A stretch of 35,296 bases of DNA from an uncultured Bacilli bacterium (GTDB taxonomy: Bacteria; Bacillota_I; Bacilli_A; RF39; UBA660): contig CALVUT010000063.1 in NCBI GenBank assembly GCA_944363675.1, positions 1-35,296 of the forward strand. Reading direction: 5' to 3'. Under the pieces are notes generated by a model, which was given only the letters and a program-made list of their open reading frames with translations, did not search any database and had not been told where the DNA came from. Positions 1 through 35,296 of this stretch are shown piece after piece (within the stretch, counting starts at the first letter, position 1; the number at the start of each line of letters is the position of its first letter). Both the position numbers and the translations under genes were made by a program.

Positions 1-50
1 GCAATGCGATTTAATAACTTTTTTTCTTCTGGTAACATATATGTAGCCAT
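1..50 (-). CDS. Partial gene, 5' end only (unknown function)
   Basis: An ATG at position 50 on the minus strand opens a frame reading MATYMLPEEKKLLNRI before the window ends. A GAGGGA Shine-Dalgarno lies about 6 bases upstream, and a good promoter (82-110) lies behind it. Only about 16 residues are visible, so no family can be assigned. It is divergent from the ribosomal operon. Confidence 0.5.
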   Translation of the reverse strand, partial: MATYMLPEEKKLLNRI

Positions 51-81
51 ACAAATCCCTCATTTCTAAAATGTATTCCTT

Positions 82-110
82 ATTCTAAGTCAAAATAGGA
101 AAAAAAGCAA
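82..110 (-). promoter_or_regulatory. Promoter for the divergent partial gene
   Basis: Read on the minus strand: -35 TTGCTT (110-105), 17-base spacer, -10 TAGAAT (87-82). This places transcription start about 25 bases before the ATG at position 50. Inferred by eye from consensus matches. Confidence 0.45.
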
Positions 111-258
111 GTTGCGTAGTGACAACTCTTTCTCATGGTGCGGATCCAAAACATTCTCAAAAATTAAATCAAAAGAAAAATGCCCAAATAAAAAATGAAA
201 GAAATAGAAAATGTAAAAATTTAGAAAGAAAATTTTGTGTTTTTTTATGAAAAAAAGC

Positions 259-287
259 TTGCATTTCCTACATTCATATAGTAAAAT
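259..287 (+). promoter_or_regulatory. Promoter of the S10-spc-alpha operon
   Basis: -35 TTGCAT (259-264), exact 17-base spacer, -10 TAAAAT (282-287). It predicts transcription start near 294 and a leader of about 117 nt before rpsJ. The rest of 51-258 is very AT-rich and I see no gene in it. A small dyad, AGTTG..CAACT, lies near 110-127. Confidence 0.7.
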
Positions 288-294
288 CATTGCT

Positions 295-411
295 GTATGA
301 CGGCAAAGATGTGTGAAGTTACTGATACGCTCGGCAGTGTTGTTGAGCTAAATCAGAGAATTTGCGCGGAGCAAGTCTGTACAAGATATAGGCGAAAGGA
401 GGGCATATGTT
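295..411 (+). promoter_or_regulatory. 5' leader of the ribosomal protein operon, possible autogenous control RNA
   Basis: This leader is less AT-rich than the DNA before it and contains short complementary segments such as TTGC-GCGGA-GCAA around 361-373. Its position upstream of rpsJ-rplC-rplD matches leaders through which L4 represses S10 operons in other bacteria. Such control is an inference here; no Rfam family was confirmed. The leader ends with the rpsJ Shine-Dalgarno AAAGGAGGG (396-404). Confidence 0.35.
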
Positions 412-720
412 ATGTCAAAAAGTAAAGTTCGCATCAATTTGAAAGCTTTTGACTCTAAAGTATTAGATTTAGCAGCTGGTAAAATTGTTGAGACGGTAAA
501 AAGATTAGGAGGTACTGTTTCAGGACCTGTACCACTTCCAACTGAAATTGAAAGAGTAACAGTTTTAAGAGCAGTACATAAATATAAAGACTCTCGTGAA
601 CAATTTGAAAGTCGTACACACAAGAGACTTATAGATATTATTGATCCTAGTAAAGAGATTGTTGATGCTCTAACAAGACTTGATTTACCAAGTGGCGTTG
701 ATATCAATATAAAATTATAA
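412..720 (+). CDS. rpsJ: 30S ribosomal protein S10 (uS10)
   Basis: First gene of the S10 operon. S10 is a small-subunit head protein that also serves as NusE in transcription antitermination. The 102 residues match the usual length. The family signature is clear: [14 protein letters not shown] at the N-terminus, then the segment [19 protein letters not shown] and the C-terminal [12 protein letters not shown]. The ATG at 412 is preceded by AAAGGAGGG at ideal spacing. An overlapping ATG at 407 is out of frame. Confidence 0.98.
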
Positions 721-741
721 TAATAAAGAAAGGAAATAAGT

Positions 742-1494
742 ATGAAAGGAATCTTAGGACGTAAAGTTGGAATGACTCAAGTATTCAGCAAAGACGGTAA
801 ACTTATTCCTGTAACAGTTGTTAGTGTTGAACCTAACGTTGTTATGCAAGTAAAAACTGTTGAAACTGATGGCTATAATGCAATTCAACTTGGCGTAGTA
901 GACAAGAAAGAAAAAAATGCTAGTCGTGCAAGTGTTGGCCACGCAAAAAAAGCAAACACTACTCCTAAGCGCTTCTTGAAAGAAATCCGTAATTGTGAAG
1001 GTAACTATCAAGTAGGAGACAAAATAAGCGCTGACGTATTTGAAGTAGGCGACATTGTCGATGTTACTGGAACAACGAAAGGTAAAGGTTTTGCCGGTAC
1101 TATCAAAAGACACGGACAAAGCCGCGGACCTATGGCTCATGGTTCACACTATCACAGAGGACCTGGTTCATTAGGTACGATGCTTCCAAAAAGAGTATTA
1201 AAAGGTAAAAATTTACCTGGACATATGGGATGTGAAACCGTTACTATTCAAAATCTAGAAATCATTGAAGCAAATCCAAGTGAAAACTATATTTTGGTAA
1301 GCGGTAATATTCCAGGAGCTAAAAATGCTTTAGTACTAATCAAAAGTGCTGTTAAAAATTCTCGTAAGAAAAATCCAAAAGAAATCATTTCTTATGAAGA
1401 AGAAACTGTTGTTGATGAAGTAGTTGAAGAAAGCGAAGCAGCTACTGTAGAAGAAGCTACCGAAACTACTGAAGAAAAGACAGCAGAAGAATAG
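742..1494 (+). CDS. rplC: 50S ribosomal protein L3 (uL3) with acidic C-terminal tail
   Basis: An early-assembly 23S rRNA binding protein that reaches the peptidyl transferase centre. Residues 1-210 are a normal L3: the start [15 protein letters not shown], the loop [16 protein letters not shown] and the conserved [17 protein letters not shown]. About 40 residues rich in Glu, Val and Thr then extend the protein to 250, against roughly 205-215 in most bacteria. The tail is acidic, unusual for a ribosomal protein. GAAAGGA sits 7 bases before the start. Confidence 0.98.
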
Positions 1495-1516
1495 AATCAT
1501 AGAAAGGAAAGAAAAA

Positions 1517-2146
1517 ATGAAAAAAGTTGAAGTTAAAAATTTAAACTCAGAAAAAGTTCATGACATCACTTTAAATGATTCTATTTGGGGCATTGATGTT
1601 CATGAAGATGCAATGAAGAAAATGATTCGTCTCCAACTTGCTGCAACTCGTCAAGGAACACACAAAACCAAAAATCGCAGTGAAGTTTCTGGTGGTGGAA
1701 GAAAACCTTGGAGACAAAAAGGTACAGGTCGTGCAAGACAAGGATCTATTCGTGCTACACAATGGGTAGGCGGTGGAATTGCTCACGGCGTACAACCTAG
1801 AGACTATAGTTTCAAAATGAACAAGAAAGAAAGAGTTTTAGCACTTAAGAGTGCTTTGGCAGATAAACTAGCAAATAAGGCTGTTGTTGTTTTTGAAAGT
1901 CTTGAATTACCAAGCTCAAAAACAAAAGATGTAAAGAAACTTATGGAAGAGGCTAAATTAGCTGGAAAAGTATTATTCGTTACAAAAGATGATTGTGAGA
2001 ATTTATACTTAGCATGTCGTAACTTAGGTTATGCATACCATATCTTAGCAGATGAAATTAATGTTTTAGACATCGTAAACGCAGACACACTAGTACTTGA
2101 TGAAGCTGCTGTAAAACTTATCGAGGAGGGACTAAAAGATGCGTAA
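1517..2146 (+). CDS. rplD: 50S ribosomal protein L4 (uL4)
   Basis: L4 binds 23S rRNA, lines the exit tunnel and represses S10 operons in several bacteria. It is 209 residues, the normal length. The tunnel-loop sequence is intact: SGGGRKPWRQKGTGRARQG followed by the QWVGGGIAHG segment at about residues 55-95. AAAGGA precedes the ATG by 8 bases. Its last codons overlap rplW by 8 bases, so the two are translationally coupled. Confidence 0.98.
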   Translation: MKKVEVKNLNSEKVHDITLNDSIWGIDVHEDAMKKMIRLQLAATRQGTHKTKNRSEVSGGGRKPWRQKGTGRARQGSIRATQWVGGGIAHGVQPRDYSFKMNKKERVLALKSALADKLANKAVVVFESLELPSSKTKDVKKLMEEAKLAGKVLFVTKDDCENLYLACRNLGYAYHILADEINVLDIVNADTLVLDEAAVKLIEEGLKDA

Positions 2147-2411
2147 TCCAGATATTATTTTAGGTCCAGTAATTACTGAAAAAAGTATGAACGGAAATCA
2201 AAACGGTGTTTATGTATTCAAAGTAGCAAAAGATGCTACCAAAACACAAATTAAAAGTGAAATTGAACGTCATTTTGGCGTTAAAGTAGAAAAAATAAAC
2301 ACTTTAAATACAAAATCAAAAGCACGTCGTATTGGCAAATATGCTGGTAAAACAAAAACTTATAAGAAAGCAATTGTAACCTTAGCACAAGGTTCATCAA
2401 TTGAGATATAG
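2139..2411 (+). CDS. rplW: 50S ribosomal protein L23 (uL23)
   Basis: L23 sits at the tunnel exit and docks trigger factor and SRP. It is 90 residues. The signature is present: ILGPVITEKSMN near the start, then YVFKVAKDATKTQIKSEIE, and a basic loop with KSKARRIGKYAGKTKTYKKA. The Shine-Dalgarno GAGGAGGGA lies inside the end of rplD, and the genes overlap by 8 bases. Confidence 0.97.
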   Translation: MRNPDIILGPVITEKSMNGNQNGVYVFKVAKDATKTQIKSEIERHFGVKVEKINTLNTKSKARRIGKYAGKTKTYKKAIVTLAQGSSIEI

Positions 2412-2424
2412 GAGGTTTTAGTAT

Positions 2425-3255
2425 ATGGCAATTAGAAAATATAAACCAACGACAAATGGTCGTCGTGGAATGTCTACACTTGAAAATGAAGAAATTACAA
2501 CATCTACTCCTACCAAATCTTTATTAAAGAAAAAGACCAAAACTGGTGGACGTAATAATCAAGGAAAACTTACTGTACGTCATATTGGTGGCGGAGCAAA
2601 AAGAAAATATCGTGTTATTGATTTCAAAAGAAATAAAATTGGTGTTACAGGACGTGTTGCAAGTATTGAATACGATCCAAATCGTAATGCAAACATTGCA
2701 TTAATTAATTATTTAGATGGTGAAAAGAAATACATCATCGCACCAAAAGGCTTAAAAGTTGGTGCAATTATTGAAAATGGAGAAAATGCTGACATTAAAG
2801 TTGGTAATGCACTTCCATTACAAAGCATTCCAGTAGGTACAGTAATTCACTGTATTGAATTAAATCCTGGTAGTGGAGCAAGCCTATGCCGTAGTGCTGG
2901 AACATCTGCTCAAATTTTAGGCCGTGAAGGAAAATATGTCTTGGTTCGTTTACAATCCGGTGAAACAAGAAAGATTCTTGGAAGCTGTATGGCAACAATT
3001 GGTGTTGTAGGAAATGAAGATTACGAACTAGTTAATCTTGGTAAAGCAGGACGTAAAAGACATATGGGTATCAAACCAACCAACCGTGGTTCTGTCATGA
3101 ATCCAAACGACCATCCACATGGTGGTGGAGAAGGACGTGCTCCTGTTGGACGTAAGAGCCCAATGACTCCATGGGGTAAACCAGCTCTTGGATATAAAAC
3201 AAGAAAAAATAAAAAGGCTTCTGACAAACTTATTGTTAGTCGTAGAAAGAAATAG
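2425..3255 (+). CDS. rplB: 50S ribosomal protein L2 (uL2)
   Basis: L2 is needed for subunit joining and peptidyl transferase function. At 276 residues it is full length. It has the N-terminal [19 protein letters not shown] segment, the SH3-like core and the conserved C-terminal [18 protein letters not shown] loop with its essential histidine. It ends in the usual basic tail. The AGGAGG Shine-Dalgarno starts on the stop codon of rplW. Confidence 0.98.
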
Positions 3256-3266
3256 GAGGACAAGAA

Positions 3267-3530
3267 ATGGCTAGAAGTTTAAAAAAAGGACCTTTTGCAG
3301 ATGAACATCTATTAAAAAAGGTCGATAAATTAAATGAAAGTAACAAAAAAGAAGTAATTAAGACTTACTCTCGTCGTTCTACTATTTTCCCTAGTTTTGT
3401 TGGACACACTTTCGCTGTACATAATGGAAAAGAGTTTATTCCAGTTTATGTAACAGAAGAAATGGTTGGTCATAAACTTGGTGAATTTGCTGCGACACGT
3501 AAGTTCGGCGGACATGCAGGTCAGAAGTAG
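3267..3530 (+). CDS. rpsS: 30S ribosomal protein S19 (uS19)
   Basis: S19 is a head protein of the small subunit that contacts the A-site finger. It is 87 residues and diagnostic: [18 protein letters not shown] at the start, [25 protein letters not shown] in the middle and [16 protein letters not shown] at the end. AGGAGG is 7 bases upstream. Its stop codon TAG forms the start of the next Shine-Dalgarno. Confidence 0.98.
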
Positions 3531-3540
3531 GAGGTATTAT

Positions 3541-3888
3541 ATGGAAACTTATGCAATTCATAAAAGTGCTATGGTAGCTCCTAGAAAAGCAAGAATGACT
3601 ATGGATCTAATCCGTGGTAAAGATGTTAATGCGGCTAGAAGTATTCTTAGCACAACAAATACAAAATCAAGTCGTTTAATTTCTAAAGTTTTAGAAAGTG
3701 CTATCGCCAATGCAACAAATAACTTTGGAGCAAACGAAAGTGACTTATTTATCTCTGAATGTATGGTAAATCCAGGACCTGTATACAAAAGAATTAAGTT
3801 TGCCAGTCGTGGAAATGTAGATAGAAGAGACAAAAGAACAAGTCACATTATTGTAAAAGTTAGCGATGGTAAAGGAGGCAATAACTAA
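3541..3888 (+). CDS. rplV: 50S ribosomal protein L22 (uL22)
   Basis: L22 has a beta-hairpin that lines the exit tunnel. The product is 115 residues. The open frame reaches back to 3466 inside rpsS, but the ATG at 3541 follows AGGAGG (3529-3534) and gives the normal start [18 protein letters not shown]. The motif [26 protein letters not shown] near the C-terminus holds the tunnel hairpin. The stop overlaps the rpsC start by one base (TAATG). Confidence 0.97.
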
Positions 3889-4571
3889 TGGGACAAAAGG
3901 TTAATCCAATCGGCTACCGTTTAGGTGTAAATAAAGATTGGCAATCAAAATGGTATAAAAATAAAAAAGAATATGGTTCTACATTAATGAAAGACCTTAA
4001 GATCCGTGAATATCTTGAAAAGAATTTAAAAGATGCAGCTGTTGCTTCAATTACTATTGAAAGAAAGAAAAATCGCTGTGAAATTACAATCAACACTGCT
4101 AAACCAGGCGTAATTATTGGTCGTGGTGGTGAAGATATTGATAAATTACGTAAAGCTTTATCTAAAGAAGTAAACGAAGAAGTTTATGTAAATATCCAAG
4201 ATGTTTCAAAACAAGCAGATTTATGTGCTCAACTTGTTGCGGATAACATTGCAATGCAAATTGAAAATCGTGCACCATTTAGAAGCGCTCAAAAAAGAGC
4301 AATCAGAAATACTATGAAGGCTGGAGCAAAAGGAATTAAAACTTTGGTTTCAGGACGTTTAGGTGGTGCTGAAATGGCAAGAAGTGAAGGATATACAGAA
4401 GGAACTGTTCCTTTACATACTATCCGTGCTGATATCGATTACGCTGAATCAGAAGCAAATACAACTTATGGAAAAATCGGTGTAAAAGTTTGGATTTACA
4501 AAGGCGAAATTCTTCCTGATAAAAAAAATGTAAAGGAGAGTGACCAAGATGTTAATGCCAAAAAGAACTAA
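3888..4571 (+). CDS. rpsC: 30S ribosomal protein S3 (uS3)
   Basis: S3 sits at the mRNA entry channel and has helicase activity with S4. The 227-residue protein starts [18 protein letters not shown]. The KH RNA-binding domain has its GxxG-type loop in [17 protein letters not shown] (about residues 72-88). The C-terminal domain has the [21 protein letters not shown] stretch. A short polar tail follows. GGAGG within the rplV end serves as ribosome binding site. Confidence 0.98.
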
Positions 4572-4965
4572 ATATCGTAAGCCACATCGTTTGACTTATG
4601 ATGGTCATGCTAAAGGCAACACTGAATTACATTTTGGTGAATATGGCCTTATGGCTAAAGAAGGAAATTATGTTAGTGCTCGTCAAATCGAAGCGGCACG
4701 TATTGCTATGACTCGTTATATGAAACGTGGCGGAAAAGTATATATTAACATTTTCCCTCATTTAGCTAGAACGAAAAAACCTTTGGAAACTCGTCAAGGA
4801 AAAGGTAAAGGTAACGTAGAAGAATGGGTAGCTGTAGTTAAAAAAGGAAAGATCATGTTTGAAATTTCTGGCGTTGATGAGGCAACTGCTCGTGAAGCAC
4901 TAAGACTTGCTTCTCACAAATTACCTGTTCAATGCAAATTTGTAAAAAAAGAAGGTGAAATCTAA
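4549..4965 (+). CDS. rplP: 50S ribosomal protein L16 (uL16)
   Basis: L16 helps position tRNA in the A site. An in-frame GTG at 4540 exists, but the ATG at 4549 lies 8 bases after AAAGGAGAG and gives the universal start [14 protein letters not shown]. The 138 residues include the [19 protein letters not shown] segment, where the second motif contacts the peptidyl transferase centre. The start overlaps the end of rpsC by 23 bases. Confidence 0.97.
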
Positions 4966-5174
4966 TGAAAGCTCTAGAAATAAGAAAAATGACTAATGAA
5001 GAAATTGAAGCCAAAATTAAAGAAGGCAAAAGTGAATTACTTAATATGCGTATGCAAAGTGCTAGAGGTGCATTAGAAAAACCTCACAAAATGAGTGCTT
5101 TAAAGAAAGATATAGCAAGAATGATGACAGTTTTAAAAGAAAGAGAATTAGAAAATATGGGAGGTAACAAATGA
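4965..5174 (+). CDS. rpmC: 50S ribosomal protein L29 (uL29)
   Basis: A small two-helix protein near the tunnel exit. At 69 residues it has the family pattern: [27 protein letters not shown] followed by [23 protein letters not shown]. It overlaps the rplP stop by one base and the rpsQ start by four, so it is tightly coupled to both neighbours. Confidence 0.97.
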
Positions 5175-5434
5175 AACCAGAAAGTAGAAAACAAGAATTA
5201 GTTGGTAAAGTAGTAAGTGCAGCTAATAATAAAACAATTACCGTTTTGGTTGAAACCCATAAAAAACATCCATTATATGGGAAACGCGTAAAATATTCAA
5301 AGAAATATGCAGCACATGATGAAAAAAATGTTGCTAAAGTAGGAGACACAGTTAGAATTAGAGCTACAAGACCATTATCAAAAACAAAGAGATATGAACT
5401 TGTTGAAGTTTTAATTGAAGCTGTCGTTCTATAG
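5171..5434 (+). CDS. rpsQ: 30S ribosomal protein S17 (uS17)
   Basis: An OB-fold 16S rRNA binding protein of 87 residues. It contains the family core [30 protein letters not shown] and the segment [24 protein letters not shown]. The start overlaps rpmC by ATGA, with GGGAGGTAAC as ribosome binding site. Confidence 0.97.
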
Positions 5435-5445
5435 GAGGTATTCTT

Positions 5446-5814
5446 ATGATTATGCAAGAATCAAGACTTAAAGTAGCGGACAATACTGGAGCTCGTGAAG
5501 TTTTAGTTATTCGTTGCTTAGGTGGAAGTAAAAGAAAGACGGCAAACATTGGTGATGTAGTTGTTTGTACCGTAAAAAAAGCGATTCCAAATGGAAACTT
5601 AAAAAAAGGAAAAGTTGTAAAAGCTGTTATTGTTAGAAGTGTTGAAGGTGTAAGACGTGCTGATGGAAGTTATATCAAATTTGATGATAATGCCTGTGTT
5701 ATCATTAAAGATGACAAGACTCCACTTGGAACACGTGTTTTAGGTCCAGTAGCTAGAGAGCTTCGTGAAAAAGATTTCATGAAGATTGTCTCATTAGCTA
5801 GCGAAGTAATATAG
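5446..5814 (+). CDS. rplN: 50S ribosomal protein L14 (uL14)
   Basis: L14 forms an intersubunit bridge and is bound by the silencing factor RsfS. It is 122 residues. Near the start it reads [21 protein letters not shown], the L14 signature, and it ends [23 protein letters not shown] (5433-5438) is 7 bases before the ATG at 5446. A second ATG at 5452 is in frame but badly placed. Confidence 0.98.
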
Positions 5815-5824
5815 GAGGTTTCTT

Positions 5825-6073
5825 ATGAAGATTAAAGTAAATGATGAAGTAATCGTTATTGCTGGTAAAGACAAAGGAAAAACTGGCAAAGTAACAAAAA
5901 CTTTAAGAAAAGAAAACAAAGTTATCGTGGAAGGAATTAACATGGTAAAAAAACATCAAAAGCCAAATCAAATGAATGAGGCGGGCGGTATTTTTGACAT
6001 GGAAGCTCCTATTCATGTATCCAATGTAAAAAAGATCGAAACTGAACCTAAAAAGAAAGCTAAGAAAGATTAA
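5825..6073 (+). CDS. rplX: 50S ribosomal protein L24 (uL24)
   Basis: An assembly initiator near the tunnel exit. The KOW motif is at the start ([19 protein letters not shown]), followed by the segment [17 protein letters not shown]. At 82 residues it is short of the ~100 seen in many bacteria and ends in a lysine-rich tail (KKKAKKD), so the last strands of the usual fold are abbreviated. Confidence 0.96.
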
Positions 6074-6084
6074 GGTGGGAATTT

Positions 6085-6624
6085 ATGAGTACATTTAAAG
6101 AATTATATAATAAGGAAATTGTTCCTGCACTAATGAAAGAATTTAACTACAAAACAGTTATGCAAGTTCCAAAATTAGAAAAAATTGTTATCAATGTTGG
6201 TGTTGGTGAAGGCCACAACGACGACAAATATATCGAAGCTGCTTTAAAAGATGTTGAAACCATTACTGGTCAAAAAGCAGTAGTTACAAAAGCACATAAA
6301 TCTATCGCTGGTTTTAAAATCCGTGAAGGACAATCTATCGGCGTAAAAACAACCCTACGTGGTGAAAAAATGTATATATTCTTAGAAAAATTAATTCGTG
6401 TTGCACTTCCACGTGTAAGAGATTTCCGTGGTGTTTCTAAAAATGCTTTTGATGGACATGGAAATTATACACTCGGAATTAAAGAACAATTAATTTTCCC
6501 AGAAATTGAATACGATAACATTTTAAAAATTCGTGGTATGGATATTGTATTTGTTACAACAGCCAAGACAAACGAAGAAGCTAAGGCATTACTTGCAGGA
6601 TTTAAAATGCCTTTCAAAGGATAG
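6085..6624 (+). CDS. rplE: 50S ribosomal protein L5 (uL5)
   Basis: The 5S rRNA binding protein of the central protuberance. It has 179 residues, the standard length. Recognisable segments are [57 protein letters not shown] and the C-terminal [28 protein letters not shown] is the ribosome binding site. Confidence 0.98.
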
Positions 6625-6633
6625 GAGGACACT

Positions 6634-6819
6634 ATGGCAAAAACTAGTTTAAAAGTAAAACAATCTCGCACACCAAAGTTTAGCTCACGTGCTTATACAC
6701 GTTGTGAAAGATGTGGAAGACCTCATGGTGTTCTACGTAAATATCATTTATGTCGTATTTGCTTCAGAGAACTTGCTAATGAAGGCAAGATTCCTGGAGT
6801 AAAGAAAGCTAGTTGGTAG
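6634..6819 (+). CDS. rpsN: 30S ribosomal protein S14, zinc-binding type (uS14)
   Basis: A short 61-residue S14 of the zinc type. Four cysteines in two CxxC pairs (C24, C27, C40, C43) form the ribbon that replaces the longer N-terminal part of the zinc-free paralog. In Bacilli that carry both forms, the zinc-free one is expressed in zinc shortage; no paralog is visible here. AGGAGG is 5 bases from the start. Confidence 0.97.
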
Positions 6820-6830
6820 GAGGGTGTACT

Positions 6831-7226
6831 ATGGTAGCAGATAAAATTGCAGATATGCTTACAAGAATACGTAATGCAAATCAATTAAAATATGATACAG
6901 TTGAAGTAATCGGTACCAAAATGACTTTAGGCATTGCTGAAATTTTAAAAAGAGAAGGTTACATTTCTGATTTTGTTTATGAAAAAAATAAAAACGGAGA
7001 TAAATTAACCCTAACTTTAAAATATGGTGATCGTAAAGAAAGAGTTATTACTGGTCTAAAACGCATCAGTAAATCTGGTTTACGTGTTTATGCTAAAGTC
7101 GATGAAATTCCTCGCGTTTTAAACGGTTTAGGAATTGCTATTATTTCAACTTCAAAAGGATTAATGACGGATAAAGAAGCTAGAGAGGCGAAGTTAGGAG
7201 GCGAAGTACTTGCCTATATTTGGTAA
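6831..7226 (+). CDS. rpsH: 30S ribosomal protein S8 (uS8)
   Basis: S8 binds central-domain 16S rRNA; in E. coli it represses the spc operon. The open frame starts earlier (6813), but the ATG at 6831 lies 7 bases after AGGAGG (6818-6823) and gives the normal N-terminus with [13 protein letters not shown]. The product is 131 residues and ends in the conserved [20 protein letters not shown] segment. Confidence 0.97.
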
Positions 7227-7234
7227 GGAGTTTT

Positions 7235-7774
7235 ATGAGTAGAATAGGAAATCGTAAATTACAAATCCCAACTGGCGTTGAAGCTAGTTTAAATGGTTCA
7301 TTACTTACAGTTAAATCAAGTAAAGGAACTCTTGAATTAAACATTGATCCATTAGTTATCGTTACAATTAATGAAAATGTCATTGAAACAAAACCAGTAG
7401 ATGACACACCTCGTGCTAACGTGATGAGTGGAACAGTAAATTCATTAATTAATAACATGTTAATCGGTGTAAATGAAGGATATACAAAAGGATTAGAAAT
7501 TGTTGGCGTAGGTTACCGTTTTAATGTTTCTGGCAATAAAATTGGTATTAATGCTGGCTTCTCTCATCCAGTCGAAATTGTTTGTCCTGAAGGAATAACC
7601 GTAAAAAGTATCAGCAATACAGAAATTGAATTATTTGGTATTGATAAACAAAAAGTATCTGAATTTGCGGCTAAAGTTCGTGAAATAAGAAGTCCAGAAC
7701 CTTACAAAGGAAAAGGAATTCGTTATAAAGGCGAACATATTCGTCGTAAAGAAGGAAAGAAAGCGGCTAAGTAG
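7235..7774 (+). CDS. rplF: 50S ribosomal protein L6 (uL6)
   Basis: A two-domain protein near the sarcin-ricin loop, 179 residues long. The ATG at 7235 after AAGGAG gives the expected [15 protein letters not shown] start; the frame extends upstream to 7220 without a better site. The C-terminal signature [25 protein letters not shown] is complete. Confidence 0.97.
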
Positions 7775-7782
7775 GTGAGAAT

Positions 7783-8136
7783 ATGATAAAGAAAGAATCA
7801 AAGAATGTTGCGCGTCTAAGACGTCATAAAAGAGTTAGAAAAACTATTTCTGGAACACCAGAAATGCCAAGACTTAATGTCTTCCGTTCTAACAAAGAAA
7901 TTTATGTACAAGTAATTGATGATACAAACGGTGTTACTTTAGCCAGCTCTTCATCAAAAGCCTTAAAAATTAATGGTGGCAATATTGAAGGTGCTAAATT
8001 AGTAGGTAAAGATATTGCTGAAAAATGTAAAAAAGCAAAAATAGAAAGAGTCGTATTTGATAGAGGTGGATATCTTTATCATGGACGTGTTGCTGCCTTA
8101 GCAGACGCTGCACGTGAAAACGGCTTAGAGTTTTAG
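7783..8136 (+). CDS. rplR: 50S ribosomal protein L18 (uL18)
   Basis: A 5S rRNA binding protein of the central protuberance, 117 residues. It shows a basic N-terminus ([21 protein letters not shown]), the [16 protein letters not shown] strand region and the C-terminal [23 protein letters not shown] signature. AGGTGAG is the ribosome binding site. Confidence 0.98.
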
Positions 8137-8148
8137 GAGGGTACGAAA

Positions 8149-8649
8149 ATGGCTAGAAATATGGATCCAAAAAGAAAATTATTAGAAGAAAAAGTAATTA
8201 ATCTTAGTCGTGTTACCAAAGTTACAAAAGGTGGTAGACATTTCCGTTTTTCTGCAACTGTTGTAGTTGGTAATCGTAAGGGATTAGTTGGTATTGGAAC
8301 AGGTAAAGCAAACGAAGTAAACGATGCAATTGCTAAAGCAAGCAAAGCTGCAAACAAAAATGTCGTTCGTGTAGCGCTTCAAGACAATCGTACCATTCCT
8401 CATGAAGCAACTGGTAAAATTGGCCGTGCTGTAGTTTTAATTAAACCTGCTAAAGAAGGTACTGGTGTTATTGCTGGTGGTGCAGCTCGTGCTGTTCTAG
8501 AACTTGCTGGTGTTAAAGATATCGTTTCAAAAAGCTTAGGTAGCAATACTCAAGTCAATGTAGCTAAAGCAACTTTAGAAGCTTTAAAATCTGTTCGTAC
8601 TCCAGCAAAAATAGCTGCTTTACGTGGCAAGAAAGTAGAGGAGTTATAA
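8149..8649 (+). CDS. rpsE: 30S ribosomal protein S5 (uS5)
   Basis: S5 lies at the mRNA entry channel and affects decoding accuracy. It is 166 residues. The N-terminal dsRNA-binding-like domain contains [21 protein letters not shown]; the C-terminal domain contains [20 protein letters not shown]. It is followed directly by rplO: the usual rpmD (L30) gene between them is absent. Confidence 0.98.
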
Positions 8650-8650
8650 T

Positions 8651-9094
8651 ATGAGATTAGAGAGTTTACCAAAAACAAAAGAACTTAAAGTGACAAAACG
8701 TGTAGGTCGTGGACCAGGTTCTGGTATGGGTAAAACTTCTACCCATGGTGAAAAAGGCCAAAAAGCTAGAAGTGGAGCAAGCATTTCTGCATGGTTCCAA
8801 GGTGGCCAATCTCCTTTATATAGAAGATTACCAAAAAGAGGTTTTAAAAATACTCGTTTTGAAACAAAATATGCAGTTATTAACTTAAGTGATTTAGAAA
8901 AATACTTTAATGATGGAGATGTTGTGACTCCAGAAGTATTAAAAGAAAAAGGAATCATCAAAAAACAATTAAATGGTGTTAAGGTTTTAGCAAATGGCGA
9001 ATTAACAAAAAAATTAACAGTTAAAGCAAATAGATTTTCTAGTGTCGCTGTGACTAAAATTGAAAATGCAGGTGGAAAAACTGAGGTGATTTAA
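8651..9094 (+). CDS. rplO: 50S ribosomal protein L15 (uL15)
   Basis: A late-assembly large-subunit protein of 147 residues. The glycine-rich N-terminus carries the signature [20 protein letters not shown], then [17 protein letters not shown]. The start lies one base after the rpsE stop, with GAGGAG inside rpsE as ribosome binding site. Confidence 0.98.
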
Positions 9095-9095
9095 C

Positions 9096-10370
9096 ATGAA
9101 GCAAGGGTTATCTAGATTCTTTTCGAAAGATGTAAAAGACTTAAGAAAAAGAATTGCCTTCACCTTACTTGTTTTAGGACTATATTGTATAGGAACAGGA
9201 ATTACCATTGTATGGGCCACTCCATGGCTCAGTACTCTTTATGGTGAGCTAGGCTTCCTAGGAATATTCAATTTAATGAGTGGTGGTGGCTTTGAAAGAT
9301 TCTCAATCTTTGGTCTAGGTGTTACCCCTTACATTAATGCATCAATTATTACTCAGTTATTAACAATGGATATTATTCCATACTTTAAAGAGCTTAAAGA
9401 ACAAGGATATGTTGGACGTCAAAAGATTAACCGAATTACTAGATATCTCGGTATTGCTTTAGCCTTCATTCAGTCCTATGTTCTAACAGTTTTCCTTCTT
9501 GGTGTAAAAGAAGTCGACATGGTTTTAAAAATTACGCTAGTAATGAGTGCTGGAACGGCTTTCCTATTATGGTTAGGAGACCAAATCACAAATAAAGGAA
9601 TTGGTAATGGCCAATCCTTACTCATTATGGCAAGTATTGTTCTTAGTCTACCTTCTGTATTTACAGGAGCTTACAACATTTTTGTGACTAGTGCTACATA
9701 TGAAAATTGGATAGGAATTATTTTCTTCATTTTGTATTTATTAATGTATCTACTTGTTATTGTAGGTATTGTATGGATAACATTAGCCGAGCGAAGAATT
9801 CCAATCCAGTATGCTAACAAAACCGTAAGTGCATACAAAGCTAAAGAGTCTTACTTACCATTAAAAATTAACTATGCTGGCGTAATGCCTGTCATCTTTG
9901 CATCCATGTTATTAACAATTCCATCAATTATCGTGAACATTATTGGTAATCAAGGGGCAATTGACTTCGTGAATAACTACATTTTATACACGTCGCCAAC
10001 GGGCTTTGTCCTTTATATTGCTTTAATCGTTTTCTTTAGTTATTTCTATACATTCATGGCAATGAACCCAGAAGAAATGAGCAAAGACTTAAATAAAAGT
10101 GGGGCATATATTCCTGGTGTTCGACCTGGTGTAGAAACAACAAAATACATTAATAGCGTTGTAGGCAAATTAACATTAGTTGGCAGTCTTTTTATCGCTG
10201 TATTAGCAGGGCTTCCAATATTGATTTCCAATATAACAGGTTTAGATCAATCTGTAGCTATTGGTGGAACTGGAATATTAATTGTTGTTGGAGTAGCCAT
10301 TGAAACTTACAAACAAATTCAAAGTGGTATGGTTTCACGCAAATACTCTCATCGGAGAATGAGCAAGTGA
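9096..10370 (+). CDS. secY: SecY, protein translocase channel subunit
   Basis: The pore-forming subunit of SecYEG in the cytoplasmic membrane. It has 424 residues with about ten hydrophobic segments. Conserved parts include FNLMSGGGFERFSIFGLGV early on, then TPYINASIITQLL, the WLGDQITNKGIGNG loop, the cytosolic loop with AERRIPIQYANK, and NPEEMSKDLNKSGAYIPGVRPG. GAGGTGA is the ribosome binding site. SecG, its partner, is encoded at 34147. Confidence 0.98.
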   Translation: MKQGLSRFFSKDVKDLRKRIAFTLLVLGLYCIGTGITIVWATPWLSTLYGELGFLGIFNLMSGGGFERFSIFGLGVTPYINASIITQLLTMDIIPYFKELKEQGYVGRQKINRITRYLGIALAFIQSYVLTVFLLGVKEVDMVLKITLVMSAGTAFLLWLGDQITNKGIGNGQSLLIMASIVLSLPSVFTGAYNIFVTSATYENWIGIIFFILYLLMYLLVIVGIVWITLAERRIPIQYANKTVSAYKAKESYLPLKINYAGVMPVIFASMLLTIPSIIVNIIGNQGAIDFVNNYILYTSPTGFVLYIALIVFFSYFYTFMAMNPEEMSKDLNKSGAYIPGVRPGVETTKYINSVVGKLTLVGSLFIAVLAGLPILISNITGLDQSVAIGGTGILIVVGVAIETYKQIQSGMVSRKYSHRRMSK

Positions 10371-11014
10371 AAAATATAATTTTTCTTGCTCCCCCAGCTG
10401 CTGGGAAAGGAACTTTTAGCGAATATCTTGTGGATAACTATGGATATATTCACATATCTACAGGCGATTTGTTAAGAGAAGAAGCCGAAGAAAACGAAGA
10501 ATTAAAAGAATTTTTAAAATCGGGAAAACTAGTTGATGATAAGCTCGTTATAGATTTAATGGAAAAAAAATTGCAAAAACTTGCAAAAACACAACCATTT
10601 GTCCTAGATGGTGTGCCTAGAACATTGCAACAAGCACAAAAACTTGATATAATATTAAGCGGTTTGGGGTTTTTAAATGTTGTAGCGGTATTAATAGATG
10701 TAGAAAAAACAACTTTGGTAGACCGAATAGTTGGTAGAAAAGTTTGTCCAAATTGTCATAGAAACTACAACACGATCATCAAAGAATTCCAACCTAGAAT
10801 TGATAACGTTTGTGATGACTGTGGTGAGTCGTTAATAACTCGCAGTGATGACAACTTAGAATCCTTTGAGGTTCGTTATCATGAATATGAAGAGAGCATA
10901 AGTCCTATACTAGCTTTTTATAAAGCCAAAGGATGTTTGAAGGTGCTTTATAATAACAAAGTGGATCAAACAGAGGCTCTCAAATCTTTAAGGAGTATTG
11001 TGGATGAACATTAG
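10367..11014 (+). CDS. adk: Adenylate kinase, zinc-LID type, variant P-loop
   Basis: Makes 2 ADP from ATP and AMP in the cytosol. 215 residues, normal length. HISTGDLLR (28-36) and LDGVPRT (80-86) bind AMP. The LID holds a zinc site of C127, C130, C149 and C152. The P-loop reads APPAAGKGT (8-16), where the usual form is GxPGAGKGT; two glycines are replaced by alanine. The GTG start overlaps the secY stop (GTGA), with GGAG 9 bases upstream. A closely related nucleoside monophosphate kinase remains possible, but position and length favour adk. Confidence 0.93.
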   Translation: MKNIIFLAPPAAGKGTFSEYLVDNYGYIHISTGDLLREEAEENEELKEFLKSGKLVDDKLVIDLMEKKLQKLAKTQPFVLDGVPRTLQQAQKLDIILSGLGFLNVVAVLIDVEKTTLVDRIVGRKVCPNCHRNYNTIIKEFQPRIDNVCDDCGESLITRSDDNLESFEVRYHEYEESISPILAFYKAKGCLKVLYNNKVDQTEALKSLRSIVDEH

Positions 11015-11747
11015 AAGCGAACGAGAAATTAAACTGATGAAAGAGGCAGGACACATTAACTTTCTTGCACATAAAGAAATGGAAAAATACATCAAACCTG
11101 GGATCACAACAAAAGAGCTGGATAATAAAATTCGTGACTTTATTGTCAGTCATGGAGCAATTCCATCTTGCTATGGTTATGAAGGATTTCCAGCAAATGC
11201 ATGTATATGTGTCAATGATGAAGTCGTTCATGGCATACCTAGTAATCGTAAATTAAAAAACGGTGATATTGTGAAATTAGATTTCACTGTAAGAAAAGCA
11301 GGGTATGAATCAGATATGACTAGAACTTATCTCGTTGGTGATGTGGATCCAAGAATTAGAAAAATGGTAGAAGATACCGAACAAGCTTTATATGAAGGAA
11401 TTAAGGTAGTAAAACCTGGAGCAAGGGTAGGAGATATAGGTTATGCGATAAGCGAATATGCACATAATCATGGCTTGTCTGTTGTCGAAGAACTTGTTGG
11501 ACACGGTATTGGAACCGATATGCATGAAGATCCTGAAGTTCCAAATTATGGAAAGAAAGGAACAGGCATCGTATTAAAAGAAGGCATGGTTATCGCAATT
11601 GAACCAATGCTAAATTTAGGAAAACGAAATGTAGTCCTATTAGACAATGATTGGACCGTTGTAACGGAAGACGGTAGCCCATCATGTCATTTTGAACATA
11701 CCGTTTGTGTAACCAAAGACGGATATGAAATATTAACGGGAGAATAG
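11004..11747 (+). CDS. map: Methionine aminopeptidase type I
   Basis: Removes the initiator methionine from nascent proteins. It is 247 residues in the pita-bread fold. The five metal ligands are visible as D93, D104, H167, E200 and E231 (contexts KLDFTV, ESDMTRT, VGHGIG, AIEPML, HFEHTV). The ATG at 11004 lies 8 bases after AGGAG, while an in-frame TTG at 10998 is too close to it. It overlaps adk by 11 bases. Confidence 0.96.
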
Positions 11748-11751
11748 ATAT

Positions 11752-12045
11752 ATGGCGAAAAAAAATGATCGTAAAAGTAATTTACAAAGTAAGGACGTTG
11801 TAAAAAATAAACATCAAGTAACAAACAATACAAAGTCTGATAAAATTGAAGTGGAAGGAAAAGTAACTGTTGTCTTAAAAGGCGGCGATTACTTAGTGGA
11901 ACTTCCAAATGGATACACTGTAGAGGCCTACGTTTCTGGTAAAATGCGAGTAAATATGATTCGTATTCTACCAGGTGATACAGTCACCATTGAGCTTTCT
12001 CCTTACGACTTAACACGTGGGCGAATTATATGGAACAAAAGATAA
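11752..12045 (+). CDS. infA: Translation initiation factor IF-1 with N-terminal extension
   Basis: IF-1 blocks the A site during initiation. The OB-fold domain spans about residues 26-97 ([44 protein letters not shown] split over this region). A usual IF-1 has about 72 residues; this one has 97 because of about 25 extra Lys/Asn-rich residues in front. No internal start codon lies between the extension and the OB fold, and a GGGAG site precedes the ATG at 11752, so the extension looks genuine. Confidence 0.94.
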
Positions 12046-12057
12046 TGGAGGTATAAT

Positions 12058-12174
12058 ATGAAAGTAAGAGCGTCAGTAAAACCCATTTGTAAAAAATGTA
12101 AAGTAATCAAAAGAAATGGAAAAGTTATGGTAATTTGTGAAAATCCAAAACACAAACAAAAACAAGGAAAGTAG
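12058..12174 (+). CDS. rpmJ: 50S ribosomal protein L36 (bL36), zinc-type
   Basis: A 38-residue protein: [20 protein letters not shown], then [18 protein letters not shown]. Zinc ligands C11, C14, C27 and H32 are all present, so it is the zinc-binding form. GGAGG lies 6 bases before the ATG. Its place between infA and rpsM is the normal Bacillota order. Confidence 0.97.
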
Positions 12175-12186
12175 AGGAATTAAAAT

Positions 12187-12561
12187 ATGGCAAGAATTAA
12201 AAATATTGAATTACCAAATGAAAAACATGTTTGCATTGGTTTAACCAGCATCTATGGTATTGGTAGAAGCCTTGCAAAAACAATCTGTGAAAAAGCAGGT
12301 GTGCCTGCAGAGCGCAAGGTAAAAGATTTAACAGAAGAAGATATCCAAAAATTACGTAAAGAAATTGATAATTATGTAGTAGAAGGTGATCTTCGTCGTG
12401 AAGTTCAATTAAACATCAAAGAAAAAATGGAAATCAACTCATATCAAGGAGTTCGTCATAAAAAAGGACTTCCTGTTAGAGGACAAAGAACTAGCAGAAA
12501 TGCTCGTACCAGAAAAGGTAAGGGTAAAGTAGTAGCTAATAAGAAAAAAGTAGGTAAATAG
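12187..12561 (+). CDS. rpsM: 30S ribosomal protein S13 (uS13)
   Basis: A head protein contacting L5 and the P-site tRNA. It is 124 residues: [19 protein letters not shown] at the start, the helix-two-turn-helix region, and the basic C-terminal tail [19 protein letters not shown] that reaches the P site. GAGGAAT is the ribosome binding site. Confidence 0.98.
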
Positions 12562-12573
12562 GAGGTTTAATTT

Positions 12574-12957
12574 ATGGCATATAATAGAAGAAAAAGAAAA
12601 GTTAAAAAGAATATTCCTGAAGCAGTCGCACATATTAAATCAACATACAATAATACTATTGTAACCATTACAGATAAAGACGGAAATGTTATTAGTTGGG
12701 CAAGTGCTGGTACTATCGGATATAAAGGTTCTAAAAAGAAAACACCTTTTGCTGCTGGTACAAGTGCTGAGGCAGCTGGACGTGCTGCTATGGACTGTGG
12801 TGTTAAAAAAATTGAAGTACACGTTAAAGGCTTAGGAGCTGGACGTGAGAATGCTATCCGTCAATTACAAGCAGTAGGACTAGAAGTAACAAGTATCGTT
12901 GATGAAACACCAATTCCTCATAACGGATGTCGTCCACCAAAAAGACCTAGAAATTAG
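12574..12957 (+). CDS. rpsK: 30S ribosomal protein S11 (uS11)
   Basis: A platform protein near the E-site codon. It has 127 residues with the features [37 protein letters not shown] and the C-terminal [19 protein letters not shown] lies upstream at normal spacing. Confidence 0.98.
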
Positions 12958-12978
12958 TGTTGGAAAGGAAAGTAGACT

Positions 12979-13923
12979 ATGATTAAATTTGAAAAACCAG
13001 ATTATAAAATTGTTGAATACCAAGAAAGTAACCACTATGGAAAATTTGTTTTAGAACCACTTGAAAGAGGGTTTGGTCATACTATTGGTACAGGTTTAAG
13101 AAGAGTAATGTTATCAAGTATGCCTGGATGTGCAATCAATACCATTAAAATTGATGGCGTCCTTCATGAATTCCAAAAAATTGATGGTGTTTATGAAGAT
13201 GTAACTGCAATTGTATTAAACTTTAAAAGTGTTGTTTTAAAAAATCATTCTGAAGAAAGCAAAGTAATGCATTTGGAAGCAAATACTCCAGGTCCTGTAA
13301 CGGCTGGAATGATTGAACATGATCCAGATATCGAAATTATGAATCCAGACTTTGTGATTTGTAACTTAGTTGAAGGTGGAAAGATTAGTGTTGATATTAC
13401 TTGCAATAATGGTAAAGGTTATGTCGATGCTAAAGAAAACCAAAGACTTTATGCAGCAGATAAACCAGGAGTTATTGCTATCGATTCATTATATTCTCCA
13501 GTAGAGAGAGTAAATTATGAAGTAGAAAGTGCTCGTGTTGGTCACAATGAAAACTTTGATAAATTAATTGTTGAAGTCGAAACAAATGGCAGTATTACTC
13601 CAGAAGAATGTATGGCTTTAGCAGCTAAAATCTTAATTGAACATTTCAATATCATTGCTGATTTAAATGCCATTAGTGATGTAGCTGGACTTATGAGCGA
13701 AAAGAAAGTAGATACAATTACGAAAACACTTGAAACACCAATTGAAGAAATTGAATTCTCTGTTCGTGCTTATAACTGTTTAAAAAGAGCTGGTATTCAT
13801 ACGGTTCAAGATTTAATCAATAAAAAAGAAGTTGAAGTTACAAAGATTCGTAACTTAGGTAAAAAATCATTAAAAGAAGTATTAGATAAAGTAGAAGAAA
13901 TGGGACTTAAGTTCCACGAATAA
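12979..13923 (+). CDS. rpoA: RNA polymerase alpha subunit
   Basis: It assembles RNA polymerase and contacts UP elements and activators. The 314 residues fall in two parts: the N-terminal dimerisation domain (with LEPLERGFGHTIGTGLRRVML) and the C-terminal helix-hairpin-helix domain (RAYNCLKRAGIHTVQDLINK and RNLGKKSLKEVLDKVEEMGL) joined by a linker around residue 240. AAAGGAAAG precedes the ATG. Confidence 0.98.
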   Translation: MIKFEKPDYKIVEYQESNHYGKFVLEPLERGFGHTIGTGLRRVMLSSMPGCAINTIKIDGVLHEFQKIDGVYEDVTAIVLNFKSVVLKNHSEESKVMHLEANTPGPVTAGMIEHDPDIEIMNPDFVICNLVEGGKISVDITCNNGKGYVDAKENQRLYAADKPGVIAIDSLYSPVERVNYEVESARVGHNENFDKLIVEVETNGSITPEECMALAAKILIEHFNIIADLNAISDVAGLMSEKKVDTITKTLETPIEEIEFSVRAYNCLKRAGIHTVQDLINKKEVEVTKIRNLGKKSLKEVLDKVEEMGLKFHE

Positions 13924-13937
13924 GGAGGTAAAAAACA

Positions 13938-14279
13938 ATGGCTTATAGAAAATTAGGAAGAGAAACACGTCAAAGAAGAAGTATTCTAGCAGGTCTTTCT
14001 AAAACCGTTATTTTAGAAGGTAGTGTTATTACAACAGAAGCTAGAGCTAAAGAAGTGCGTAAGTTTGTTGAAAAAATGATTACTTATGGAAAAAGAGGAA
14101 CTTTAGTTTCAAGAAGAAAAGCTTTAGCATTCTTCCATAATGATAATGAAGTAGTAAGTAAAATCTTTAATGAACTTGCTCCTAAATATCAAGATAGAAA
14201 TGGTGGATATACACGCATCATTAAAATTAAAGAACGTATTGGTGACGACGCTTTACAAGTAAAATTAGAACTAGTGTAA
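13938..14279 (+). CDS. rplQ: 50S ribosomal protein L17 (bL17)
   Basis: A bacterial-specific protein near the tunnel exit, 113 residues. It starts with YRKLGRETRQRRSILAGLSK and ends with the NGGYTRIIKIKERIGDDAL signature. AAGGAGG precedes the ATG. It is the last gene of the superoperon. In many Bacillota, ECF transporter genes and truA follow; here they do not. Confidence 0.98.
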   Translation: MAYRKLGRETRQRRSILAGLSKTVILEGSVITTEARAKEVRKFVEKMITYGKRGTLVSRRKALAFFHNDNEVVSKIFNELAPKYQDRNGGYTRIIKIKERIGDDALQVKLELV

Positions 14280-14284
14280 AAAGG

Positions 14285-14310
14285 ACATCTATTTATTAGA
14301 TGTTTTTTTG
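14285..14310 (+). terminator. Terminator of the ribosomal superoperon
   Basis: ACATCT (14285-14290) pairs with AGATGT (14298-14303) around a 7-base loop, followed by a run of T. The stem is short and AT-rich but sits 6 bases after the rplQ stop. Confidence 0.7.
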
Positions 14311-14345
14311 TTAAAATAAGATAGAAAAAACTATCCAAATTCTTC

Positions 14346-14374
14346 TTGTTTCATGGCCAAAAGCATGATAAACT
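14346..14374 (+). promoter_or_regulatory. Extended -10 promoter of the peptidase gene
   Basis: TTGTTT (14346-14351), 17-base spacer and TAAACT (14369-14374) preceded by TGA, an extended -10. This places transcription start near 14381, downstream of an in-frame TTG at 14346, and so argues for an ATG at 14397 or 14400 as the real start. Confidence 0.45.
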
Positions 14375-14399
14375 TTCTATAGAAAATAGTAAGGATATG

Positions 14400-15758
14400 A
14401 TGTCTATGCCGCCTTTGGAAAAGAAAAGATATTTATTTCTATTTTTGATGATGCTTTTAGTTCTTTTCTTGATTACTTTTGGAGTGTACTGGTTTATTTT
14501 CCGAAAGAATTGGTCTCAAGAGTTGTACCGGGTTATCCACATCGAATATGGCGAAAAACTTACTCCAGAAATGCTATTTCAAAATGAAGTAGATCTTTCA
14601 GATTATCAATATGAGCCTCCCCTTGAAACCATTTATGAAGTAGGGACATATACATTAAAAATCAGGGTAAATAATTCTAGTACCGAAATAAGAGTGATTA
14701 TAGAAGATACAACTCCTCCAGAAATAGAAGTTCAAGACTTAACAAGATATATAGATGAAGAACTTCCTTCAAAAGAAGAATTTGTGACACAGATGAGCGA
14801 TGCTTCAGAACTTCAAATTTTAGATTATACAGTGGATAAAACCGTAGGTACACATGAAATTACGATAACTGTACAAGATATACACGGGAATAGTACGCAA
14901 AAAAAAGCAACATTAACAATTTTAGAAGATAAAGAGCCACCAGTTTTTGCTGGATTAACGGATATAACGATTGAAGTTGGAACTACCCCAGATTTATATT
15001 CAGGAGTAGAAGCAGTAGATAAGCGTTTTGGCAATGTTGAATTCACTGTAGATGACCAGAGGGTAGACTATCAGACTCCAGGAAAATATACCATAACCTA
15101 TAAAGCCACAGATCAGTTAGGCAATGAAACAGTCGCGACAAGAAATATTCGAATTAAAGAAAAATCTATCACATATAGGATTAATAACTTTCCAGTGTAT
15201 AACCAATATCCAAACTATCCAAATGGTTGTGAAAGTATTGCTCTATACAACCTACTTAGATACTATGGAGTAAATGTGACTCCAGAAGAAATTGTAAATC
15301 GTTTAAAAAAAGGGGAAGGCCCATATTGGAATGGAAATACCTTATATGGAGGAAATCCAGAAATTGAATTTGTAGGCGATCCTCGAGACATCAATGGTTA
15401 TGGAGTATATCAAAAACCAATTCAAGATGTTGCAAATTATTACAAAAGCGGTATGATTGATTACACGGGCCATTCATTAAATGAAGTATTAAATCTAGTG
15501 AAGCAAAATATACCCGTTCAAGTTTGGGTATCTATTAATTTAGAAAATACAAAAGTATGCACTCACTGGACCTACGCGTCCACTGGCGAAACAATTTATT
15601 GGATTTGTAATTTGCATAGTGTAGTTGTGACGGGATTTAATGACAATTATGTCTATGTTTCTGATTCTTATACGGGAAAAATAGAAGCATACTCACGCAC
15701 ACAATTTGAAAAAATGTATAATCTATTTGGTAAAAGAGCATTATATTACCCAAACTAA
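14400..15758 (+). CDS. Membrane-anchored C39-like cysteine peptidase with Ig-like repeats
   Basis: One membrane segment (about residues 11-34) after a short basic N-terminus suggests an extracellular bulk. Two tandem Ig-like repeats follow, each opening with a (T/K)xPP motif and with VGTHEITITVQD or PGKYTITYKATD patterns, of the DUF5011 kind. The C-terminal 180 residues look like a C39-family-2 peptidase: the likely triad is C277 (in PNGCESIAL), H406 (in LHSVVVTGF) and D422 (in VSDSYTG). The substrate is unknown. AAGG 5 bases upstream supports the ATG at 14400; 14397 and 14406 are also possible. The exported protein at 15770 starts 11 bases after its stop. Confidence 0.8.
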   Translation: MSMPPLEKKRYLFLFLMMLLVLFLITFGVYWFIFRKNWSQELYRVIHIEYGEKLTPEMLFQNEVDLSDYQYEPPLETIYEVGTYTLKIRVNNSSTEIRVIIEDTTPPEIEVQDLTRYIDEELPSKEEFVTQMSDASELQILDYTVDKTVGTHEITITVQDIHGNSTQKKATLTILEDKEPPVFAGLTDITIEVGTTPDLYSGVEAVDKRFGNVEFTVDDQRVDYQTPGKYTITYKATDQLGNETVATRNIRIKEKSITYRINNFPVYNQYPNYPNGCESIALYNLLRYYGVNVTPEEIVNRLKKGEGPYWNGNTLYGGNPEIEFVGDPRDINGYGVYQKPIQDVANYYKSGMIDYTGHSLNEVLNLVKQNIPVQVWVSINLENTKVCTHWTYASTGETIYWICNLHSVVVTGFNDNYVYVSDSYTGKIEAYSRTQFEKMYNLFGKRALYYPN

Positions 15759-15769
15759 AGGAGATCAAA

Positions 15770-16579
15770 ATGAAAAAATGTTTACTAATTTCTATTATTC
15801 TTTTAATTCTGTGCTTAGTGACTCTAGGAATTGTCACAAAATTATCTGAAAACGAATCACTAAACTCAAATGAAAACAATTCCCAAACAAATCCTAGTTC
15901 AAATCAAAGCAGTATTCCATTTTCGTTAGATATTGAATCTGAATTTGTTCAAAACCTATATAAAATGGCCAATCCAAGTAGTGATGCGGGTATTTTAAAA
16001 GATTTATATGATGATGGCGTTCCTTCCAACACTTATATTTTAGCTACAGGAGCAATGAACTATATCCGAAAGAATATTCCTATAGATTCAGAAATGGTTC
16101 AAAATCGCATGTTTACCGCTACGATCACCAAAGAAGATTTAAAACAGAATATTGAAGAAGTGTTTGGGAGCATAAATTATCAAGACGAAGATTTTTATGT
16201 CCTAAATTACGAATACGGCGTTTGTGGGTTTACTTACCAGGGAGAACTAGAAAGATATGAGAGTTTAAATGGCTGTGGTGGCTCGATGTACGAAAGTTTT
16301 AAACGTAAGTTAATTTCTGCTCGTGAAGAAGGCAATTACCTTTATCTTACTGAGAAATCAATTTATATATACAATGATTGGAATGAATATATAAGTAGAA
16401 GGTTTATTTATGCAGATTATAATCAAGAAAAGATGCTAGATTATATCGAAACAAGTTCTAGCGAAAGTGTAACTATTAGCGTAGACGATTACTTAGAAGG
16501 AGCTATGACCTACGATTATGTTTTTGAAAAATTGAACGATCGATATATCTTCAAAGGACTACAAAAAAATAGTAACTAA
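15770..16579 (+). CDS. Exported or membrane-anchored protein of unknown function
   Basis: 269 residues. A basic start and a strong hydrophobic stretch (about 4-24) are followed by a Ser/Asn/Gln-rich linker (about 28-52), which is typical of a protein tethered outside the membrane. The rest is a soluble domain with two cysteines in GVCGFTYQG and NGCGGSMYE. I do not recognise the family. A Cys lies in the hydrophobic segment, but the residue before it is Leu, so it is a poor lipobox. GGAG lies 7 bases before the ATG. It is probably cotranscribed with the C39-like peptidase. Confidence 0.75.
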   Translation: MKKCLLISIILLILCLVTLGIVTKLSENESLNSNENNSQTNPSSNQSSIPFSLDIESEFVQNLYKMANPSSDAGILKDLYDDGVPSNTYILATGAMNYIRKNIPIDSEMVQNRMFTATITKEDLKQNIEEVFGSINYQDEDFYVLNYEYGVCGFTYQGELERYESLNGCGGSMYESFKRKLISAREEGNYLYLTEKSIYIYNDWNEYISRRFIYADYNQEKMLDYIETSSSESVTISVDDYLEGAMTYDYVFEKLNDRYIFKGLQKNSN

Positions 16580-16589
16580 AGTTAGAATG

Positions 16590-16598
16590 TGATAAAAT
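16590..16598 (+). promoter_or_regulatory. Extended -10 promoter of trpS
   Basis: TGA-TAAAAT (16590-16598) is an extended -10 element with a poor -35. Only about 15 bases of leader would precede the trpS ATG, which leaves no room for a T-box. Confidence 0.4.
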
Positions 16599-16620
16599 AA
16601 AAAAAGAAAAGAGGAATGAC

Positions 16621-17724
16621 ATGAAAAAAATTATTTTAACAGGCGATCGTCCAACTGGCCGACTTCACATAGGCCATTATGTTGGTTCTTTAAAAAGTAG
16701 AGTTAAAATTCAAAACGATGGACAATATGATGAAATGTATATTATGATTGCAGATGCCCAAGCTTTGACGGACAATGCAGATAATCCTGAAAAAATAAGG
16801 GAAAACATTATGGAAGTTGCCTTAGACTATTTATCAGTAGGATTAGATCCTAGTAAAGTAACGATCTTTATTCAATCTCACGTCAGTGCTTTAACCGAGT
16901 TAACTTTTTATTATTCCAATTTAGTTACCGTATCTCGTTTGCAACGAAATCCAACCGTTAAAAATGAAATCAAACTACGGAACTTTGAAGCAAATATACC
17001 GGTGGGTTTCTTTACTTATCCTATTAGTCAAGCTGCCGATATTACTGCTTTTAAAGCCAACATTGTGCCTGTAGGCGAAGACCAATTGCCAATGATCGAA
17101 CAAGCAAGAGAAATCGTTCACACCTTCAACCGTGTTTATAAAAAAGACGTACTTGTAAAACCAGAGGCAGTTTTACCGGAAACCGAAGCCGCTTTAAGAC
17201 TTCCTGGTACAGATGGCAATGCTAAGATGAGTAAATCATTAGGAAACTGTATTTATTTAGCCGACTCCAAAGAAGATGTGGAAAGAAAAATTATAAGCAT
17301 GTATACCGATCCTGATCATATCCATGTAAATGATCCAGGAAAAGTTGAAAATAATACAGTCTTTACGTATTTAGATGCTTTTTCAACAGACGAAGATTTT
17401 CAAAAATTTTTACCAGAATATAAAAATCTCGATGAATTAAAAGATCACTATCGTAAAGGTGGTGTAGGTGATGTCAAAATCAAAAAATTCCTTTTAGATA
17501 TTATGGAAGAAATTTTAACTCCTATTCGTGAGAAAAGAAAATACTACGAAGCAAGAATTGATGAAGTGTATAGCATTCTGGAAAAAGGATCCGAAAAAGC
17601 AAGTCATGTTGCCAATAAAACCTTAAAAGAAGTAAAAGAAGCAATGAAAATTAACTATTTTGAAGATCAAGAGTTACTAGAGACTTATCGGCAGAAATAT
17701 GCGACAAAAGGGCAAGAAAACTAA
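16621..17724 (+). CDS. trpS: Tryptophanyl-tRNA synthetase
   Basis: A class I synthetase that charges tRNA-Trp in the cytosol. The HIGH signature is HIGH itself (residues 16-19, in TGRLHIGHY), and KMSKS is at 202-206. The Trp-binding region includes FIQSHVSALTELTFY and the PVGEDQLPMIEQAREI stretch. It is 367 residues, somewhat longer than the ~330 of most TrpRS, with the extra length mostly in the C-terminal half. GAGGAA is the ribosome binding site. Confidence 0.96.
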   Translation: MKKIILTGDRPTGRLHIGHYVGSLKSRVKIQNDGQYDEMYIMIADAQALTDNADNPEKIRENIMEVALDYLSVGLDPSKVTIFIQSHVSALTELTFYYSNLVTVSRLQRNPTVKNEIKLRNFEANIPVGFFTYPISQAADITAFKANIVPVGEDQLPMIEQAREIVHTFNRVYKKDVLVKPEAVLPETEAALRLPGTDGNAKMSKSLGNCIYLADSKEDVERKIISMYTDPDHIHVNDPGKVENNTVFTYLDAFSTDEDFQKFLPEYKNLDELKDHYRKGGVGDVKIKKFLLDIMEEILTPIREKRKYYEARIDEVYSILEKGSEKASHVANKTLKEVKEAMKINYFEDQELLETYRQKYATKGQEN

Positions 17725-17742
17725 CCTAAACCTTCGATTTTG

Positions 17743-17751
17743 TGCTATAAT
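17743..17751 (+). promoter_or_regulatory. Extended -10 promoter of the CarD-like gene
   Basis: TGC-TATAAT (17743-17751) is a consensus extended -10, with no good -35. It lies upstream of a hairpin (17767-17801) and a strong Shine-Dalgarno AAGGAGGG (17809-17816). These originally belonged to the CarD-like gene now at 19498, before an IS110 element separated them. Confidence 0.5.
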
Positions 17752-17766
17752 ATTAGTACAACGTGT

Positions 17767-17806
17767 AGCTATTCAAAAGGCTTAAGACCAGTTGAATAGC
17801 TTTTTT
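17767..17806 (+). terminator. Strong intrinsic terminator after trpS, inside the carD-like leader
   Basis: AGCTATTCAA (17767-17776) pairs perfectly with TTGAATAGCT (17792-17801) around a 15-base loop, and a T run follows (17801-17806). It can end trpS transcripts. It also lies downstream of the TGCTATAAT promoter, so it may act as an attenuator. Confidence 0.8.
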
Positions 17807-17907
17807 CTAAGGAGGGTTTAATCTGAAAAATAAACAAAATTTATTTTAGGAAAAAAAACTAAAAAAGGGCAGACTTCCCCTTACCCCAAGATAAAGTCAA
17901 AATTTAA

Positions 17908-19188
17908 TTATATCGTTTTGGCATTCTGATTGACTAAATTAACAAGTTCATCAGATGTAAGACCTAAAGATATTAATTGTTTAAGAGACCCACAAAAGTT
18001 GTTTTTGGTATATTTTAGTCTATCTTTATCAGAAGTTTCATTGGAAGCTAAATCACGAGGATTCCAAACTTCACCAGTAAGTAACATATGATAGACAGCA
18101 ACTAAGATCTTTCTAGCAATAGCAATGATGGCACGTTTCTTTCCACGTCGTTTAGAAATCTTGTTAAATTTATTTGCATAATAGGTGTTGGTTTTATCTT
18201 TTACAGCACTATGTGCGACCTCAACTAAACAAGGCTTAAGATAAACACCAGCTCTGGATATTTTAACAGATTTCTTTTTGCCAGCAGACTCGTTACAACT
18301 AGGAGCAAGACCAGCCCAAGCAGTTAAACGATAGTGATTAGAAAATTGTGACATATTCGTTCCTATTTCGGAAAGAATCGTAATAGCAGAGTTTCTATTA
18401 ATACCAGGAATTGTTAAAAGAAGATTAATATAATCTTCGTAAGGAGCAACTAAAGTATCTACAACTTCTCTTAAATCATTAATTTCGTTAGTTAAATAAT
18501 CAATATGATCTTTGATAAGTTTTATTCTTAGTTTTTGTTCATAAGTAAAAGTAATACCAGTAATAGAAGATAAAATGTCTTCTTTAGATGATTTGCAATT
18601 TTTACGAAGACAACTTATAATATCTTCATCTGAAAAAGAATCTTTCTCTAAAATGATATCAATGATATTTTGACTAGATTTACCAAAGATATCAGAGAAA
18701 ACCATGTCAAGTTTGCAATTACCAACAGTAAGAGCATTCGTAAATCTATTCTTTTCAGATGTTTTATTACAGGTAAGTTTGTAAAGATATCTAGTATATT
18801 CTCTTAAAACTCTAATATCTTTTGGAGGAATAAAACTAGACCGAACAATACCTAATTTGAACAAGTCTGCAATCCATTTTGCATCCTTGTTATCGTCTTT
18901 CTCACCTTTTATGACAGCAACCCATTTAGGATTAGCAACGACGACATTAGAAATAAAACCTTCTAATGCATTGTATACAGGAATATAATATTTGCCAGTA
19001 GATTCCATGCATACATTATCACAGTCGTTTTCGATAAGCCAATTTCTAAAGTTGATGAGATCGTTATGAAAGGTTGAGAAACGTCTTTTGTAATATTTCG
19101 GTGTTTGGCCTGTTGAATCACAAATGACAGCAACAATAAAATTTTTGTGAACATCAACACCACATACTTTTGAATAAATTACTTCCAT
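17908..19188 (-). CDS. IS110-family transposase (RNA-guided recombinase type)
   Basis: 426 residues. The N-terminal RuvC-like domain has the DEDD acids: D12 (GVDVHK), E62 (MESTGKYY), D99 and D102 (in KDDNKDAKWIADL). A coiled region spans about 190-250. The C-terminal Tnp domain has LLTIPGINRNSAITILSEIG, then the catalytic-serine region NESAGKKKSVKISRAG with S301. Known relatives use a bridge RNA made from the element's own left end to pair with donor and target DNA. The frame is intact with AAAGGAAG as ribosome binding site, so it may be active. Confidence 0.93.
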   Translation of the reverse strand: MEVIYSKVCGVDVHKNFIVAVICDSTGQTPKYYKRRFSTFHNDLINFRNWLIENDCDNVCMESTGKYYIPVYNALEGFISNVVVANPKWVAVIKGEKDDNKDAKWIADLFKLGIVRSSFIPPKDIRVLREYTRYLYKLTCNKTSEKNRFTNALTVGNCKLDMVFSDIFGKSSQNIIDIILEKDSFSDEDIISCLRKNCKSSKEDILSSITGITFTYEQKLRIKLIKDHIDYLTNEINDLREVVDTLVAPYEDYINLLLTIPGINRNSAITILSEIGTNMSQFSNHYRLTAWAGLAPSCNESAGKKKSVKISRAGVYLKPCLVEVAHSAVKDKTNTYYANKFNKISKRRGKKRAIIAIARKILVAVYHMLLTGEVWNPRDLASNETSDKDRLKYTKNNFCGSLKQLISLGLTSDELVNLVNQNAKTI

Positions 19189-19203
19189 AAATAAAGTCTT
19201 CCT

Positions 19204-19219
19204 TTCTAAAATTTTAGAA
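19204..19219. repeat. Perfect 16-base palindrome before the transposase start
   Basis: TTCTAAAATTTTAGAA reads the same on both strands and abuts the transposase Shine-Dalgarno (minus strand). It could be the 3' boundary of the bridge RNA, a translational control element or a protein site; the sequence cannot decide. Confidence 0.55.
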
Positions 19220-19221
19220 GG

Positions 19222-19411
19222 AGTGAGTTGTCTATGCAGTTAACACTAAGAATGAACTAAAGTCAATGATTAATCTACAGTCTCAAAGGAACTACTTATG
19301 TGTGCTTGAAACAACTGCACTTGCACTGCTTAAAATGCTGGTTAATCCGTAATAAGTTACAGGAAGTCTGCAACTTACCTCCCCGTGCTTTGTAGTACAC
19401 ACTCCTTCATG
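19222..19411 (-). ncRNA. Candidate bridge RNA of the IS110 element
   Basis: A promoter (19445-19418, minus strand) fires into about 190 bases of non-coding DNA before the transposase. In IS110 elements this is where the bridge RNA lies. Complementary segments are visible: TAAGTT and AACTTA near the 5' end, and TGCAGTT (19319-19313) with AACTGCA (19241-19235) enclosing a large loop. The word at 19328-19337 matches the genomic flank at 19491-19500 and is a candidate left target guide. The right target guide and donor guides are not resolved. Ends are approximate. Confidence 0.6.
19328..19337 (-). other. Candidate left target guide in the bridge RNA
   Basis: In transposase orientation the word is CATTTTAAGC. 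The DNA next to the insertion (19500-19491) reads the same. The first seven bases fall in the flank, the next two are the AG core, and the tenth matches the element end, probably by chance. Seven bases plus core is the guide length known from IS621. Confidence 0.55.
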
Positions 19412-19417
19412 ACTGTT

Positions 19418-19445
19418 ATTATATAGAAAAATAAATTTAGTTCAA
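19418..19445 (-). promoter_or_regulatory. Promoter of the candidate bridge RNA
   Basis: On the minus strand: TTGAAC (19445-19440), 16-base spacer, TATAAT (19423-19418). Transcription would start near 19411. The -35 box overlaps one arm of an inverted repeat (19440-19447 with 19466-19473). Confidence 0.6.
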
Positions 19446-19490
19446 GGTTTTCATTCCTATGTGTGCCTTGAACGAAGTGAAAGGAATGAA
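19440..19490. repeat. Two interleaved inverted repeats at the IS110 left end
   Basis: GTTCAAGG (19440-19447) is complementary to CCTTGAAC (19466-19473). TTCATTCC (19450-19457) is complementary to GGAATGAA (19483-19490). The order A-B-A'-B' is that of a pseudoknot if transcribed. They could equally be binding dyads for the transposase or regulatory proteins. Confidence 0.6.
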
Positions 19491-19497
19491 GCTTAAA

Positions 19498-19974
19498 ATG
19501 AGAAATGTTGGTGATTATATTGTTTTTCGAAAAGATGTTTGTGAGATTGTAGATATCAAAGAAAATCCTTTTAATCACGTTATGAGCTATACTTTAATAC
19601 CGATTACCGATCAATCTTTAAAAATGAATATTCCAATTGACAATGCTTCAATCCGGGATTTAATGACTATGGACGAATTAAATACATTAATTCAAGAAAT
19701 ACGTGATATCCCAGTAATAGAAGTTGAAGACAAACAACTAGAGCATGAGTACAAAAGATTATTAAACGAAGGAACAAACTATGATTTAGTACAAATTATT
19801 AAGACGACATATTTACGTAATCAAAAACGCCTCGAAAACAATAAAAAAATTAGTGATAAAGATCATCGTTATTTTGAGATGGCCGAAAATTATTTATACA
19901 ATGAAGTAGCAAAGGTATTAGATGTTGATTTAGAAAGCGCTAAAAAATATATTATTGAACACGTAAATAATTAA
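19498..19974 (+). CDS. CarD-family transcription regulator, 5' region displaced by IS110
   Basis: The start NVGDYIVFRKDVCEIVDI is the RNA polymerase-binding Tudor-like domain of the CarD/CdnL/TRCF family; a helical C-terminal domain follows. Such proteins stabilise RNA polymerase at promoters. 158 residues from 19498. The IS110 element lies directly before it, so its promoter and AAGGAGGG are now at 17743-17816. In-frame ATGs also exist at 19486 and 19459; the latter would add 13 residues mostly coded by the element. AAAGGA (19480-19485) from the element end may serve as replacement ribosome binding site. Whether it is still expressed is unknown. Confidence 0.85.
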   Translation: MRNVGDYIVFRKDVCEIVDIKENPFNHVMSYTLIPITDQSLKMNIPIDNASIRDLMTMDELNTLIQEIRDIPVIEVEDKQLEHEYKRLLNEGTNYDLVQIIKTTYLRNQKRLENNKKISDKDHRYFEMAENYLYNEVAKVLDVDLESAKKYIIEHVNN

Positions 19975-20001
19975 TACAGTCCAAAAGGCTGTATTTCTTT
20001 T
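19973..20001 (+). terminator. Terminator of the CarD-like gene
   Basis: AATACAG (19973-19979) pairs with CTGTATT (19989-19995) around a 9-base loop, followed by a T-rich stretch. It overlaps the stop codon. Confidence 0.65.
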
Positions 20002-20026
20002 GCCAAAAAATACCAATCATTTGTTC

Positions 20027-20055
20027 GTGACATTTAAAACGAACTATTGTATAAT
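20027..20055 (+). promoter_or_regulatory. Promoter of the radical SAM operon
   Basis: GTGACA (20027-20032), 17-base spacer and perfect TATAAT (20050-20055), ending about 20 bases before the first start codon. Confidence 0.65.
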
Positions 20056-20074
20056 AAAACACGGGTGAGCAAAA

Positions 20075-21292
20075 ATGACAACAAAAGAAAAATTGACGAT
20101 TTTAGCCGATTCTGCCAAGTATGATGCCTCTTGTTCTTCTAGTGGTAGTACCAGAGTAAATCAAGGCGGATTGGGTAGCGCAAGTATAAATGGCATATGT
20201 CATTCCTTTTCAAGCGATGGTAGATGTATTTCGCTTTTAAAAATATTAATGACCAACTGCTGTATCTTTGATTGCAAATACTGTATTAATAGAAAAAGTA
20301 ACCAAGTGCAAAGAGCCGTTTTTACTCCTGAAGAAATTTGCTGTCTCACGATAAATTTTTATAAAAGAAATTATATCGAAGGCTTATTTTTAAGTTCAGG
20401 AATTCTTAAAAGCCCAGATTATACAATGGAAAAAATGATTGAAACAATTTTTCTTCTCCGAACAAAATATCATTTTAATGGCTATATTCATGCTAAAGCG
20501 ATTCCGGGTGCTAGCGAATATTTATTAAAAAAATTAGGAAGTTTAGTAGATCGATTGAGTGCTAACATTGAGCTTCCCAGTGATAATGGTCTCAAGCTTT
20601 TAGCGCCTGAAAAAAATAGCCGGAAAATTACGAACATTATGGCATACGTAAAGAAAAATCAAAGCAAAACTTTTACCCCAGCCGGTCAAAGCACTCAAAT
20701 GATTATTGGTGCATCAAAGGAGAAAGACTTAGAAATCTTAAAAAGAAGTGAAAACCTTTACCAAACCTTTTCTTTAAAAAGAGTTTTTTATTCAGCTTAT
20801 GTCCCCGTAAATCAGGACTCTCTTTTACCAACTTTAAAAACACCACCTTTAAAAAGAGAGCATCGTTTGTATCAAGCCGACTGGTTATTAAGATTTTATA
20901 ACTATAAAGCCGAAGACTTGCTTAGTGAACAAAATCCCAATTTTAATGTTTTATTAGATCCCAAAGCCGACTGGGCAATCCGTCATTTAAATGAATTTCC
21001 CAAAGAAATCAATCAAGTCTCCTATTATGATTTACTAAAAATACCTGGAATTGGACCAACAAGTGCTAAAAAAATTATTTCATCAAGACGTTATTTTAAG
21101 ATTGAATTTAATGATTTAAAAAAAATGGGTATTTCAGTGAAAAAAGCGAAATACTTTATCTTGTGTAACGGAAAATACTTTATGAATAAAGCGTTTTTTG
21201 AAGCCAACTTTATTACCAAAAACTTATTATTAGAAAGCATTGAAAAGATAGATGTTCAAAACAGACAATTGAGTTTATTTTATGAAGAATGA
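20075..21292 (+). CDS. Radical SAM protein of the DNA modification/repair type (partner of a UDG-like protein)
   Basis: 405 residues. The iron-sulfur motif CxxxCxxC is C63, C67 and C70 (in CCIFDCKYC). The N-terminal ILADSAKYDASCSSSGS is characteristic of the radical SAM family that is always paired with a uracil-DNA-glycosylase-like protein (named rSAM_link_UDG in TIGRFAM). A helix-hairpin-helix (LLKIPGIGPTSAKKIISSRR) near residue 325-345 suggests nucleic acid binding. The substrate is unknown. The partner gene overlaps its end by 11 bases, as expected for that pair. Confidence 0.87.
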   Translation: MTTKEKLTILADSAKYDASCSSSGSTRVNQGGLGSASINGICHSFSSDGRCISLLKILMTNCCIFDCKYCINRKSNQVQRAVFTPEEICCLTINFYKRNYIEGLFLSSGILKSPDYTMEKMIETIFLLRTKYHFNGYIHAKAIPGASEYLLKKLGSLVDRLSANIELPSDNGLKLLAPEKNSRKITNIMAYVKKNQSKTFTPAGQSTQMIIGASKEKDLEILKRSENLYQTFSLKRVFYSAYVPVNQDSLLPTLKTPPLKREHRLYQADWLLRFYNYKAEDLLSEQNPNFNVLLDPKADWAIRHLNEFPKEINQVSYYDLLKIPGIGPTSAKKIISSRRYFKIEFNDLKKMGISVKKAKYFILCNGKYFMNKAFFEANFITKNLLLESIEKIDVQNRQLSLFYEE

Positions 21293-22025
21293 AAATATCT
21301 ACATCTATGAAAATTTTAAAGAACTTCTATCGGTAATTGCTTATTTAATCATCAATCAAATAAAACCATACAATATTCAAAAAAAAGAAAAAGTTACACC
21401 CAGTTTATTTACGAATTTAATTCATTTAGATACTCATACTTATCAACAGTTTTGGAATAAAAAATTGTCATCAAAAATATATTCTTTGATTAAAGATGCT
21501 TATCGTAGCGAAGACGAATATAAAGAATTAGTCCTATATTATGTTTTGTTAAATTATCAAAAATATGGAGAAAAAGTAATCCATATGCGCAACTTAAAAT
21601 GTGTAAACAAACTTTTGGCACTGTCCAAATATGTCCATAGTGAAAACCATAAATGGAAGGGCTTTTTAAGATTTCAAGAAATGGAAAATCATTTTTACTA
21701 TGCCGAGTTTGAACCCGTAAATGATATTTTAGAATTAATCGCGCCTCATTTTAAAACGCGCTTTCAAAATGAAAACTGGTTAATTAAAGATGTAAAAAGA
21801 AAGAAATACGCCTTTAAAAAAGGGAATCATCTATTTTTTCTCCAAGAAGAAGATATTCTCAAACTCGAATTAAAACAAAGTCTAAAAGAAGAGGAATGCG
21901 AAGATTTATGGAAAACCTTCTTTCATACTATCGCGATTAAAGAAAGAACAAATAAAAAGTGCCAACAAAATTTTATGCCTAAACGGTATTGGAAATATAT
22001 GATAGAAATGGAGAGAGAACAATGA
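21282..22025 (+). CDS. DUF4130/UDG-like DNA metabolism protein, partner of the radical SAM protein
   Basis: 247 residues. The pattern GFLRFQEMENHFYYAEFEPVND followed by PHFKTRFQNENWLI and the C-terminal LWKTFFHTIAIKERTN..QNFMPKRYW is that of the family linked to radical SAM repair proteins (SAM_7_link type). Distant similarity to uracil-DNA glycosylases is proposed for the family; the reaction is not established. It overlaps both neighbours (11 and 4 bases), so the three genes are translationally coupled. Confidence 0.82.
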   Translation: MKNENIYIYENFKELLSVIAYLIINQIKPYNIQKKEKVTPSLFTNLIHLDTHTYQQFWNKKLSSKIYSLIKDAYRSEDEYKELVLYYVLLNYQKYGEKVIHMRNLKCVNKLLALSKYVHSENHKWKGFLRFQEMENHFYYAEFEPVNDILELIAPHFKTRFQNENWLIKDVKRKKYAFKKGNHLFFLQEEDILKLELKQSLKEEECEDLWKTFFHTIAIKERTNKKCQQNFMPKRYWKYMIEMEREQ

Positions 22026-23548
22026 AAAAAGTAATTCAAGGAAAAAAACTAGAAGAAAAAATGTTAGAAGCTATTCATTTACTATGCGATACAACCGCGG
22101 TAACACTAGGCCCAAGCGGGGTAAACGTTCTTGTAGATACAAAAGATGAACCACCTTTTATTACCAATGATGGTGTGACTATTGCTAAAAGCATTGAAAG
22201 TGATGATCCAGCAGTGAATGCTATTTTAGAAATAGCCAAAGAGGCTAGTTTAAAAACAAATGAACTAGTTGGCGATGGAACAACTACAACCCTAGTCCTT
22301 TTAAAAGAATTCTATTTATTAGGCTTAAACTTGTTAAAAATGGGCCAAAATAGCCAGATGATTCAAAAAGAATGGCTTAAAGTTTTAACCAATATCATTG
22401 CCGAAATAAAACAGTATAGTCATATTCCAACAGAAAAAGAACTGCAAAATATTGCTTCTATTTCAGCCAATGATCAAGTCTTGGGAACTATAGTAGCTGA
22501 AGTCTTTAACAAAGTCAAAAAAAGAAGTTCGATTCGCTTAAAAGAAAGTTTCGATGAAAGAACCTTTTATGAGCTTTTACATGGCTACACTTTAGATACC
22601 TCAGTATCTTATGAATACTTCATAAATAACGAAGAAAAAATCGAAGTAAATCAAGCTAGAATTTATTTATTCAAAAACAAAGTAGAAACCATAGACCAAA
22701 TAAGTATAATCATCAATAAAGCAATCGAAGATAAAACGAAACTTGTTTTAGTTATGCCAGAAATCTCCAAAGAAGCAAAAGAACAATGCTTATCTTTATT
22801 TTATCAAAAAATATGCACGATATATTGCCTATGTGTCCCCGAATATGCCGAAAGAACAATAGATATCCGAAAAGACTTGGAAGCTTGCCTAGAAATAAAA
22901 AGCATAGACTTGTACCAAGATATAACCGATTATACCGATTATGAAACGACCAATTCGAGTGTAACTTTCACGAAAGAAACGACTACTTTTTCCTTTCAAA
23001 ATTATCCACAAGAGAGAGCCATAAAATTGGAAAAAGAATTAAAAGAAGCCAAATCCGAATACCAAAAAGAGTATTTAGCCGAACGACTAGCGAAATTAAC
23101 TACAGGGCTTTGTAATTTGTATATTGGCGGATATACGAAAGTAGAAAAAAAGGAACGGTTAATGCGCGCTGAAGATGCTTTATGGGCTATTGATATAGCA
23201 GGGCAAGGCGTTATCGCGGGAGAAGGCATTGTTCTAGCTAAAATAAAACAAGATCATATAAAAGAGAATAGCATTTATCAAGTACTAGACAAACCACTGA
23301 AACAAATATTGCATAATGCTGGCTTAGATGTCAACAAAATAGAAAAAGAACTGTTGCAAAATAACGAGCCTAAAATATATGATCTAGAATCAGACAAAAT
23401 TATTCCCATAAAAGAAAGTACGATTTTAGATGCTACACTGGTGACGATTACAGCCCTAAAAAATGCCATATCTATAGCTCTCATGCTCTTATCAACACAA
23501 TACTTAGTAATCAACGAAGAAAAAGAGATCAAAGAAATAGAAATTTAA
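22022..23548 (+). CDS. Divergent GroEL-like (HSP60) chaperonin
   Basis: 508 residues from the ATG at 22022 (GGAGAGAG upstream; overlap ATGA with the previous gene). ATP-binding parts are kept: VTLGPSGVNVLVD (27-39), ITNDGVTIAKSI, GDGTTTT (84-90) and the later NLYIGGYTKVEKKERLMRAEDAL with its aspartate. The middle (apical domain) is diverged and the C-terminus lacks the GGM tail, ending in acidic residues. A typical GroEL has about 540 residues and a groES partner gene; none is here. It may be a paralog of a housekeeping GroEL or a specialised chaperone for this operon. Confidence 0.85.
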   Translation: MKKVIQGKKLEEKMLEAIHLLCDTTAVTLGPSGVNVLVDTKDEPPFITNDGVTIAKSIESDDPAVNAILEIAKEASLKTNELVGDGTTTTLVLLKEFYLLGLNLLKMGQNSQMIQKEWLKVLTNIIAEIKQYSHIPTEKELQNIASISANDQVLGTIVAEVFNKVKKRSSIRLKESFDERTFYELLHGYTLDTSVSYEYFINNEEKIEVNQARIYLFKNKVETIDQISIIINKAIEDKTKLVLVMPEISKEAKEQCLSLFYQKICTIYCLCVPEYAERTIDIRKDLEACLEIKSIDLYQDITDYTDYETTNSSVTFTKETTTFSFQNYPQERAIKLEKELKEAKSEYQKEYLAERLAKLTTGLCNLYIGGYTKVEKKERLMRAEDALWAIDIAGQGVIAGEGIVLAKIKQDHIKENSIYQVLDKPLKQILHNAGLDVNKIEKELLQNNEPKIYDLESDKIIPIKESTILDATLVTITALKNAISIALMLLSTQYLVINEEKEIKEIEI

Positions 23549-23604
23549 TTATAAATCGATCTTTAGATACACCAGCCATATTATGGGTAAAAATTAGGTG
23601 TTCA

Positions 23605-23633
23605 TTGAAAAACTCAATTTGCCGTGTTATACT
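23605..23633 (+). promoter_or_regulatory. Promoter of the FtsX-type ABC transporter operon
   Basis: TTGAAA (23605-23610), 17-base spacer, TATACT (23628-23633). Start of transcription near 23640 lies downstream of an in-frame upstream start at 23598, which rules that start out. Confidence 0.65.
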
Positions 23634-23657
23634 TTGGGCATAGGATGTGAGAGTTAT

Positions 23658-24320
23658 ATGCGACTAGAAAATGTTACGAAGTTTTTCAACAAAAAACAAG
23701 AAAATATTAAAGTGCTGGATCATGTTACTTATCAATTTGAAATGAAGAAAATGTATGCTATTACAGGACACTCAGGAAGTGGAAAAACGACATTAATTAA
23801 CATTTTAGGATTAATTGAACCACCTACATCTGGAAAATTATTTATAGATAACCAGGATGTTAGCCAAATAAATGATTATGAAATTTCAAAGTTACGATCA
23901 AAAAAAATTGGCTTTATCTTTCAAAATTATTATTTAGATGAAAATTTAAAAGCCTACGAAAATGTTATTGTCCCACTCATACTAAATGAAAAAATTAAAC
24001 GCCAAGATCGCAAAGAAATTGCGATAAATCTTTTAAAAAAGTTTGGCTTAGAAAATCGAGTAAATCATTTTCCTAAAGAGCTATCTGGAGGCGAATGTCA
24101 AAGAGTAGCTATAGCAAGAGCAATGGCCAATAATCCTGATATTATTTTAGCAGATGAGCCAACTGGTAATTTAGATGAAAAAAATGAAGTATTAATATTT
24201 GAAGAATTGAAAAAATTAAGCCAAGAAGGAAAATGTGTTATTGTAGTTAGTCATAGTAACAAGGTGAAGAATTATGCCGACGTTCTCCTTACTATAGAAG
24301 GAGGGAGATTAAATGAATAG
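23658..24320 (+). CDS. ABC transporter ATP-binding protein, MacB/LolD type
   Basis: 220 residues, cytoplasmic. Walker A GHSGSGKTT (37-45), Q-loop FIFQNYYLDENL, signature LSGGECQRVAIARAM, Walker B IILADEPTGNLDE and H-loop VVSHS are all present. The LSGGExQRVAIARA and EPTGNLD words are typical of the MacB/LolD/FtsE group. Start chosen at 23658 because the promoter lies behind earlier starts. It overlaps the permease gene by 8 bases. Confidence 0.92.
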   Translation: MRLENVTKFFNKKQENIKVLDHVTYQFEMKKMYAITGHSGSGKTTLINILGLIEPPTSGKLFIDNQDVSQINDYEISKLRSKKIGFIFQNYYLDENLKAYENVIVPLILNEKIKRQDRKEIAINLLKKFGLENRVNHFPKELSGGECQRVAIARAMANNPDIILADEPTGNLDEKNEVLIFEELKKLSQEGKCVIVVSHSNKVKNYADVLLTIEGGRLNE

Positions 24321-25545
24321 TTTTCAAGATAAAATTTTTTTTATTCGTTCTAGCATTTTTACTAAAAGAAATGTATTACTTTCAATCATTTTGGTTTTAA
24401 TTCTTCTAATACTATTAGTCTGTTTTCATCTAATCTTTTTTGTTACTGACTATCAAATGATTAATGAAAGTAAAAATATAGACATGCGCACTCTTTTAGT
24501 TTACGGTGAAGAAAACAAAGATTTTTCTCAAATTGATAAGTTAGAACACGTGGTTTATAATAATAGTACTAAGTTTTATGGAGGAACAGCCAGAAACGTT
24601 CCAGAATTTAACGTCGATAATGCAATGGGCTATGTCGAAATTTATCCTTTGCTTCCTTCTAATGATATTACGATAATAGAGGGTAGAAATATAGAAAATA
24701 ATTACGAAGCTATTTGTCCAATTAATTTTTATCCTCATAATGTATATTTAAATCAAAATACAAACACGATGAAAATATACCCAAAATATTATATGGATTC
24801 AGATGATATCATTGGAAAGCGTTTTGTGATATCTTCAGAAAATGAAGAAAATAGTGACATTACTGTAGAAGTCGTTGGACTATATGATCCAGAAGAAAAT
24901 TTGAAATCAATTAGTAGCTGTTTTATTTCTATGCAAGATTATGATCAGATAATTAATCCATATTCTATGATATTAACGAGTTATGATGAAAACGGAAATA
25001 AATATGTTGAAAACATTGAGTATTCTGGAAATATGGTAGTCGTTGATGATTATGATAATGTAGAATCAGTTAAGCAAAACATAGAGGAAATGGGATTTTC
25101 AGTTAATAATGCTTTTCATATAGATAAAGAAATTTTAAGAACGATTTTCAATATTCCTCTTTTAGTCAGTTTAATTGTTATCATATTGAGTCTTAACATC
25201 TTATATTCATTTATCAACAAAAAAATGAAATATCGCTTGCATAAATATGGTATTTTAAGAACATTAGGTTACAATAAAAAATTTATTGTTTCTATCGATA
25301 CTTGGGAAAATTTATTCGTATTTTTAGGTAGTTTTATAATTGCTTTTTTGCTATATCTAACTATTTACTTTGTTCTATCTCAAACTCTATTAATTGAATT
25401 AACTTATGATAATTTTATCCTTCATTTTCCAATATTATTTATTTTAGGACTCATTGCTTTATTTGTTATAACGATTATTGGTATTTGTAAACATAAATTA
25501 AAAAAGATTTTAAATCTTTCCATTAACGAATTGTTAAAAGATTAA
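24313..25545 (+). CDS. FtsX/MacB-type ABC permease
   Basis: 410 residues: one membrane segment (about 20-45), a large extracellular domain (about 46-270), then three membrane segments in the last 130 residues. KMKYRLHKYGILRTLGYNKKFI between TM2 and TM3 is the usual FtsX cytoplasmic loop. Such proteins act as mechanotransmission or efflux/lipoprotein/peptide-handling units rather than simple pores. It is coupled to the ATPase before it and probably works with the short permease after it. Confidence 0.85.
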   Translation: MNSFQDKIFFIRSSIFTKRNVLLSIILVLILLILLVCFHLIFFVTDYQMINESKNIDMRTLLVYGEENKDFSQIDKLEHVVYNNSTKFYGGTARNVPEFNVDNAMGYVEIYPLLPSNDITIIEGRNIENNYEAICPINFYPHNVYLNQNTNTMKIYPKYYMDSDDIIGKRFVISSENEENSDITVEVVGLYDPEENLKSISSCFISMQDYDQIINPYSMILTSYDENGNKYVENIEYSGNMVVVDDYDNVESVKQNIEEMGFSVNNAFHIDKEILRTIFNIPLLVSLIVIILSLNILYSFINKKMKYRLHKYGILRTLGYNKKFIVSIDTWENLFVFLGSFIIAFLLYLTIYFVLSQTLLIELTYDNFILHFPILFILGLIALFVITIIGICKHKLKKILNLSINELLKD

Positions 25546-25611
25546 TTTGAAAGACAATACTTATCCCTTTGAAATGTCATACTCGTTTTGAGTAGAAAAA
25601 TGGAGGTTAAA

Positions 25612-26421
25612 ATGATTTTATTGAAAAGCTTTTTTAGAAAAAAAACAACATTAAATTACATTCTCACTTATTTATTTGTCTTTCTTATATTAGTCGTATT
25701 TATTATTAGCAGAAAATACTACATTGAAAAAAATAATGAAAACTATGAAGGATCAAATATATTTGTCGTTGATTCTATTGATAAAAAAGAAGAATTAACG
25801 CATTGTTCACTATTTAAGAATGTTAAAATTGGAATAACTTTAAATGACGAAAATAATTCAATTATTTTAGTAGGGAATGAGAAAATAAAAGAAAATAATG
25901 TTATTTATGTTCCAAAAATGTATAAAGATTTACTTGATGAGGTTATTTATATTAACGATATTGATTTAAAAGTGGTTTCAGTTTATGAGAGTTCTAATCC
26001 ATCGATTTTTCAAGTTAGCAGTCACACTATAGAAAATTTGTTACAAAGCAATAATGAAGTCACCTATATCATCGATTTAAAAAATTGGGCCTATCAAAGT
26101 AATATACTAAAATTTTTAGTTTCTAAATATACGGAAGTTTATTCTTTTATTGAACAAAAAGATGATACTAATTACGTTACAATTGTTTATGCCTTTGATA
26201 TTTTTATCCTACTTAGTGTAATTATTTTAATAATTATTTTAGTCGTATCCTGTTTAAACATTGTAGAAGATGAAAAGAAAAAAAACATTTTATATCATTA
26301 TTTAGGATATTCTAAAACGAAAACACTTTGTTTAACTATTTTTAAAATAAGTTGTGTTTTACTAAGTGGGTTTATTCCAAATTTATGCTTATACTTTATA
26401 CTAAATAATTTATTCTTTTAA
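25612..26421 (+). CDS. Short FtsX-like permease subunit, possibly lacking the last helix
   Basis: 269 residues from the ATG at 25612, which follows TGGAGG; earlier in-frame starts lack a site. It has a first membrane segment (about 18-36), an extracellular domain of about 160 residues, and two membrane segments at the end around the loop EDEKKKNILYHYLGYSKTKTL. A complete FtsX-like unit would have one more C-terminal helix. The stop lies 29 bases before the ISLre2 target site, so the insertion itself did not cut it. It may pair with the 410-residue permease. Confidence 0.7.
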   Translation: MILLKSFFRKKTTLNYILTYLFVFLILVVFIISRKYYIEKNNENYEGSNIFVVDSIDKKEELTHCSLFKNVKIGITLNDENNSIILVGNEKIKENNVIYVPKMYKDLLDEVIYINDIDLKVVSVYESSNPSIFQVSSHTIENLLQSNNEVTYIIDLKNWAYQSNILKFLVSKYTEVYSFIEQKDDTNYVTIVYAFDIFILLSVIILIIILVVSCLNIVEDEKKKNILYHYLGYSKTKTLCLTIFKISCVLLSGFIPNLCLYFILNNLFF

Positions 26422-26449
26422 AGAATGCTACTAAATTGTCAAGAAGTAG

Positions 26450-26458
26450 TGCAATGTT
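26450..26458 (+). repeat. Target site duplication, left copy
   Basis: TGCAATGTT here is repeated exactly at 27950-27958 on the other side of the ISLre2-like element. Nine bases is the usual duplication size of that family. Confidence 0.9.
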
Positions 26459-26484
26459 GGGTGTAAAAATTTTTTGTGGGTAAA
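26459..26484 (+). repeat. Left terminal inverted repeat of the ISLre2-like element
   Basis: Starts GGGTGTAAAAA and ends GTGGGTAAA; perfect 26-base match to the reverse complement of 27924-27949. It also supplies TTGTGG as -35 for the transposase promoter. Confidence 0.95.
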
Positions 26485-26503
26485 ATAATGGTTATGGTAT
26501 AAT
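26474..26503 (+). promoter_or_regulatory. Transposase promoter partly in the inverted repeat
   Basis: TTGTGG (26474-26479) within the left TIR, 18-base spacer, and TGG-TATAAT (26495-26503), an extended -10. Confidence 0.6.
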
Positions 26504-26532
26504 TATCTAAAGAATAAAGGTGGCAAATAAGT

Positions 26533-26769
26533 ATGAGAACTATAGAGCAATTTGAAAAAAACATAAATAATTTAGATGCAAACTTTAATGAACTTATATC
26601 TAATGATAATTTAGATATAAATTCTATTGAAGAATTAGCGATGAATAGCATTGATAATTGCAAGAGTATTATTAATAACCATATAGAGGAGTTGATATCT
26701 AAAAATATAAATGAACAGGAATTAATAATTAAAAAAAACGAGAATGGAAAGAAAAAGGATTCAAATTAA
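26533..26769 (+). CDS. N-terminal part of the ISLre2-like transposase (ORF A)
   Basis: A 78-residue helical, acidic frame with a good ribosome binding site (AAAGGTGG). Alone it has no recognisable domain. It ends in frame 0, but a -1 shift at A_AAA_AAC (26733-26739) would join residues 1-69 to the 392-residue frame that follows, giving about 461 residues, near the family's usual size. Confidence 0.7.
   Translation: MRTIEQFEKNINNLDANFNELISNDNLDINSIEELAMNSIDNCKSIINNHIEELISKNINEQELIIKKNENGKKKDSN
26733..26739 (+). promoter_or_regulatory. Slippery heptamer A_AAA_AAC, probable -1 frameshift site
   Basis: In frame with ORF A the codons are AAA AAA AAC. A one-base backward slip lets the ribosome continue as AAA AAA CGA GAA TGG in the transposase frame, whose open stretch begins at 26733. 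No stimulatory structure is obvious downstream. Confidence 0.6.
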
Positions 26770-27917
26770 AAAATCATGGAAAAAGTAAAATAGAAATCAT
26801 AATGTTAAATGGCAAAATAGAGATTTATAGAACCATACTTCAAATAAATGATACTATTGATTTAGATAAATATAACTTAAAAAGTAAATTAATCGTACCT
26901 TTAGATGAATATCTAGGAATAGATAAATTACCATTTAAAGCATCATTAAAAATGATGATGGAAATTGCTTTTTGGTGTCAAAATCAACCATCATTTCAAA
27001 AAGCAAGCAAGATTATTTATAGAGTACATGGCATTAAAATATCTTGTGTTACTGTAATGAAAATAACTAAATATGTAGGTAAATTAGTTTATGATTATAA
27101 CTACAATAAAGCCATAGAAATTTGGAATAATCGTACTAATATAGATATGACTGTAACTAAAATGAAAGGTACTTTATATATTCAAGCAGATGGTGCTGCT
27201 GTTAATACAAGAATAGAAGATGAAAATGGTTCTACATGGAAAGAAAATAAATTAGCTATTTTCTTTAGTGATAAAAATATATACAAAAGAAAAAACAAAG
27301 CAAATATGATTGTTCATAAAGAATTTGTTTCTTATCTTGGAAACGTGGACATATTTAGAACATTAGTATTTGCAAAAGCCGTAGAACTTAGATATTGGGA
27401 ATATGAAAATATTGTATTTATTTCTGATGGTGCTACTTGGTTAAGAAATATGATAAATGAATTATTTCCTGAGGCCATTCAAATACTAGATAAATTTCAC
27501 TTGATAGAAAATATTTATCAATATGCAAATTTTGTCTTTAATGAAGATAAAAAGAAAGTAGAAAAATTTAAAGATAAAATTATCGGTTATTGTTATTCAA
27601 ACGAATACAATTTGATTTTTAAAGAATTAAAGAAATATCAGGTCATCACATTACCAAGCGGAATATGTAATTTACCTATTTATTTAGAAAACAATAAAGA
27701 TAAAATAGATTATTCTAAGTATGAACACAATGGTTGGTTTGTAGGTAGTGGTGCTATAGAAAGTTCGAATAAAACTATAGTACAACTTAGATTAAAACAA
27801 GCAGGAATGAGATGGAGAGTTGAAGGTGCTGATTATATGATTGCATTAAGATGGATGTATGAAAGTGATCATTGGGGTGAAATAGAAAAAATAGTAGTTG
27901 ATGAAATATATCATTAA
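26733..27917 (+). CDS. ISLre2-like transposase, main part (ORF B)
   Basis: First ATG at 26802, but coding similarity extends upstream to the slip site (residues REWKEKGFKLKNHGKSKI before the ATG look like the family's zinc-less N-terminal link). LIVPLDEYLGI then a helix-turn-helix region resemble ISLre2/UPF0236 proteins. Acidic residues sit in QADGAAVNTR, FISDGATWLRN, and ILDKFHLIENIY, then the C-terminal GSGAIESSNKTIVQ and RLKQAGMRW. This pattern fits a DDE-type catalytic core. Its activity depends on the frameshift or on internal initiation. Confidence 0.82.
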   Translation, partial: KKREWKEKGFKLKNHGKSKIEIIMLNGKIEIYRTILQINDTIDLDKYNLKSKLIVPLDEYLGIDKLPFKASLKMMMEIAFWCQNQPSFQKASKIIYRVHGIKISCVTVMKITKYVGKLVYDYNYNKAIEIWNNRTNIDMTVTKMKGTLYIQADGAAVNTRIEDENGSTWKENKLAIFFSDKNIYKRKNKANMIVHKEFVSYLGNVDIFRTLVFAKAVELRYWEYENIVFISDGATWLRNMINELFPEAIQILDKFHLIENIYQYANFVFNEDKKKVEKFKDKIIGYCYSNEYNLIFKELKKYQVITLPSGICNLPIYLENNKDKIDYSKYEHNGWFVGSGAIESSNKTIVQLRLKQAGMRWRVEGADYMIALRWMYESDHWGEIEKIVVDEIYH

Positions 27918-27923
27918 CTACTA

Positions 27924-27949
27924 TTTACCCACAAAAAATTTTTACACCC
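27924..27949 (-). repeat. Right terminal inverted repeat of the ISLre2-like element
   Basis: Exact reverse complement of 26459-26484. It begins 6 bases after the transposase stop. Confidence 0.95.
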
Positions 27950-27958
27950 TGCAATGTT
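27950..27958 (+). repeat. Target site duplication, right copy
   Basis: TGCAATGTT, identical to 26450-26458. The bases after it (27959-28069) are AT-rich and I see no gene in them; a small dyad AAAAGA-GCT-TCTTTT lies near 27980. Confidence 0.9.
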
Positions 27959-28069
27959 ATTGATAAATAAAATGTTGTAAAAGAGCTTCTTTTAAACCGA
28001 GTGTTTACTTTTTTTAATTAACAAATTATATTTTTATCCTAGAAATAATAGACTATATCTAATAATATG

Positions 28070-28078
28070 TGATAAAAT
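28070..28078 (+). promoter_or_regulatory. Extended -10 promoter of the secreted-protein/ABC cluster
   Basis: TGA-TAAAAT (28070-28078), the same extended -10 word as at trpS, without a clear -35. It predicts start near 28085. Confidence 0.45.
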
Positions 28079-28122
28079 TCTTTATAAGAGAGAGTATATG
28101 TTATGGAAAGAAGGGATAAAAA

Positions 28123-28560
28123 TTGAAATATCTAAAAGCAACTGCAATATTGTTTATTGTAACATTAATATTATCTACAATTACAGCTTCAGCAACTGAT
28201 GGTTTTTCAAGCGTTGTAGGAGTAACACTACCAACGCTTGGTGGTGAAGTAGATGCAACAACTGGATATAAAACAGAACTTGGAAAACAATATTATAAAA
28301 GTAATGGTACTGTGGATATGTTAACTTCCAAATATGTAAATATAAAAGTAAAAACTAGAAACACATCAAACGTTGAATCTACCTGGCTTACTTTAGGGCG
28401 ACTTGATACTGCCTATTGGGAAGAAGTGGAAAATTATAATACAGGTTCTTACACTCTTGTTGCTCGCAGAGAAAATTGGGCATTAAGTGAGGCAAAGCAT
28501 TCAGGATCTTGGTATTTAAATCAAAGTTTATATGAATTAGTAAATCAAGAAAACAACTAA
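28123..28560 (+). CDS. Small secreted protein of unknown function, bacteriocin-like context
   Basis: 145 residues, TTG start at 28123, preceded by GAAGGG at about 7 bases. A classic signal peptide (MKYLKATAILFIVTLILSTI, then TASA) with a likely cleavage after residue 24. The mature part is about 121 residues without cysteine and rich in beta-prone, Thr/Ser/Tyr/Trp segments (for example STWLTLGRLDTAYWEEV and HSGSWYLNQS). I do not recognise a family by name. A small secreted beta-type protein ahead of a transporter with several membrane proteins is the layout of some bacteriocin loci, but antimicrobial activity is only an idea. Confidence 0.7.
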   Translation: MKYLKATAILFIVTLILSTITASATDGFSSVVGVTLPTLGGEVDATTGYKTELGKQYYKSNGTVDMLTSKYVNIKVKTRNTSNVESTWLTLGRLDTAYWEEVENYNTGSYTLVARRENWALSEAKHSGSWYLNQSLYELVNQENN

Positions 28561-28698
28561 AAATATTATATACTCTCTCCAGTCTATTATTGAATTGTAA
28601 GATATATCGTGACTGCTTCAACTAATGTAAATAATTTAGAATAGTTGCGGTTTGAATAACCTAGTGAGTCTTAATATACAAGTTAAGCAATAAAAAAA

Positions 28699-28740
28699 GA
28701 AAGGGTTCAATCAATAGATTAGTTTTTCTATACGATTGAA
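28699..28740 (+). promoter_or_regulatory. Shine-Dalgarno followed by a hairpin before the permease gene
   Basis: GAAAGGG (28699-28705) is directly followed by a hairpin: TTCAATC (28706-28712) with GATTGAA (28734-28740) and ATAGA (28714-28718) with TCTAT (28727-28731). The GTG at 28746 lacks a closer site. With the hairpin folded, the site would be 5 bases from it. Confidence 0.45.
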
Positions 28741-28745
28741 TATGT

Positions 28746-29651
28746 GTGTCAAAAATGAAAAATAAGATGATTACTGTAGTTTTTATTATTTTATTTATTT
28801 TAGCAACAGCTACTATAATTCGGTTTAAAGTGCAGCGCACTCACTTAGAAAAGTCTTATCAAGAATACGAAAAAGCATGTTATAACGAATCTGAAACGTA
28901 TTCGAATGAATTTTGTGAATTGGTATTTGAAAATAAACCAGAGATTTTAGATACTTTAACCTTTTATAACCAGAGTATCAGCAGTCCAATATTCGATATA
29001 TTTGTTTATTTTTCACCATTACTTATTATGATAGCTTCAGTGTGGGCTTTATCAACTGAATTTGTAAGTGGATATATAAAAAATTATCTCGTGCGTAAAG
29101 ATTATGGTCATTATATAAAAAGATTATTTAAAAATGCATATAAATCAATTTGGATAATACCATGCATCATTCTATTTATTTTAGTGTTGTCTTTTGTGTT
29201 TTCTGGACATTTTGATTATTCATATACTTTAACTCATTCTTATTCAACCTTTGAAGAACAATACTTAAAGAATCCTATACTATTCATGATCTGTTACATA
29301 TTAGATAAAGTTTTTATAAGTATATTTTTTGCTAATTTAGCTTTGATTTTTATGAAGAAAAGCAAGAATAAAATCGTAGTTGTATTAGAAACATATCTAT
29401 GTTTCCTTGGGATAGAAATAGTTAATGAAGCAATAATTAATGGATTGTTCTTTTCTAAAACTCTAGGTATAGATATGGGAAATATTTTAAATATCATAGA
29501 CAGTTATTCTTATAATAATGTGTTTAATCAATTTGTAGTCTTAATTAGAAACGTTTTATATGCGACTTGTTCATTTTTAATAGTGCTAAAAATATACGCA
29601 AACAAAGAAAAAGTAATTCAGGCTAGCGAATTATTGAAAGGTGATGATTAA
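28746..29651 (+). CDS. ABC-2-type membrane protein of the secreted-protein cluster
   Basis: 301 residues, GTG start (ATGs at 28755 and 28767 are alternatives). About six hydrophobic segments: one at the N-terminus, a soluble loop of about 60 residues, then SPIFDIFVYFSPLLIMIASVWALSTEF and GYIKNYLVRKDYGHYIKRLF, which resembles the permease loop of ABC-2 transporters. It overlaps no gene but ends directly at the ATPase start (29652). It is likely a permease subunit. Confidence 0.75.
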   Translation: MSKMKNKMITVVFIILFILATATIIRFKVQRTHLEKSYQEYEKACYNESETYSNEFCELVFENKPEILDTLTFYNQSISSPIFDIFVYFSPLLIMIASVWALSTEFVSGYIKNYLVRKDYGHYIKRLFKNAYKSIWIIPCIILFILVLSFVFSGHFDYSYTLTHSYSTFEEQYLKNPILFMICYILDKVFISIFFANLALIFMKKSKNKIVVVLETYLCFLGIEIVNEAIINGLFFSKTLGIDMGNILNIIDSYSYNNVFNQFVVLIRNVLYATCSFLIVLKIYANKEKVIQASELLKGDD

Positions 29652-30308
29652 ATGAAAATTGTTATAAAAAATTTGACAAAAAAATTCAAAGAAAATACCG
29701 TAATTGATGACGTGAACATTTCATTTGAAAGCGGGAAAATATATGGCTTAATTGGCAAAAATGGATCAGGGAAAAGTCTTTTCTTAAAACTATTATGTGG
29801 ATTTTATTTTCCAACTAGTGGAACTATTTCATACAATAATATTATTTTAGACAGTCGTAAATCGTATCCTCCTAGTACAAGAGCACTAATAGAACACCCT
29901 GATTTTATTCCGAATTTAACTGGTTTTCAAAACCTCAAACTATTAGCAGAAATTGAAAATAAAATTGATGATACAAAAATACTTAATGCTATGGAAATTG
30001 TAAATATAAAAGAAGAAAAAGATAAAAAATATGCTAAATATTCTTTAGGAATGAAACAGAAACTAGGTTTAGCTCAAGTAATTATGGAAGATCCTGAGGT
30101 TATGATATTTGATGAACCTTTAAATGGTATAGATGATGAAACAGCAAAAAAATTTAGAGACTTTTTACGCAAAGAAAAGCAAAAAGAAAAATTGATTATC
30201 ATTGCATCCCACATTAAAGAAGATATAAATTATTTATGTGATACAGTATATAAATTTGAAAATGGAAAGGTAAAGTCCGATGAGACAAAGTCAAAAAGAA
30301 AGAGATAA
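29652..30308 (+). CDS. ABC transporter ATP-binding protein
   Basis: 218 residues. Walker A GKNGSGKS (35-42), signature YSLGMKQKLGLAQ, Walker B VMIFDEPLNGID and a switch histidine in IIASHIKED. The signature SLGMKQ is typical of ATPases that drive ABC-2 permeases for peptide or lantibiotic self-protection and export. It overlaps the next gene by 29 bases, which implies coupled translation. Confidence 0.9.
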   Translation: MKIVIKNLTKKFKENTVIDDVNISFESGKIYGLIGKNGSGKSLFLKLLCGFYFPTSGTISYNNIILDSRKSYPPSTRALIEHPDFIPNLTGFQNLKLLAEIENKIDDTKILNAMEIVNIKEEKDKKYAKYSLGMKQKLGLAQVIMEDPEVMIFDEPLNGIDDETAKKFRDFLRKEKQKEKLIIIASHIKEDINYLCDTVYKFENGKVKSDETKSKRKR

Positions 30309-31023
30309 AAATATAATTCAATACTCATTAAATTCTTCTATGTTTAAGGTGATTTTTCTTCTTCTAATAATTATATCATTATATGGCATTTTGAATAGAG
30401 AGAAGGATAGTAATTTGTTTTACGATTTTTATTTAATCTATAAAAATCCATGGATGTTATGCTGCCTCGAAGTATGTCTCCTTATTAATACAATAAACTT
30501 TGTTCAACTTTTTCATAAACGTTATCAAATCTTGATCAGAAATAATAATAGAGCTAAGAATTTAAAAGATATGACGCATTATGTAATTATTTTAAACAGC
30601 ATCATAATTTTCATCTCGTTTCTTTTGACATCTCTTGGCTTAATTTTAAAAAATTTTGGTGATTTTACATTAGTAAGTATTAATGGAGTAAATATTTTAT
30701 GGCTGATTATTTTTATGATTTTAAAAATTTATTGCTTTTGTGTCTTGTCTTCTATTGCAATGCTATATATTCAGAATATCACAAATATTAAATGTACTCT
30801 ATGTATTTCGATTTTGATAACAATATTATTTATCATTACACCAATTCACATTACAACCGATTCTCATCCATTTTCAATCAATTTTGTTACATATCTTGTT
30901 AGTTATGAAAGCACCAATATTTTACGAGATATTAATCAGTCATTATTAATGGCATTAATATTAATATCTGGTTGTTTAATATTATATAACCTTGCGAAGC
31001 AAAGTAGAATCGATTTGGGGTGA
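30280..31023 (+). CDS. Multi-pass membrane protein of the ABC cluster
   Basis: 247 residues, about six membrane segments (near 22-38, 58-75, 100-125, 135-160, 170-190 and 220-240). The start at 30280 lies within the ATPase gene. I see no named domain. The order, overlap and hydrophobicity suggest a second permease half of the same transporter. Confidence 0.7.
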   Translation: MRQSQKERDKNIIQYSLNSSMFKVIFLLLIIISLYGILNREKDSNLFYDFYLIYKNPWMLCCLEVCLLINTINFVQLFHKRYQILIRNNNRAKNLKDMTHYVIILNSIIIFISFLLTSLGLILKNFGDFTLVSINGVNILWLIIFMILKIYCFCVLSSIAMLYIQNITNIKCTLCISILITILFIITPIHITTDSHPFSINFVTYLVSYESTNILRDINQSLLMALILISGCLILYNLAKQSRIDLG

Positions 31024-31029
31024 GTTGTT

Positions 31030-31644
31030 ATGAAATATTTTGTAGTAAAAACTTTTTTTGATTTAAAACGTAAAAAGCACATAATCATATTTTCGCTTAT
31101 TCTTTTTTTTATATTGGAAGTATGGGTTCAAAGAATACAAACAAATAGCAATGCCATAACATCCGCTATATATTATGGAGGAACCACTTATAAGGACAAT
31201 CACTTGTTATTTTATTTATTGAAAACACTCAAAGTTGTATTTCCATCATATATATACTTCTACTTATTAACGTGTGACACTTCATATAATTTGACAAATG
31301 TTTTTTTGCGAATGAGCAAAAAAAAATGGTTTTGCAAGAAAAGCATTACTTTAATTTTTTTAACCATTTTTATGAAATTCGGAATTTATATTTTATACAT
31401 TATTTTTTATAAAAAATTACCCAATTTTCTTTTTGTAATTAGTGATTTAAGCAATACATTGGGAATTTTAGGATGTTCATTTCTGCTAATATGCTCTTGT
31501 GGGAATATATACAAGAAATTTTTTGCATTATTTAGTTTAATCTTATTAGTAGGATTTTTTTTCGGATCAGGTTACCAGTTATTTTATATTCCTTTATTCA
31601 TAATTTTTTTAGGATACATAGCGCAACTATTTAGTTTGAGGTAG
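31030..31644 (+). CDS. Membrane protein of the ABC cluster
   Basis: 204 residues with a basic N-terminus (FFDLKRKKH) and about five or six membrane segments. GGGTGAG precedes the ATG. I do not recognise a family. It may be a third permease part or an immunity-type protein. Downstream, 31645-31832 has no gene that I can support. Confidence 0.65.
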   Translation: MKYFVVKTFFDLKRKKHIIIFSLILFFILEVWVQRIQTNSNAITSAIYYGGTTYKDNHLLFYLLKTLKVVFPSYIYFYLLTCDTSYNLTNVFLRMSKKKWFCKKSITLIFLTIFMKFGIYILYIIFYKKLPNFLFVISDLSNTLGILGCSFLLICSCGNIYKKFFALFSLILLVGFFFGSGYQLFYIPLFIIFLGYIAQLFSLR

Positions 31645-31832
31645 TGTTATAACAGAATACTAAAATAAATATGATCTGTTCTAAACAGTGATTAAGTATT
31701 TCTTGAGTAACAGTAGTACTGGTTTATTTCAAATTTGTTTCCCAATGTAAGTAAATGTATTGTTTTCCTTTTGCTATTATAGACCTTTCTTTCTGTGTTT
31801 CTTATTTTATCACATTGCTCACACTTTTATGT

Positions 31833-32015
31833 CTATATATCTATACTAACATCATCATGGGGTAATACTATTAAATAAACAATATCTTTACTAGCATTTT
31901 CTTTTTCTGCAAATTTTAAAGATAGTTCTAAAACTCTATTTATATAATCCGTTCCATGTCCAGAATTATCTTTATCTAATAATTCGCTTACTTGTTGCTT
32001 TCCTTTTTCTATCAT
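31833..32015 (-). pseudogene. N-terminal remnant of an HD-domain hydrolase
   Basis: 60 residues read HGTDYINRVLELSLKFAEKE followed by NASKDIVYLIVLPHDD and stop. HD phosphohydrolases of the COG1418 type read similarly up to the HD pair (HGxDHxxRV..LA..IA..E..), then continue for another 100 or more residues; here the frame ends six residues after the HD and no continuation is visible. Start overlaps the previous stop by one base (TAATG). Confidence 0.55.
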
Positions 32016-32761
32016 TATTTAACTTCCTTAAAACCATTCCTACTCCATAACCAAAGTGGTGTATGAATATCTATTGGCTTATATTTTGTATTTTTAAATA
32101 ATTCTTGCCACCTATCTATAACAATTTGTTGAACATTGCTAGAATTAAATTCATCATCAGTAATTAATCCTAATTTATAAGTTGCTTTGCACACATGCGT
32201 ATCTGGAGCGACTGTTAAATTTTCTATATTTGTATATTTTCTATCAGTATATTGATAAATCACATACATCCAATAATTACATATTTTTGTTCCAGATAAA
32301 TATGGAAACTTCTTTTTATTATCTTTTTGTATGAAGTTTCTAATTTTATCTACATCATTATCTAACATATCAAATAACTTTCTTATATCACCATTAAATA
32401 ATTCTACAAACGTGTTACAAAGTGATAGCCATATTTCAGTTTGCTTTTGTTTTTGTAGTGCAACTTTATATTTCGTTAAAGCATGCTGCACTTCTTCAAA
32501 AGACTTTTGTAAACACATCTTAGGATCAAATACAAATCTAGTTTCTTCATCAGTATAGGTTTTTAACGCACTTTCCCAAAGTGTATAAGAATTTTTTTGA
32601 TAATTTAGTGCCATTGGCAAAGTAAAATATAAATAATTTTCTAAACTGGAGCTTTCAAAATGCGGATTGGCATCTTCTGGCATTACCTCACCACCAAGTT
32701 CTCCATTTTTATACATTACAATGAGTTTATCAACGGTATCTAATATTTTTTTCTTATTCAT
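32015..32761 (-). CDS. Possible HhH-GPD-like DNA glycosylase
   Basis: 248 residues. The segment FPYLSGTKICNYWMYVIYQY, then LTVAPDTHVCKATYKLGLI (D187, H189), resembles the helix-hairpin-helix plus the VDTHVxRVxxRLGL word of HhH-GPD glycosylases, where the aspartate is catalytic. The rest is not recognisable and the hairpin is imperfect, so the call is tentative. The ATG at 32761 follows GGAGG; an in-frame TTG at 32785 is less likely. It is divergent from engB and coupled to the HD remnant. Confidence 0.5.
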   Translation of the reverse strand: MNKKKILDTVDKLIVMYKNGELGGEVMPEDANPHFESSSLENYLYFTLPMALNYQKNSYTLWESALKTYTDEETRFVFDPKMCLQKSFEEVQHALTKYKVALQKQKQTEIWLSLCNTFVELFNGDIRKLFDMLDNDVDKIRNFIQKDNKKKFPYLSGTKICNYWMYVIYQYTDRKYTNIENLTVAPDTHVCKATYKLGLITDDEFNSSNVQQIVIDRWQELFKNTKYKPIDIHTPLWLWSRNGFKEVK

Positions 32762-32855
32762 AACTGCCTCCACGTACAAATTCAAGATATTTTAATAATA
32801 AAATTATACTACTTAAGGCAATTTTTTTCTATAAAGCAATCGCATAAAAAATAAT

Positions 32856-32884
32856 TTGTAAAAAAAGTAAAAGTATCATATAAT
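32856..32884 (+). promoter_or_regulatory. Promoter of engB
   Basis: TTGTAA (32856-32861), 17-base spacer, TATAAT (32879-32884). Transcription starts near 32891, about 14 bases before the engB ATG. AGGTGA is the ribosome binding site. Confidence 0.75.
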
Positions 32885-32904
32885 GAATCCATAGGTGATT
32901 CGAA

Positions 32905-33504
32905 ATGAAAATTGATTTTGTAGAGCTAACACATATAGCTGTTCGTCAAAGCCAGTATCCAGAGCCAACGCTTCCCGAGTTTTTATTGGTTGGACGCAGT
33001 AATGTGGGAAAAAGTAGCTTTATTAATGCTTTAATCGGGCGTAAAAACTATGCTAGGACATCGAGTAAACCAGGTAAAACCCAAACCTTAAATTTTTACA
33101 ACATAAACCATGCCCTTTATTTAGTAGATGTTCCAGGATATGGCTATTCGAAACTTTCTAAAGATAGTGATCGTAAAATTGGTTTAATGATTGAGGAATA
33201 TCTAAAAAATAGACCTAATCTATCTCATGTTTTCATGCTAATTGACTATCGTCATAAACCAACGGAAGATGACCAAATGATGTATGAATTCTTAAAATAC
33301 TACAATATTCCAATCACGGTAATTGCAACAAAATATGATAAAGTAAACATGTCTCAACGTACAAAACAAGATAAGTTAATTAAAGATACGTTAAAATTAG
33401 AACAAGATTTTATTCACTTTTCAGCTGTAACCAAAAAAGGGCGTGAAGAAATTTACAATATTATTGCTGAAAATATTAATGAAAAAGGAGAAAAAAATGA
33501 ATGA
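32905..33504 (+). CDS. engB: Ribosome biogenesis GTPase EngB (YsxC/YihA)
   Basis: 199 residues. G1 GRSNVGKSS (30-38), switch region KPGKTQTLNFY, G3 DVPGYGYS and G4 TKYDK are all in place, with IDYRHKPTEDD typical of EngB. It assists late 50S assembly. It overlaps the Nudix gene by 8 bases. Confidence 0.96.
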   Translation: MKIDFVELTHIAVRQSQYPEPTLPEFLLVGRSNVGKSSFINALIGRKNYARTSSKPGKTQTLNFYNINHALYLVDVPGYGYSKLSKDSDRKIGLMIEEYLKNRPNLSHVFMLIDYRHKPTEDDQMMYEFLKYYNIPITVIATKYDKVNMSQRTKQDKLIKDTLKLEQDFIHFSAVTKKGREEIYNIIAENINEKGEKNE

Positions 33505-34063
33505 GCTTTTGGATGTGTTGAATGAAAATGGTGAGTATACTAACCGTGTTGCTAAAAGAGAAGAATGTCACAAAAAAGGGTTATGGCATAAGGCAGTAGT
33601 TGTATTTATTATAAGTAATGATAATAAAAGAGTATTATTACAACAAAGAAGTGCAAATAAAAAATTGTGGCCTAATTTATGGGATATGACAGCTGGAGGA
33701 CATGTGTTATCTAAAGAGTTAGGCTACCAAGTAGTAATAAGGGAAGCAAAAGAAGAAATAGGTATAGATTTATGCAAAAATGATTTAGAATTTATTGGAG
33801 CGACTATTTCTGAAGATATTAAAAAAGATATAATAAATAGACACTTTAATGAATATTTTATCGCGCATTGTAATGTCGAGTTAGATGAGATAACATTACA
33901 AAAAGAAGAAGTTCAAGATATTAAATGGTTTGATAAGGAAGATATAATAAAAAGAATTAATAATAATTATGAGGACTTAACAGCCAAAATAGGATGTTGG
34001 AACTATTTAATGAAATATTTTGAGATAATTGAGAATAATTCGTGTAAAAAAAATTATGAATAA
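33497..34063 (+). CDS. Nudix hydrolase, IPP-isomerase-like branch
   Basis: 188 residues from the ATG at 33497 (AAAAGGAG 6 bases upstream); the frame extends back to 33443 within engB. The Nudix box is complete: G68, E74 and REAKEEIGI (82-90). The preceding REECHKKGLWHKAV and LLQQRSANKKLWPNLWDMTAGGH are typical of the YfcD/Idi-like branch. The substrate cannot be told from the sequence. Confidence 0.88.
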   Translation: MNELLDVLNENGEYTNRVAKREECHKKGLWHKAVVVFIISNDNKRVLLQQRSANKKLWPNLWDMTAGGHVLSKELGYQVVIREAKEEIGIDLCKNDLEFIGATISEDIKKDIINRHFNEYFIAHCNVELDEITLQKEEVQDIKWFDKEDIIKRINNNYEDLTAKIGCWNYLMKYFEIIENNSCKKNYE

Positions 34064-34093
34064 CCATAGGCTCCGTTCAAGAAAATATAAACC

Positions 34094-34122
34094 TTGCTAT
34101 TTCCTTGAATTTATGGTAAATT
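34094..34122 (+). promoter_or_regulatory. Promoter of secG
   Basis: TTGCTA (34094-34099), 17-base spacer and TGG-TAAATT (34114-34122), an extended -10. ACTGGAGGG near 34131 is the ribosome binding site. Confidence 0.6.
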
Positions 34123-34146
34123 AAGTAGGAACTGGAGGGTAACTTT

Positions 34147-34365
34147 ATGTTAGAAACAATTTTATTAATTATTTCCGTTCTTTTAATCGTTTTAGTGCTT
34201 TTACAAAGTAATAAGGCGAGCGATGCTGGTCAAATTATTAATTCATCAAATGATCGTTTATTTGGTGTTGTTAAAGAAAGAGGAATGGAATTGTTTATCA
34301 CACGACTAACGGCAATCTTAGGTCTAGCCTTTGTTATTGTTTCCTTAATCTTATTCTTACAATAA
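34147..34365 (+). CDS. secG: SecG, protein translocase subunit
   Basis: 72 residues with two membrane segments (about 3-20 and 52-71). Between them lies the SecG word LLQSNKASDAGQIINSSNDRLFG. It stimulates SecYEG by moving during translocation. In many Bacillota, rnr and smpB follow; here an AbiE module follows instead. Confidence 0.93.
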   Translation: MLETILLIISVLLIVLVLLQSNKASDAGQIINSSNDRLFGVVKERGMELFITRLTAILGLAFVIVSLILFLQ

Positions 34366-34392
34366 AGTTCACGAGAGTGAATTTTTATTTTA
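34363..34392 (+). terminator. Terminator of secG
   Basis: TTCAC (34368-34372) pairs with GTGAA (34377-34381) around GAGA; the stem can extend with G-T and A-T pairs. A TTTTTATTTT tail follows. Confidence 0.65.
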
Positions 34393-34424
34393 CTAAGAAA
34401 TTTTGAGGAATTAATAAAATTGCA

Positions 34425-34453
34425 TTTACTTTGGTTCGACAAAATACTATAAT
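34425..34453 (+). promoter_or_regulatory. Promoter of the AbiE-type pair
   Basis: TTTACT (34425-34430), 17-base spacer, TATAAT (34448-34453). AbiEi antitoxins often repress their own promoter; no operator is visible. Confidence 0.6.
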
Positions 34454-34480
34454 GTATGTACAAAAGTAATAGGTGGTTTT

Positions 34481-35068
34481 ATGAATAATGAAAAAAAATT
34501 AATAGAATTTTTAGAAAAAAATAATGGTTATATCACTACTGCCGAATTAGTAGAACTTAATATTCATAAATCACAAATCAAATTTTATATTGATAGAGGA
34601 ATTATAGAAAAAGTTAGTCATGGTTTATATATGAATACAAAGATTTTTAAAGATGAATATTATATTTTGCAGAAAAAGTATCCTAGTGCAATATTTTCAT
34701 ATAATACAGCCCTACATATTTTGAATTTTACAAATAAGACTCCATCCGAAATTGATATAACTGTGCCGAGAAACAAAAAAGTTAGAGGGAAGTATAATAT
34801 TCATTATGTCTCAGAAAAGTATTATGCAATAGGCATTATAAAAGTAAATAGTCCGTTTGGCAATCCTATTAAAGTTTATAATGCTGAAAGAAGCCTATGC
34901 GATATGTTAAGAACTAAAGGATCATTTGATTTGGAACTTCAGAATAGAGTATTAGATTATTACTTTAGTAATAAAGATAAAAATATTGAGTTATTGTTAA
35001 AATATGCTAAAATTTTTAATATTTATGAAAAGGTTAATACAATTGTGGAGGTTATGATGAAATGGTAG
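34481..35068 (+). CDS. AbiEi-family antitoxin (type IV toxin-antitoxin)
   Basis: 195 residues. An N-terminal winged-helix region (EFLEKNNGYITTAELVELN, then HKSQIKFYIDRGIIEKVSHGLYMN) is followed by SYNTALHILNFTNKTPSEIDITVP and a C-terminal domain with VYNAERSLCDMLR. This is the AbiEi layout. It is thought to neutralise the AbiEii nucleotidyltransferase without direct binding and to repress the operon. AGGTGG precedes the ATG. It overlaps the toxin gene by 7 bases. Confidence 0.88.
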   Translation: MNNEKKLIEFLEKNNGYITTAELVELNIHKSQIKFYIDRGIIEKVSHGLYMNTKIFKDEYYILQKKYPSAIFSYNTALHILNFTNKTPSEIDITVPRNKKVRGKYNIHYVSEKYYAIGIIKVNSPFGNPIKVYNAERSLCDMLRTKGSFDLELQNRVLDYYFSNKDKNIELLLKYAKIFNIYEKVNTIVEVMMKW

Positions 35069-35296
35069 ATATAGCGGATTTAAAAAGATTAGCAAAAGAT
35101 ATAGAAAATGAATATGATCTTAATTATTATGAAATATTGCAAAGATATATGTTTGAAAGAATATTAGAAAGAATTTCAGTATCTAATTATCATGATAATT
35201 TTATCTTAAAAGGTGGCTTATTACTATCTGCTATGTTTGGTATTGATAATAGAATGACTAAAGACATGGATACTATGATAACTGGCATAGATATTT
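35062..35296 (+). CDS. AbiEii-family toxin, cut by the window edge
   Basis: About 78 residues visible. MVDIADLKRLAKDIENEYD, then FILKGGLLLSAMFGID and RMTKDMDTM match the nucleotidyltransferase start of AbiEii/AbiGii toxins: KGG followed by a DxD motif. Known toxins of this group modify tRNA or another nucleotide acceptor; the target is not known here. GGAGG lies 10 bases before the ATG at 35062, and the gene is coupled to the antitoxin by the 7-base overlap. Confidence 0.85.
   Translation, partial: MVDIADLKRLAKDIENEYDLNYYEILQRYMFERILERISVSNYHDNFILKGGLLLSAMFGIDNRMTKDMDTMITGIDI

What the first reader, a model, noticed from the sequence alone, without database searches (positions are those of the whole stretch)
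19222..19500. IS110 element with a bridge RNA whose guide matches its own insertion site
The non-coding left end (about 300 bases) has a promoter (19445-19418, minus) and paired segments. The word CATTTTAAGC in this RNA (19337-19328) recurs in the adjacent flank (19500-19491). Taking AG as core, seven flank bases plus two core bases match, the left target guide geometry known from IS621. A 10-base match in about 190 bases is unlikely by chance. A weaker right-guide candidate is TTAATC (19273-19268), which could pair with GATTAA of the reconstructed right flank. Donor guides are unresolved.
Basis: partly seen in the sequence, partly recalled or inferred. Interest (0 to 1): 0.82.

Follow-up and report, generated by a model that had tools for sequence, protein, structure and literature searches.

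The report
RNA-guided transposon that targets start codons
This is a mobile element whose guide RNA reads the start signal of genes (ribosome-binding site plus ATG), so it and its relatives insert almost only between those two marks and leave the protein-coding part of the gene whole.

Summary
The finding is real and bigger than stated. The window holds a complete IS110-family element (about 17,821-19,495) with a bridge RNA in its left end. Of the 10-base match, seven bases (CATTTTA) are target plus core and three (AGC) belong to the element's own end; the core is TA, not AG. An empty site in a same-genus genome (CTAAGGAGGGTTTAAAATGAG) matches the joined flanks exactly.

In 39 non-redundant relatives the guide covaries with the flank (109/117 variable bases matched, 55±5 when permuted). 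One genome with 21 copies shows natural reprogramming. Compensatory changes support the RNA structure.

The surprise is the address. The guide spells CAT plus the spacer: ATG read backwards. In 67 of 70 copies the left junction is an ATG, nearly always opening a real gene, including GAPDH, MetK, L9 and BipA. All 31 measurable right flanks of the main clade begin with the gene's Shine-Dalgarno (SD). A second, SD-like RNA segment is the likely right-target guide (moderate support). The element's left end puts a new SD-like sequence before the ATG. Mini-elements of about 68 bp use the same address. No published description was found in the open-access library.

The parts
17821..19495 (-). Complete IS110-family element (right end 17821, left end 19493, plus the core at 19494-19495), inserted between the SD and ATG of the gene at 19498-19974, in the opposite orientation to that gene
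   Evidence: Joined flanks equal the empty site in L182; ends recur in copies with other flanks
17908..19188 (-). IS110 transposase, 426 aa; DEDD RuvC-like and Transposase_20 domains; motifs VDVHK, CMESTG, DDNKDAKW and ISRAG in the places of the IS621 catalytic D/E/DD/S
   Evidence: Pfam PF01548 and PF02371; NCBIfam NF033542 'IS110 family RNA-guided transposase', 210 bits against cut-off 140; PDB 8wt6 IS621, E=1.2e-8; motifs
19217..19407 (-). Bridge RNA: outer stem, target loop closed by GCAC/GTGC, donor loop
   Evidence: 37-member alignment: 95.2% of cells paired; 19 of 31 pairs with a change on both sides, 0 of 500 shuffles as high
19330..19337 (-). Left-target guide CATTTTAA on the 3' strand of the target loop; CATTTTA matches left target plus core
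   Evidence: Covariation 109/117 own against 55 permuted
19377..19383 (-). Candidate right-target guide GGGAGGT, SD-like, on the 5' strand of the target loop
   Evidence: Match to right flank 175 own against 160±4 permuted, and p=0.01 within element classes
19268..19278 (-). Left-donor guide GTAGATTAATC; AGATTA matches the element's right end
   Evidence: Covariation 75/78 own against 52.6±3.6 permuted
17819..17825 (-). Left donor (right end of element) CAGATTA; 17819-17820 is the core TA
19494..19495 (.). Core TA at the left-end junction
19498..19974 (+). Host gene (158 aa, no Pfam or NCBIfam match) whose ATG (19498-19500) is the left target
   Evidence: Orthologue with uninterrupted SD and ATG in G029, 97% identical
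17809..17816 (+). The gene's original Shine-Dalgarno AAGGAGGG, now separated from its ATG by the element (right target)
19480..19485 (+). AAAGGA in the element's left end, 12 nt before the ATG: possible replacement SD
   Evidence: SD-like word 3-13 nt before the ATG in 38 of 38 relatives, 40% in shuffles; conserved GAAAGGAATG
19418..19445 (-). Promoter of the bridge RNA (TTGAAC-16-TATAAT)
17864..17882 (-). Intrinsic-terminator-like hairpin after the transposase gene

Best explanation
An IS110 recombinase with a bridge RNA whose target loop is programmed with the consensus of a translation initiation region. Its 3' strand reads the start codon and spacer (CAT-NN-core, pairing with the gene's sense strand); its 5' strand most likely reads the Shine-Dalgarno on the other side of the TA core; the donor loop reads the element's right end. 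The circular element therefore recombines into the SD-to-ATG spacer, pointing against the gene. The coding sequence stays whole, and the element's left end puts an SD-like sequence in front of the ATG. Shown from sequence: element, ends, empty site, bridge RNA structure, covariation of left-target guide and left-donor guide, start codon at the left junction, SD at the right junction. Inferred: pairing of the SD-like segment with the right target; continued translation from the element's own SD; transcription by read-through; a selective advantage of an address that exists at many genes and spares coding sequence.
For: Empty site equals joined flanks. Guide-flank covariation 109/117 against 55±5, also within element classes (103/111 against 56±5). 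G479: 21 copies, two guide types TGTATTTTTATA and TGTATATATATA, with flanks CATTT/CATCT and CATAT/CATAA respectively. Junction ATG in 64 of 70 scored copies, plus 3 G000 copies that the script mis-framed by one base (their ORFs of 458, 113 and 291 aa lie in the frame of the ATG); median ORF 215 aa, other two frames at least 60 aa in 1 of 128. N-termini confirmed by Pfam and NCBIfam: GAPDH, MetK, L9, BipA, LDH, YbaB. SD-like word in 31/31 right flanks. The same words elsewhere in the flanking DNA are SD-preceded starts rarely: TATATG 0/26, AAAATG 1/44, TAAAATG 1/20. RNA structure. PGAP start of WP_002389899.1 on an E. faecium plasmid falls on the junction CAT.
Against: The register between the SD-like segment and the right target is not fixed (GGAGG lies 0-5 nt from the core), and its covariation is modest (p=0.01 within classes), so SD reading could partly reflect something else. 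In the window's own clade the replacement SD is weak (AGGA 12-13 nt from the ATG). All evidence is sequence-based; many relatives are draft metagenome assemblies.
Confidence: 0.85

Rival explanations
1. The guide specifies only CATNNTA; the SD on the other side is seen because insertions elsewhere are lost by selection.
For: The 5' segment matches the right flank only loosely.
Against: Matching words are mostly not SD-preceded starts (0/26, 1/44, 1/20) and many would be harmless places, yet nearly all copies sit at SD-ATG. In L064 and L083 both segments change together (AAACCAG in place of GGAGGAG, AGGATAAAC in place of CATNNNAAx), and these copies sit at a TAGTTACAGGATA repeat with no start codon.
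Confidence: 0.12
2. The shared word is a property of the element's end (all matched bases internal), so it shows no guidance.
For: Three of the ten bases (AGC) are internal, and the whole 14-mer GAAGCTTAAAATGA is shared by all four copies in this genome.
Against: The empty site contains AAATG outside the element; the flank bases vary between relatives and the guide follows them; the ATG opens real genes.
Confidence: 0.02
3. Selection for new gene expression: copies are kept at start codons because the left end supplies a promoter or SD useful to the host, not because of the guide.
For: The left end puts an SD-like sequence before the ATG.
Against: Base-by-base covariation with the guide is not explained by this; no outward sigma-70-type promoter is seen in the left end at the scan threshold.
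Confidence: 0.05

Closest known systems
IS621 bridge RNA system (IS110 group; Durrant 2024, PMC11208160)
   Same: DEDD recombinase with a left-end (upstream) bridge RNA, a target loop followed by a donor loop, a dinucleotide core, and a left-donor guide that matches the element's right end
   Different: IS621's core is CT and its natural targets are REP repeats; here the core is TA and the target is SD-ATG. [quoted passage not shown] here the segment matching the left flank is the 3' strand
IS1111 and IS110 seekRNA systems (Siddiquee 2024, PMC11187229)
   Same: The guide order top-strand complement first, then bottom-strand match, is the order reported there for IS1111; natural reprogramming among relatives is also reported there
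   Different: The non-coding region is upstream of the transposase gene (IS110-like), not downstream; translation starts as targets were not found in the text passages searched
Elements inserting at fixed conserved gene sites (for example Tn7 at glmS, integrases at tRNA genes; from general knowledge)
   Same: An address that avoids damage to the host
   Different: Those use one gene; here the address is a generic signal shared by a great many genes and read by an RNA

Membership tests
IS110 family | DEDD transposase with N-terminal RuvC-like and C-terminal Transposase_20 domains | tested here: met
   PF01548 4e-21 and PF02371 6e-17; NF033542 210 bits, cut-off 140; IS621 structure sequence E=1.2e-8
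IS110 family | Structured non-coding RNA with target and donor loops | tested here: met
IS110 family | Guide covaries with target; donor guide covaries with element end | tested here: met
IS110 group (as opposed to IS1111) | Long non-coding region upstream of the transposase gene | tested here: met
   307 bp between left end and transposase gene, about 90 bp after it
IS110 group (as opposed to IS1111) | 5' strand of target loop pairs with bottom strand of left target (IS621 order) | tested here: not met
   The left-flank match is on the 3' strand of the target loop; so not filed as an IS621-type member, only as IS110 family
IS110 family | Circular intermediate and RNA-dependent recombination | not testable with these tools
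   Tandem copies in G705 joined end to end through the core are consistent with it
Rfam families | Match to a described RNA family | tested here: not met
   No match up to E=1 in 19150-19560

The most novel reading that the evidence does not exclude
A whole clade of RNA-guided transposons has evolved guides for a generic functional signal, the bacterial translation start (SD plus ATG), and an end that replaces the SD it displaces, so that it can insert at a large share of genes, essential ones included, without loss of the protein; about 68-bp non-autonomous derivatives spread as swappable 5'-UTR cassettes.
Probability: 0.6. Interest if true: 0.85.

Novelty: new variant of a known kind. Interest (0 to 1): 0.75.

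Why it matters
Known bridge RNA elements aim at particular sequences, such as REP repeats. An element that aims at the grammar of genes themselves answers how a site-specific transposon can find many harmless homes in any genome, and gives a natural test of what bridge RNA guides tolerate. It suggests a natural route to insert DNA at gene starts, and a source of mobile 5'-UTR changes that alter translation of host genes. It also offers a compact, diverse set of naturally reprogrammed bridge RNAs with a guide order unlike that of IS621.

Tried and rejected
Core AG and IS621 guide order (rejected by the empty site and by the position of the matching strand in the loop). TTAATC as right-target guide (it is donor guide). 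Rfam search of the left end: nothing. Viral contigs with three transposase queries: no relatives; phage records: none. An outward promoter in the left end: none at the scan threshold. Fixed-register matching of the SD-like segment to the right flank: best p=0.04 of seven registers tried, not significant after correction; only shift-tolerant matching is significant. A right-donor guide was not identified. The extra covariation of the third element-end base (column 8) is not used as evidence, since it follows three element classes and may be ancestry. Enterococcus faecalis copies (L212, 47.6% identity) gave no clear start-codon case. In one search three G000 copies were mis-framed by one base by the script; their ORFs of 458, 113 and 291 aa are in the frame of the ATG.

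Full report
What is there. The minus strand of 17,821-19,495 is a complete IS110-family element. Its 426-aa transposase (17,908-19,188) matches DEDD_Tnp_IS110 and Transposase_20, the NCBIfam model 'IS110 family RNA-guided transposase' and the solved IS621 recombinase. About 300 bp of non-coding left end precede it, with a good promoter at 19445-19418. The genome (G000, 1.34 Mb, 102 contigs) holds three more left ends and one more right end at contig ends. Record titles of the nearest named relatives are uncultured Bacilli and Tenericutes metagenome bins.

Boundaries. All four left ends are identical up to ...GAAGCTTAAAATGA and then run into different genes. The decisive case is G029, a same-genus genome with a 97% identical copy of the host gene and no element: its sequence CTAAGGAGGGTTTAAAATGAGAAATG (L182) is exactly the window's two flanks joined over a shared TA. 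So the core is TA, the gene's Shine-Dalgarno AAGGAGGG stays at the right end, and its ATG stays at the left end.

The guide. In 39 non-redundant relatives the three variable bases after CAT match between RNA and flank in 109 of 117 cases; permuted pairings give 55±5, maximum 76 of 20,000. Permuting only within element classes gives 103/111 against 56±5. Examples: L055 CATACTAACC in both; L069 ATAAGAAGC in both; L062 ATTATAAA in both. In G479, 21 copies fall into two types whose guide and flanks change together. In L064 and L083 the guide reads AGGATAAAC and the element sits at TAGTTACAGGATA, a repeated non-start sequence.

The address. Of 70 junctions examined, 67 are ATG codons (64 scored directly and three G000 copies mis-framed by one base in the script); the exceptions are L064, L083 and a tandem copy, L152. 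The ORFs have a median of 215 aa, against 1 of 128 for the two other frames reaching 60 aa. These are true starts: GAPDH, LDH, YbaB, MetK, ribosomal protein L9 and BipA match their family models from the first residues. On an Enterococcus faecium plasmid an independently annotated start coincides with the junction. The right flank carries an SD-like word in 31 of 31 cases. The same start-side words elsewhere in the flanking DNA are SD-preceded starts in only 0/26, 1/44 or 1/20 cases.

The RNA. A 37-member alignment supports an outer stem, a target loop closed by GCAC/GTGC and a donor loop: 95.2% of cells paired, 19 of 31 pairs with a change on both sides, no shuffle as high. The target loop has two variable strands: 5' a purine-rich, SD-like segment (GGGAGGT in the window, elsewhere GTAGGAG, GTGAGGT) and 3' the CATNNNAA guide. 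The 5' strand matches its own right flank better than others' (175 against 160±4; within classes p=0.01), and GTGA occurs in the right flank of 7/17 elements with GTGAG guides and 0/12 with GGAG guides (p=0.023). I take it as the right-target guide with moderate confidence. The donor loop's GTAGATTAATC covaries with the element's right end (75/78 against 52.6±3.6). The right-donor guide was not found.

How it probably works. The recombinase and bridge RNA bring the circular element to the SD-spacer-ATG of a gene and recombine at the TA. The element lies against the gene. The left end then supplies an SD-like sequence: perfect in some clades (AATGGAGGAA-NN-ATG in G479, ATGGAGGTTAATATG in E. faecium), weak in the window's own clade (AAAGGA 12 nt before the ATG). 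That copies sit at genes such as MetK and GAPDH, generally essential, suggests expression continues; this is inference. No outward promoter was seen, so transcription would come by read-through.

Known or new. The parts are those of IS110 bridge RNA systems (PMC11208160, PMC11187229). The guide order is the one reported for IS1111, while the RNA lies upstream as in IS110. No description of start-codon targeting was found in seven searches of an open-access library; subscription papers and preprints were not searchable, so priority cannot be claimed. I file it as an IS110-family element of a clade with a new kind of target.

Noticed in passing
L195, L202, L196, L197, L206; similar L041, L199, L200 (same-genus genomes G035, G013, G034, G007, G023, G033): Mini-elements of about 68 bp, left tip joined to right tip without transposase or bridge RNA, also sitting between a start codon and an SD-like sequence: probably mobilised in trans, and changing the 5' UTR of host genes.
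   Followed up: partly
window 17745-17808 (plus strand): A conserved unit in at least ten same-genus relatives: TATAAT, six bases, ACAACGTGTAGCTATTC...ACCAGTTGAATAGCTTTTTT. It looks like a ~55-nt small RNA with its own -10 box and terminator upstream of the host gene; no credible Rfam match.
   Followed up: partly
L147 and L152 (G705); L130, L137, L142 (G564): Tandem copies; in G705 the right end of one copy joins the left end of the next through the TA core (CAGATTATAACCTC), consistent with insertion of a circle into an existing copy.
   Followed up: partly
L064, L083, with uninterrupted sites L175, L177, L179: Reprogrammed relatives at a repeated sequence TAGTTACAGGATAATGTGTTGTTT...; what this repeat is was not determined.
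   Followed up: partly
L211 (Roseburia sp. 831b plasmid): The annotated start of WP_330546512.1 (locus 1163) lies 14 codons inside; the in-frame ATG at the element junction (1205) is probably the true start.
   Followed up: partly
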